DNA from: Bolinopsis microptera
Taxonomy: Eukaryota; Ctenophora; Tentaculata; Lobata; Bolinopsidae
Direction of reading: 5' to 3'
Assembly (NCBI RefSeq): GCF_026151205.1
Contig: NC_087081.1
Coordinates: forward strand, 2,053,246 to 2,113,245
DNA: 60,000 bases
The notes under the pieces: generated by a model
Database searches by the model: none
Told to the model about the DNA's origin: nothing
What the model saw: the letters and a program-made list of their open reading frames with translations, nothing else
Shown here: positions 1 to 60,000 of the stretch, piece after piece
How positions within the stretch are numbered: the first letter of the stretch is position 1
How the letters are laid out: each line of letters begins with the position of its first letter
Translations under genes and position numbers: made by a program

Positions 1-645
1 TAATGTTCATTCAGAAATAATGAAACGATCAAATGCAGAACTGAATCGCTCGAACTAAATCAACATAAACTCAACACTCAAAACAAAATGTGACATCCTC
101 GGACCATTAAAACATCATGAGCATAACAGCGCTTTAATATTCGACATAAGAATACCGCTGCAATGGTGGAGTGCTGGTCTCTAGCTGCGCCAGATCTGTG
201 TAAGGAACTTATTTGCGTTATTTCATTGACTGAATTACGGTATTACAAGTTACAACAATTAAATGGCATTTATAAACATGCTATAGTGCTATATTTTAAA
301 ACAAAGGGCGTACAAAATAATGGATGTGTTACACTGTTACGACCTTGTTACGACCTTGTTACGACCTTTAGAGAGGGTAAACAAGAATTCTGCTGAAATA
401 TGTTAAATATACCAACCTCTCAACTTCATTAATCATATGTATGTCGAGAAAATGTGCAGTGGGATATTGGATAACGAAAAATTAATCGTTGCACTATAAA
501 TTTGAAAACTTACTGACCATCATGACCATTAATAACCAATCATGTTGTGATAAAATGAAGCGAGCTATTACAAAATTCCATACAATTATGTGATCTATCA
601 AATGATGGAGTAGTTCGCTGTTTATTAGACTCATGATTGAAATAC
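1..645. other. intergenic, no gene seen
   Basis: AT-rich sequence with no convincing coding signal. The only structure noted is three tandem copies of ttacgacctt at about 338-370. The short open frame at 163-396 has no recognisable motif and probably arose by chance. Confidence 0.5.
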
Positions 646-704
646 TGATAGTTGGATAATATCCGGTTGTCCTTGTCTCTCAACCGGATATTATCCAACT
701 ATCA
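646..704. repeat. perfect short inverted repeat (hairpin)
   Basis: Two exactly complementary 24-nt arms (646-669 and 681-704) flank an 11-nt loop. The left arm begins tgatagttggataat and the right arm ends attatccaactatca. Perfect pairing at this length suggests a recent foldback insertion or a small-RNA-like hairpin. The sequence does not decide between them. Confidence 0.9.
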
Positions 705-924
705 ATTATGTGATCTGTCGTAAAAGCAACATTCAAGTTCGCGTTGAACAAGCAGACAGAACATCATGGACAATACAACAATACAACTGTTAACATTGTG
801 TACCCACTATGAGCTGTGTAATGAGATTATAGCTCCATTCTATGGTTAACTGTTCTAACTAAGTACAGACACTTCATTATAAGATTATAGGTGTATTTAT
901 TGGACAATGGACACGTGCTAATCT

Positions 925-1577
925 CTTAGATGGCAAGTACGTACGGTACAGGGCTTTAAGTACGTACGGTACAGCTACTTTTAAAGGTACGTACCGTACA
1001 GGCACTGTAAGGTACAATTTTTTTTTCAAATTTTTAGAATCAACTTCAGTGAATTACTTGCAATTTTTGATTATTATTATCATCATAATTTTTGAAATAG
1101 AAGTCGAAAATAAACACAGTGGTTAAAACAATAAAAGATTTAAGAGGAAAATTTGTGTACCGGATCGCTCTTAACCGGTACTACACTAGGTACTACTACT
1201 TGTAATTATCGTTAAACTCAAAGCTTCATCCTTTTGTTGCAGTATACGAACAACAGCTTTTCAGCTAGCTCAGGTCGCAACCTAAATCTACGCTTGTCCA
1301 TAATAGACTTGTTATCTCTAAAATTGGTCTCACAAATTGACGAAGAACTTAAAACACTGAATGAATACTATTTGGGCCAACTGTTTAAGCAGAAAGAATT
1401 TTGAGAATTTCGCGCGAAGGTTCCAATTCTTCTACTTCTGGATTAATCTGCGCACGTACCGTCTAGTTTTTGTTTCCATTGCTATCAACTGGATTTGTAC
1501 CTTTCAGCCTACTTTATTAAGTACGTATCTTACAGCTAATTTAAAGGTACGTACCGTACGTACTTGCCATCTTAGGG
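925..1577 (-). mobile_element. degenerate hAT-family DNA transposon (non-autonomous)
   Basis: The ends are inverted repeats: cttagatggcaagtacgtac on the left (925) is matched by gtacttgccatcttag on the right (about 1560-1575). Inside both ends are further copies of a gtacgtaccgtac motif. The flanks carry gctaatct (917-924) and cctaatct (1578-1585), a 7/8 match to an 8-bp target duplication, the length hAT elements make. The interior still encodes a hAT transposase C-terminal fragment on the minus strand, which supports the family call independently. The rest of the transposase is missing, so the copy cannot move by itself. The right end abuts the 16-bp satellite. Confidence 0.65.
1218..1367 (-). 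pseudogene. hAT transposase C-terminal (dimerisation) fragment
   Basis: Read on the minus strand, this frame ends at the stop codon 1220-1218. It contains SSSSICETNFRDNK followed by MDKRRFRLRPELAEKLLF. The pattern SS..(S/C)E..F.....I..D.R.RL.PE.AE.LLF is the conserved C-terminal dimerisation block of hAT transposases. A stop codon lies just upstream and no zinc-finger or catalytic region is present, so this is only the tail of the gene, about 47 codons long. It sits inside the TIR element at 925-1577. Family recognition is from motif memory, not from a search. Confidence 0.7.
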
Positions 1578-1585
1578 CCTAATCT

Positions 1586-4457
1586 GTACTCTTGGTATCC
1601 GCTACTCTTAGGTAACCACAACTCTTGGTAACCACTACTCTTGGTAACCACTACTCTTGGTAACCGCTACTCTTGGTAACCCTTGGTAACCGCTACTCTT
1701 GGTAACTGCTACTCCTAATAACCACTACTCTTGGTAACCGTTACTCTTGGTAACCATTACTCTTGGTAACCGCAACTCTTGGTAACCACTAATCTTGGTA
1801 AACACAACTCTTGGTATTTGGTAACCACTACTTTTGGTAACCGCTACTCTTGGTAACCGCTACTCTTGGTAACCGCTACTCTTGATAACCGCTATTCTTG
1901 GTAACCGCTACTCTTGGTAACCGCTACTTTTGGTAACCACTACTTTTGGTAACCGCTACTCTTGGTAACCGCTACTCTTGGTAACCGCTACTCTTGGTAA
2001 CCGCTATTCTTGATAACCGCTACTCTTGGTAACCGCTACTCTTGGTAACCACTACTCTTGGTAACCGCTACTCTTGATAACCGCTACTCTTGGTAACCGC
2101 TACTTTTGGTAACCGCTACTCTTGGTAACCGCTACTCTTGGTAACTGCTACTCTTGGTAACCGCTACTCTTGGTAACCGCTACTCTTGGTAACCGCTACT
2201 CTTGGTAACCGCTACTCTTGGTAACCGCTACTCTTGGTAACCGCTACTCTTGGTAACCGCTATTCTTGGTAACCGCTACTCTTGATAACCGTTACTCTTG
2301 GTAACCGCTACTCTTGGTAACCGCTACTCTTGGTAACCGCTACTCTTGGTAACCGCTATTCTTGGTAACCGCTACTCTTGATAACCGTTACTCTTGGTAA
2401 CCGCTACTTTTGGTAACCGCTACTCTTGGTAACCGCTACTCTTGATAACCGCTACTCTTGATAACCGCTATTCTTGGTAACCGCTACTTTTGGTAACCGC
2501 TACTCTTGGTAACCGCTACTCTTGGTAACCGCTACTCTTGGTAACCGCTACTCTTGATAACCGCTACTCTTGATAACCGCTATTCTTGGTAACCGCTACT
2601 CTTGGTAACCGCTACTCTTGGTAACCGCTACTCTTGGTAGCCACTACTCTTGGTAACCGCTACTCTTGATAACCGTTACTCTTGGTAACCACTAATCTTG
2701 GTAAACACAACTCTTGGTATTTGGTAACCACTACTTTTGGTAACCGCTACTCTTGGTAACCGCTACTCTTGGTAACCGCTACTTTTGGTAACCGCTACTC
2801 TTGGTAACCGCTACTCTTGGTAACCGCTACTCTTGGTAACCGCTACTCTTGGTAACCGCTACTCTTGGTAACCGCTACTCTTGGTAACCGCTACTCTTGG
2901 TAACCGCTACTCTTGGTAACCGCTACTCTTGGTAACCGCTACTCTTGGTAACCGCTATTCTTGGTAACCGCTACTCTTGGTAACCGCTACTCTTGGTAAC
3001 CGCTACTCTTGGTAACCGCTACTCTTGGTAACCGCTACTCTTGGTAACCGCTACTCTTGGTAACCGCTACTCTTGGTAACCGCTACTCTTGGTAACCGCT
3101 ACTCTTGGTAACCGCTACTCTTGGTAACCGCTACTCTTGGTAACCGCTACTCTTGGTAACCGCTATTCTTGGTAACCGCTACTCTTGGTAACCGCTACTC
3201 TTGGTAACCGCTACTCTTGGTAACCGCTACTCTTGGTAACCGCTACTCTTGGTAACCGCTACTCTTGGTAACCGCTACTCTTGGTAACCGCTACTCTTGG
3301 TAACCGCTACTCTTGGTAACCGCTACTCTTGGTAACCGCTACTCTTGGTAACCGCTACTCTTGGTAACCGCTACTCTTGGTAACCGCTATTCTTGGTAAC
3401 CGCTACTCTTGATAACCGTTACTCTTGGTAACCGCTACTCTTGGTAACCGCTACTCTTGGTAACCGCTACTCTTGGTAACCGCTATTCTTGGTAACCGCT
3501 ACTCTTGATAACCGTTACTCTTGGTAACCGCTACTTTTGGTAACCGCTACTCTTGGTAACCGCTACTCTTGATAACCGCTACTCTTGATAACCGCTATTC
3601 TTGGTAACCGCTACTTTTGGTAACCGCTACTCTTGGTAACCGCTACTCTTGGTAACCGCTACTCTTGGTAACCGCTACTCTTGATAACCGCTACTCTTGA
3701 TAACCGCTACTCTTGGTAACCGCTACTCTTGATAACCGCTACTCTTGGTAACCACTACTCTTGGTAACCGCTACTCTTGATAACCGCTACTCTTGATAAC
3801 CGCTACTCTTGATAACCGCTACTCTTGGTAACCGCTACTCTTGATAACCGCTACTCTTGGTAACCGCTACTTTTGGTAACCGCTACTCTTGATAACCGCT
3901 ACTCTTGGTAACCACTACTCTTGGTAACCGCTACTCTTGATAACCGCTACTCTTGATAACCGCTACTCTTGGTAACCGCTACTCTTGATAACCGCTACTC
4001 TTGGTAACCACTACTCTTGGTAACCGCTACTCTTGATAACCGCTACTCTTGATAACCGCTACTCTTGGTAACCGCTACTCTTGATAACCGCTACTCTTGG
4101 TAACCACTACTCTTGGTAACCGCTACTCTTGATAACCGCTACTCTTGATAACCGCTACTCTTGATAACCGCTACTCTTGGTAACCGCTACTCTTGATAAC
4201 CGTTACTCTTGGTAACCGCTACTCTTGGTAGCCACTACTCTTGGTAACCGCTACTCTTGATAACCGTTACTCTTGGTAACCACTAATCTTGGTAAACACA
4301 ACTCTTGGTATTTGGTAACCACTACTTTTGGTAACCGCTACTCTTGGTAACCGCTACTCTTGGTAACCGCTACTCTTGGTAACCGCTACTCTTGGTAACC
4401 GCTACTCTTGGTAACCGTTACTCTTGGTAATCACTATTCTTGGTAACCACTACACTT
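1586..4457. repeat. 16-bp satellite array (about 180 copies)
   Basis: The unit is ggtaaccgctactctt, repeated for about 2.9 kb with point variants (gataacc, gctattctt, gctacttttgg). A distinctive run of variant units containing cactaatcttggtaaacac occurs three times, near 1785, 2690 and 4270. A long variant block near 2260 recurs near 3390. The array has therefore grown by duplication of blocks of units as well as single units. Every unit carries the palindrome GGTAACC. Confidence 0.97.
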
Positions 4458-5660
4458 GTTTGGAGCCTATAATTCTTAATATTTCAATATACATAATTAG
4501 GAGCTCCCTTCATCAGCACAATACAGTGAATGAAATGAAATAAATCTATAAAGCTATAAGGCGCTTGTATCCCGCATATTATATTGAGCACCTGGCAGAG
4601 TCAAATACTAACTAACTATATAAGAAATCAGGCTATAAAGATCGGGTAAAAATATTGAGTAAAAAATAAATAAATTCAAAAACATTTATAACCGAAATTG
4701 TAATTATTTGCATCGTAAATTAAACTTTTTAAACATGAAATGAAATCGTATAAACTTATAGAAGGAATTACCGGATACATATTGCAATCGATTTCCAGAC
4801 CACTACATATCAGCCGGAGATTACCACAAAGCAGGACATTAAAATGACCACAAATTAGTATTGATATGATAAATTCATCTATTTCATGATTTTATCATGA
4901 GCCGATCACGTCAATAAACTAATACAGCTTTATAACGTCGACAAAATCGGTGATTCAGGCTTTAGCTAGCTAGCTGGGGAAGAAAATTAGAACTCAATAA
5001 ACAATAAAGAAATCAATAAATCTTTAGAAACTTATCCTTCGCAAAAATGTCCGGTATGACGTAATCAACTGATTAACACACTCTAGATATATCACTGAAA
5101 ATCACGTAAAATTAACTTAAGTGATTGTCTTAAACGGCCGTAAATTAGCCCGAGATACAATAAAGTATATCACAGATAATTAAACTGCAGTTTTGTACTG
5201 TGTCATGCAATTCCCACAGCGGCACGGCTATAATAAAATAAGCCGTCGGCCTTAGTACGTGGCCGTACGATGGCCCCGTTAATGTGGAAGGCGCCAAATA
5301 GTCGTTTTATTGTGGGACAGTTTTGAAAAAACTTTACTTAAGTACTAAAACAATCTCGCATTTGGCTCTAGGAGAGGAACAGTGGAGCACGTTGTATTAA
5401 ATTATTAAAAATTCTAACGGCGAATCCTCTCACTTCACATCATTCGTTCAATTTTAAATTTATATTTTATTAGGGGGAGAGAGGCTCCAAAATAGGCGTT
5501 AAGGGGCGTAAACATACAGGGTTACGCCATTGCGTAGCTATATGCTTTACTGCTTTAGTCATATACCACTAGGTTAACACGATGACAGCTATTCATTAAA
5601 TAGCAGGCTTCTTTATTGCTCATTTCATTACTAACTCCATACCTTCACATACACTTCCAT
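4458..5660. other. intergenic, no gene seen
   Basis: AT-rich sequence without long open frames, recognisable motifs or tandem repeats, apart from a short GC-richer patch around 5220-5290. I see no gene here. Confidence 0.5.
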
Positions 5661-6069
5661 GATGCAGCTGACGTTGTCGGCGACTGCAGCTGACGTTGCT
5701 TTGTGACTGCAGCTGACGTTGCTTTGTGACTGCAGCTGACGTTGCTTTGTGACTACAGCTGACGTTGCTTTGTGACTGCAGCTGACGTTGCTTTGTGACT
5801 GCAGCTGACGTTGCTTTGTGACTACAGCTGACGTTGCTTTGTGACTGCAGCTGACGTTGCTTTGTGACTGCAGCTGACGTTGCTTTGTGACTGCAGCTGA
5901 CGTTGCTTTGTGACTACAGCTGACGTTGCTTTGTGACTGCAGCTGACGTTGCTTTGTGACTGCAGCTGACATGCATTGCACGGCGACTGCAGCTGACATA
6001 TGCGACTGCAGGTTTAAACGTTGCATAGCGACTGCAGCTTACGTTGCTTTGTGACTGCAGCTGACGTTT
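5661..6069. repeat. 23-bp minisatellite with 69-bp higher-order period
   Basis: The unit is gactgcagctgacgttgctt plus tgt, in about 17 copies with degenerate units at both ends. In part of the array every third copy reads gactacag instead of gactgcag, giving a 69-bp higher-order repeat. Because 69 is a multiple of three, the array stays open on the minus strand (5631-6026). That frame is a by-product of the repeat. Confidence 0.95.
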
Positions 6070-6207
6070 CATAACGATTTTAGGTTTGTACAGCCTATAT
6101 AAAGCTTTAACACACTCTTGTAGGCTGAACAGCACACCGTGCGTACTGTTATTTACCTCTCTGACAGAATTAACAGAGTTTGATTTTTATGCTGACAATA
6201 ACACAAA

Positions 6208-6479
6208 CTCTTTCAGGCAATACTACAGACGCTTTCAGGCAATACTACAGACGCTTTCAGGCAATACTACAGACGCTTTCAGGCAATACTACAGACGCTT
6301 TCAGGCAATACTACAGACGCTTTCAGGCAATACTACAGGTTCTTTCAGGCAATACTACAGACGCTTTCAGGCAATACTACAGACGCTTTCAGGCAATACT
6401 ACAGGTTCTTTCAGGCAATACTACAGGTTCTTTCTGTTAATATTACGCATTCTTTCAGGCAATACCAGAAATTCTTTCA
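6208..6479. repeat. 22-bp minisatellite
   Basis: About 12 copies of ctttcaggcaatactacaga plus cg. Some copies read aggtt in place of agacg. The array starts about 140 bp after the 23-bp array but is unrelated to it in sequence. Two overlapping plus-strand open frames here (6086-6487 and 6180-6440) are repeat artefacts. Confidence 0.95.
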
Positions 6480-6586
6480 GTCGATAACACACGGACCTTT
6501 GTAAGCGCTAATTTATTTACCATATGTTTATTGTTAAGCAGCAGCTGCTGCATATGATTGGTATATTGTTTGATTGTGCCGTGCAA

Positions 6587-6752
6587 ATAAATAATTGTTT
6601 TATTAGATAATTGTTTTATTAAATAATTGTTTTTATCAAATAATTGTTCTATTAATTAATTGTTGTAATGAATAATTGTTTTACTAAGTAATTGTTTTAC
6701 TAAGTAATTGTTTATTAAATAATTGTTTTATTAAATAACTGTTTTATTAAAT
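6587..6752. repeat. AT-rich degenerate tandem repeat
   Basis: Repeated ataattgttttattaa-like units of 15-18 bp, imperfect in length and sequence. No coding potential. Confidence 0.85.
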
Positions 6753-9700
6753 ATCTACCTCCTACGGCAGCAATAAAAGATCAGTACGAACTAGGCTACA
6801 TTTATCAAAGAATTAAGCTGACGTTGCATAATAGCGACTGCTATTATATAACTTAGTAAATTAGTAGGTCTATGTTTTCTTTGTCTAGTCAGTCAATAAA
6901 CACACCCTAGCCTCTATACTTCTATACTCTTATTAGAACTTTAGAAAATTAACGGGAAAAAGCATCGCGACTTAATACTTTACCTCACTGGGCTATTCTG
7001 AGTGCCAGGCACATTGGTTCACTAAAAGATAGAACCTCAGTATGCTAGAGTAATTAATAGCTAAATTGGAGTTTATCTGAACAACGTGAAACGGTGCCGT
7101 TTATAACTCTAATTATTCCAGTAAACACCGAGTAGATATACTTTAGGACGTTCTATTACGTTGACTTTAGGACTTTTTTAAGTTTGAATATCATTTAAAG
7201 TAAGTGGTATTATGGGGTACAAATGATACTAGTGGTTAAAATAGGAGATCAAAAACGTATCAAGAGTAATACAGTAAGAAAATCCGTACCATAAAAAGAG
7301 TCCCCGACACAAATGCCGGTCACGTGATAAGATCTTAAACTAATATCATCCAAATAGGGTACAGCTAAACATGTCAATCTGTAGAATAAACAAAAGAGGT
7401 GACAAATAAGCCTAATAAAGGAAAGTGAGGTGGAAACAGCTTGCTAACCGTGTGTAATGAGGTTAATAACAAAAGGCCAATAAAAACACAAGAAGAAGAA
7501 CTACTAGTATAAAATGACGTGTAGACTCGTGAAAGGACAACACATTGCATGTACTATGGCTTTTTATATATTTAAAATATTAAAAGTTGAAGATCTTCAT
7601 TTTAATTACTGTTTGATAAATGGTTCTACGTTAATTATTGGGGTTATTTAGCACTAGCAGGAAACTGGAATGTGTCAAATAGCACTCACGACAAATGAAT
7701 GCACGGAGTAATAGCGGGCATTAATTATAATACGCGAAACAATGAGAATCAGCCAGCTAGTAATGGATAAACAATGTGGCCGCATTGTTTATGAGGAATG
7801 TGGATGGCCGCTCAATTTCCCGATCCATGATGGTGTTTCCTGAATATTGTGCAGAAATAACTTTGCAAATATTACCATAGCAACTAAACGACTGGAGTGA
7901 GAAATGTATGTGCGCGCAGACGCAAGCTATCATATACAACAACAAAAACACTTCGTTTGTTAACTCTAGTCCTTAATTATTTTGTGTCTGGAACGGCATA
8001 AGTGTCATGAATCGGAAATAATTACAACAAATATCAACAAAATAGTATAACTAAACATTTTAACAAATTTGCGGAAAAACTTCAAACACGCCCCCCTATA
8101 CGACGCGACGGAGTAAAACACAAAATATGTTAAATAAGTTATTGCTAAACTTAGTCCGAGTTCTAAACTTGATCGGTTAACCTCATCGCAGTTTAAAACT
8201 AAATCTTCGGGACACCAGGAATTTAAAGGGTTATACAATTACAAACTTTATTTTAATTTTAAACTTATAAATCATAGTTTTACAGTATAATTAGAAATTC
8301 ATAAGTTAAAAGCAGAATGAAGCTTGACACACGGGTGCACGAGCCGGTTGTATAATATGCAAACTTTAAAGCTTGCTCCTGTTAGTCACAAAGGGATTTC
8401 TGCGATATAAGTGGACAGTGGTACGCATTACTATATTAGTATATTATTACTTATATTATATAAGTGGTACTAAGGATTGGTATATGAGTTGCTGTAGCAT
8501 AAAAGCATATTGTCATGGTTGAGTTGCAGCCGGCTATAGCAATTCATTTAGTATCGTGGCAAGTTATCAATTTATTCTGATATTGAGTAACAGCGGACAT
8601 TTTCGGGCAGAAAACATTTTCTTTGTCATGTGTAATTGAATAACATTAACACAATGCATTGTAACATACTGTGTCTCAAAATATAACAATATTTATTTAA
8701 CTCGATCTATGACTGCATAATTGTTTTTTTAATTGCAACATACGTAGTGCAAGTATTTTATGAAATTAAAAAAAACGCAACCGAACGACTCACTTTTAAG
8801 ATTTACGGGCTTTGAATTTTCTTTGGAAATTTTCGAGTTATGCTTTTCCAAGTTGTTCACTTAATAAGTTAATACCATGTGAAATTTATTATAAGATGTA
8901 CTGATCCAGTAGCGGTCTACACAAGAGTATAAGTATATAATACTATTAACTGTAATATAATAGTACACTACACAAGTATATAGTACACTCAGTATAAGTT
9001 AAAGATTTGCACATTAGTATTAAGTACGGTACACTACTAAAGACAACACGATATACACACACTGCATGCACCCTCTATATGTAATTTACTTATATGGTAA
9101 ACCAGATCTCCATAAAGTAGGCACACCACGCACATAGCAAAAGAATGCAGAAAATAGAGAGTTGAAGAGTATAGCATAACACGTTTTGGAATCATCCGGT
9201 AAAATTCCAAAATTATAATGACGAGAAGCAAATGAATGTAGAAAAAGAGAAAATAAGTGGTTAGAGAGAGAGGCTGGTGTCTGATGTCTCCAAAAACCAG
9301 TGGACTTACATGAAAAGTTCTGGAATCTGGAGTGGTCTCCTCAAATTAAGCAAATTTACCGAGCCTGTCGCTTTCGTGAAGGGTCTAGAAATGTGTAATT
9401 GATAAAAAGTCTGTAACAGGCGTTTAACATGCGTTTTAACTTCATTCTGACAGGAAAAACTGAATACTTCATGTTTAAACTGCGTACAACTTTCGTAAGT
9501 CCAGGAGAAATTCTGTCTTATGTTGTCTACAGACTTCGGTAGTTTTTAAAATATACAGTAGCAACTGAAAGCAATTTAACACAAGTTATTCGAAAAGGTC
9601 TGAAACAACCTAGATTTATCAATTAGAAAGGTCTCTTGAACCCCTCTCCACTTACAATTTAACAGCAGTAAAAAGTATAAACTCCGTGTCGTAAAATTTA

Positions 9701-10705
9701 AACACAATGCAGATACGTGCAAACAGTAAATACTGTCTACAGTGTTTACTGTGCATTCAGACGTCAGAATATCCTGGACAAATATCCTGAAATTTCTGTT
9801 ATAAAGCCATATACGCGTCTAGACGCATGTGCTTTAAGTTTAAGAAGCTGACTGAAAACATTTGAAAGCAGAATTCACGTCACTAACACGAACGTACAAA
9901 CGTCCACCAAAATACCAAATATAACACTGGTTGGGAGTATGTAGTGGCCGTAGCAAATTGTTAAAAAGAAGTAAACATTTAACATCACCACCCTGCTCTT
10001 AGCAACCCCTCTCTTAGCAACCCCTCTCTTAGCAACGAAGCAAACAACACCACTCACAGCTGCACAACAACACAATGTTCGACAGTCTGACGTTAGGATT
10101 CGTCGGTAAAAAAGCTGGAATTTACCACAGATATGTGTATTTACCACAGGGTGGTTAAAATACCACCAAATACTTTAAATCTTACATTTACAAGCTGGAT
10201 CAACGTTGTACATATCTCCATGGTGATATCGCAACATATCGCGTAACATATTTCCATGGTGATCGTTACATTGTGGCTTTACCAAATTTGGGGATTCAGA
10301 TCGATGTTAAGAATGATAATGTCGTCAGCAATACTATGACGACCATGACGGGGTTTTCCCGAAAAAATGCAGAGAATTTTGTACCATATAAACATGTCTC
10401 TTAATTCGTAATGGGTCGGAATGGGTGAGCAGTAAAGCAGTAACACTCCCCAGCTGTGACATAAGGACATAGTGACAGGTACTTAACATTAAACACGTGC
10501 TGTTGCTATGGTTACTTAGTATTACACGTGCCAACAGCCTGCAAAGTGCAGGTACTCTAAAATATTTAGACTGATCTGCACGGTAATTAAATTACAGCTC
10601 TAATTTTAGCTTTTCTGTGGATTTTAGTTTTTCTGTGGATGCCGCAATTTTTAAAACTTAAAATGTATACCTATAATAGCATGGTCGAGTGGCAAACAGC
10701 AGCAA
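6753..10705. other. long intergenic stretch, no gene recognised
   Basis: About 4 kb with only short open frames, none with a recognisable domain. Three direct copies of a 15-bp unit containing aacccctctcttagc lie at about 9996-10036. The motif ttaataagttaatac occurs near 8860 and recurs at several other places in the window. Confidence 0.45.
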
Positions 10706-10708
10706 GTT

Positions 10709-11048
10709 ATAAAGTTATAATAATTTGTAATAATTTGTAAAGTTCATAGATTCCTCTACAGGGTTATGATCGCATAGTTCGACCGCCCTTGTTTTACAGT
10801 ACACTACATTGTAGATGTTCTGAAGGAGTATCCTAAGATTCTTGATCTTTTGGCACAGGCACCCCTCCGGCCTCCTCATTTAACCCTCAATCAAGTTTCC
10901 TATCATTCGGCTGAGTCAACCGAGGAGATCGCATAGATCCAATGAATCCTTAGCTATTCCCTAGATCACTGAGTGACACTGGGATTCGAACCCTTTACCT
11001 TCTTTACAGAAAGCGGAAGCTCTAACCACTAGGCCACCCAGCCATGGT
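10709..11048 (-). mobile_element. tRNA-derived SINE (minus strand)
   Basis: The minus strand begins with a tRNA-like head carrying an RNA polymerase III A box (TGGCCTAGTGG, complement of 11026-11036) and a perfect B box (GGTTCGAATCC, complement of 10982-10992). The anticodon-loop region reads ctgtaaa, as in tRNA-Tyr(GTA), but the stem pairing is imperfect. About 250 bp of unrelated body follows, then a repetitive tail of taataatttg-type units (about 10709-10742). A tRNA head, unrelated body and simple tail define a tRNA-derived SINE. A true tRNA gene is unlikely because the acceptor stem does not close. Confidence 0.75.
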
Positions 11049-11414
11049 TTGTTTAATTAACATTTATTTATGTGAAATTTAATAGTTTCAAGTTCGTTAT
11101 TGTGTAGAATATTTATGGTTACTAAGTATCCAGCAAGTCATGCAAGAAAAGGAAATTTTTAGTAATGTATAATAAACGCATAAAAAGTTCATAAAAAGCA
11201 TTACAGGCAGAACTGGTTAAAATCACCAAACCTATAAATTATCAGTAAATTCCGAAGCAAGCACATTTGAGTATTTGACATTCCTAACATACTAATATAG
11301 TAATATACAAGTTAAAATTGTTGTACTTAAGCTGCCAAAAGATACCACCAGGAGCTTAATAAGTTAATACTCTAAAATATCCGGTGTCCATGTCATTGCT
11401 AATTATCACTCACT

Positions 11415-13483
11415 ATATGGGCAATTCCACGATAACGGTAACCAGTAACAAAATAATAAAGTTTGGAGGTGGTTTGGGAGAGATAGAAAATCTTTAAGAT
11501 ATTTGACCATATTTTCAGGGGAAAAAAACCGTTTGTTGATATCTAGCCTAGTTTAAAAACTGTAGCGCGTCAAAGTTGGCTTAAATTTAGTGTATCTTTA
11601 GTGTGAATATCCAGTTATTTTCCGAAAGATTTTAGGGAGCTTTATTAATCGTAGAATTCAATATTTTATCCTGTATATCAACCTAGTGGGCTTCAGATAG
11701 AAGGCCAGCCTAATTTTGAGGGCCAAATTTCTTTACTTTTTGAGTGTCTTATGATCAAATTTTTCCTCTTCGTGTGTGAATAACGCTACCAAATAGTGAA
11801 AAATGTTTTACTGTGGCTACACTATAAGTCTGTTTGATTCGTAACTCTCTCTCTAACGGCAACTTTAGTCATCTATAAAGGTCAGAAAATTTCATTCGTT
11901 TTGTCACACTGGAAGTGCAAAAAGTAGGGGTAGTGTGATTCACAGGTAGCGTAATTCACAGCTTGGTAGTGTAATTTACACACCGGAAAATTAATAAAAC
12001 AAGTGGTTTAAATGCTTTGTTGTGAAATAAATTGTACTTTCAATACTTCCAGGGCAATTCCAGGGACCTATTTTCAACAACTGCCTGAAAGTGTTGGTAA
12101 TTTAATCGAAATTAGGGTTCCGCCAGGGCAAAATGTGCCACTTTTAGACCTTAAATCGGAAAAATAATGATTTTTAAATGGATTAGGACATCAAAATTGA
12201 TTTGAAAGTGTTTTATAGTCATTGTTAGGTCTGGGAACGCTTATTTGAGTAATTTAAAGGCTTATTTTCAGAAAATATCAGCAATTTGGGGCTAAAATTA
12301 CCTTATTTTCTTGTCACGTAACTGAATTTTGCTCAAAAGAGCAGTGTTTTTGCCCCAAAAAATTATAATTTTTATCAAAAACCATGTATAGAGGTATCAA
12401 ATTAAAGCTCTTGATGACCTCTTCACATTAAAAACACAAAGAAGTAGTTTAGAATTGATATAAGTGATAAAATGGTCAAAAAATGGATTCAAAAAGTTAT
12501 AAATTTCACCCAATTTCTGTCTAATCATGAACCTTTGAGAGCTCATAAAAAAATCATGCCACAATATTACACTGTACTTTTTTCTAGGATTACTCTGAAT
12601 GTCCTATACTTACAGATAGATCAACTTATAGATGCTTACCAAAGTTAATTTGCAACTTATTTTTGTAGTTTGTCCTAAAAAATGGCAAAAAATTGCCAAA
12701 AAATGCAATTTTTGACAAAAAAGGAGGTAAAATTAATATTTGAGGTCAAATATCCATTTAATCACTCTAAAAACCTTTTTAAACGTTATTTTGGGGCAAG
12801 ATACCCCTAGAATACATGTTTTGTGGTATATCATACCCCTTAGTCATGCCTATGTCTTATGTCTACCTCGCATGGGCGCCTGGACCACTGTGGTATGGCA
12901 GTAGGGTGTAATCTACACCATTACCAGTATCTAATTGGACCAATTAGTAGTCAATTTAATTTAAAATCAGTAATAGTCAGTCTACTTCACCATTTTACAA
13001 TAGCAGCAACCAAATTAAGAACAAGCAAACATCAATACAACGCACAAACAGAGCAACTGGGCAGAGTGTGAGTTACACTACGTCCAAATGTGAATAACGT
13101 TTACTTCCTATATTGTCCCTGTACTACACACATTCCACAAATTTATGTTAGGAAGGACATAGGAAGTTGAAAAAATGTGTACTTTATTGTGATCAAGCCT
13201 TATTGTAACTTCTGCTATTACACTGGGGCACGAATTGCAATTTTAAGGCAAGATTTCTAAAACACCAAATTATGCCTGTGAATAACGCCTACTTTTTAAA
13301 ATGCTGCTCACATAAAAAGTATAAGAGATAGACATTAAACTTTTGTTGCCACATCATCACAAACGTTTAAACTTCATTCTGACTTTATATTATCATGCTG
13401 CTAATGTTAGCCTACAATTAGCATGCAATTAAAAGCTAAATTTTGTGCAAAGTGTGAATTACACTACGTGGAATTGCCCATAT
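11415..13483. mobile_element. 2.07-kb non-coding TIR DNA element
   Basis: The two ends are exact 17-bp inverted repeats: atatgggcaattccacg at 11415-11431 and its complement at 13467-13483. Inside, related subterminal motifs point inwards from both sides: gtagtgtgattcaca and gtagtgtaatttaca near 11930-11985, and tgtgarttacactac at about 13067 and 13451. TA lies next to both ends, consistent with a TA target duplication. No transposase frame is visible, so this is a large non-autonomous DNA element of uncertain superfamily, possibly Tc1/mariner-like. It occupies a long region with no gene. Confidence 0.7.
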
Positions 13484-13620
13484 TATATCTTTAGCGAGTC
13501 GGCGAAATAATCGATTATCTCATTGAGGACGTGCGCCATGATGGCTCTGTTGTCCTTATAAAGTTTTATAAACGTACTCAAAAGCTCAAAGTATAGCTCT
13601 ATAAACTCAAAGTAGCTATC

Positions 13621-13750
13621 AAAATAAGTTAAAATAAGTTAAAATAAGTTAAAACAAGTTAAAACAAGGTAAAACAAGTTAAAACAAGTTAAAATAAGTT
13701 AAAACAAGTTAAAATAAGTTAAAATAAGTTAAAATAAGTTAAAATAAGTC
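13621..13750. repeat. 10-bp tandem repeat (13 copies)
   Basis: Thirteen units of aaaataagtt or aaaacaagtt with few substitutions, starting about 140 bp after the right end of the TIR element at 11415-13483. Confidence 0.97.
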
Positions 13751-15013
13751 ATTTGGTAAGTAAGCAACAAATAAAGCTGAAATAAAGAAATAAAGACCAG
13801 CAATATATAACTGATTGCACAACTATATATAATCACAGATCGTACATGTAAATCATATATACAACTGAGAATATCTCACAGAGTCACAGCTCTTCCCATC
13901 CTGTGTAGGATTTGTCAGATAGTGAGAAACGAGCTACCACCAAACCATCAACTGCACGTATATAACTGCAAAGTAAAACGCACGTGCAAGTATGAGGGTG
14001 TGCACGTGCGTGATGTTATAGTTACAGAAAGTTGGTGTTGTGGTTCAATACACGGAGGCCATTATAGAGTGGTAGCCAAGGAAACCCCGGGATCAGAGAG
14101 AGAGAGAGAGAGGGGGAGAGCATGCAGTTTAACAATATTATATACTTGTACATTGTATGGTAGAGAGAGAATAGTGTTTTAAACCGTGACGTAGTACGGC
14201 CTAGTACGCGTCATGGTGTACAGCTCGGCCAAAAGCGTGCAGGAAATTCATAGTGGTTTCAGGCTTGCTTTACAGACGGTTGATAGGTCATAAGTGAATA
14301 AGTAAATGAGTAAACAGTAATTGGTAAATTTATACTTTCGTAAACATTACTGTTTACTAAAGGCGATTAAAAGCAGTATAAATTGCTTCGTGATGGCCAT
14401 TTCGAGTAACCCCACCAATTGTTGTAAGTTATTGGCTTGGAATTGGTCATTTCAACTGTCACAACGGCAGTCGAGCTGTCAGCAAAAAACCGTGCAGGAA
14501 ATTCATATACTTTTCAGTCTAATTTAGGGGATATTAAAATAGACTTGCAGTGATGACAATGTTTGATCATGAGTCTACTCAGAAAAAGACAATTTGTCTT
14601 GAAAGAATCATCAAATGAGACTATATGTAAGTTAATAAGGCCCCTTTCAGCCATTTCCACTGCGAATTTAACCATTATAATCATGCCTACTGCATTATTA
14701 TCACTCCCGCCTTCAAATTTAATTTACTATCCGCCTTGTAATTTAATTTTCCCAGTGCAGGTCATCGGTAATTATTATCAAATTCGCAGGTTCTCATCGT
14801 AATTAAGTATTTATTAATGGCAAAACCCGCCTAATAAACCGATGCTCCTGCTTCAACAGCGCAGGTAATTTTAATTTGGCAGGATGATACTACTTGGCAG
14901 GATTTAATAAGTTAATATACCTTCTTATCTTTTCCAATGTGTAATTGATTTATGTCGGATTCAAGACAACAATAAAGCAACGTGTTAAAGGTAAATCGCA
15001 GATTTTCATTTAT

Positions 15014-15093
15014 GTAAGTGAATAGTAAGTGAATATGTAGGTAAGTGAATAGTAAGTGAATAGTAAGTGAATAGTAAGTGAATATTAAGTGAA
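15014..15093. repeat. 11-bp tandem repeat
   Basis: Seven imperfect copies of agtaagtgaat, one interrupted by atgtagg. Confidence 0.9.
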
Positions 15094-15218
15094 GGGTAAC
15101 CATGGCTACTACGAATAACTGATGTCTACGGAACAGAGCCCGCCGTTTATAGTCGATTAACATATTAAAAACAATAAACTGGCAGTGGCGGCTAAACACC
15201 AGAAAGGCAATGGAATAC

Positions 15219-15273
15219 AAGAAGTGGACGTTGCTTATAACTTTATAACTTTATGAGATAACGTCCACTTCTT
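15219..15273. repeat. short inverted repeat
   Basis: Exact 14-nt arms aagaagtggacgtt (15219-15232) and aacgtccacttctt (15260-15273) around a 27-nt AT-rich loop. Confidence 0.9.
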
Positions 15274-16596
15274 AGTACTGATCATTGGGTGGTATTAGAA
15301 CGAATCAATCCATTTGGAGTTGGACGAGATAGCTTCGTAGAAACGATCATGTCAATTGTCATGCTGTACGACCAGGTGATGATTAAAGTTATCAACAAGA
15401 ATCACAGGAGCTAATCACAGTTATTAGCCCCCTTTCAAACTGCAGCATACTCTTCCAAAGTGCCCCTATAGTGACCTGCCCATACTTTAGCAATGGATTC
15501 TGGCACTATCTGATATCAAGCTGATCACATAAGCGCAAGAAACCAGCTCAACCATGACCTGCAGAGCTATACGTATTATCAGAGAACAACAATGTCACCT
15601 GACTCACAAAGTTATTATAGCTCACCCTCTCGCTCTCTCTCGCTCTCCAAGGTACTATATAAGTATATAAGGTCCTATATGGTCCTATATAAGGTATTAA
15701 GGGTCTACAAGTTACTCTAGGGTAGTACGTGAGATTGAGTGGCACATCTTATCTTGATTATAAGATTAGCGGGTCACCAGTCCCCTACATATCTTCTATT
15801 ATCTACAGTATTATCAACTGAATATCTTATATCTTCTATAACGGTGTGCGTTTCTTTCTCTTATTAGAAAGGATGATTAGCACCTGTATGCCTTTGTGGG
15901 GGTCACTTGTGCAAAGTGGGGTATATCACACTGTCGCACTGTTCTTATCTTATAAGCTTATATAAGATAGAGATATAACTGATAGAGATATACAGATAAA
16001 GGGGTATTTGGACTGAAAGTACAGGGTACGGAGACAATCAGTTGAGGCTGGATCAGGGGTGACGACTCACGAGTGCAGATTATAATTATGTTGGGGTCAG
16101 ACACTCTATTGTCAGAAAAAAGTGATAAAGGTCTGACGACTGCCGATTATAATGTGTTGTGATTTAAGATTGGTGGTTTTCTTGAGATTCTTTCCTAGCC
16201 AATCAAAATGCACACGAAAATCAATCCAACCATTACCAGACAACTTTAAATCAATACTTTACTAAGGTCAAAAATTCGTAATTAGTAAAGCTAAGTACGT
16301 TCAGAGTTTAGAGCAAAAATATCGTATTTAGGGTGATCTCTACTTTAATTGCCAGAGATCTTAACCGCAAATTCTAATTAGATGCTAGATGCACTATTAC
16401 ACTATAGTAACGGTAAAGATATCATCCAAGTAAGTTTAATTATTGATATGGTCATGGATTCAATCCCGGATAACTTTAATGTATATCCAAACCAATATTT
16501 CAATCTTTACATTATTTTAAAGTTTTAACACGGATTAGAAAACTTGTAGTTGCTATCTGAAAGATAATCGGATCAAAGTTTGCGGTATCATAAAAT

Positions 16597-16870
16597 ACGG
16601 GTGGTGTAGTGGTAACACGATCGCCTCCCAAGCAGAAGACCCGGGTTCAAATCCGGTCGGATGCATGTCGGCCAGTTACCAAGCTGTGATTTGGTACAGC
16701 TTCGGCTGGTGATACACACTCTCTGGCTCGTAGGACTAACCCCCCTACAGCTAGTATAGTGCCTCGGCACAGAGTGGCTTAGGGTTACTGAAAAGGAGAT
16801 AAGCACCTCAGGCCATCCCAACGTTCGGGAGAGACCTGCCCTTGTATCTTGTGTGTATCTTTTGTAACTT
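16597..16870 (+). mobile_element. tRNA-derived SINE (plus strand)
   Basis: The head has an A box (tggtgtagtgg, 16602-16612) and a B box (ggttcaaatcc, 16644-16654). Between them is a loop region, gcctcccaagc, resembling tRNA-Gly(CCC). The T-arm has lost one base relative to a tRNA and the acceptor stem does not pair, so it is not a working tRNA gene. A GC-richer body runs to about 16845 and ends in a tail with two tgtatctt-type units. The body differs from the SINE at 10709-11048, so two SINE families are present. Confidence 0.75.
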
Positions 16871-17471
16871 TATTTTTAAACTAAAAGTTACGTAAATCGT
16901 TATGAATACCGACAATTTTCAATTTTTACACACGTGAGCACGAAGAAATGAGTAAAAACAATTAATAGACACGTACGTGAGCGTGAATAAATGAGCAAAG
17001 AACAAAAAATTTCAAGGGGTCGCCGATTTTGAGTAAACTAAGACAAAAAGATTACTGGAGACTCAAAAGAGCGAAAACTGAAATTGAACATATTATAAAG
17101 TTATAAATTCCCGCCTGAGTGCAGAGATACTCGCTTTTTGGAAAGTACTAAAAATCAAACTACTATGATGACGAATTAGTATCTCGCTGTCCTGTCTGTC
17201 AAAGAATTTATTGTCGTTTTTGGAAAGTTAAGACGGAAACCAAACTCTCCGACCAGTGTGCCAATACGGCATTATTTAATTGGAAACGTTTATAACTAAA
17301 CTAAACACTTTTAATGCTGATGAGTCTTATGATAAGTTATTTGCTATGAACACAGCCCTACACTAATAGCATAAGTTTGTTTAATTTGCTCTCTTATCTG
17401 CTTTCTTATCTCACCTTGTTCGCAACGGTGAGATTTTGTGCCTCTCACCTTAAGTAGCTTAGCCTTACATC

Positions 17472-18361
17472 ATGGCAGCTGTGGACGACACGGAGATTGA
17501 CAGTATTATGTTTAAAGCTGAGGATTGCAGATGGCAAAAGTTATGGATCAGTCAGTTGTGAAAAGCCAGTTGACATGACTTATGTTTTGTGCAAAAACTT
17601 TTTGCTTAAAAGGTCATTAAACCTAAAAGATAAAGAAAAGTTTGCAGCGTTTTTTTTCGGAATCGTTCCATTTGGTTCGCTTTCAAAATGATAATTTGAA
17701 AAAGATGAAAAACAGACTGCGAGCTCAATTAAGGATCAGATGATTAAGAATCAAAAATTGGTCATCAGCGCTCAGGAATCAATAATTGACTGCAAAGAAA
17801 AACAGTTGCAGAAACAGTTGCAGGCAGTGCAGACCGTCGTCAAAGACACGGTAGGAAGTCAGTTTAAATCGTACAGAGATGCAATTCAGGAAAACGTCAT
17901 GGTTTGTCAACCTAAAAGTTTAAAGTTTAGTTACCCCCGAGACTTTGAAGGAAGTCTGTGGTGCAAGCAAAAGCCCGGAGCGAGAACATTATGATTTTTG
18001 GTTTGCCTGAAGATTCCAGTAAAGACTTGAACAAGACTGTCGGAGAAATTTTTGAGAGATTGGACTGAAACCAGCAATGGAGGTCAGTAGAGTTGGCAAG
18101 TCGAAGGAGAAAACTACTCGGCCAGTCAAGGTTACTCTGTCCAGTTCCAGTACAGCCTATCAAATAATCAGTCAAGCTCGAAAGCTGCGACAATCAGAGA
18201 AGTTGAGCACAGTTTTCATTTGTCCAGACCGCTCTTCGGAGAATCGAGTTAAGCACAGAATTCTTGTTCAAAACCTGCATAAGAAGAAAGAATATGAGCC
18301 AAACAAGCACCACTACATCAAAGGAGGGACAATTCATACTGAAGACAAATCAATGAAATGA
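17472..18361 (+). pseudogene. decayed LINE ORF1-type gene (coiled coil plus RRM-like)
   Basis: Reading begins at the ATG at 17472 and moves through several frames. A coiled-coil-like stretch rich in K, Q and E (17740-17920) contains VKDTVGSQFKSYRDAIQEN. After a frameshift near 17990 the frame gives IMIFGLPEDSSKDLNKTVGE. After another near 18065 it gives VSRVGKSKEKTTRPVKVTL, then VFICPDRSSENR and HYIKGG before the stop at 18361. This order (coiled coil, FGLPE, RVGK...RPVKV, PDR) is typical of L1-type ORF1 RNA-binding proteins of invertebrate LINEs. At least one in-frame stop and two frameshifts show that it is dead. No adjacent reverse transcriptase ORF is visible. Confidence 0.75.
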
Positions 18362-20343
18362 GTTTGGCTTTTACTATAAGAGTGTATTTTTTACAATACA
18401 TGTGCTGCTATTTTATTAGGGACGCTAGTGTTTGTATGAGGATGGGGACTTGTCGCGTTGTAATACAATTTTTTGTTTGATCGAGTCATTCATTCTGCCC
18501 GTTGGAGCACACAAAACTTTAAGTTTTCGCGATATTTGTCAGCTGAGGTTTAAATTCCATCGTAAAGTTGCTGTTCTACACAGTGTGGCATTTTCCTATT
18601 AAGAGTACAATGCCCTTGTGAGGGATATGGATTATTACTATTTTGATAATATGACTATGTTTGTTAAGATTTAATTTGGTCATTAGAACCACTTGGGCAC
18701 CGTCTCGGTTAACAAAAAAAAGACAGCAAAAAAACGGTAAAAACTTTTTTTTACAAGATTGCTAAAAACGTTTTTCAAATATTAACAACTAAAAGTCTTA
18801 TTACTGAAATTTTAAGTTAAATGCATGTTAACTATATTAGGTTATTCGATATTGAAAATAGTGTTATTGAAAATAAGTGTTTATACTAACGTGTGAGTTT
18901 AAAGTTTTATTTTTAAATTACTATTATAGACAGTATAAGAAATACGGAAGCAAAACTATTTGTCTATGTTACAGAATGAAGTTGGGAAAAAATTTAAAAA
19001 GGAACTGCGACAATTATGGAGAATCGGAGACCACTTTTCTGGATTAGATCGGGCTGAGACCGACCTAGTAGTAATAGTAGTACTGTTATTATATTCGTAG
19101 TACTGAACTCAAAAGAGAAAAGCGAAAGACAAATAGAAATAAGAGTAGTTTGCTCTAATTATAGTTGGTTGGTAGGCGGATGTGAATAACCGCTGTTATC
19201 AATTAACTAATTAACGAATTAAGTATCATTTTAACCATGGTGAATGGGATAATTTGTTCGTGCGAGTTGCAAAATACGCATTTATTATTGAGTTAACCAC
19301 CGCTAAGATATATAATCGAGCAATGCTAATTTCACTTTTAAACATGTATTTGCGTGTCTTGATTATCCTCGTGCACATTATAGGAACATACAAATAAATA
19401 ATTGGGCAATTTATTTGTTAATAAAGATAAGATTTCTCATAACCAGTATAATTATCATGATTCTAAACCCGCGCACATCAAGCTCTCCCGTATATGAGGG
19501 GAGCAATCACTAGTAAAGACTGAAAGAGAACCTGAAGTTCAATATCAGTATTTAATAGGCCGTGTTTAAATATAAAAGGTACACGAAAGTGAGATAAAGC
19601 TTTGGGCTATCTAACTCTTCTACCACAAACAACCTGATTTACATTTTAATCAGAATTTAGATAATTTGATAAAGGTCTTGTAACCAGTCATTAGCGAATG
19701 TTTTCCTGATCAATATAACCTGATCTATAAACGTCAATAATCAGTATTTCCCGTAATCAGAGTACGAATGAGTTTGTAATAGTTCCAATTAAATCTTTAC
19801 AAAATGGGCAGAATATTTCCGTTCATCATCAGTACCTAATAAAAATAAAACTTTGAAGTAAAGTAAACAAAAAATTAATAGACTCTGAAGACGAACATTC
19901 AGGCAAAATAAACAAGTTGCAAATTACCAACATTTGGTAATCAATTATAAATAGCTTAAATCACAACTCGATTTGGAATAGAAAAGGGATAAGCGGTAAT
20001 CGTAAGGATACCAACTTATGTACAATTATCTATAAATGAGCGAATCTGTTTTCATACATAATTCAGTCAGTATTCGTATGACTATGGGACAAATACAATA
20101 CTTTCTGACGCGTAAAATTGTAACAAAGACGGGAATTTCAAAAAATGAAATGAGATGAAACTTACGTCAGAATATCAAAATCTGTTAATGACGGGATACA
20201 CACATGTTTCAGAAATAATTGGTGGCAACTCTCAGTTGTTACAAATGAAACTAACTCTTGGGAGGTCGGAGAGATAACCGCGCTTACGTACTAACCGCCT
20301 TATATTCAACATAAATTAGTCATTTCATTTGTTTTTTATGTGG
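18362..20343. other. intergenic, no gene seen
   Basis: AT-rich sequence without convincing open frames. A patch at about 19043-19085 containing gaccgacctagtag matches, in opposite orientation, a patch near 34165-34210, so a dispersed repeat copy is present. Confidence 0.45.
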
Positions 20344-20345
20344 TA

Positions 20346-20462
20346 CAGTAAACCCCGATTTTCATTTACCGCGCCCTGATTTACCGTAAACCCTGATTTA
20401 CCGTAAACCCCGATTTAATTTCCTTTCCCCCAAACTTCGCGCAGCAAATGGAGGTTTTACTG
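20346..20462. mobile_element. pogo/Tigger-like MITE
   Basis: A 117-bp element with inverted ends (cagtaaaccccgatttt on the left, ggaggttttactg on the right), flanked on both sides by TA. Ends of the form CAGTAAAACC with a TA target site are typical of pogo-type Tc1/mariner elements. Inside are two or three partial copies of taccgtaaaccctgattt. No coding capacity. Confidence 0.65.
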
Positions 20463-20639
20463 TAATTTCGAGAGTGCAGACAAAAAACTAATCGAAAATT
20501 TGCTGAAAACACGTACTGCAATTTGTAACAATTTGTATTTTGTACTTCACTTATCATTCAGACTGTATATTAAGAACTGTGAAGTAGCTGTGTGCAAACT
20601 TGAAATTATATCCCGCGAATTCAATCAATGTATAATGAA

Positions 20640-20880
20640 TAATCCTTTGAAAAATTTTCGATAGATATGAATCTAATCAAAGCGACCTACAAACCTACAA
20701 TCAACATTGCAAGATAATAAAAATTCATTGATCTGAATTCGAAAATGTCTAGATATGAATCTAATCAAGCGACCTTGATTTCTACATAATCAAATTGTCC
20801 GTGATTTGGATCCAGTCAAAGTTTTTTTGATCTGCATTTGAAATTGTCTTGATTTGAATCTAATCATCGAGTCTCTAAAA
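20640..20880. repeat. degenerate direct repeats
   Basis: Three diverged copies of a unit containing gatatgaatctaatcaa (or gatttgaatctaatca), preceded by a ttgatctgaattcgaaaatg-like stretch. The spacing is roughly 90 bp. Confidence 0.7.
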
Positions 20881-21119
20881 TATTGGTATGTTATCCCATG
20901 CTATGGGATTCAGCATTACAATGTTACTGTAAAGTGCTGACACCACACCCCTACTCCCAAGCTCCAGTAACCATCTGACACCACCTGTCACCACGTTCCA
21001 CCAGCCCAGTGGATCAGATATCCATTCTGAGTTTGTTGTTGGGATCAGATATCAGTTCTGCTTAATGGTCCGGTGTCAGATAACGAGAGATGAACTCAAG
21101 GTGGGTAGCCGAACTGGAG

Positions 21120-21128
21120 CATAAAAAG
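21120..21128 (+). promoter_or_regulatory. possible TATA-like element upstream of the acylated-protein gene
   Basis: The sequence cataaaaag lies about 86 bp before the ATG at 21206, which would give a short 5' untranslated region. In such AT-rich DNA this match is weak. Confidence 0.25.
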
Positions 21129-21205
21129 TCAGCAATATCAATAATCAATTATTATCTTTCATCTATTATCTACACCAACCAAATCTACTATCTCAAACAA
21201 CCAAC

Positions 21206-21952
21206 ATGGGTTCTTGCGTTTCAACCAAGAACAACAACCTGGTCAAACCTTCCTCCAAGAAGAGCAGCTCCAGTAAGAAGAGGAGCAGTAAAGTAACCAT
21301 CTCATCCTCTCCCTCTTTTATATATATCCCCCAGGACGATACAGCCCCGGCTAGACACATGTCTGGTGAGAACTACACTGAGACCTGGTCTAAAGTTCTG
21401 AACAAAAAGAAACAACTCTTCTCTTCCTGCAGTACTCTCTCCCAGAGCAAGAAACACCTTTCATCCGCAACTCTTCTCTCTCAGAACAAACAGCAAACCT
21501 ACTCCTCTGCCACTGACTTCTCCCAGATCTACAAGAAATCAGGGGTGGTTGACAAGAAACTGTTTCTCTCAACAGGGTTCCTCTCCGGAGCTGACGACAT
21601 CTACTCTCCAACACCATCCCTCCTTACCCCCATCACCCCTGCTTACAGAGTTATCAACAGTACCTTCCCACATTCCCTCCTTAGTCCCACTACCCCCTCT
21701 CCTCAATTCTCACCTGCTTTCCACGCTGCCTGCTACAACACAAACACGACAAGGAAACCTAACTCTCGGAGGAGAGTTGATGCCAGTACCAACTCCAGGC
21801 AGCATGCAACTACTCAGGAGTCACAAGCGACTACTTACATATCAGAGGATAGGACTGAGCCTAGCATATTTAACTTTGATGAGGAGGCTGTGAAGAATGT
21901 GCAAATGTTTTATGCTAGCTCCTTGAGGACTGAAGTTATTGGAATGTTTTAA
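21206..21952 (+). CDS. putative myristoylated/palmitoylated Ser-rich protein
   Basis: An intronless 248-codon frame. The N-terminus MGSCVSTKNN fits the N-myristoylation pattern (Gly2, Ser6), with Cys4 as a likely palmitoylation site. It is followed by a Lys/Ser-rich basic stretch (residues 14-29). Together these predict a protein anchored to the inner face of a membrane. The rest is low in recognisable domains: Ser/Gln-rich segments (70-110), then a cluster of Ser/Thr-Pro sites (about 134-170, such as SPTP and TPITP) that could be targets of proline-directed kinases, and an acidic end (EPSIFNFDEEAV, 218-229). I recognise no family. Composition and length argue that it is real and not a random ORF. 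The start is set by the acylation motif and the nearby TATA-like site. A possible ATTAAA polyadenylation signal lies at 22170. Confidence 0.7.
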   Translation: MGSCVSTKNNNLVKPSSKKSSSSKKRSSKVTISSSPSFIYIPQDDTAPARHMSGENYTETWSKVLNKKKQLFSSCSTLSQSKKHLSSATLLSQNKQQTYSSATDFSQIYKKSGVVDKKLFLSTGFLSGADDIYSPTPSLLTPITPAYRVINSTFPHSLLSPTTPSPQFSPAFHAACYNTNTTRKPNSRRRVDASTNSRQHATTQESQATTYISEDRTEPSIFNFDEEAVKNVQMFYASSLRTEVIGMF

Positions 21953-23088
21953 TAATGTAGACTATTTATATTTATTTTTCAAATGATTACGAAAGCCTGT
22001 CTATTCTAAGAAACAATATTAACTTACAAAAGAAACAATCGGTTAAGTAGTAGGGAGTCTAATACCTATTAAGCTATTATAGTTGTATGAACATTTTTTT
22101 GAACATTTGAATATAATTTGAAACATTACAGAAATGTTGTACAAATCGCTCAAACACACACAATCGAAAATTAAATGATTCTCAAAATGTAGGTGTCTAA
22201 TGAAAATGTGATACTGTGTGACAAAGTTAAGAATGTCTTAGTGAAAGAGAGTTAACTGTCGATAAATTCATGTGAGGTACTATCGAAGTTCAAAATGTTG
22301 TGATGGGTGACATGATAATGACTGATAAGAAAAAGTTTTCATGTCAACTGTGCCATAATCCAGAACAGTGTGATGACTGTCAAAGTGTCGACCACTAGGT
22401 ACTTGGACGAACAAGTGTACCCGAGGTGTTCTGAGATGGCATGCTCGGGAACACGAACGCGCGCTAGTCGCTAGGGCAAAAAAAGAAATGCACAGTAAGC
22501 AAGTTAAAAAAAAGGAAAATTAAAATGCCGCTTGGGCCAAATGCAGTGAGCCAGTAAGGTGCGGTCGTAGGAGCAAGTGGCTCTGAAGACTAAAACTGAT
22601 GAGACTGATGAGGCTGATACAGAAAATGAAGACTGAAAGGGGGGAAGCAAAGGAGAAGGAAAGGATGCAGGGGGACAAGAAAAAAGAAACAAGAGCGGAG
22701 ACAAACCACCTGCTGAGGTCTGGCTAAAATCAGAATGCAGTGAGCGGCCCGTGTAACAAAATCGTCCGTGGCAGTCTACCCCGTACGCAGACTACGGTCC
22801 AAGATTTCAGGCGCCAGAATACACCTTTTGGTGCAGAGCTGGTCACGACCAGGGTCCTCTCGGATACCCCGTCTCGGAGGTCGGGCCAATGGAGCGATCC
22901 ATTGCTGTACTAACAACCATTGTAACCCTATCACTCTGAAGGCCCCACAGTTCCTACATGGACGCACGGCCGGAAGCCCATGTAGGGACGGAAAGTCCCA
23001 AGAGTCGCTCATAGCATCCGTCACAGATCCAAAGCAGAAGGAGAAGGAAAGAAAGAACGAGAAAAGCAGAAGAGAGCTGGCTGAAGGA

Positions 23089-26000
23089 CTACTTTCCATC
23101 TTCATCACGAAGGCTGTCTTTGTGCTTGAGGTTCAGACTGTACATTTCTCTGATGGTTGAGCATGAAAGTCTAATCAAGTTCACATCCTGCTCGTTAAGG
23201 TTACCGTAAAGATCTTCGGTACGAGAGAGAGTGTTGACAATGTTGTTCAGTCCGTTGTCATTGCTGTTTCCCAAGCTTTCACTAGCTCTGGTAAACTTGT
23301 CTCTGATAGCCTTCCCTTGTGGGCAGGAAGTGAGAAAGTGTGTTTCATCCTCTATGATCCCGGTTGATCCTTTCAGTTCACAAAAGGTGCAAGTTCTGCT
23401 CTCTAGAGGTGTTTTGTCGTATCTCCCAATTTCTATGCTGAGTCTGTGAGAACTGCACCTTATTTGAGCTGTTGATCTTCTGTCATTGAGAGTTCTTGCA
23501 TAATCGAGGTAAGGCTCCCATGCAAAGACTGTTTTGACGTCCTTGTAGAAAGTGAGTTTCCTGCTCTCGTTAATCTTTGATCTCCAGGAGTCTGTAAAAA
23601 GCTTTTGAAAGTTATTTACCAGCTCGTCTGGACTGCAAGCGTCTGCAAACGCAGTTGCGTTGAGTAGAAGCGAAGAGTTCCTTGCATATGTTCTAGGATC
23701 AATGTTGTTGAAGCACTTGATGATGTTTTCTATTCCAGAGTACCACGAAAGATGCAAGTTTATTTGCTCAGTCATAGCAGCCTTCACCAGTTGAGACGAT
23801 GGAAGACCCATTATCCTTTTGAAGTATTTGACACTTAGTTTTAATACTTCGATCAGTAGTGGGTACGAACCTGTCTCACCCCATGCAGTTGCATTGGTAG
23901 CCCGTCTGTTTATCCCAAGGAGGAACTTCAGGTGACGGAGGTGAACCTGCTCGATTTGTTGCTTTGCCATGTGGGTCATTGAGTTGTTCAAGTTTTGATC
24001 CCTCATGAGGCACGAAAGAACTTTTGTTACCTCTGGAAGAGTGGGTGCCCAGACTTGGCAGCCGTACAGTAAGATGGGCTTAACCAGTGAGTTGAAAAGC
24101 TTGTGGAAGCATGAGGCGTCAACAAATCTGCGATCGATTGTGCTTCTGAGGCTGAAATATGCTCCGAGCCCTTTGCGGTAAAGAGAATCAGTGGCTTGTC
24201 GGAATTTACCATTGCTACTGATAAGAATGCCAAGATAGCAGTAGTGGGAGACCATCTCGATGTCGTTGCCATGTGCTTTGGGACGCCAACTAGGGGTATC
24301 CGGAGCTTTACTGTTGAAAACCATAAACTTGGTTTTGGATATATTGATTTCCAGTCCCCAGTTATCGCAGTACGTCGTGATGATCGTGATTAGCTTTTGC
24401 AGCGATTCTTGGTCAAGGGCAAGAATAACTAAATCATCAGCCCAGGCTAGATGAGTTACTGAAAGTCCTGCAAGCATGGGGCAGTTGGCTAGGGCTTCGT
24501 TGAGGAGATCAGAGAGCTCTTTGAAGTACACCTTGAACAATTCTGGACTAAGAGGGTGACCTTGCTCTGTCCCTTTCAGGATACTGAAGGCTTCACTGAT
24601 TTTGCCATTGATCTTTATATGTCCTTCCGACTTGCTGTACATGTCTTTGATGATGTTGTAGAACCCACCATTAACACCATAACATGATAGTTTGAATAGG
24701 AGGGCCTGTCGACATACAAGGTCAAAGGCTTTACGAAGGTCAATGAATATAGCAAAGACCTTCTGCTTTACTCTCTTGTACTTCTCAATGATCGATATCA
24801 GAGTGAAAATGTGATCATTACATTGGCTCCCTTTGGTGAATCCAGCTTGATTGGGCGGATCTGAATGTGTCGTTTGCCGGTGTGTGACAAGTCTCGATAG
24901 CAGCATTGTTGACAATAGCTTGCCGATGCAGCTGCAGACTGCAATAGCTCTGTAGTTATCGGGATTTCTAATGCAGCCTTTCTTGTGTAACGGCGTTATC
25001 ACGCTTTTACTCCAAAGATACACACCTGTGGTCAAACAGAGATTGAAAAGTTTAAGAAGTAGATTTCTCATGTTCTCGTTTAGGCTTTTGATCATCTCGT
25101 TACTGACATGGTCAAAGGATGACGCTTTGCCAGTCTTCAGACTGTTGATGGCACCGTTCAGCTCTTCAATGGTAAAAGGGCTGTTTAAAGCTTCGTTTGG
25201 CACGGATCCTTTAGCAAATGTGTCAGCTTCTTCAAGAAGGGCTTTCTTAGTAAGACTGTCAACAGTTGGGTGGGAGTCGGAGTAAAGATTAGCATAAAAA
25301 TTCTGAAAAGTTTGGAGCTGTTCGGGATCGGTTTGAACCTCATCTTTCTTAAAGTTCTTTAATTTCTTGAAATCCCGCCAAGAGATAGCTTTACCATTCT
25401 TGATTTTTTTGTTCAGTCTTTTGAAAAAGTCATCCTTCTTTTTATTGATGATCTTCCTGTAACTTTTCGAGTTGGCACGGTGTCGGGCTTTGATCCTTTG
25501 ACTGTCGGGGTTTTGGTCGACAACTTTGATTGACCGCTTGAAGAGTCGCCTGGCTGCATGGCAATTACCATCAAACCAAGAATCGAACTTTGGTTTAGGA
25601 TGCTTTGCTTGCTTAGAGACACCGAGTTCTCTTTTTGCCAGGCAATTGATGAGATCAGTTATCTTGTCACTCAGTTCCTTCACCCCTTGCTGGGTAGTCG
25701 GGATAGCGTCAGCAGCATTGTGCAAGTTCGAGATTCTGTTGACTATATCTGGCTCCTCGAACGACTGGGCGAAGTTGAGTAAACTGTTTTCTGAGACCTT
25801 GTATCGGAATGGAGCGTCATCATAACGGAGGGTGGAATCTCCAGGTGTTTGAGTGTTCATCACCGAATGCTGCTTCCGCAAGCTGAGAAGAACTGGGTTG
25901 TGGTCCGAATACAAGGTGTGCTCACCGACTGTCAGACTTCTCACTCTATGAAGGAAGTTGGAAGATGCTATGAAATAGTCCACTACGCTGTTGCCATTCC

Positions 26001-26730
26001 ACTTGAAACAGGTGTACTTTCCAGTGGAATCCCCAATGGTACGTCCATTCAGGATGAGTAGGTTTTCTGATCCGCAGAGGTCAAGAAGTTGCTTCTTATG
26101 ACTATTAGTGCACTTGTCTTCACTCCATCTGCTCTTTGATATTGGGACAGAATCAGGAACTATCATGGCCTGGGAAGTTCGGCCTGTTTCTGGGAATAGC
26201 TCAAATTCTTCAGCTCTGTCGTACAACAGCAGCTTGGTTGACAAGCCTATTCTGGCGTTGAGATCACCAACAAGAAGAATTTCATCCTCGGGGGTCTCGC
26301 GGAGATTGCTAATTTCTGCTTGGAGAGCTTCAAAATTGGCCTCCGAGTTGCTAAACCGACTGTTCTTCGAGCTGTTTGCTGGTGGTATGTAACTATTTAC
26401 CAGAAAGGTGTTAGTTTTAGTTCCTGGGTTCGTGAATTTGACAATAGTCATATTCATAGAGAGATCTTTAGTTAGATTGATGTCAACAGCTGAGCAGTAC
26501 TTCAATATCGAGTTTTTCACCAATGTGGTGACACCACCACCTCTCCCAGTCTTGCGTGTGTTGTTGTATGATTTATATCCTTTCAGAGACACTTCACATC
26601 CAGTTTCTTGGAGGCAGATAACGTCGTGAGGTGTGATAAAATTGAGAAAGTCTGGATCTTCTGTCTTGTTACCAAGCAGGCCATGGATGTTTGCTACGTT
26701 CCAGGAGATAATAGAGTTAGCAAAGTCCAT
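23089..26730 (-). CDS. LINE ORF2: endonuclease and reverse transcriptase
   Basis: A 1213-residue polyprotein that would nick target DNA and reverse-transcribe the element's RNA there. The N-terminal exonuclease/endonuclease/phosphatase-type endonuclease keeps SWNVANIHG (9-17), CLQETG (39-44), GDLNARIG (155-162), VDYFIAS (250-256) and SDHNPV (275-280). The reverse transcriptase spans about 570-810, with FIDLRKAFD (662-670), GTEQGHPLSPELF (720-732), the catalytic AWADD (762-766) and ISKTK (797-801). A C-terminal zinc-knuckle-like CCHC (C1114, C1117, H1131, C1136) follows. The first position of the YADD box is Trp, which is unusual. No RNase H domain is seen. All key acidic residues are present, so the protein looks functional. 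The ATG lies 12 nt after the ORF1 stop, so translation may depend on reinitiation. Confidence 0.95.
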   Translation of the reverse strand: MDFANSIISWNVANIHGLLGNKTEDPDFLNFITPHDVICLQETGCEVSLKGYKSYNNTRKTGRGGGVTTLVKNSILKYCSAVDINLTKDLSMNMTIVKFTNPGTKTNTFLVNSYIPPANSSKNSRFSNSEANFEALQAEISNLRETPEDEILLVGDLNARIGLSTKLLLYDRAEEFELFPETGRTSQAMIVPDSVPISKSRWSEDKCTNSHKKQLLDLCGSENLLILNGRTIGDSTGKYTCFKWNGNSVVDYFIASSNFLHRVRSLTVGEHTLYSDHNPVLLSLRKQHSVMNTQTPGDSTLRYDDAPFRYKVSENSLLNFAQSFEEPDIVNRISNLHNAADAIPTTQQGVKELSDKITDLINCLAKRELGVSKQAKHPKPKFDSWFDGNCHAARRLFKRSIKVVDQNPDSQRIKARHRANSKSYRKIINKKKDDFFKRLNKKIKNGKAISWRDFKKLKNFKKDEVQTDPEQLQTFQNFYANLYSDSHPTVDSLTKKALLEEADTFAKGSVPNEALNSPFTIEELNGAINSLKTGKASSFDHVSNEMIKSLNENMRNLLLKLFNLCLTTGVYLWSKSVITPLHKKGCIRNPDNYRAIAVCSCIGKLLSTMLLSRLVTHRQTTHSDPPNQAGFTKGSQCNDHIFTLISIIEKYKRVKQKVFAIFIDLRKAFDLVCRQALLFKLSCYGVNGGFYNIIKDMYSKSEGHIKINGKISEAFSILKGTEQGHPLSPELFKVYFKELSDLLNEALANCPMLAGLSVTHLAWADDLVILALDQESLQKLITIITTYCDNWGLEINISKTKFMVFNSKAPDTPSWRPKAHGNDIEMVSHYCYLGILISSNGKFRQATDSLYRKGLGAYFSLRSTIDRRFVDASCFHKLFNSLVKPILLYGCQVWAPTLPEVTKVLSCLMRDQNLNNSMTHMAKQQIEQVHLRHLKFLLGINRRATNATAWGETGSYPLLIEVLKLSVKYFKRIMGLPSSQLVKAAMTEQINLHLSWYSGIENIIKCFNNIDPRTYARNSSLLLNATAFADACSPDELVNNFQKLFTDSWRSKINESRKLTFYKDVKTVFAWEPYLDYARTLNDRRSTAQIRCSSHRLSIEIGRYDKTPLESRTCTFCELKGSTGIIEDETHFLTSCPQGKAIRDKFTRASESLGNSNDNGLNNIVNTLSRTEDLYGNLNEQDVNLIRLSCSTIREMYSLNLKHKDSLRDEDGK

Positions 26731-26742
26731 GATGAGGAAAGG

Positions 26743-28851
26743 TCAGAGAGGGACCTGGAGAGAAACGAAAAGAAGGTGAAAAGATGAAGAAACGAAAAAG
26801 GAGTAACGAGAGCCTCTGGTGAAAGTGTTGTCGAGGCTGGTCCTGAAGTTGCCCATAATGACCCTGATACCCCTGTCGTTGAGCTGAGATTTGTTTGAGG
26901 TCAACATGTAATTGTGAGGAAGTTCCGAATCTTCAGGAAAGAAGTTGGAGTTCTTGTTCTCCCGAGTTCTAGTCCAGAAGTCTGCTTTGTCTCTATCATC
27001 TTTGAGATTGTGAATTGCCTCTGAGATAAGTTGTCTGGCTCTAAGTCCCCCTCCATCGGTTTGATTGCAGATGATTGGATGAGAGATGACCACCTTGCAC
27101 TTTTGTGATGTTTCTCGGAGGATCTTTTCAGTGCTCTGGACAAAGGTGTTGATTAGAGAATCACTCGGTTGGCCATTCGTGATGTCATGAGCACCAAGGT
27201 GGATGTAAACTACGTCTGGGTTTTTGTTTGATATCTCCTCAGCAGTTTCACCCAAACAGGAGCTGAGCTCGTCCCAGCTGCGTTTGTAGATCATGGAGAC
27301 ATCATATCTCTTGGAGAACTCCTCTGACTTGAAACTCCGCATAGTTGAGTCACAAAGAAGGACCACTTTCTGTTTCTTCCGTGCTGATGATTTGCTCAAT
27401 CTTTTAGATCGATCAGATGAGTGTGTAGTGTTTCCATTTCTGGAACTGTTCCTGTGATCGGTGTTGATCCTCTCACTCCTTCTGTATGACTCTCTTTGGC
27501 CTCGCTCAGGAGGAAGACCGGGGATATCTCTGTTGGTCCTTGTCTTGCGCGGGGATCTCGGAACATAATTCTCATTCTGTTCGTGGGTCTCATTACTCGG
27601 CCTCTTTTGGTAATTACTCCGATTTGATGATTTTGATGATGTTAGGATGGCTAGAATCTCCTCAATTTTGTTGCTGTCCTCGCTTTTGAAGAAGCTATCA
27701 TGCCATGCTTCTAAATCCCTTTTGATAGTCATAGTTTCGTTGAGGGTTCGAGTGAGGCCCTCTAAACTGCTTCGGGACTTTTCCAGAAGTAAGCTGGTAT
27801 CTTGATTTGCTTTGGTTAGATTTTTCAAGAGGTCAACTCCGTTTGAACACGTTGTGGCGTTCTTGCAATCTCCCTTAGATTTATCAGCGGGCATCTTGGT
27901 AAGCTTTAGTTCATCCAGATCTTTTTGCACTTCTCCTAGAGCTGAGCTGATAGAAATATTTGATTTTTCGATCACTGCTAGTCTGTTATCGATCAGGCTC
28001 AGTTGTTCAGAGGACCCAGAGGTAGAAGTCTTGCGGATATACTGAGAGATTCTCTTTCTCCTAGCCTTTGGAGCACCTTCCGTACTAAGTTTCAGGAATT
28101 CAAGTTCTTTCAAGATATCACTGTTAGTTGCTTCGTCAAGGGATTTGATGTAACTTTCAATGCCCTGAAAGCAGCTGTCCGATGTGATTCTATCCGACTC
28201 TCGTATCTTCCTCTTGACGTTAACCTTAGGCCGGGTAGTAGATGCCCTTGACTTGAGAAAGTCCCCAGCGTTGGGCAGAGAGCTGGTAAAGTGGAAATCT
28301 GTCGGAGAAGTGCAGGTTTCTGGAATTGGGGCAGTCTTGGAGAGGTTCTCCTCGGGGGCATTGGTGATGTAAGAAGTTTCGTTTGCTTCTGTAAGGTATC
28401 GACACAACCTTTGCTTACAAATTGCTGCAGCACCGTCAATAGCCTGTTTGCACGCTGTGAGTTCCTCCTTAACTTCTTTGTGCTTCATTTTGTTGATCAG
28501 CACACTCACAGCAGCGTAGTTTGGACTGTCATAGGGGTCTTTAAGTAATACTTTTGCTCGGGTCTTCATGTCCTCAAGCGAGTCCTTGCTGGATGTGTGT
28601 TGCTCTAGAGCATCAAGAAGCAATGTGAAGTCAGCCTTGGTGAAGTTATCGAGTGTTTGCTGATAGATATGAACCTGCCCAATTCTGTATCCAAGCTTGT
28701 TGGTAAACTGCGTTGGCCGGATACTGTTGTTGGGTAGATCTTTTCCGTCCCAGGTCAGGGATTGCTCGCGATAATCAGAGTCCGTAATAGAGCTGAAGAA
28801 TAGGAGCCTATAGGATGGCTTGACAGCGTTTATTTGTAAGTCAAAACCCAC
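26743..28851 (-). CDS. LINE ORF1: coiled-coil protein with SGNH-hydrolase-like domain
   Basis: A 702-residue protein encoded upstream of ORF2 in the same element. It probably binds the element's RNA and forms the ribonucleoprotein. Residues 1-130 are of unknown type. Heptad-like, Lys/Glu/Leu-rich stretches at about 240-400 suggest coiled coils, and 410-495 is a basic Arg/Ser-rich linker. Residues 494-676 resemble the SGNH/GDSL esterase domain found in ORF1 of CR1-type LINEs: VVLLCDSTM (block I, Ser502), VVYIHLGAHDI (block III) and SQLNDRGIRVI (block V). The expected Asn of block III is His here. The Asp-x-x-His of block V appears as Asn-x-x-Gln, so the domain may be catalytically inactive and kept for its fold. 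The start codon is the first ATG of the open frame. No upstream alternative is obvious. Confidence 0.88.
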   Translation of the reverse strand: MGFDLQINAVKPSYRLLFFSSITDSDYREQSLTWDGKDLPNNSIRPTQFTNKLGYRIGQVHIYQQTLDNFTKADFTLLLDALEQHTSSKDSLEDMKTRAKVLLKDPYDSPNYAAVSVLINKMKHKEVKEELTACKQAIDGAAAICKQRLCRYLTEANETSYITNAPEENLSKTAPIPETCTSPTDFHFTSSLPNAGDFLKSRASTTRPKVNVKRKIRESDRITSDSCFQGIESYIKSLDEATNSDILKELEFLKLSTEGAPKARRKRISQYIRKTSTSGSSEQLSLIDNRLAVIEKSNISISSALGEVQKDLDELKLTKMPADKSKGDCKNATTCSNGVDLLKNLTKANQDTSLLLEKSRSSLEGLTRTLNETMTIKRDLEAWHDSFFKSEDSNKIEEILAILTSSKSSNRSNYQKRPSNETHEQNENYVPRSPRKTRTNRDIPGLPPERGQRESYRRSERINTDHRNSSRNGNTTHSSDRSKRLSKSSARKKQKVVLLCDSTMRSFKSEEFSKRYDVSMIYKRSWDELSSCLGETAEEISNKNPDVVYIHLGAHDITNGQPSDSLINTFVQSTEKILRETSQKCKVVISHPIICNQTDGGGLRARQLISEAIHNLKDDRDKADFWTRTRENKNSNFFPEDSELPHNYMLTSNKSQLNDRGIRVIMGNFRTSLDNTFTRGSRYSFFVSSSFHLLFVSLQVPL

Positions 28852-29482
28852 TTCTGACCGTACTTGATAACGTTTCAGAGTATCGCTTGACAGGAAAATA
28901 GCCGCTCCGTGATCAGGTGATAGCCGTCCTACATCTACTTTTCCTAGATATGTGACCTATATAAATCGATGCTCGTATCCTAAGTGCCCATACTAAAGAC
29001 TATCAGATAAAAAGGAAATGGTATCGATTCATATATTATGTAGCTCAAGTACGTTGTAAAAATATGTTCTTAAACGTAACAAAGGCTCACGAAGGAAATG
29101 ATATAATGCGAAATTGTCATCAATGAATCAAGCGGAATAGGAAATGAAGTAGAACTATAATAGTTTCACACGATGTTACAGAAAGGGTGAAGTCAGTAAT
29201 TTAATCACAATCACGACCGTTGATTGTTCACGGACAGACACGGAAGTGAAACTATAATGAAACAAATTTCAAGTTGGGAGAATTTATCGCTCCAGTGATG
29301 TGACATAATTAAAAACTGCAGTAGAAAATGATGATAAATGAATAATATCGCGTCGTCAACGAGGCAACAAAGATTTAATACTTTGCAGCCGAGTTATCAT
29401 CCCCACAATTGCATTTACAAATTTACAAAGTTAAAAGATTGTTTAACATCACTGTGATTAACGCTAAACATAGCAAAGGTTA

Positions 29483-30060
29483 GCGTTTACGGACCATAAT
29501 ATCACAATTAAACTTTAATAAGTTAATACTTTAATAATTCCCCTAACTGAGCGGAGGTGTATTGCTGCTTCGCCCGGGTTTAATCATTTTATAGGCCCCT
29601 GATGATGTTTATGAAAAGGCAGAAGCTCTTGCAAAAAACTCGGTTCCGCGGAAAACTTGGACTCCGCCCAAGTGCTGCCAGTGCTACTATCTTATTATAA
29701 TCCCGAAGGTATTATCTTATTATGCTATTTAGCTATTATGGAATTGAGCAATGCGAAGAATAGGTCATCGGAAATTGAGAAAAAGATGGATAACGATGGC
29801 CATCACTCACTTCAAACGAGTATGGAGAGAAAAGTTCGGTATATCAGTCCCAAACCTGACACATATTTAAGCACAAGAAGCTAGTTAAATTTAGCGTTTA
29901 CGAACCAGAAGAACACAATTAAACTTTAAAGTTTAATGAAGTAATAAGTTAATAATACACGTACTGGCCCCAGGTGTATTGCTGGTCCACCAGAGTGTAA
30001 TTATTTTTACTATTCAACGGTCGTGTTATGGAATTAAGCGATGCATTAATAATTTTAAAA
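29483..30060. repeat. diverged direct duplication of a non-coding unit
   Basis: Copy A (29483 to about 29760) and copy B (29893 to about 30045) share, in order, ttagcgtttacg, cacaattaaacttta, aataagttaata, aggtgtattgctg and atggaattragcratgc. Copy A has an extra internal segment (about 29600-29730). The frame at 29657-29884 lies within this repeat and is not supported as a gene. Confidence 0.75.
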
Positions 30061-30525
30061 CAAAATAAAATCACTGCATTAAATCGTAATAACTTTAGAC
30101 GGGATTAGACAGATTTATGGAATGATTATATTATGTTGATTTTACGGAAGATAACTAAATTTGCACCAGAATTGCAAGCTGCAGTCCTTGTAATGGATGA
30201 AAAAAGATGTAAATTTAACCTTTCTGTATAAAATGGACAGTCGCGCTTGCCAGCACTACGATACCGGCTACTATCTGATCGCAAACTCCGGGAAAACACT
30301 GAGTCCTGGTCCTTAATTGTTCCTTTGTTACACGCTTGGGAAATAGGCAAAAGTAAACACGTAATGAAGTTATGAAGTATGTTATTGTTATGTTCATAAA
30401 CAAAGCTGAGGTGTTTTTAGTCGTAACTACTATAAGAATTATTATTATTATTAATAATTATTATTATCGTCATATGAATAATAATTAGTTGTTGCTTGGT
30501 TTCACAAAGATAGTGCTCAACCATG

Positions 30526-30611
30526 CTGAAATAGGCGGACAGACGATTCGTTTCACAGTATAGTTATGTGAAAAGAAACATGAAACGATTCGTCTGCCCG
30601 GCTATTTCGAG
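30526..30611. repeat. near-perfect inverted repeat (foldback)
   Basis: Arms of about 30 nt (30526-30555 and 30581-30611) share gacgattcgtttca and its complement tgaaacgattcgtc with few mismatches, around a loop of about 25 nt. Confidence 0.85.
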
Positions 30612-31388
30612 TGTTTCACTTGTTTGACACCACGGCATCAACTTTAACACAACTTTCCACAAAAACCGTAAAAGATATAGAACTTAATTATTTTTGACTA
30701 GTTCAAATGCTTTATAATGGCCTTCAAATCAGCATGAACAAATACAAAATTGGCCTTTAAATCAGCATGAACAAATACAAAATTGGCCAAGGAAAAAAGT
30801 TAAACTAAGCAACAAAGTATTTGTAGTTATAATGGCATAAATTTATCTACAGAGCTGGGATCTTTAGTTATTTACACCATTGATCTTGTAATTTTGTTAC
30901 GATGGTACATTATAAATGTAGGGTTTTCGTCGTAACTTAGTTAAGAGTAGTTTTTATTTGACAGAACTTTGCCAATACAATTATGTAATCGAATAATGTT
31001 ACTGTAGTACTATTGTTATAACTGCACAGTGTTATAACTTTATAACAAAATTATGTTAGTATTTAACTTTAATAGCTATTTTATAGATCGCTGTCAAGAA
31101 ATTATTTGTATGTTAAGTCAATCTTCCTAATTATAAGTTGCTACTTCAATCTAGGTTTCCAGTTCCACTAGGTTCCCACTTGGTTTCCACAAGTTACAAT
31201 CAACAAAATACGAACGTGCTCAATTGTAGCAACAACAAAAACTAAACATACGCACTAGTAGGCTAGCAGAAAGTGGGGCTTCAGTCCTTTTCCTCCTTAG
31301 CTTGACTGTTACAGGTACGTCTACAAGGTCCTGAGTATTTATATTTTCTAGATAATATCACAGTTGAAATGTTAGCTTCTGTATAAAC

Positions 31389-31537
31389 CAGGGACAAAAG
31401 GAAATCGCGGCATGTACGGAATTGCGATTTTTCCCATTATTTGCGACAAATTTTATATATAGTTTAATGTATAGTCTGTTAAAAATCGCGGTATCGCGAA
31501 TTTTGGCCAAAATAATCGCGAAATCCTTTTGTCCCTG
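31389..31537. mobile_element. hAT MITE with perfect 8-bp target duplication
   Basis: A 149-bp element. It begins cagggacaaaaggaaatcgc and ends with the near-exact complement gcgaaatccttttgtccctg. The octamer gtataaac flanks it on both sides (31381-31388 and 31538-31545). CAGGG-type ends with 8-bp duplications identify a hAT MITE. The interior is AT-rich and non-coding, with extra copies of atcgcg. The perfect target duplication points to a fairly recent insertion. Confidence 0.93.
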
Positions 31538-31708
31538 GTATAAACTGGTTGGTATTTTTTATGCATGCGGGGTCACTGCTCTCCTATCTTTAAAGCTGCT
31601 CGTTTATTTAAATATTCCGTGTCTTATATAATTATAATATAGCTAGTTAAAAACGTCGATCGCGGTGAATACATCCCGGACTCTGGACTCCGGACTGAAC
31701 GAAGAGCT

Positions 31709-32245
31709 CTTTTTTTCCTTTCTTTTTTTTATAAGAGAGGCTGGGCCAAGATAGCCCACGAGAGGATAGCATTGAGATGCTCTGCCTACCTCTGGGGTGT
31801 GGCGACCCTGGGGAAGGTTGCCGGTGAAATCAGAGTGAATGGTGTAAGAGGATGGTGTAAGAAGTGATATGAGTCAAAATGATTCGCTTAATTGCCAGCT
31901 TGGTAATGGGTTTGGAAAAGTGAACGAGACGAGACAGCATATGAGATAATACTTTAAGACGACGGAATCCTCGAACCAGTAAGTACAGTATGCCATCTGC
32001 AAAGCAACAGCTCTCAAATGTAAAACACAGCGGAGCTATTAAGGCCAACGTATGCCCACTGACTTTTGGCCCACCCTGTAGGATTGTGGAATTGGACACT
32101 TTAAAGTGGATTCACTGATTGTACCAAGCTTGGCCAGCTCATCTGCTTTTTCGTTCCCCCACAATCCGATGTGTGCTGCAATCCATCGTATCTCTAGCGT
32201 GTTGTTGGATCCGAGTGCATTAAGAAGAGCTCTTGCGAGGAACTT
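31709..32245 (-). pseudogene. 3' fragment of an RNase H-bearing LINE
   Basis: On the minus strand the frame 32245-32039 contains IRWIAAHIGLWGNEKADELA followed by KLG. This is the C-terminal block of a retrotransposon RNase H domain (pattern W...H.G..GNE.AD.LA.), with its catalytic Asp present. The frame then stops (TAA at 32041-32039) and continues in another frame (32099-31830) without intact motifs. The element ends in an A-rich tail, visible as a T-rich tract at 31709-31731. The 5' part, including the polymerase, is missing, as expected of a 5'-truncated LINE of an RNase H-positive clade (I, R1 or Jockey-related). It is a different family from the LINE at 22390-28960. Confidence 0.8.
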
Positions 32246-33704
32246 AATGTGAATAAATGGTATCGAAGGAAAAGTGGTGTTTTATTTGATTTAAAACCAG
32301 AAAAATGGTTTTATTTTTAATACGTTAGTTGTCCAGGTTAGTCCAGGTTATGTTCCTAAGTTAGTACAGGTTATCTTCCTAAGTACTAAGTAGGTGAACT
32401 AAATGGACTAAAGACATGGCGGTGGTGAAGATAGTATAAACGGTAAATACAATCAATTTTACAGTCTTTAAAGGGCTATTATCTGCTTATGAAATAACAG
32501 CAAAGTGTTTAAGAAGCGCCCAACAAAAGGAAGTGGGAACGTTTATATGTTAACTTGAGTATTCACTTTTGGGTATTCAGCAGAAAAGAAATGCTAACAA
32601 AATCATTTGTAGCAGAGTCACTATATCGGAGTCATGTCCCATGAAATCAACGTAATCGGCATTTCACATAAATTACATGCACAAGAACCCAAAGCATACC
32701 CGTCATAAAACATCTCATTATAAAAAGATGATTATAGTTGTCTCCCACGCCCATTTTAAAGATATAAATTGCAGAGAGACGGCTTCTTAATGTCATAAAC
32801 ATTAAACATGTTACTATGTTATAACGCGGACAGAGCAACTACTTAACTTCAAAAACAGGAGGCCTTATCAATTTATCAAAGAATTAACGACGGAAGAAAG
32901 GCCGGTGTTTTTGAGCATTTACAGTTGTATAACAAAAGAACAAAGGATGTATCAGTATAATTGTCAGACTAGATGGTCGTTTGAAATGCTTCAAGCTGTT
33001 TTGATGACTGCCTGACTCTTTATCAGTCTATTGATACTTTTACCCTTATTATAATGGTGAGTCACTGAGTCTTTGGGTTTACATCTTATAACAGTTCATA
33101 ACGCGGCCAATATTTAAAACTTTTTAAAAATGACAATAGAAAACAAGCATAATTGTTAGAAAGAGAAGCACACATTAATTGGTTATGGTTAGGCTAAATA
33201 TTGGTACATATACGCACATTTTAAATTAGAAGGAGAACATAAAGAAGGTCATAAGGAACACAATGTATAGAAAAAGAAAAGTATCTGATGTGAGATAAAG
33301 AAGCCGGATATGTTCAGCTTTCAGCGAATATTTCACATTGTCAGTACTACTTCGAATCAGTCACGTGATCATACTGATCAAATTTAGATCACATGGCGAG
33401 TCACGTGGTACGACACAATGAAGTAATTTCATCCGGGAATTATCATAAACAAGAAATGATCAAATTAATCCTTCATTATTATATTCCTTCGACTGAAAAG
33501 AGCAGTTTCCTTGGTCGCATTTATTTTGAACTCTTAAGTTAAACATCACAACAATGCGACTCATAAATAATGTTCCTATCCGGATATTACACTTTGCTAT
33601 GTAGTAAATTTATTTATTTCTACTACTCAGAATTAGTAAATACTATTTATTGATTTGAGGATCATGCATAGAAATTCAAACAAGAAAATGATAATTTTCT
33701 TACG

Positions 33705-33752
33705 CGAAAATTATCAAAATTTTAATTGTAAATAAAATTTTGATAATTTTCG
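33705..33752. repeat. perfect short inverted repeat (hairpin)
   Basis: Exact 20-nt arms (33705-33724, cgaaaattatcaaaatttta, and 33733-33752) around an 8-nt loop. Confidence 0.92.
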
Positions 33753-34974
33753 GGTAAACCCTTTATTAAAAAGATCATCTCGTGGGTAAATGAGCTTGTA
33801 AACCGATATGGGAAAGCAGATTTCAACCAATCATACATATATCTACGATAGTCCTCAAATGTACTTACATATTTTGTTCATACTAGACTGACGCTGACGA
33901 TATAAAGTTTGAGGACAATAACTAATAAGACAAAATGAGACTGAAGAAGATCACTGATTGAAGAAGACGAGTTGAAGGCAATTCAAATTTTCCATAAATC
34001 ACGAACCACTAAACGCATAATGACATGATGAGCTGATTCTACTCTCAAAGTCTCAAGTCAATACTAAAATACTAAATAGTATACTCATTACTCACGACCA
34101 GTCGCGACATAATTTCAATCACTCGCGACATCGCATAATGATCCGACAAATCTGCAGACTTTGGAAGCTTAATACTTCTACTTCTACTAGGTCGGAACTC
34201 GGTCTGATCTAGATTAATGCTACTGCAATTAGACTCGACAGCAATTACACCACTATTTTGCTCATATTTTATTCCGTAAAATCTGCATTCAGCGTCCTGC
34301 CCTTTACTCATTAAGGTCGTGAAATTAATAAATAGACCAGAAAGTGGTTAGAGGGATTGCTGGATCTAAAATTTTATATTATGCGTAAATAAAATCGCAA
34401 CATATTTGACGTCAAATGACATTTGATCTTGTTATAAGGACGAAGCATGCTTGGCTGCTTATATACTAAAGTTCTAAATAAAAGCTGGAGTGTAAACACA
34501 ACGCTGCTATATTATCTTTCTCTAAACTTCTGAAGAACAGAATTATAAAACTTGCAATCTGCACTGCAATTTGCTCTGTCAAAAGCAATATTCCTAAAAT
34601 AATTTAAATGTGGCTGCGTTTTGAGTCAATTTACTTAGACACATTTAAGAGCTTAATTACAGATTATAATCACGACCGTCGCCCTAATACCTCCCACACT
34701 AGTATACCCCTATACTATAAGTATACCCACTTTATTGTCTTTCCAGGAATTAAGACACATCGGAAGTCGTTCAGCAGGTTTATTTTTCAAAACATTATAA
34801 TTCAATGTCAAAGATGACAGGAATAAAAAATAGTTAAGTGAAGGTTTTTAAGAAATTTGCGCAAAATACTCTTTTTAACTCAAATTAATTAGACACGTTA
34901 TTATATGAGCCTAATGACATATTATAATCACAACTAGACTATATTGCCTTAAAGGCAGGCACCAGTAAATAATG

Positions 34975-35023
34975 TAAGTGACGCTAACGACTTCTGGAGT
35001 CCTGAAGTCGTTAGCGTCACTTA
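34975..35023. repeat. perfect short inverted repeat (hairpin)
   Basis: Exact 20-nt arms: taagtgacgctaacgacttc (34975-34994) and its complement (35004-35023), around a 9-nt loop. It lies about 310 bp upstream of the start of the tail-anchored protein gene. Confidence 0.92.
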
Positions 35024-35332
35024 ATCAGAACGGTGATGGTATACAACTTAACTAGTTATAATAAGACTTAAACACTTGATAACCACTCACCTGACCATAT
35101 TTCATGCTTATATCTTTATATAGATACGTTATACTGTTATATTATAGTAGACCGTTCTTTGGGCATATTTAGCGGACTGTTAACTGTGGGCAGCTTCACG
35201 AGAGACAAAGTTGAATTTCTCTCCTTTTTCCTATTTGTATCACCAGGGTAACTAGCGGTAACCAGGGGACCCTGTTGTTATATTCGTGGCTTATAACCTA
35301 GCCGCTTTGAATACCGCGGATCATCACAAGCG

Positions 35333-38300
35333 ATGAGCTCTCAGTTAAGCAGGATGACCTCCGACCAGATGGCTCTTGAATCGAGTTCTATGTTCAACAA
35401 TATGAGCTTATTGTATGATTCCGCCTATAAAGAGTCAGTTGCAGTGGGGTCTTTTATCCCTACATCAGAGCCGGATATCACAGAGCCTGATACTCTCTTT
35501 GTTCATCCTCCTTTTGATACTAGCGCTGGTACTGGTACTGCTAACCAACCTTCACTCTCCTCTCGTGCTTCTTTGCCTGGGTTTTCTAAAAAAGGAAGGG
35601 AAACACAGTTTGGAACTGTGGTTGGACTCCTGACAGCGCCGAGGAAACAAGATACTGCCCAATCAACCAATCAGAACACAGGATCAACACCACGTGACAC
35701 AAACCTTGCTGCTATGAGTGTGCCCAAGTCTTCTGGATCCTCGCTTGGACATCTTGTTGGATTAGTACAACAGACTCAGAACATAACGAAAGTTTGTGAG
35801 TTGAACAAATATTTCGACTGATATTTTTTAATTTTTCGGGAAACAGTCATCATAATATTTTTCACTCATGGATTAAACTGAACGAACTGGTGGCCATTAT
35901 TTATTTGTTAGTAAAAAACATTTGAGCGGTATTCGAGGGGAAATATAATTGCAACATTTTTATGCATTGACTTTCAGTTTTGGTTGGGTAAGCCGACTCA
36001 CAATCTACCATGCCTTATAAAATGTGTTTTAGCAGTGGATATTATATAGCTCAGGTGTGAACGTGCGTGCCAAACTCTGCCCAACAATTAGCAAAGTAAA
36101 CTATTTGTAGATCCCAACAATTAGCAAAGTAAACTCTTTGTAGATCCCAACAATTAGCAAAGTAAACTTTTTGTAGATCCCAACAATTAGCAAAGCAAAC
36201 TTTTTGTAGATCCCAACAATTAGCAAATTAAAATCTTTGTAGATCCCGACAATTAGCAAAGTAAACTATTTGTAGATCCCAACAATTAGCAAAGTAAACT
36301 CTTTGTAGATCCCAACAATTAGCAAAGTAAACTTTTTGTAGATCCCAACAATTAGCAAAGCAAACTTTTTGTAGATCCCAACAATTGGCAAAACAAACTC
36401 TTTTTAGATCCCAACAATTAGCAAAGTAAACTCTTTGTAGATCCCAACAATTAGCAAAGTAAACTCTTTGTAGATCCCAACAATTAGCAAAGTAAACTCT
36501 TTGCAGATCCCAACAATTAGCAAAGTAAACTCTTTGTAGATCCCAACAATTAGCAAAGTAAACTCTTTGTAGATCCCAACAATTAGCCAAGTAAACTTTT
36601 TGTAGATCCCAACAATTAGCAAAATAAACTCTTTGTACTTTTGTAGATCCCAACAATTAACAAAGTAACGATACCCTATAACTGCAAGGACACCAATTGT
36701 GAATTGTCTAGAACCTCTAAACACATTCAACAAGGCCCTATATATAACTGCTGAACAAGACTACTGTTTAAACAATTAGCTGGGTACTTTAAAGTGTTCG
36801 TGACGAAGTCAAACAGTTATTCGGCTCTAAGATTGGCAGTGTTGTAGAAGGGAATGTTGTAGAAGACCAGGGATCACATTCCTCAGACAACTCCATGTAC
36901 TGACGGTAATTTATAAGAACGGTATATCTGTAGAACTCATTAAATAGAATCAGAGTTCAGGAAGGGAAGAACACTTTTGAGTCATTGCATAGAGTGAAAG
37001 TCTAGTGAAAGTGAAAGTGAAAGTACTCGGATCAAATGTGACTGGTGTTAACCAGGGAATGGAGCAATCCACAGAACAGTGTATCGTAATTGATTAATTA
37101 CACTTCTAAAAGTCCAAAATTGGCGTCCCTGCAATTCACGCGAAATCGGGTGGGTGATGACAATTTGGAATATTCTGCTCTGCTTTCGTCAAGGATATTG
37201 TTGTAGGCTCAGGCTCCCATTTCACGAGGTTGCCCGCGATCAAAATATTATTCTTAGGTATGCCTTACCCATTTTTTTTATTCATCATCAGGTTGTCATC
37301 ACATTTTGTCAGGTTCTCCTCAAGTTTTGGGTTTTCGTCGTGTTTGCGCTTTCTACACTAAGCTTCTTTTGATTAAACATATATACATATTTTTTTGATT
37401 ATTATTGCTTTATTGATTTCATTTCAGGGGACACGGGACAAACATCCGATAACAATCAAGCTAAACTGACTGCTAGGTACGAAGCCAAGATTAAGACCCT
37501 TGAACTTAAGGTATAGTGCAATTTTAATATTAAGCTGTTAAAAATGTATGATGATCATCGTTTTAGTGCGCTTAATTTGAATCGATCACTAAAAAATGTA
37601 ATTTCATGTCGTGTTAATTTAAAAAATGTTTTCGTAGTGTTTAGTGAGAACATCACGGCTATCGATAACTCTTTCATTTAATCGAAAATTAAATGAAAAT
37701 GATCGATGTTTACGCGATAGCCGTACAATGTTAACAATTCATGCTCGGCCTTCCGAGATTCATGATAATATGTTTTTGAAGAGTGCTAGTATGACTAATT
37801 GACTACTGTTTTCTACTTTAAAAGTTCTGCTGATTTCACACAAAAAAAATCATCCATATATTTGTTTATCTGTCGACATTATGTTTTCTTATTTAGTCTT
37901 TCTCTGTTCTCTTTTGAGACTACTACATTTCTTATGATACATACAGGCACTTTTACTTGAAACTCAGGTAAAGACGATGGAAGAGGCTAATAAGCGAGAA
38001 TCTATCAACTCTAGTACTAGATGGCGCCAAATCCTCAGCGAGAAAGATGTCGGTATATTTTTACATCACATATTTCATTCTCCTACATTTTATTTCACAA
38101 CCTTTCATTCCCAAGACTAAGCATTCAATTCTTCGTGTCTAATAAAACTCATTTCAGGCCAAATTTAGCTCGTTGCGTACCCAAGTGCGTATCCTAAAAG
38201 AAAACAAAACGAGATCAGGAAATTCTCCACTGCCAGTGTATCCAACAATACAACCACCCCCAATGCAGTTTGACGATAACCACGGTAACCGAGGTAACCA

Positions 38301-38502
38301 TTACCAGTTTGGCGGTAACTCAGATACATCATCACGCTCCGAAATCGACTACTCTGACCCCTTCTTATGTCAGATGGAGATAAGCAGGCTAATAAGAGTA
38401 AACCAGGAGCTGGTACTTCATCTAAAAGTGTCAGAGTTCGATACTACTACTTTCTTACTGTCTCACGTTATACTGGCGCTCATAGCTGTTCTTCTGTTGT
38501 AG
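35333..38502 (+). CDS. tail-anchored coiled-coil protein, four exons
   Basis: Proposed exons are 35333-35795 (donor gtgagt), 37428-37510 (acceptor atttcag, donor gtatag), 37947-38048 and 38158-38502, giving about 330 residues. Exon 1 encodes a Ser/Thr-rich, probably disordered region. Exons 2-4 encode a charged, probably coiled-coil stretch (LTARYEAKIKTLELKALLLE ... SSLRTQVRILKENK). The C-terminus is a hydrophobic segment (TFLLSHVILALIAVLLL) that runs to the stop, with almost nothing beyond it. This predicts a tail-anchored protein facing the cytosol, on the ER, Golgi or mitochondrion. I do not recognise the family. The exon 3 donor is uncertain: gat/gtcggt keeps frame but is weak, while an ideal cag/gtaaag at 37967/37968 would make a 21-nt microexon, also in frame. 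Intron 1 holds the 33-bp minisatellite. An AATAAA follows at 38702. Confidence 0.7.
36080..36667. repeat. 33-bp minisatellite within intron 1
   Basis: About 18 copies of the unit cccaacaattagcaaagtaa plus actctttgtagat, with a single 6-bp insertion near 36636. It lies within intron 1 of the tail-anchored protein gene. Because 33 is a multiple of three, the minus strand reads as an ANCWDLQRVYF repeat (36656-36228), an artefact of the period. Confidence 0.95.
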
Positions 38503-38701
38503 AGTATGTTTTTTTTAAATTTTGAAACAGATGTTATCAGTTGCAAATTTTTGGAACTATGGTTTCATTTTTGATTAAATCCTTTACAGCATTGCTTGTT
38601 TATTTTTTGTGTGTTAATCTTTTAAACATTTCACATTAAGAATTTAAGAATTTGTAATGTTTGACCTCGTGTGAATTTTAGAAGATTTTAAGTTGGACTC
38701 C

Positions 38702-38707
38702 AATAAA
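38702..38707 (+). terminator. polyadenylation signal AATAAA
   Basis: A canonical hexamer 200 bp after the stop codon at 38502. It is the first AATAAA downstream of the tail-anchored protein gene and so probably sets its 3' end. Confidence 0.5.
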
Positions 38708-38849
38708 TACAAAACACTCAACACTGCTTTGTCGATAAAATCTTATCAACCGAAGTTTCAACCAACTTTTTAATTTAGCGAATATAAAAACCCACTCACT
38801 CATCAAATAAAATATTAAAAATAACACGGAAAAACTCTAAGTTGAGAAG

Positions 38850-39090
38850 AACGTACCGGGCTTAAAGTACGTACCGTACGAGGTTTTTTTACTAGTACGT
38901 ACCGTACAACCACTTTAAAGTATCCTTTTTTACCTTATTTTCTATTGTTGTAAAATTGGCAGGTACGTATGCAATTTTCAAACCACGATATTCGTGCCAG
39001 TGAATGCTAAAGTCGAATTAAACAATTTTTAAGACAATAAATTAATTTGAATAACTGCAATTATAGGAACTCAATAGGAGTACGTACAGT
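38850..39090. repeat. fragment related to the hAT-like element at 925-1577
   Basis: Contains gtacgtaccgtac-type motifs at about 38870 and 38895 and ggtacgtatgc at 38962. The order ggtacgtt ... gcccgg ... ctttaagcccgg on the minus strand resembles the subterminal region near 940-975. It is probably a decayed copy or end of the same DNA transposon family. No coding sequence is seen. Confidence 0.5.
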
Positions 39091-39441
39091 AGTCAATGCT
39101 ATTCCGTATTCGCAACTAATTATATCCGAGAGACAACATTTGAATGGTAATCGATAGTTTGATCTAGCAATTCACTACGCTACAATTAATGGCAAATTAT
39201 GCTAATCGTAACTAATTGCATCCAAGATACCATACATACCATTCAATTTCATAACATTTCATGATTGATATGCGGTCATATGATCTGGTAACCAATCAAT
39301 ATTAGATTGAAGCGGTCATATTGCATATTATAGTGTACAATACTGTTCACGAACACCTGTTCGCGAACAATTGTCCACAAACAACTGTTCGCGAACAGGG
39401 GTCGGGCTATCTGGATACTGCCCAGAAGTTCTTTAGGGTTT

Positions 39442-39590
<149 letters not shown>

Positions 39591-40612
39591 TGGGTCGTAT
39601 GCGACCATAGCTGTATCTTTTAAATTAAACGAGATACAGATTCGATTAGCTTTTTTTGGATATCTCATTTTAGCTGTGCAGTGACCTAGTGTGTTAAATT
39701 ACATCAAAATTATCGACAAAGTTTGAAACTGGTCGTCCCTAATGGGTTGAAACATCAGAAATCCTCAGTTTCGAGAGTTTTTAAATTTGTTTGGTTCTAC
39801 ATTAGTCATAATTCAGCAAATTTTCCAGCACAGAGAAGTTGCCTATATATATTTTATAAAAATTGTCCATCAAAAGACGCCTGCATTCACACACGGAGCA
39901 CTATCTGATTATTCATCTGACTTGATGATGATCTTGGTCAGAGTAGCAATTGTTACTGGTGGTTTACGGTAGACTCCCTGAACTTGGATATTGTCAGCTA
40001 GATCAGAGTAACTCGAGCGTTATCAAGTTACCAGATAGTAGATGCCCACTGAGATCATCATCTACTCACCACATTGATAGAAGTAAATATTGCTGATGTT
40101 TTCTTTGTGCCATTTCCGTTATCTCGATATACTATCTCATTCCGCCGAACTATTACAGCTAAAAGCGTTAATTTTTATCTATGCTTAAGTTTTCTTTGAC
40201 ACGTCACAGTGATTTTAAGCTTTACTCGGTCAATGCTTCAATGCTATGGAAGCTGATTGGTCGATCGCTGACAAGTATCAGGAAAAAATGGTTCACAGCT
40301 TCATTGATAAAAGTATTCCTCCAAAATAACTTTGTACTTTTTCACCTTTCCTTCTAGAAGCTTCTTCTTGAGTTCTTTGATAATCAATTCTTTCCGAATA
40401 TCTCTTAACAGTTTACAGTTGAATAAGTCAGTGTTGTTGCTATCAAGGGAGGAAAAGCTGCCTAAATATCATACGAGATTGTAATTTATAACTTTATAAA
40501 AAACAACGTTTCCTATTATTGAAAACTGTATCATTCTGATAGTTAGATAGTGCAACAAAGAGGAGTCGGTATCTAACACAGTAACATAGATATGGGTTGA
40601 AGACAGCTCTAA
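39591..40612. other. intergenic, upstream region of the secreted-protein gene
   Basis: No gene recognised. Short open frames at 39723-39972 have no motif. It presumably contains the promoter of the gene starting at 40613, but I see no clear TATA box. Confidence 0.4.
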
Positions 40613-42192
40613 ATGATAAAGATAATACTACTACTAGTCCATTTCACAGCAGCTGTATCCATAAATGAAACACCTCAAGTGAATAACTGTAAGTACGGAT
40701 AATGATTAGACGCTCTCAAGTATTTTCTGTAGAGCAGATTGAGATAGTTGTATGGTAGTATGCGGTAACATTTTTAATGGAGTTGATAATGTCACGACTA
40801 AAAATGGTTTGAAATAATCTTTTCAGGTTTGATTGTGGGAAACGTTCCATGCAAAATAACGCCAGTGGAAACGCGACTGAACGGTATCAGAGATGAAAGT
40901 GAAACACCGCATCTATTTGATTCCAATCTAGCAACATTTGTAAAAGTAAATCCGGAAACTGCCAAGGAGTTGTCTTGGATTGATCTTGACTTAGGTGGTC
41001 TGCATCACGTGACCAGGATTGTCATCTACCAGATATTCTCATTAGATGCTTGCGGAGGGACTCAATCTGATTGGTGTCTCGAGAGTGATTCAAATTATAA
41101 AAAATGTAAAACTAAGTTCTACAATAATACTGTAATTGATGCATACAAAAACAAGGGCAGAGTTGCGAACGTAGGGAAACTTGAACTAAACAATGGTCCT
41201 ACACTAACCGATCAAACCTACACTTTTGATACAAACTTCATTGGTGATCAGCTGATCCTGCAAAAGGGATCCGGAACCATCTCAATATCGGAGATAATAA
41301 TCATGGGTACTGCCGTAGGTAAGATTGGGCTCCTTTCACATTTCTTCCATGAAATGTTTGTTATTAAATAATAGAACTTAACCTTTAATTTTACTTTTTA
41401 TAACTCTATTAACTTTTTATCGGGTTCAATATTTTGTTAACTGCTCCTCACACGTTTTATTTTCAGACCCAGACGAGGAGTCCTGTCCAAGAGGTTTTAT
41501 AAAGTTACAGTTAAAGTGTGATGATCCTGAAGCTGACAAATGCAGGGAATATCGTGAGTTTGGGTATTATTGTATTCATTAGTTGCTCCTTATCATTATC
41601 TTTAGCAGATTAGTTTTAGATTTCTATAAATGAGTTTAAGATGTTAGTAGATTCCAAGGCCGCAAAATTTGGGAAGATTTTGCGGCAAGTGTCGAATTGT
41701 GTTTATTATTATTGTCTTTAACAGATTTGTTTAAAATTTGAATAAATTAGTATAAGATTTTGATTGATTCCAAAGGAGCAAAATTTGGGAAAATTTTGCC
41801 GCTTTATGAATCATCATTAATCTTTAAAGCGGATTAAGAAAGAGTTATTAAGAAAGAAATATTCGATAACCAACTAAAGTCTCATACTATTTGTCCTTCT
41901 CAATGAGAGACAAATCTCATTATTCAAAAATAAATGAGACGAGATGCAAGAAGTGCAGCAAACGGAAATAAAGACTAATCTAATAGGTATACAATTTAAA
42001 ATACTGTCTGTTTCTATTTTGAAGATTCTTAATCGACCAGGTTGAAAAATTTGGTTTATTCTGCTTTTTAATTCGAAATTCGATATCGTATGCGTTAGTT
42101 CATTAAATCTAAACACCTGTTCATTAAATGTTGGATTCCATAAAATTCACTTAAACATTTCAGATCTGAAGAAAAGAATTTTTCACTGGTAG
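40613..42192 (+). CDS. secreted protein with discoidin (F5/8C)-like domain, four exons
   Basis: Exons: 40613-40688 (donor gtaagt), 40827-41318 (acceptor tttcag, donor gtaaga), 41467-41553 (acceptor tttcag, donor gtgagt) and 42164-42192, ending at TAG. All three introns are phase 1 and the joined frame gives 227 residues. The first exon encodes a signal peptide (MIKIILLLVHFTAAVS). Exon 2 encodes one domain with LFDSNLATF (about 55-63), SWIDLDLGGLHHV (about 75-87) and a strand-rich C-terminal half. This matches the galactose-binding-like fold of discoidin/F5-8C or fucolectin-type domains (pattern DGN..T...W..VDLG....V..I.I). It may bind sugar or lipid outside the cell. The short C-terminal tail has three of the cysteines (SCPRG, KCDD, KCRE) and ends KKRIFHW. 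Domain assignment is by pattern. The exon structure is better supported than the exact family. Confidence 0.7.
41601..41812. repeat. tandem duplication in the last intron
   Basis: Two diverged copies of a unit of about 105 bp containing gattccaaggccgcaaaatt (first) and gattccaaaggagcaaaatt (second), each followed by tgggaa(g/a)attttgc. Each copy can fold on the pair gcaaaat/attttgc. It lies within the third intron of the secreted-protein gene. Confidence 0.75.
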
Positions 42193-42662
42193 AAGATCAG
42201 AAGATGTGTCACATTAGTATTACCATGCTTGCCAGGAACCACATCACCCACACACAGGGGGACTAAAGTGCGAAGAAACTGCTGCTAACTGCTGCTAACT
42301 ACAGCTTCTAACAGCTAACTGCAGTTTGAACCCACATAGTTTACAACTTCAAGTTCAATGTCTATGCTTACTCGGACTTTTGTCCAACTCTCAAATCCCA
42401 ACACTTAATTTATTGATGAGATTTATAAAACTGAACTGCAGCGGCAATCTTTTCATTTCAAATTTAGGAGTGTTGACTTAATAATCGTGCTTTTCGGAAG
42501 TTAGATTTTGAAATATCGAAACGAGAACGATATAGATACGGCTATTTTTTGTACATATCATATGTAATATTGATAAGGCTGAATATCTTTCAGTACGATT
42601 TTCTAAATTATTTTCTATGTACCTCAAATTCTATGACTATACGTATCAACAAAATTTATACT

Positions 42663-43377
42663 GGGCGGCGCTCAGCCTGTCATTCCGCCGAATCTCTATC
42701 TTAATCTATGAATCTCTATTTATGAACATTGTCATTATTGATTATAGCCTGGGGTCCCCAGGTAACATTGTAACAACAAAATACGAAACATTTTTATTTT
42801 GTCGCCCAAAGTAAAGTGGGTACGTCGGATTATAAAATGACCATTTCAATATATCTAGCGATATAGATAATGATTAAATCTTATTTTACTAAATATCTTA
42901 CTCATAATCATATGGGGTATTTTTATTTATTTTCATAATGCAACAAAGGCGAAGTTACGCCATGAAGACGATCTTTTGCTCCATTTTATGGTACACGGTC
43001 ACGATAGACTTACTATAATAATAATGTATAATTATAATAGTCATATGTCATCGCAACGATTATCCTGAACGGTGAATCGTGCTCGTCCCGACGTCCCTCG
43101 CACTGCGTGCATGGGCACTTTCAGTTTATTGGACTTGGAGTTAGATTAAAATAGGCTTGAAATTTATCACTTTTCACTTTTAATGTAATTGCATCGCGAC
43201 AAAAATTTTTAAAATAAGATAACGACTAAAAACAATTTACTATTTTAACAGGTCACTGTTTATGGTTTAGTTTTACTGTTTAATATTGTTTACTGGCGGC
43301 GCTCAGCCTGTCATTCCGCCTAATTTTTCTATATGTTTATGGATATTAATATTATAGCCTGGGGTTCCCAGGTAAGT
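42663..43377 (+). repeat. pair of structured dispersed repeats
   Basis: Two direct copies, 42663-42766 and 43294-43377. Each begins with ggcggcgctcagcctgtcat followed by tccgcc, whose ends (ggcgg/ccgcc) can pair. After 30-55 bp of AT-rich spacer, each ends with attatagcctggggt(c/t)cccagg, a 7-bp-arm palindrome. The two paired segments are conserved while the spacer has diverged. Surrounding sequence shows no gene. Confidence 0.75.
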
Positions 43378-43386
43378 CACTGTCAG

Positions 43387-44571
43387 TACCTTACTCGGGA
43401 ATCCGAATATTATGACTGGGATAAAGTGTTGGGTTTTGGAAAATTCCGCCAAATTTTTACCGGTCAAAAATTTTACCAGTCATAATAAAACCCGCCGAGT
43501 CAGATTATGGGGTTCCAAGGGGGTGGTGATCATCATATTTTAGTTTTACCTGAAGTCTCATATGTGTTAGAGAAGACTTTTGAAGCAGTGGATGGACTTG
43601 GAGGACTGTAACTTTATTGGCTGTTGCTACCATAATTTCGTTATAAAAATCACAATTTGGTTATAGAAATCAGATTTCAGGATGGACCGTGATTCTCATT
43701 TCTCTTGCCCATGAATCAGTGAATCGTAGAGAAGAAAACGATTTATATGTTATAGAAGAAAACAGTGGAGCGAGAGACACAAGCTGAGTCGCTAAAGATT
43801 GATTGCTTCTCATAAGTGCAGTGTGTAGACTATCACGAAAGGAAGAGGGAGTTTTCCCCGTTAAAGTAACTTGTGGCCACATCCCGCTAGAAGTGAGTAT
43901 AAGTAATAACTGTGCCACTATTTCATGGTCCACGGTGGATTGATTACTCATACTGGAGCAGTTGAAGATGCAAACCCAAGACGTTCCCCAATACCAAGCG
44001 GTGGGCAGGAAATCAAGCTCCGGCTGACCTTCAGAGCAGTAACCTCATTTTATAGTGGACAAAATGAAACTCTTGTTAAGACAACAATACGACTTCGAAT
44101 TTGACGGTCAGCAGCAGGGGGATATCAATAATGATAATGGAGGGGACATTGTCATTAGCGATAATGAGAATGAGAATACGCTTTAATGAAGATTTGACTT
44201 ATTATTGCTTAGATTTATTTTCCTTTAAATAGACGTATCTTTTTTTCTATTTCTGAGTAATATCAATAACTGTAAATTGAAATAACTTCTTTAACAAGTA
44301 ACAAAAACAGAAATTTCGGTTGAAAATTTGTTGACCGCTGAAAAAAAACTTAAAAGGTCGGCCACCGGTAAATTCATGACCGGGATAATTTGGCGGGTTT
44401 TGGGAAAGTCCGCCATATTTTTCCCGGTCATTAATTTTCCCAGTTTCACATAGCCATGTGTCTACGCGTACTGCGGCGGTACCGCGCTACTGCAAGCGAG
44501 AGGGCTCTGGTTAGAGCAATTTCCCAGTCTGAGTCATAAATTAAGCCGCTATAATATTCCCGAGTAAGGTA
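43387..44571. mobile_element. 1.2-kb TIR element with internal palindromic repeats
   Basis: The ends are exact 16-bp inverted repeats: taccttactcgggaat at 43387-43402 and its complement at 44556-44571. The pentamer gtcag lies at both flanks, offset by one base on the right, a possible target duplication. Within it are two direct copies of an approximately 80-bp palindromic unit (from about 43415 and 44378) containing gaccgggata(a), gggttttgg, tccgcca and accggtca or cccggtca. No transposase is seen. A 93-codon minus frame (43951-43670) and a 40-codon plus frame (44064-44186, acidic Asn/Asp-rich) lie inside but have no recognised domain. Confidence 0.65.
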
Positions 44572-47195
44572 GGTCAGGTTCTAAAAATATACGAGTCCTT
44601 AAAATTGATCCTTAATCCTTGTTAATATTAACAATGTCAAATGTCACACTCACAGGTCACTTAATTCTCGCCACAAGCCACATTTTCGACACCATGCCTA
44701 TTCTCTTATTATATTATTATTAGATTAACCATTAACTTGTCACCTGCAAATTGAGCCGCCCACGTGTTGTATTATAACTCAGAACTCGCGCGCGCCGCCT
44801 GTCCAGTGTCGCGTGATGGTATTTATTTTATATTTCATTTCCTGATTTGCTTCGGCGCTTCGCGCCGCTGTTTTCGATTTCGACTGTTTTATCCATTTTA
44901 ACAGGACGTTTTCTCCACGTTGATGAGGCGTAAAGAATATTGAGTGCAGTACACTAGACTTAGTTGGACTAGTTGTCTCAATCTCATCACTACTTCACTA
45001 CACGTGTATTATTAGCAATGTTGTTTCACGTGAGCTCTTTCCCATGCCATTGCCAAGCTTTTACCTCATTTCATTTCACCACTCTCAAATAACTCCAAGT
45101 CCCAAGATCCCCAAAATGCTAATCAGAGCGCTGATTCGGGTGCGGTGGGTTATATTAAGTGAGCTGGACTCTCTCTCTTCACACATTCCGTAGACACATT
45201 CCATAAAACGAGCTCTTCATACAACCGTTAAGATTATTAATGCCCACAACTTCCGGCTTTCGAAATAATTTCTACTATCCTATCGTATTATGAATTTATG
45301 GGGACGCATAACTAGTCTGACTGATTATTAGACCAATTTTGATTAAGTTTAATCAAAACTGGTGTCAATAACACTAATACTTATAGTCATTGCTTAAACT
45401 TTAAAGCTTAGGTTCGATTTGTTTGAGAGGAGCGGAGAGAGAGGCGGATCGGCGTGACTAGGATGGGTAACAACAAATTTGTGTAGTGAAGCGGGGAGGT
45501 AGGGTGCTAAGGGTGGATCGGAGAGGGAGAGAGAGTGCAAGAAGGGAGGGGTGAAATGTGGTGGAAGCTGTCTCCTCCTAGTCTAGCCGGCCCTCACCCT
45601 CCAACACTACACTTCCTATTTGACCGCGTGTCACTGTGTATATGTTGTGTTGGGTGAGATAATGTGTGTACTAACTGGATTTACTCTCGACCTGCCCCTC
45701 TCTGAGAGTGATCACTGATCACCCTTGTTCTCTCCTCACTGGATGACATCATATCCACTTTCCAGTTTCCTCTGATCTCGAGTAGTCAGATGTCACGTGA
45801 TTAGGCTACAATTTCACCACTGTGGTGGTAATATCCTTGAAAGTGTTGTATTATCGAGTATATAATACAACACTTATATCCGGTAATTAGATTAACATGG
45901 CCGGCCTAGATCCTTCTCACACACTGGGACACAGCTCAGACCTTTAAGGGAGAGCACATTTCAACTTCCTTCTTTTCAGTTGTGATCCCCTTTTCTATGG
46001 TTTCAACCAGTTTACTTTCACCAAATAATAATGATTTTTGGTTCTTTGTTCTTTGTTTCTGAAGAGATATCCCGTGATTTGATTACTCACCACTGACGAG
46101 ACAAGCACGCAATATCAGGGAGTGTAAATTTAATTAAAATTTAAAAGTGCGTGATTTTTCCAGATCCCCATTTGACAGGAGATACCTTGCTGATACTCTA
46201 CTCAAATTTCACTCCACTTGGTAAAAACGTTCACTTCTTACACATTAAATTTGCGCTTGAATCTAATTGATTAGCACAAGTTTTGAAATTACACGCGTAC
46301 TTGTACGCAATTTATTATTTGCCACCTTACGCTGCATACATTTATACGGGTTTCTCCGCTAGTTTTTAGTCTACAGTACATTACATTATCTCGCATAATG
46401 TACACTCTCTATACACACACGCAGCATGCAGTAGTTGCATGTTTTTAGACTGCACCTAACTGTTAACAGTTGTGCGAGGTGTCAAGTATTACGAGTGAAC
46501 TACATTCCTACTCCTAGAGACATCAGGTGGCAAATATTCCGCATTCCCCACAGCTTATCCTGTTCCAGTAGAGAACAATCTTACGAAATCGTGTTGCTTT
46601 AGTTTCAGCAGTTTTCGAGGAGTTTACTTAGTTTTGACGTGTTGGTATTGTCTGATTTGTCGTTATGATATAATGCTTATGTATCTGATAATTTCTCAAC
46701 CCACGCTCTTGAAACTAACTCAGCAAGATAATATCTACTATAGGGCCTAGGCCTGCCATTCGCATCCGTTCATGAACCGCATTTTTATTTTTAATCCTCC
46801 GTTTTTTTAAATACTACTCAGATGAATGAAACTAAACAAATCTGTGTTGATAGACCCACATTTCATCAACATTTGTAATTGCTTTTTAACAAAAAGTAGC
46901 ACAACTGAAGTCCCACTTCTTTACATTTGTTGATTGGCCCAAAATCTCACGACCATTTGTGCTGTGGTTGATGAGTGTTTTCTTTTGCTTGTTAAACATT
47001 ACTCTTAACCTTTTAAACGACTTTTAAATTTTGTTTTGGACATGCCTTGATTGGCGGAATGTTATTTTTACGTCTCGCACCACGCTCAATGGGGAGGGCC
47101 GGGGGGCTCACACCACGCTCAATGTTTATTTAGCTGTGACCTACGCTACTCCCTAAGAAGGTTCGTGCTATTAAAGTATTCGTTTTAAGTGAGCA
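44572..47195. other. intergenic, no gene recognised
   Basis: Contains CpG-richer patches (about 44790-44875, with cggcgcttcgcgccg), an AG-rich stretch at 45425-45560 and small hairpins near 45333-45364 and at 45841-45875. At 47070-47125 caccacgctcaatg is duplicated around gggccggggggctca. A related motif in opposite orientation lies near 55078. Confidence 0.45.
45841..45875. repeat. perfect short inverted repeat (hairpin)
   Basis: Exact 14-nt arms aagtgttgtattat and ataatacaacactt around a 7-nt loop. Confidence 0.9.
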
Positions 47196-47203
47196 GTTAA
47201 GTG

Positions 47204-48250
47204 GGTTCTTTTGCGATAGTCAAAACGCGACAACTAGCGCCATCCAGCGCTAGTTGTCGCTATCCAGCGCTAGTTGTCGCCATCCAGCATGCAGCGCTAG
47301 TTGTCGCCATCCAGCGCTAGTTGTCGCCATCCAGCGCTAGTTGTCGCCATCCAGCGCTAGTTGTCGCTATCCAGCGCTAGTTGTCGCTATCCAGCGCTAG
47401 TTGTCGCCATCCAGCGCTAGTTGTCGCCATCCAGCGCTAGTTGTCGCCATCCAGCGCTAGTTGTCGCCATCCAGCGCTAGTTGTCGCTATCCAGCGCTAG
47501 TTGTCGCCATCCAGCGCTAGTTGTCGCCATCCAGCGCTAGTTGTCGCCATCCAGCACTAGTTGTCGCCATCCAGCGCTAGTTGTCGCCATCCAGCGCTAG
47601 TTGTCGCCATCCAGCGCTAGTTGTCGCCATCCAGCGCTAGTTGTCGCCATCCAGCGCTAGTTGTCGCCATCCAGCGCTAGTTGTCGCCATCCAGCGCTAG
47701 TTGTCGCCATCCAGCGCTAGTTGTCGCCATCCAGCGCTAGTTGTCGCCATCCAGCGCTAGTTGTCGCCATCCAGCGCTAGTTGTCGCCATCCAGCGCTAG
47801 TTGTCGCCATCCAGCGCTAGTTGTCGCCATCCAGCGCTAGTTGTCGCCATCCAGCGCTAGTTGTCGCCATCCAGCGCTAGTTGTCGCCATCCAGCGCTAG
47901 TTGTCGCCATCCAGCGCTAGTTGTCGCCATCCAGCGCTAGTTGTCGCCATCCAGCGCTAGTTGTCGCCATCCAGCGCTAGTTGTCGCCATCCAGCGCTAG
48001 TTGTCGCCATCCAGCGCTAGTTGTCGCCATCCAGCGCTAGTTGTCGCCATCCAGCGCTAGTTGTCGCCATCCAGCGCTAGTTGTCGCCATCCAGCGCTAG
48101 TTGTCGCCATCCAGCGCTAGTTGTCGCCATCCAGCGCTAGTTGTCGCCATCCAGCGCTAGTTGTCGCCATCCAGCGCTAGTTGTCGCCATCCAGCGCTAG
48201 TTGTCGCCATCCAGCGCTAGTTGTCGCGTTTTGACTATCGCAAAAGAACC
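47204..48250. mobile_element. TIR-bounded satellite element with 8-bp target duplication
   Basis: A 1047-bp element with exact 37-bp terminal inverted repeats (47204-47240 and 48214-48250), starting ggttcttttgcgatagtcaa. The octamer gttaagtg is duplicated on both sides (47196-47203 and 48251-48258), the mark of transposition. Between the TIRs is nothing but a 20-bp satellite. The inner 14 bp of the left TIR (gcgacaactagcgc) are the reverse complement of part of the satellite unit, so monomers face each other at the left end. An 8-bp duplication with ends starting GG could fit Merlin-, hAT- or P-type elements. No transposase is present to decide. Confidence 0.88.
47241..48227. repeat. 20-bp satellite (49 copies) within the TIR element
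   Basis: The unit is catccagcgctagttgtcgc. The first 15 or so units show a c/t variant at position 1, one 7-bp insertion (catgcag, near 47287) and one g-to-a change (near 47556). From about 47561 to the end the units are identical, so the right two-thirds arose by very recent amplification or are being homogenised. Confidence 0.97.
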
Positions 48251-48433
48251 GTTAAGTGGCTTACTGACACACTGTTTACAAGTAATGATTCATATTCCAT
48301 TAGGCATTATGGAGTAGTTTACAATATCCCCCGGTAACAACTCAATCCCTGGCAAATATAATAACGTCATACCTACCGCGCGGGAGGGCCTCTAAATAGC
48401 TGGACTTGGAGGAGTGCCAAATGGCTGAATCCA

Positions 48434-48525
48434 TTAATTTTCGGAAGTTAAATTTAACAACGTCATCTGTGTGGTAATTTACACGTCAACCGATCAACTG
48501 TTACGATTTAACTTCCGAAAATTAA
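48434..48525. repeat. inverted repeat with 20-nt arms
   Basis: Exact complementary arms, 48434-48453 (ttaattttcggaagttaaat) and 48506-48525, around a 52-nt loop. A related ttttcggaagttag occurs near 42493, so this may be a small dispersed MITE. Confidence 0.88.
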
Positions 48526-50860
48526 AGAGTCAGTTTATAAATGATAAACTAACTTACGGGTCAAAGATATTAGATATTAAGCCCGGTTGTTCACGCTCTC
48601 TTTGTATCTCATTTGATAGCATGCCAAACTAGAGCTTCAGATTCAGAGCATTACTCCTGGCAAGAAGCCAGATATTGAGATATCCTCCATCCCATTGTAA
48701 TTGTATCTTGCATGACGATACTACGAGATTGGTTGCCCGGAGGAGTACACACGTATTTAAACAGATTTGTAGCTGCATGTTCTCTCCCGCTAGCTTTGTT
48801 CCGTCGTTGTACCTACCTTGATTAATTATCAGAGATTGTATTATATGGATTTGGATATTATGATCAACAACAACGTTATGCGTTTTTAATGAAACGGTTG
48901 AATTCATTCAATTTATCTTATGACGTAGGTGTTGTACTCGCCCTGGCCTCTGGTCGGTGTGGTAATTTAAAATTTACAACCACTTTTGATGCACTTTATT
49001 CTATCAATATCGTGACGTTTTTATATTTGATTGTTTTTCGATCATTGCTTTGAACGATCCATTGTCAGAGAGCGTTTGATCATGATAGAATCCTGCGTCA
49101 GTTTTGATTTATTTATTCGCGGAATCAAACTTGAATCAACGAAGTCATCATAGCATAATCGATGACAGAACTCAGTCCATATTGATTGAAAAGTAATTAA
49201 GTGTCAGTTCTTAGGATGTACGTTGACTGCCGTCGATCCGTATTTATTCTCAACGATATTATAATTCTTTTAAAAGCAATCTTAATCGAAGCTGTTTTTC
49301 TTGAGCGATGCAAAATCAATATTGCGCCTATTAATAATCAATATTAATTTTTTTAATCTATAATCAGTTACGTTTCATTAAAAGCTTGATTAAATTTTCT
49401 ATCTATAAATAATTCTCCGATCTGAATTTAATTCGAAATTACTTTAAGAGCTTATGGTACACCTTCGTTGATAATATTAATATCCACCTTGGATAGTGGA
49501 TACAACACCTTGGTCCTTAAAGCTTGATATACAGCGTCATGGAGAATAGTTTCAGCTTCCCCAGCCTTTTTATTAAGTTTATCTCTCTGGACTCAGACTA
49601 AATTCTTCGAATGTTCTTTAGCAGACAGACGTGATCCACATAGAAGTTCGAATATTAGTAGAATGAAGTTTCACTTGTGGCCCCCGGCGGCCCGGCCCCC
49701 TCCCCTCTTAGTCCTAGTGACAAATACGATTATTACGTCACAATGAATGTGAAGTTTTAGATCCAGGCATGTAATTTATATGTAATACTCGACATTATCA
49801 CCAGTCTTATAAGGTAGTGAAACTAGAGACAATTATCGCTGAAGCCGGTCGAGCAAGATGACTATTGACTGTCTTTAAGTCTTTGATGCAGTCCGCGCTG
49901 TAAGTGTTGCATTGCACTTGCTTAGGATTTGCCTCAATTAAGTCTCAATTTAGTCTCAATTTAGTCTCAATTGCTGTCCGTATTTTTTTATGAAGTTATA
50001 TCTTCGGGGAAAAATGGCGTAAGATCTTTCTTTTATTTTGTCGTCGTCGTCGTCTGTTATAGTTTTATAGCGTGATTTTGCATAATTCGTTCGTATAGGA
50101 TTTGTTCTGCCGATATTCATACAATTGAGCATTTTTGCCATGATTTAAATTACAGAGAAATTTCGATGTTCTACCTCCATTCATGCTATTTGTTGATGAT
50201 TTTTTAATTCGATAAAAGTTTGATGCCACCCACAAGTACAGCCCTTACACTACATAATGATTTTAATATTTTTAAGGTGGTGATATACATTTTTTCAAAA
50301 TTTGTTATAAGTAGTGAAAAATAAGCATTTCTATAGCATATTATGTTGCTTCATAAGTCGTACACAAACGTTATAAGTGAGGAGACTATTTCACACTTCA
50401 CAGTTTCACACCCCTAACAACCAAGCGGTCTTGTCAGTTTTTAAAGAAAACACTGCTTCAACTCTCAACAAACATTCAAGTTTCTTTCCCAAAAAGTATG
50501 AATTACTCTGTCATGTTTGATTTTTGGTAGCGCTTCCAATTTTCATCGCTTATACACACAATAAAACTGCCGTGATATTATGTGGGTGTATCTTTAGCGA
50601 GGAAATTTCTCTCAATCTGTAATTAATTAATTAAATATTATATAATAAATTAATTAAATATGATATTACATTTTCTTTTATTTTACTTGCGTTATATATT
50701 TTGTCTTTTTGAAAATTTGTTGTTTTCATATTATATAGAACTAAGCAAGTAGAAACATAGCACGACTGTGTTGTCCTCAAGTCCTCTGCTAGGTAATGAG
50801 AATAGCTTTATATTTGCGTCATAGGGCTCACTCCTAAACTTCATTTCACATCTAATTCAA
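48526..50860. other. intergenic, no gene recognised
   Basis: AT-rich with short open frames only. The minus frame 48907-48629 (92 codons) has no recognised domain. Three direct copies of agtctcaattt occur at about 49938-49972, and a C-rich patch at 49680-49708. Confidence 0.45.
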
Positions 50861-51034
50861 CATGTGGCACGACATGTGGCAAAACATGTGGAACAACATG
50901 TGGCACAATATGTGTTATCCATGTCCTGGGTCCCACCCAGACTACTGTGTTATCCATGTCCTGGATCCCACCCAGACCACGGTGTTATCCATGGCCTGGG
51001 TCCCACCCAGACAACTGTGTTATCCATGTCCTGG
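50861..51034. repeat. two adjacent tandem repeats (12 bp and 35 bp)
   Basis: Four copies of catgtggcacga-type 12-mers (50861-50908) run directly into about 3.5 copies of a 35-bp unit containing tgttatccatgtcctgggtc (50911-51034). Both give open frames without protein-like composition. Confidence 0.92.
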
Positions 51035-51589
51035 CGCAGATCAGATTGTAATACGGTTAAACTTGTTTTTGATGGTCAAGGTCTAAGTAATAAGTTTCCA
51101 TTGTCCAGTATTAGTATTACTAATACTAATACAGTAATACTTGTACTAATGTACAATGTACTTATGTACTAATATTGTATTATAATAGGATACTTTAGCG
51201 CTAGTAATATTAAATATAGCGTTAGCGCATGTTGACATCGTTGATTCAAATATATCACATATTTTAAGCCCTTTAAGGATTATACCCGACATGGTCAGAA
51301 CAGCTGGATCTTTAGAGTGCACCTTGCACAATACCGAATGAATAAAAATGACATGGCTCTGAACCAGATTGTAAAGCAGTCTCTGCCCTTATACTGCTCA
51401 CTTGAAGTTGATATTTTGCCCTTTTTAAGTATAATCATCCTGAGGTGAGACCAGATAAAGCCGGGAACTAATTTTGTTGTTTCATTTAAGATTTTCTGAA
51501 TCCCTCCTGTGACCTGTCTCATGCACTTAAATCCTCTATTTTTCTCTCGCTCTCCCTCTCTCTGTACCACTCCACTCTCAAAACCACTC

Positions 51590-51595
51590 CTGCAG

Positions 51596-51626
<31 letters not shown>

Positions 51627-51975
51627 CCACAACCACTCCTGCAGCTCTCACTCTCTGTACCACAACCACTCTTGCAGCTCTCTCTCTCTCTGTACCACAA
51701 CCACTCCTGCAGCTCTCCCTCTCTCTGTACCACAACCACTCCTGCAGCTCTCCCTCTCTCTGTACCACAACCACTCTTGCAGCTCTCCCTCTCTCTGTAC
51801 CACAACCACTCCTGCAGCTCTCCCTCTCTCTGTACCACAACCACTCCTGCAGCTCTCACTCTCTCTGTACCACAACCACTCCTGCAGCTCTCCCTCCCTC
51901 TGTACCACAACCACTCCTGCAGCTCTCCCTCTCTCTGTACCACAACCACTCCTGCAGCTCTCCCTCTCTCTCCCT
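51590..51975. repeat. 35-bp polypyrimidine minisatellite
   Basis: About ten copies of a unit made of ctctctgtaccacaaccact and cctgcagctctccct, preceded by a (tc)n run at 51597-51623. The unit is strongly pyrimidine-biased on the plus strand. Several overlapping open frames on both strands (51295-52121) follow from the repeat. Confidence 0.95.
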
Positions 51976-52817
51976 CTATCTATATCCCTCTCTCTGTACC
52001 ACTTGTCTCTTCTTGCCTCTTTACCACTCCCACCTCTCTCTCCCTCAACTTCGTAATTACTACCACCACAATAGACCTAGTAACTCATTGTAAAGCTGCC
52101 ACCACACGTCACTATGACTAATAGCTGTACACCTCCCTCCGTTACAGAATGCTAGTAACTGTATATATTAACTGTATAATATGATATGTCCACTGTCCGC
52201 TGTAATATACGCACATTCATATTAATCGACGAAGGCTGCTGCTAGTGGCTGGGAGCTCTTATATCACTTTAAAACACTGAAACTAGCTGAACTCTCAGCT
52301 ATTCAATCCGTGATATTGTCCTCACGTGAGAGTATTTTAATTTATAGTGTACTGGATCTTTGTAATTGTAACAGTCCGTGCTTTGCTCAGATTGGTGACT
52401 TCTACTTTCGGTGTGGCCTGTGGGTTTCAGGTTGTCAGTTACGATCACCTTGAACTCAGCTGGCGTGTTTTACTGGGCGAGGTTTAATGGCTGCGTGATA
52501 CCATAAAAATGGTTCTCAACTTCTGACTTAAAGACTTATATTATATAAGTTCTTGATATTTGCAGTTTGATGTTTGTCGTGCTAAGTTTGTATTCTTCCC
52601 TTGTTTTAACAGTCTCCAGAGCTGAGAGGGTGCTACTCTCCAGAGATGATGATTTGTCAGTTTTTAAATCACACTTACAGTTACAGTGACGTGAAACCAA
52701 GGTGAGGTGCTTTGAGAGTACTGAGAGCACTGATTGTTTTGCGTGGATGTGTGTAAAAGTGTGGACAGTTAAACTGGTTACTGGTGGATGTTATGATCAG
52801 CCACACCCCGTATTGGA
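51976..52817. other. intergenic, no gene recognised
   Basis: No convincing coding sequence. The minus frames 52730-52536 and 52980-52681 show no motif, and the latter runs into the neighbouring minisatellite. Confidence 0.4.
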
Positions 52818-53395
52818 GCCAATTAGTTCGTGCTATGAACAAGTTAGCACTTGTTGTGGACCAGTTAGTGTGTGTTACGAACAGTTTAAGACGAATTCGG
52901 TATAACGAACCAGTTAGCACGGGCCATGAAGCTGTACTTGGTTTTGAACCAGTTAGCACGTGATACAAACCAGTTAGCACGTGTTATAAATCAGTTAGAA
53001 CATGTTATAAACCAGTTAGCACTCGTTATAAACCAGTTTGCACGTGTTGTAAACCAGTTAGCAAGTCATACAAACCAGTTAGCACATGTTATACACCAGT
53101 TAGCACGTGATATAAACCAGTTTGCACGTGTTGTAAACCAGTTAGTACGTGTTGTAAACCAGTTAGCACGTCATACAAACCAGTTAGCACGTGTTGTAAA
53201 CCAGTTAGCACGTGTTGTAAACCAGTTAGCACGTGTTATAAACCAGTTAGCACATGTTATAAACCAGTTAGCACATGTTATACACCAGTTAGCACGTGAT
53301 ATAAACCAGTTTGCACGTGTTGTAAACCAGTTAGTACGTGCTGTAAACTAGTTAGCACGTCATACAAACCAGTCGTGCTTTTATAACTGCGAACC
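52818..53395. repeat. 21-bp minisatellite with 189-bp higher-order repeat
   Basis: About 26 units of aaccagttagcacgtgttata. A nine-unit block starting cacatgttatacacc at 53083 recurs 189 bp later at 53272, so blocks of nine units have been duplicated. Many units contain the E-box palindrome CACGTG. Because 21 is divisible by three, both strands stay open (for example 52926-53351). I reject these as genes. Confidence 0.95.
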
Positions 53396-53979
53396 AGTTG
53401 ACTCGCTCCAAATACGGACGGTCTGTCTGTGGATTGTACACGTGTCAAATATTCATGGTATGCAGGAGTTTGTAACAAGTATTTACCATCTAAATATTTC
53501 TTCTCAGTCGGTTTCATCGACTATAGATCAACGTGGCGGCTCTAATCGATCCCACTGCAGGTTACAATTTAATGATGATGAGCACCCTCTACACGCATCT
53601 GAGCTGTATTATATTCGATTTTAAGATTTGTTTTGTCGCTGTTTTCCCATCACTCCTGCTATTCATGCCCCTGTGATTGTAACTACTATGATCCGTGTAA
53701 ACCGTATCAATTTTCATTTCAGCTGGACAAATTTTAATATTTGTTAAAGTTCCACTCCTTTGCTGCTAATGATTTCTGTGAAATTTAATTATAATATGCG
53801 TTTTGTGGGAATGTTGGCACCCGTTTCAACTAGTACACAATATGTTCCGGCTATCAGTATTCAGAATCAGTAATCAGTATTAATTAGTAAATTTCAATAT
53901 TCAGTATTTAGAATCAGTAATCAGTAACAGTAATCAGCAATCAGTAATAGATTAGCCCGGAGTAAATAAGTAGCCTGCT

Positions 53980-54433
53980 ATTAGAACCAGGAGCCCTTGT
54001 GTAACTGTAACGTTATTAGAACCAGGAGCCCTTGTGTAACTGTAACGTTATTAGAACCAGGAGCCCTTGTGTAACTGTAACGTTATTAGAACCAGGAGCC
54101 CTTGTGTAACTGTAACGTTATTAGAACCAGGAGCCCTTGTGTAACTGTAACGTTATTAGAACCAGGAGCCCTTGTGTAACTGTAACGTTATTAGAACCAG
54201 GAGCCCTTGTGTAACTGTAACGTTATTAGAACCAGGAGCCCTTGTGTAACTGTAACGTTATTAGAACCAGGAGCCCTTGTGTAACTGTAACGTTATTAGA
54301 ACCAGGAGCCCTTGTGTAACTGTAACGTTATTAGAACCAGGAGCCCTTGTGTAACTGTAACGTTATTAGAACCAGGAGCCCTTGTGTAACTGTAACGTTA
54401 TTAGAACCAAGAGCCCTTGTGTAACTGTAACGT
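53980..54433. repeat. 35-bp minisatellite, 13 near-identical copies
   Basis: The unit is attagaaccaggagcccttg plus tgtaactgtaacgtt. All copies are identical except that the last reads ccaagagccc. It is preceded by irregular cagtaatcagtatt repeats (about 53855-53950). Confidence 0.97.
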
Positions 54434-55621
54434 TTATTGTATGCGATCCTCAATAACTGCTTTAACGATTATCTGGTTGGAATATGAAATTGATTGTTTC
54501 ACCGAAATATAATTATAAGTTTCAGAGAAAGTTTCAGACTTTTCATAATATGGCCTCCTACTTCCTAGCTGTAGTACTACAACTTAAGGACATGAGCCAG
54601 TGAGCCTACAGTAGTTTGGTCGATGCGGTGCATTACTGCAGACCTCTAGTGATTATACCTACAGTCTCTGTTCATTATGGTACGTGATTTTCGTGATTTG
54701 CAATAGAACTCTTGTGTACTTTTAGAAGTATTCATACGGTCGTAACTTTTCTTCTGATTAATCGATTTTATACTTTAAAAAGTAGACTACCAAGTAATTG
54801 TTTCTAAAACCCGTCATATTTTCTCTGTTATGATACAAGACCTTTTCCGGGTGCCTGCAGTACAGCCACGCCCATTTTTGGTCCCAATTATGCCAAATCT
54901 GAAATCATCTTAACATGCTCAAAACCCAGATTTTAGTTGCTGTACTTGTAGCTGGTGAGCTGGTGATCCCTCGAACTCATTAATGAATTTTCATTAAGAT
55001 TGGACAAAAAATAACTGAGTTATGAGCCAAAAACCATATGCCCATTATATTTGGGCATACGCAAAATCTGGGGATTGAGCCCCCCGGCCGCGGCCCCCCT
55101 TAAGATTATTTGGAAATAATTGTTAGAACCAGTCCAATTACATGAGTTATGAAGCGTAACAAGTGAGCCTGGTAACCACCCCTGGTAAGTGGTAACCAGG
55201 TAACCACCCCTGGTAACCACTGATACTAATGATAACCAATTAGGAGTCGTGACAACTTCCTTTCCTGTAACTTCAGCCCAGAGTTAAAGAGTTGTCATTA
55301 TTTTGTAGATAGAGTTAAGTTGGTTTGGTTTGTATTTGTTTAAAGAATTAAGCGGTGCAACTCTCGGTGGTCAAGTGTAATCCGTGTTCTTATTATTGGG
55401 ATCCAATATAAAGTATTCTGATATGGGTAATTAGTATAATTAGTATTGCTGTACAACTACTACAGTAATAAGTATTATTACGAGTCTGATATTGAAACCT
55501 TATTATTGGACATTATACTATTATACATATTATTGGACTTATTGTGTTCACTTTACTCACACCCCGTATTTACACGAACCAGAATACTTGCAGTCCACAC
55601 TCCACGGACCTGAATTCTTAA

Positions 55622-55646
55622 GGGGGGGGGGGGGGGGGGGGGGGGG
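55622..55646 (+). repeat. 25-nt poly-G run
   Basis: Twenty-five consecutive G residues, able to form G-quadruplexes. The true length is uncertain because such runs are error-prone in sequencing and assembly. Confidence 0.9.
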
Positions 55647-56180
55647 CAAATTCCAAAATTTGCTGGGAAAAATTCAGAATTTGGCCGCCAAATTGTTTTG
55701 GAGGCCTAAATTAATTTGGACACAAACTAATAGGGTACTAGTACTAAGCAGTAAAAGCAGTGAGACTAAGTTGATCAAGTTGTGAGTAATGTTATCAAAA
55801 TCATGTAAATGTTATTAAAATCATGTCATTGTTCTTAATAAATATATGTAAATATATGTAAATGCTACCAAGCATATTATATATTATATTTGATCAACTC
55901 AATACGTGATCATTCCTTTTCTAGCCCCCAGTACAGTCTGTTTACAAGCCATACATATCTCCACACACACACACACACAATATACACAACCTGGCAGCAT
56001 GCGGTGGTGGGAGTATATACTGTACTATATATAGTGTACACTGTCATTATACTATACAAGTACGTTATACTATACAAGTACGGTCATGTACTCTGTATCT
56101 GCTAATTGTTGTTATATGTATACATCTCATACCCCGCTGCAGACTACACCACCTTAATCTTTCTTAATTACTTGGTTCCT

Positions 56181-56279
56181 TGTAAATCACACTCGTTGTT
56201 GTAGATTACACTCGTTGTTGTAGATTACACTCCTTGTTGTAGATTACATTCCTTGTTGTATATTACACTACTTGTTGTG
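56181..56279. repeat. 19-bp tandem repeat
   Basis: About five copies of tgtagattacactcgttgt, with increasing substitutions towards the right. Confidence 0.9.
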
Positions 56280-56834
56280 CCCTAATCGCCCCTGTTGTGC
56301 AGTGCCTAACCCTGCTTAGCGCTGTATTCGACTTTCGCTAACTCTGAGCAATTTCCGGGCATTGACCGTTTATTAGTTTATTGGGTGGCAGTTATCGTGT
56401 TCGTCGTATTGAAATACTGTTAGTTCAATTGCTGTGAAAGGACAGACATTTTTGCAGTTCCTAGAATTGCAGGATACTTCGAGAATTGTAGCATACGTCG
56501 AGCTTTTTTCGTGTCCTGATTCATTGGATTGTTCCTTAATTCCTTATTGAGGCAAAATAGGGCTTAATCTACAGAATAATTTGATTTAGAACCACTTTAC
56601 ATTTCATAATGATCAGACTATGTTGAGAATATAATCAAATATTCAGAAGCTGTGTAGATTATTCAGTAAGCTCGCTAAATCATGAGCACCATTATGAATT
56701 CCTCTTACCAAGTACATATACAGGGTGTTCACGAAACCTCGGTACGGTTTTAAACATCTGTCAATTATTATTTATAAAAGAGCAACCAGCTACATTTAGT
56801 ACATCACATTAATGAATAGAGCGCCGATTTGTTA

Positions 56835-57865
56835 ACTTTACCTAATTATCATGGAAACAAATATAACCATGTATGCTGATGATACAAAAATATGGCGTAG
56901 AATCACGTCCCAGGATGACCATTGGCTGCTCCAGCGGGATATTAACAGTCTTCAAAATTGGGCTCATCATAATAGGATGGTGTTTCACCCTTCAAAAAGT
57001 CACGTTCTTTCTATTACCCGAGCATATTCCATGAATCGTAGTGTTAATTTTGTGTACTCAATGAATGAAACGGCTATCGAATTCACAGACATTGAAAAAG
57101 ATCTTGGAGTACATATCAATAGTAAGTTAGATTGGTCACATCACTGTGATATGATATACTCTAAGGCTAGTCAGAGGTTAGGCCTTCTAAAAAGAACATG
57201 TTACTTCACCAAGAACACTAAAAAACGTCGGGCCTTCTATCTATCTCAGGTTAGAAGTCATTTCGAACACTGCACAATTGTCTGGCGGCCTCATTCAGAA
57301 ACCTCGGTGGAGAAACTTGAATCGATACAAAAAAGAGGTATCAAGTGGATCCTTAATGATATTTACTTGAGCCTTAGGGACAAAAAAAGGTATTTCATAG
57401 CGTGTAAGGAACTAAATATCCTTCCACTCTCGGTAAGGTTTGATTACAAGGATATATTATATTTTCATAATATTTTTTATGACATGTCAGTTGTGACATT
57501 TCCACCTTACTTACGACGTTTCATGGGAAGTAGGTTAAGGCGATCACATCTAGACGATCTCAGTATGATTAGTGACATTTCTCCTCAAGTTCCACAAAAC
57601 CTTACGTCAAGCCAGACCAGATGTTCAGGCATATCTAAGTCTTACTTTTACAGAGCACACATTCTTTGGAATAAACTCCCTTATGAATTAAGGGAAATCT
57701 CAAGACCATCCGTGTTTAAAACCCATTTAATTAAGTACCTCTGGACAGTTCTAAACGACCATATAACATCCTCTGACAGTTAAACAATTTACCTTAATGT
57801 AACTATATTGTCTAAATATAAATTGATAAAAAGTATAATTAATAAAATATGTTAAATAAAGTGTG
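56835..57865 (+). mobile_element. 5'-truncated LINE insertion
   Basis: A non-LTR retrotransposon 3' part: the open RT fragment (56851-57783), then an AT-rich 3' end (to about 57865) with attaataaaatatgttaaat-like units. An in-frame TAA lies 18 bp before the ATG (56833-56835), so the element is cut just upstream of the catalytic box. The long undamaged frame suggests a young insertion. Just upstream, at 56720, is cagggtgttcacgaaacc, which resembles a DNA-transposon end but has no visible partner. Confidence 0.8.
56851..57783 (+). CDS. C-terminal part of a LINE reverse transcriptase (fragment)
   Basis: 310 residues starting just before the reverse transcriptase active site: TMYADDTKIWR (Tyr8-Ala-Asp-Asp11), NRMVFHPSKSHVL (41-53, the motif D region), DLGVHINSKLDW (84-95, the YLG-like motif E), then VRSHFEHCTIVWRPHSETS and LESIQKRGIKWI (to 167). 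This is the usual thumb region of CR1/Jockey-type LINEs. The C-terminal 140 residues contain RAHILWNKLP, also common in these proteins. The endonuclease, fingers and first catalytic Asp are missing, so the product cannot act as a polymerase. The Met is probably internal to the original protein and not a real start. It differs from the LINE at 22390-28960 in its active-site box (YADD, not WADD). Confidence 0.9.
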   Translation: METNITMYADDTKIWRRITSQDDHWLLQRDINSLQNWAHHNRMVFHPSKSHVLSITRAYSMNRSVNFVYSMNETAIEFTDIEKDLGVHINSKLDWSHHCDMIYSKASQRLGLLKRTCYFTKNTKKRRAFYLSQVRSHFEHCTIVWRPHSETSVEKLESIQKRGIKWILNDIYLSLRDKKRYFIACKELNILPLSVRFDYKDILYFHNIFYDMSVVTFPPYLRRFMGSRLRRSHLDDLSMISDISPQVPQNLTSSQTRCSGISKSYFYRAHILWNKLPYELREISRPSVFKTHLIKYLWTVLNDHITSSDS

Positions 57866-59790
57866 TTTATAATTATGATTTATGGTACATTGTTATTTAT
57901 TTGTACATTGTTATTTATTATATTTATATTTTAGGCTGTAACCTTATTAGTTCAATGGAATAAACCTAGCATGCCTTGGTTGCAGCATCGCTTCACTTAT
58001 AGGTGCATTTAGGGCCCGATGTAATTGCTATGATCAGTTTACTGGTCAACTGGTTTTTCGGTGTCCCTTATCTTGTTTACACTCGGTCACTTGTCAAGGC
58101 ATGTAAGGTCATTCGGCGATATTTTCTTTGAAATAAAATGATGTATTTGTGTAACAATTTGAAAGTTTATTGATAAAAAAAAATGTTTGTTCCAACAGTA
58201 GCAATGTCCCAGACAACAGACTCGATTAGTTTCTTGCTTCCAAGTTCTAACGGCCAAACCTTTACTTGCTTCCTTGACCCTTTTAGCATGCAGCAATCTT
58301 TTGTTCGGGGGAACCATGCATTAGCTGAATAAACATTCTGTGTTCGTTGATGGAGTCCTTATGTTCTTATATATTGTTATAACTTAGTCTTTATTATTTT
58401 CTTTTATCCTTCATCCTTACTGTCTGGTTATTTTATTACTTAACTTAATGATGCTCGACAATTCAAACGTAATGAATAGCGTGGTTGCCGTTGACAAGTG
58501 GTAATGAGAATGATCAGAGCAAACTGCGCTGCATCGTCAAGAAATTAATTGTTTTTTTTTCAACGTCACTTCAATATTGTTACTTGTTAGAACCGCTCAG
58601 AGGTAGGTTCGTGTTTTTGGTATATTTCTGTACCTTAGAACCGCTCAGAATTAATAAACGCTTTTATCTAGTCTGTGTATTCGTTTATTCGAGAATTTTT
58701 TATACTGCAGCGAGGCTCAAAGGCCAACAGTTGTGAGTCAAATTCGAGGAGTATGACTGTGTGTGTAAATTATAAACGATATCGTTTATTAGTTTATTGG
58801 GCACGCAAATTACAAACTCTGTACTTATAAACGATCTCGTGTTCGATTAGCACACAAACGTCAAACATATTTTCATAGGTAGTTTTCAGTTAGTGTTAAA
58901 ATAGAAACAGTTCTTATGCTGGATAAGAGATAAATAAAGGCGTCTCCTTTGAAATAAATGTTACATGGCGAGATCTCCAAAAGGATTAGTCTGCGTCAAC
59001 TGCGTATTATACTTTGATAAATGTAATATAGAATTTACGCCCTTCACATTCACGACGCGCACCAGTTATTTCTTATCGATTTTAATCTTGGTTCCCTTTT
59101 TGGTTGTAGTAATATTGTATCTCACCGCCCGCTGCCAACATCCTCTTTTTCGTAATTTATCTTATCTTTGATAAACTCATGGTCGATTAATCTTAGGGCG
59201 CTGGCCGCTGGGCGTTCTGCCTTGTTATTTGAAACCTCTGATTAAAGTTATAATAATTACAATTTTTATCTCATCTTTGGATCAAACGTTATGTGAGTAT
59301 GAATCAAACATCATGAGATCGGGGTATGAAGCAATATACATGGAATAATCCCTCACAAAACCCACAATCTACCCATGCTTCCATCCTCAAGTGTGAGTAC
59401 TCCACTGCAAACACTCTAGTCTCTAATACAACACCCTCCCTGGCTGTGACCCAGCCGTTTTTCATGATGAACCGATCGCTCCTTGATTGTTTCTACCAAG
59501 ATTTGATGCAGATTAATCTGCTGTCATGTTCTAGAATTGTGTGATTTTATGCAAATGTCATATTTTAGAATCGCTCCCATCACTGTGAATAACAGATCAC
59601 ATCGCCTCCCTGGGTTACACCAAATCGTATACACTCTACAAGTACTGCAGTAGACTCCGTCTATTCTATTAGCGACACTTTATATGTAATCAACATAATC
59701 TCAGTCTTGTTTACGACAACTTCACCGGAATAGTGCTACCAGTAGTAGAGCTTGTAAGGTGTTGTCTTGGTGAAGTTATCCGTCAGTCCA
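57866..59790. other. intergenic, no gene recognised
   Basis: A 20-bp string cgtttattagtttattggg near 58780 also occurs near 56367, marking a small dispersed repeat. The string ttagaaccgctcaga occurs twice, at 58588 and 58635. The minus frame 58317-58087 has an AATAAA (complement of 58167-58172) but no recognised domain. Confidence 0.4.
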
Positions 59791-59794
59791 CTAG

Positions 59795-59955
59795 AAGTAA
59801 GCAATGTATTACAATACAGTGTCTACAGTATACACAGTGTATACAATGTATTGCAATACAGTTTAATGTTTATACATAGTGTATACACAGTGTATACAAT
59901 GTATTGCAATACAGTATACACTGCACAGTGTATTGTATACACAGTATATACACAG
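59795..59955. repeat. palindromic direct-repeat cluster
   Basis: Repeats of gtatacacagtgtatacaat and gtattgcaatacagt. Both parts are themselves near-palindromes, so the cluster can form many alternative hairpins. It runs close to the end of the window. Confidence 0.85.
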
Positions 59956-60000
59956 TGTATTAGATTTAGAGACTGTATCACATATAAACTGACTTGGTAA

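Follow-up and report, generated by a model that had tools for sequence, protein, structure and literature searches.

A 20-bp array between inverted ends

The window, by which we mean the whole 60,000-nucleotide stretch of the Bolinopsis microptera genome that was analysed (C10:2053246-2113245), contains an element in which a tandem array of a short unit is set between terminal inverted repeats (TIRs) and flanked by a direct duplication. Its features, in window positions, are as follows.

47196..47203, no strand: left target-site duplication GTTAAGTG (direct reading and script)
47204..47229, + strand: outer 26 bp of the left TIR, beginning with GG, the signature of the family (225 + 220 places at ≤3 mismatches, reversed control 0)
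47230..47240, - strand: inner part of the left TIR, a partial 20-bp unit in the orientation opposite to the array
47238..48227, + strand: array made of 49 copies of the unit CGCCATCCAGCGCTAGTTGT (20 bp); the 32 full units that precede the right end are all the same
48214..48250, - strand: right TIR, a perfect inverted copy of the left one, its inner part running on from the array
48251..48258, no strand: right target-site duplication GTTAAGTG

The two arms (47204-47240 and 48214-48250) are 37 nt long each with 100% complementarity, and both consist of the 26-bp unique end followed by about 11 bp of partial monomer. On the right side the array passes in phase into the TIR, and on the left side the partial monomer is inverted. 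An earlier note on this DNA had described the perfect 37-bp inverted ends, the exact 8-bp duplication and the 49 copies of a 20-bp unit, all of which proved correct to the base, and it had rightly recognized part of the unit within the TIR.

Tandem Repeats Finder (TRF) reported a period of 20, 49.2 copies and 97% matches for the array. Read from the left end, the monomers follow the order B C D C C B B C C C C B C C C E, after which 32 identical C units (ATCCAGCGCTAGTTGTCGCC) stand in succession up to the right end. The six variant units (four B, one D and one E) all lie in the left third of the array, and the probability of finding six variants within the first 17 of 49 places is about 0.0009. 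Since the variants are confined to the left and the last 32 units are identical, the growth of the array appears to have been recent and to have proceeded mostly from one unit.

We searched for a TIR with an exact 8-10-bp duplication around 18 arrays of the window and obtained a perfect match (20 of 20) at the 49-unit array alone. Three other arrays gave matches of 13 to 18 of 20, which lay inside the array itself and in two cases had crossing ends, and none of 119 random control intervals gave a match. As the sole perfect match among the 18 arrays, with none in the controls, the TIR and duplication of the 49-unit array are not due to chance; the same search led us to reject the idea that the tandem arrays of the window are all TIR elements. 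Around the array at 1587-4458, which has a 16-bp unit repeated about 178 times, a TIR with duplication was not found. The window also contains, at 23089-28956 on the minus strand, two adjoining long open reading frames (ORFs), one of which encodes an endonuclease and reverse transcriptase (LINE), and the ORF upstream of it has a weak GDSL match below cutoff. At locus L037 lies another LINE, whose upstream ORF gave a match to a 2OG-Fe(II) oxygenase domain and a weak one to GDSL. An empty site was not seen among the 40 of 384 candidates scored in the one assembly, where the flanks of the window copy (about 300 bp each) match their own place only.

Copies of the family across the genome

Across the genome searched (264.65 Mb, 232 contigs), the outer 26 bp of the TIR occur at 445 places at ≤3 mismatches, the reversed pattern giving 0 + 0, and exact 26-bp ends number 293 (103 + 55 + 86 + 49); a single occurrence would have spoken against the transposon proposed in the earlier note. 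The exact 26-mer was found in 0 viral and 0 prokaryote contigs, as expected. Of the 100 exact ends on contigs C1-C5, 82 face one another in 41 pairs that span 95-6,649 bp, and the other 18 lack an exact partner. By size, 22 of these pairs measure 1.3-1.8 kb, eight are ≤500 bp, five fall between these classes and six are longer. The copies that were fetched are a selection favouring unusually short, long and array-rich ones, of which 47 with both ends were analysed; the single-TIR loci L027, L029, L030, L031, L033 and L067-L070 were excluded from this number.

Exact 8-bp duplications flank 40 of the 47 two-ended copies and a duplication with one mismatch flanks three more, compared to no exact match in 2162 mispaired flanks. 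The 43 duplications tend toward the sequence S-A-W-W-W-W-T-S. Four copies as paired have no duplication (L017, L019, L032 and L036), L032 being counted here because it was paired with a nearer degenerate end. L032 (G000:C10:3698939-3700464) has one left end and two right ends with the same 8-bp flank at each, so that its right arm and duplication are seemingly doubled, which points to recombination, either between copies or between arms. The arms match perfectly over at least 26 terminal bases in 44 of the 47 copies, with a median of 77, and are identical over all 300 compared bases in five. We conclude that the window element is a copy of a transposon, as the earlier note had supposed, that the family is mobile and multi-copy, its members being inserted at sites unrelated to one another, and that its ends are young. 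The ends of L028 and L067 have diverged (4 and 2 mismatches, respectively) and have GTGTAAACGCG in common, a hint of an older subfamily.

The 47 copies range in length from 95 bp to 13,077 bp. We scored each half of a copy for unit blocks of ≥40 bp running in either direction. Two-way blocks are present in both arms of 35 copies out of 47, and in 26 of the 28 that measure ≥1.3 kb; those lacking them are for the most part short copies, together with L026, L028 and the window copy, whose own TIR is only 37 bp, unlike the long composite arms of the family. Two 120-bp copies are near-pure palindromes. In the 1.3-1.8 kb copies that were read, the arms consist of short inverted and then direct unit blocks followed by inner domains, and the middle is variable. 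The family thus has the marks of a foldback element, namely long composite inverted repeats containing tandem subrepeats, a subrepeat number that varies, heterogeneous interiors, and duplications within the 8-10-bp range, here exact at 8 bp.

The middles of the long copies are unrelated: LINE-type reverse transcriptase ORFs lie in L037, L038, L040 and L044, a GIY-YIG ORF lies in L002, and the interior of L062 (from about 1 to 7.5 kb) has no match in the other 46 copies and therefore looks captured or nested. The 13-kb copy carries the 8-bp duplication GAATGATT. An ORF of 162 aa or shorter recurs at L005 1617-2105(+) and 3445-3933(-), an inverted pair, at L020 4517-5005(-) and at L066 2629-2949(-); the L005 and L066 versions are without a Pfam match, and the ORF marks an inner module shared among long copies.

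Within this family the window copy is an outlier. The 20-bp unit covers 95% of it, compared to 5-86% in the other 46 copies, and its longest unbroken run of units is 998 bp, compared to 465 bp in L026, 201 bp in L028 and ≤117 bp in the remaining 44. The expectation of a family with almost nothing other than satellite between its TIRs was therefore mistaken, the window copy being the extreme case. The comparison of repeat number between copies that the earlier note had suggested did show that array length varies, with L009 and L023 differing in length by 20 bp, that is, by one unit.

We also asked whether the satellite is confined to the element. A search with a five-unit pattern, allowing ≤3 mismatches per 100 bp, returned 69 overlapping matches, which fall at 16 places; its reversed control gave 0. 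A family TIR lies within about 1.3 kb at all 16 places with at least five tandem units, at 15 of them according to the TIR lists and earlier loci and at the sixteenth by the L067 end, with its two mismatches. As far as seen, the satellite has therefore not left the element, and arrays outside it, which would mark satellite DNA, were not found among these 16 places with at least five units.

Candidate movers and the growth of the array

A Pfam search of the same genome gave 88 MULE (Mutator-superfamily) matches, 58 Merlin matches and, for hAT, 150 matches scored out of 366 candidates; P-type RNaseH gave zero matches, and this search was without a positive-control signal. None of the 88 MULE, 58 Merlin and 150 scored hAT matches lies inside a listed TIR pair, as judged by eye in a comparison that covered 290 of the 293 exact ends and left out the 152 inexact ones. 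ORFs of at least 90-110 aa were listed from L001, L002, L005, L020, L037-L049 and L062-L066, leaving out L014 and L021, and the low-complexity or repeat-made ORFs of L001, L043 and L048 were left out of the Pfam search. The ORFs of the long copies that were tested with Pfam gave a LINE reverse transcriptase, GIY-YIG or no match, and none gave a transposase domain. When three MULE proteins were compared by tblastn with the remaining fetched loci, no match lay between family TIRs; MULE sequence turned up in the MULE loci and otherwise only in L036, where it lies beyond the ends of the element. The autonomous partner with the same TIR that the earlier note had suggested looking for was thus not found among the long-copy ORFs tested or the listed TIR pairs. 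One with divergent or unlisted ends, or one lost in an assembly gap, may exist. A MULE match 4.2 kb from an unpaired end (C5:5761606) was considered as a partner and rejected, since it sits outside a 230-bp copy.

To see how transposase genes of this genome are flanked, 12 transposase loci (five Merlin and seven MULE) were fetched at first and seven MULE loci later, for a MULE total of 14. Among the first 12, a script could delimit L057 alone by a clear TIR and duplication. This MULE is 3264 bp long and is flanked by the 8-bp duplication TAATATTG; its 29 identical terminal bases begin with GG, a 14-bp tandem array lies directly inside the TIR, and a 501-aa ORF encodes FLYWCH and MULE domains. 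Its layout of 8-bp duplication, GG-starting TIR and tandem array just inside is that of the family. In an ungapped comparison of 24 positions, the L057 and family TIRs agree at 13, among them GATAG at 12-16 (P 0.0009 against shuffles); with the GG set aside they agree at 11 of 22 (P 0.005). Both are post hoc values from one bounded element. Two further MULEs, L072 and L077, have 9-bp duplications (CATGGCCAC and CATTTAAAT, respectively; ends located by eye and then checked) and long inverted arms with 15-bp tandem arrays; their asymmetric GGG ends with 9-bp duplications are Tm1-like.

Matched inverted arrays flank the transposase domain on both sides in seven of the 14 MULE loci and two of the five Merlin loci, compared to none of 58 control positions in the window. 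MULE loci with inverted short tandem arrays of their own are L056, L057, L072, L073 and L077, and also L055 and L074. The 20-bp unit is no more like the units of these array-bearing MULEs than chance allows (P 0.22-0.79 over four units), and the motif GCGACA, which by eye seemed wholly or partly common to the 20-bp unit and the L055 and L056 units, was dropped because it was non-significant against shuffles. Matched inverted arrays do not single out MULEs, because Merlin loci have them as well. Array-ended DNA transposons are common in this genome, which favours, without proving, a Mutator-type helper. We consider it probable that this is a recently active, non-autonomous, foldback-type family whose copies are moved by a MULE transposase. 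The superfamily would be Mutator, at somewhat better than even chances, with Merlin next.

The same foldback-type element might instead be moved by a Merlin transposase, which we regard as unlikely. Merlin elements, as far as the available part of the source describes them, start with 5'-GG, have 8- or 9-bp duplications and in several cases contain internal tandem repeats (PMC8101967), and the family has such a start and such duplications. Four of the five fetched Merlin loci (L051-L054) have long arrays of an 11-bp unit near the transposase ORF, as matched inverted arrays on both sides in two and on one side in the other two. The family TIR, however, is absent from the five loci, apart from three 10-mismatch matches in the L053 arrays, and the loci could not be bounded: L050-L052 gave no candidate, and the candidates in L053 and L054 had ends and duplications made of their own array motif. 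No Merlin match was seen by eye inside the listed TIR pairs.

Movement by hAT or another transposase that makes 8-bp duplications (hAT, P or Zisupton-like) seems distinctly improbable. The length of the duplications fits hAT, which was abundant at first look, and the 10.5-kb copy L062-L063 contains ORF scraps that appear hAT-like by eye, but three L062 ORFs tested with Pfam gave no hAT match and the interior of that copy from about 1 to 7.5 kb is the one that looks captured or nested. The zero result for P-type RNaseH also counts against this reading, within the reach of that uncontrolled search, as does the GG start of the family TIR, since hAT ends usually do not start with GG. As for an ordinary, immobile minisatellite whose inverted ends arose by chance or palindromic rearrangement, the array by itself would resemble one, and the window has many others, but the 445 ends and the exact duplications of 40 copies refute this reading and leave it next to no probability.

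With a MULE transposase as the preferred mover, the copies would be moved in trans, and the 20-bp units near the ends may serve as extra transposase-binding sites, by analogy with what has been published for Galileo. The window copy may first have lost the inner portions of its arms, after which one unit block would have grown to 49 units by slippage, unequal exchange or post-excision gap repair, mostly through recent copying of one unit. Because both ends are kept, the window copy could in principle still move. We also offer, as a speculation that we regard as unlikely, that DNA transposons from more than one superfamily of this genome (MULE and perhaps Merlin) commonly end in tandem arrays, built of a different unit in each and acting as putative multi-site transposase platforms, and that the window copy is a runaway case. 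If this were true, an array could grow until the transposon is little but binding sites, a self-mobile satellite at its birth stage, before escape from the TIRs.

This family shows a satellite as it begins, with its unit occurring once or twice, in short blocks, and 49 times over in an array. Since these states occur in young copies with the arrays still in or beside the ends, the step from transposon end to satellite can be tested across copies and individuals.

Comparison with known systems

Sea-urchin TU elements and Drosophila FB are further elements with which the family may be compared. The closest parallels that we met are the following, each as described in the part of the source available to us. 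Muta1 of Aedes aegypti, an active MULE that has been termed a type 2 foldback element, makes duplications of 8-9 bp and has subterminal tandem repeats, and 10 of 12 long-TIR MULE families in Aedes have 9-15-bp subterminal tandem repeats (PMC5225508). The present family is like Muta1 in its 8-bp duplications and in a TIR made of a terminal motif plus short subterminal tandem repeats, and like the Muta1 derivatives in its many non-autonomous copies, variable repeat number and heterogeneous interiors. It differs in that the Muta1 ends also belong to an element with an intact transposase, a partner not found here, and in that the Muta1 unit is 12 bp with spacers, compared to 20 bp; no 49-unit Muta1 copy was met in that portion of the paper (PMC5225508). 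Tm1 of Meloidogyne, a Mutator/foldback family with repeats of ~14 bp and a Mutator-type transposase, likewise has composite TIRs, a variable number of tandem repeats and many non-coding copies, but its duplications are mostly 9 bp and its ends carry asymmetric 7-bp motifs, whereas the family here has 8-bp duplications and identical ends (PMC3169594).

Galileo of Drosophila also has TIRs that are long and internally repetitive, with variable repeat number, and EMSA showed that their tandem repeats carry extra transposase-binding sites; it belongs to the P superfamily, has 7-bp duplications and, in the D. mojavensis F subfamily, a repeat of ~210 bp (PMC3688188, PMC3573991). The suggestion in the earlier note that repeats within TIR elements are a source of satellites has a published foldback precedent in Tetris of Drosophila virilis, whose TIR repeat (TIR-220) has been amplified into satellite-like arrays and shares with the end a 37-bp stretch proposed as its origin (PMC4079207). 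Tetris resembles our family as a foldback, apparently non-autonomous element for which a transposase was not found in the account available, and differs in its unit of ~220 bp, compared to 20 bp here. Its arrays reach 66 copies, and 39 assembled contigs consisted of the repeat only; within the same account, fiber-FISH showed no repeat-only array (PMC4079207). In our family a TIR lies near every long array found.

Merlin is known from ctenophores (PMC8101967, as far as consulted), and no foldback transposon from ctenophores was found described in the literature searched; a foldback-type family is here added to a ctenophore genome. Three glutamate-receptor ORFs of this genome were compared with solved structures: for one (L079) the closest are short ligand-binding chains of 'ML032222a iGluR', a Mnemiopsis name, which rank above full-length mammalian chains, and for the other two mammalian kainate receptors come first. 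Elements of this kind are already known; as far as our searches show, there is no earlier description of this family, of its 20-bp unit and two-way blocks, or of the copy with 49 units. The family resembles Muta1, Tm1 and Tetris, and its window copy is a clear example of the origin of a small satellite, of a kind known in other animals.
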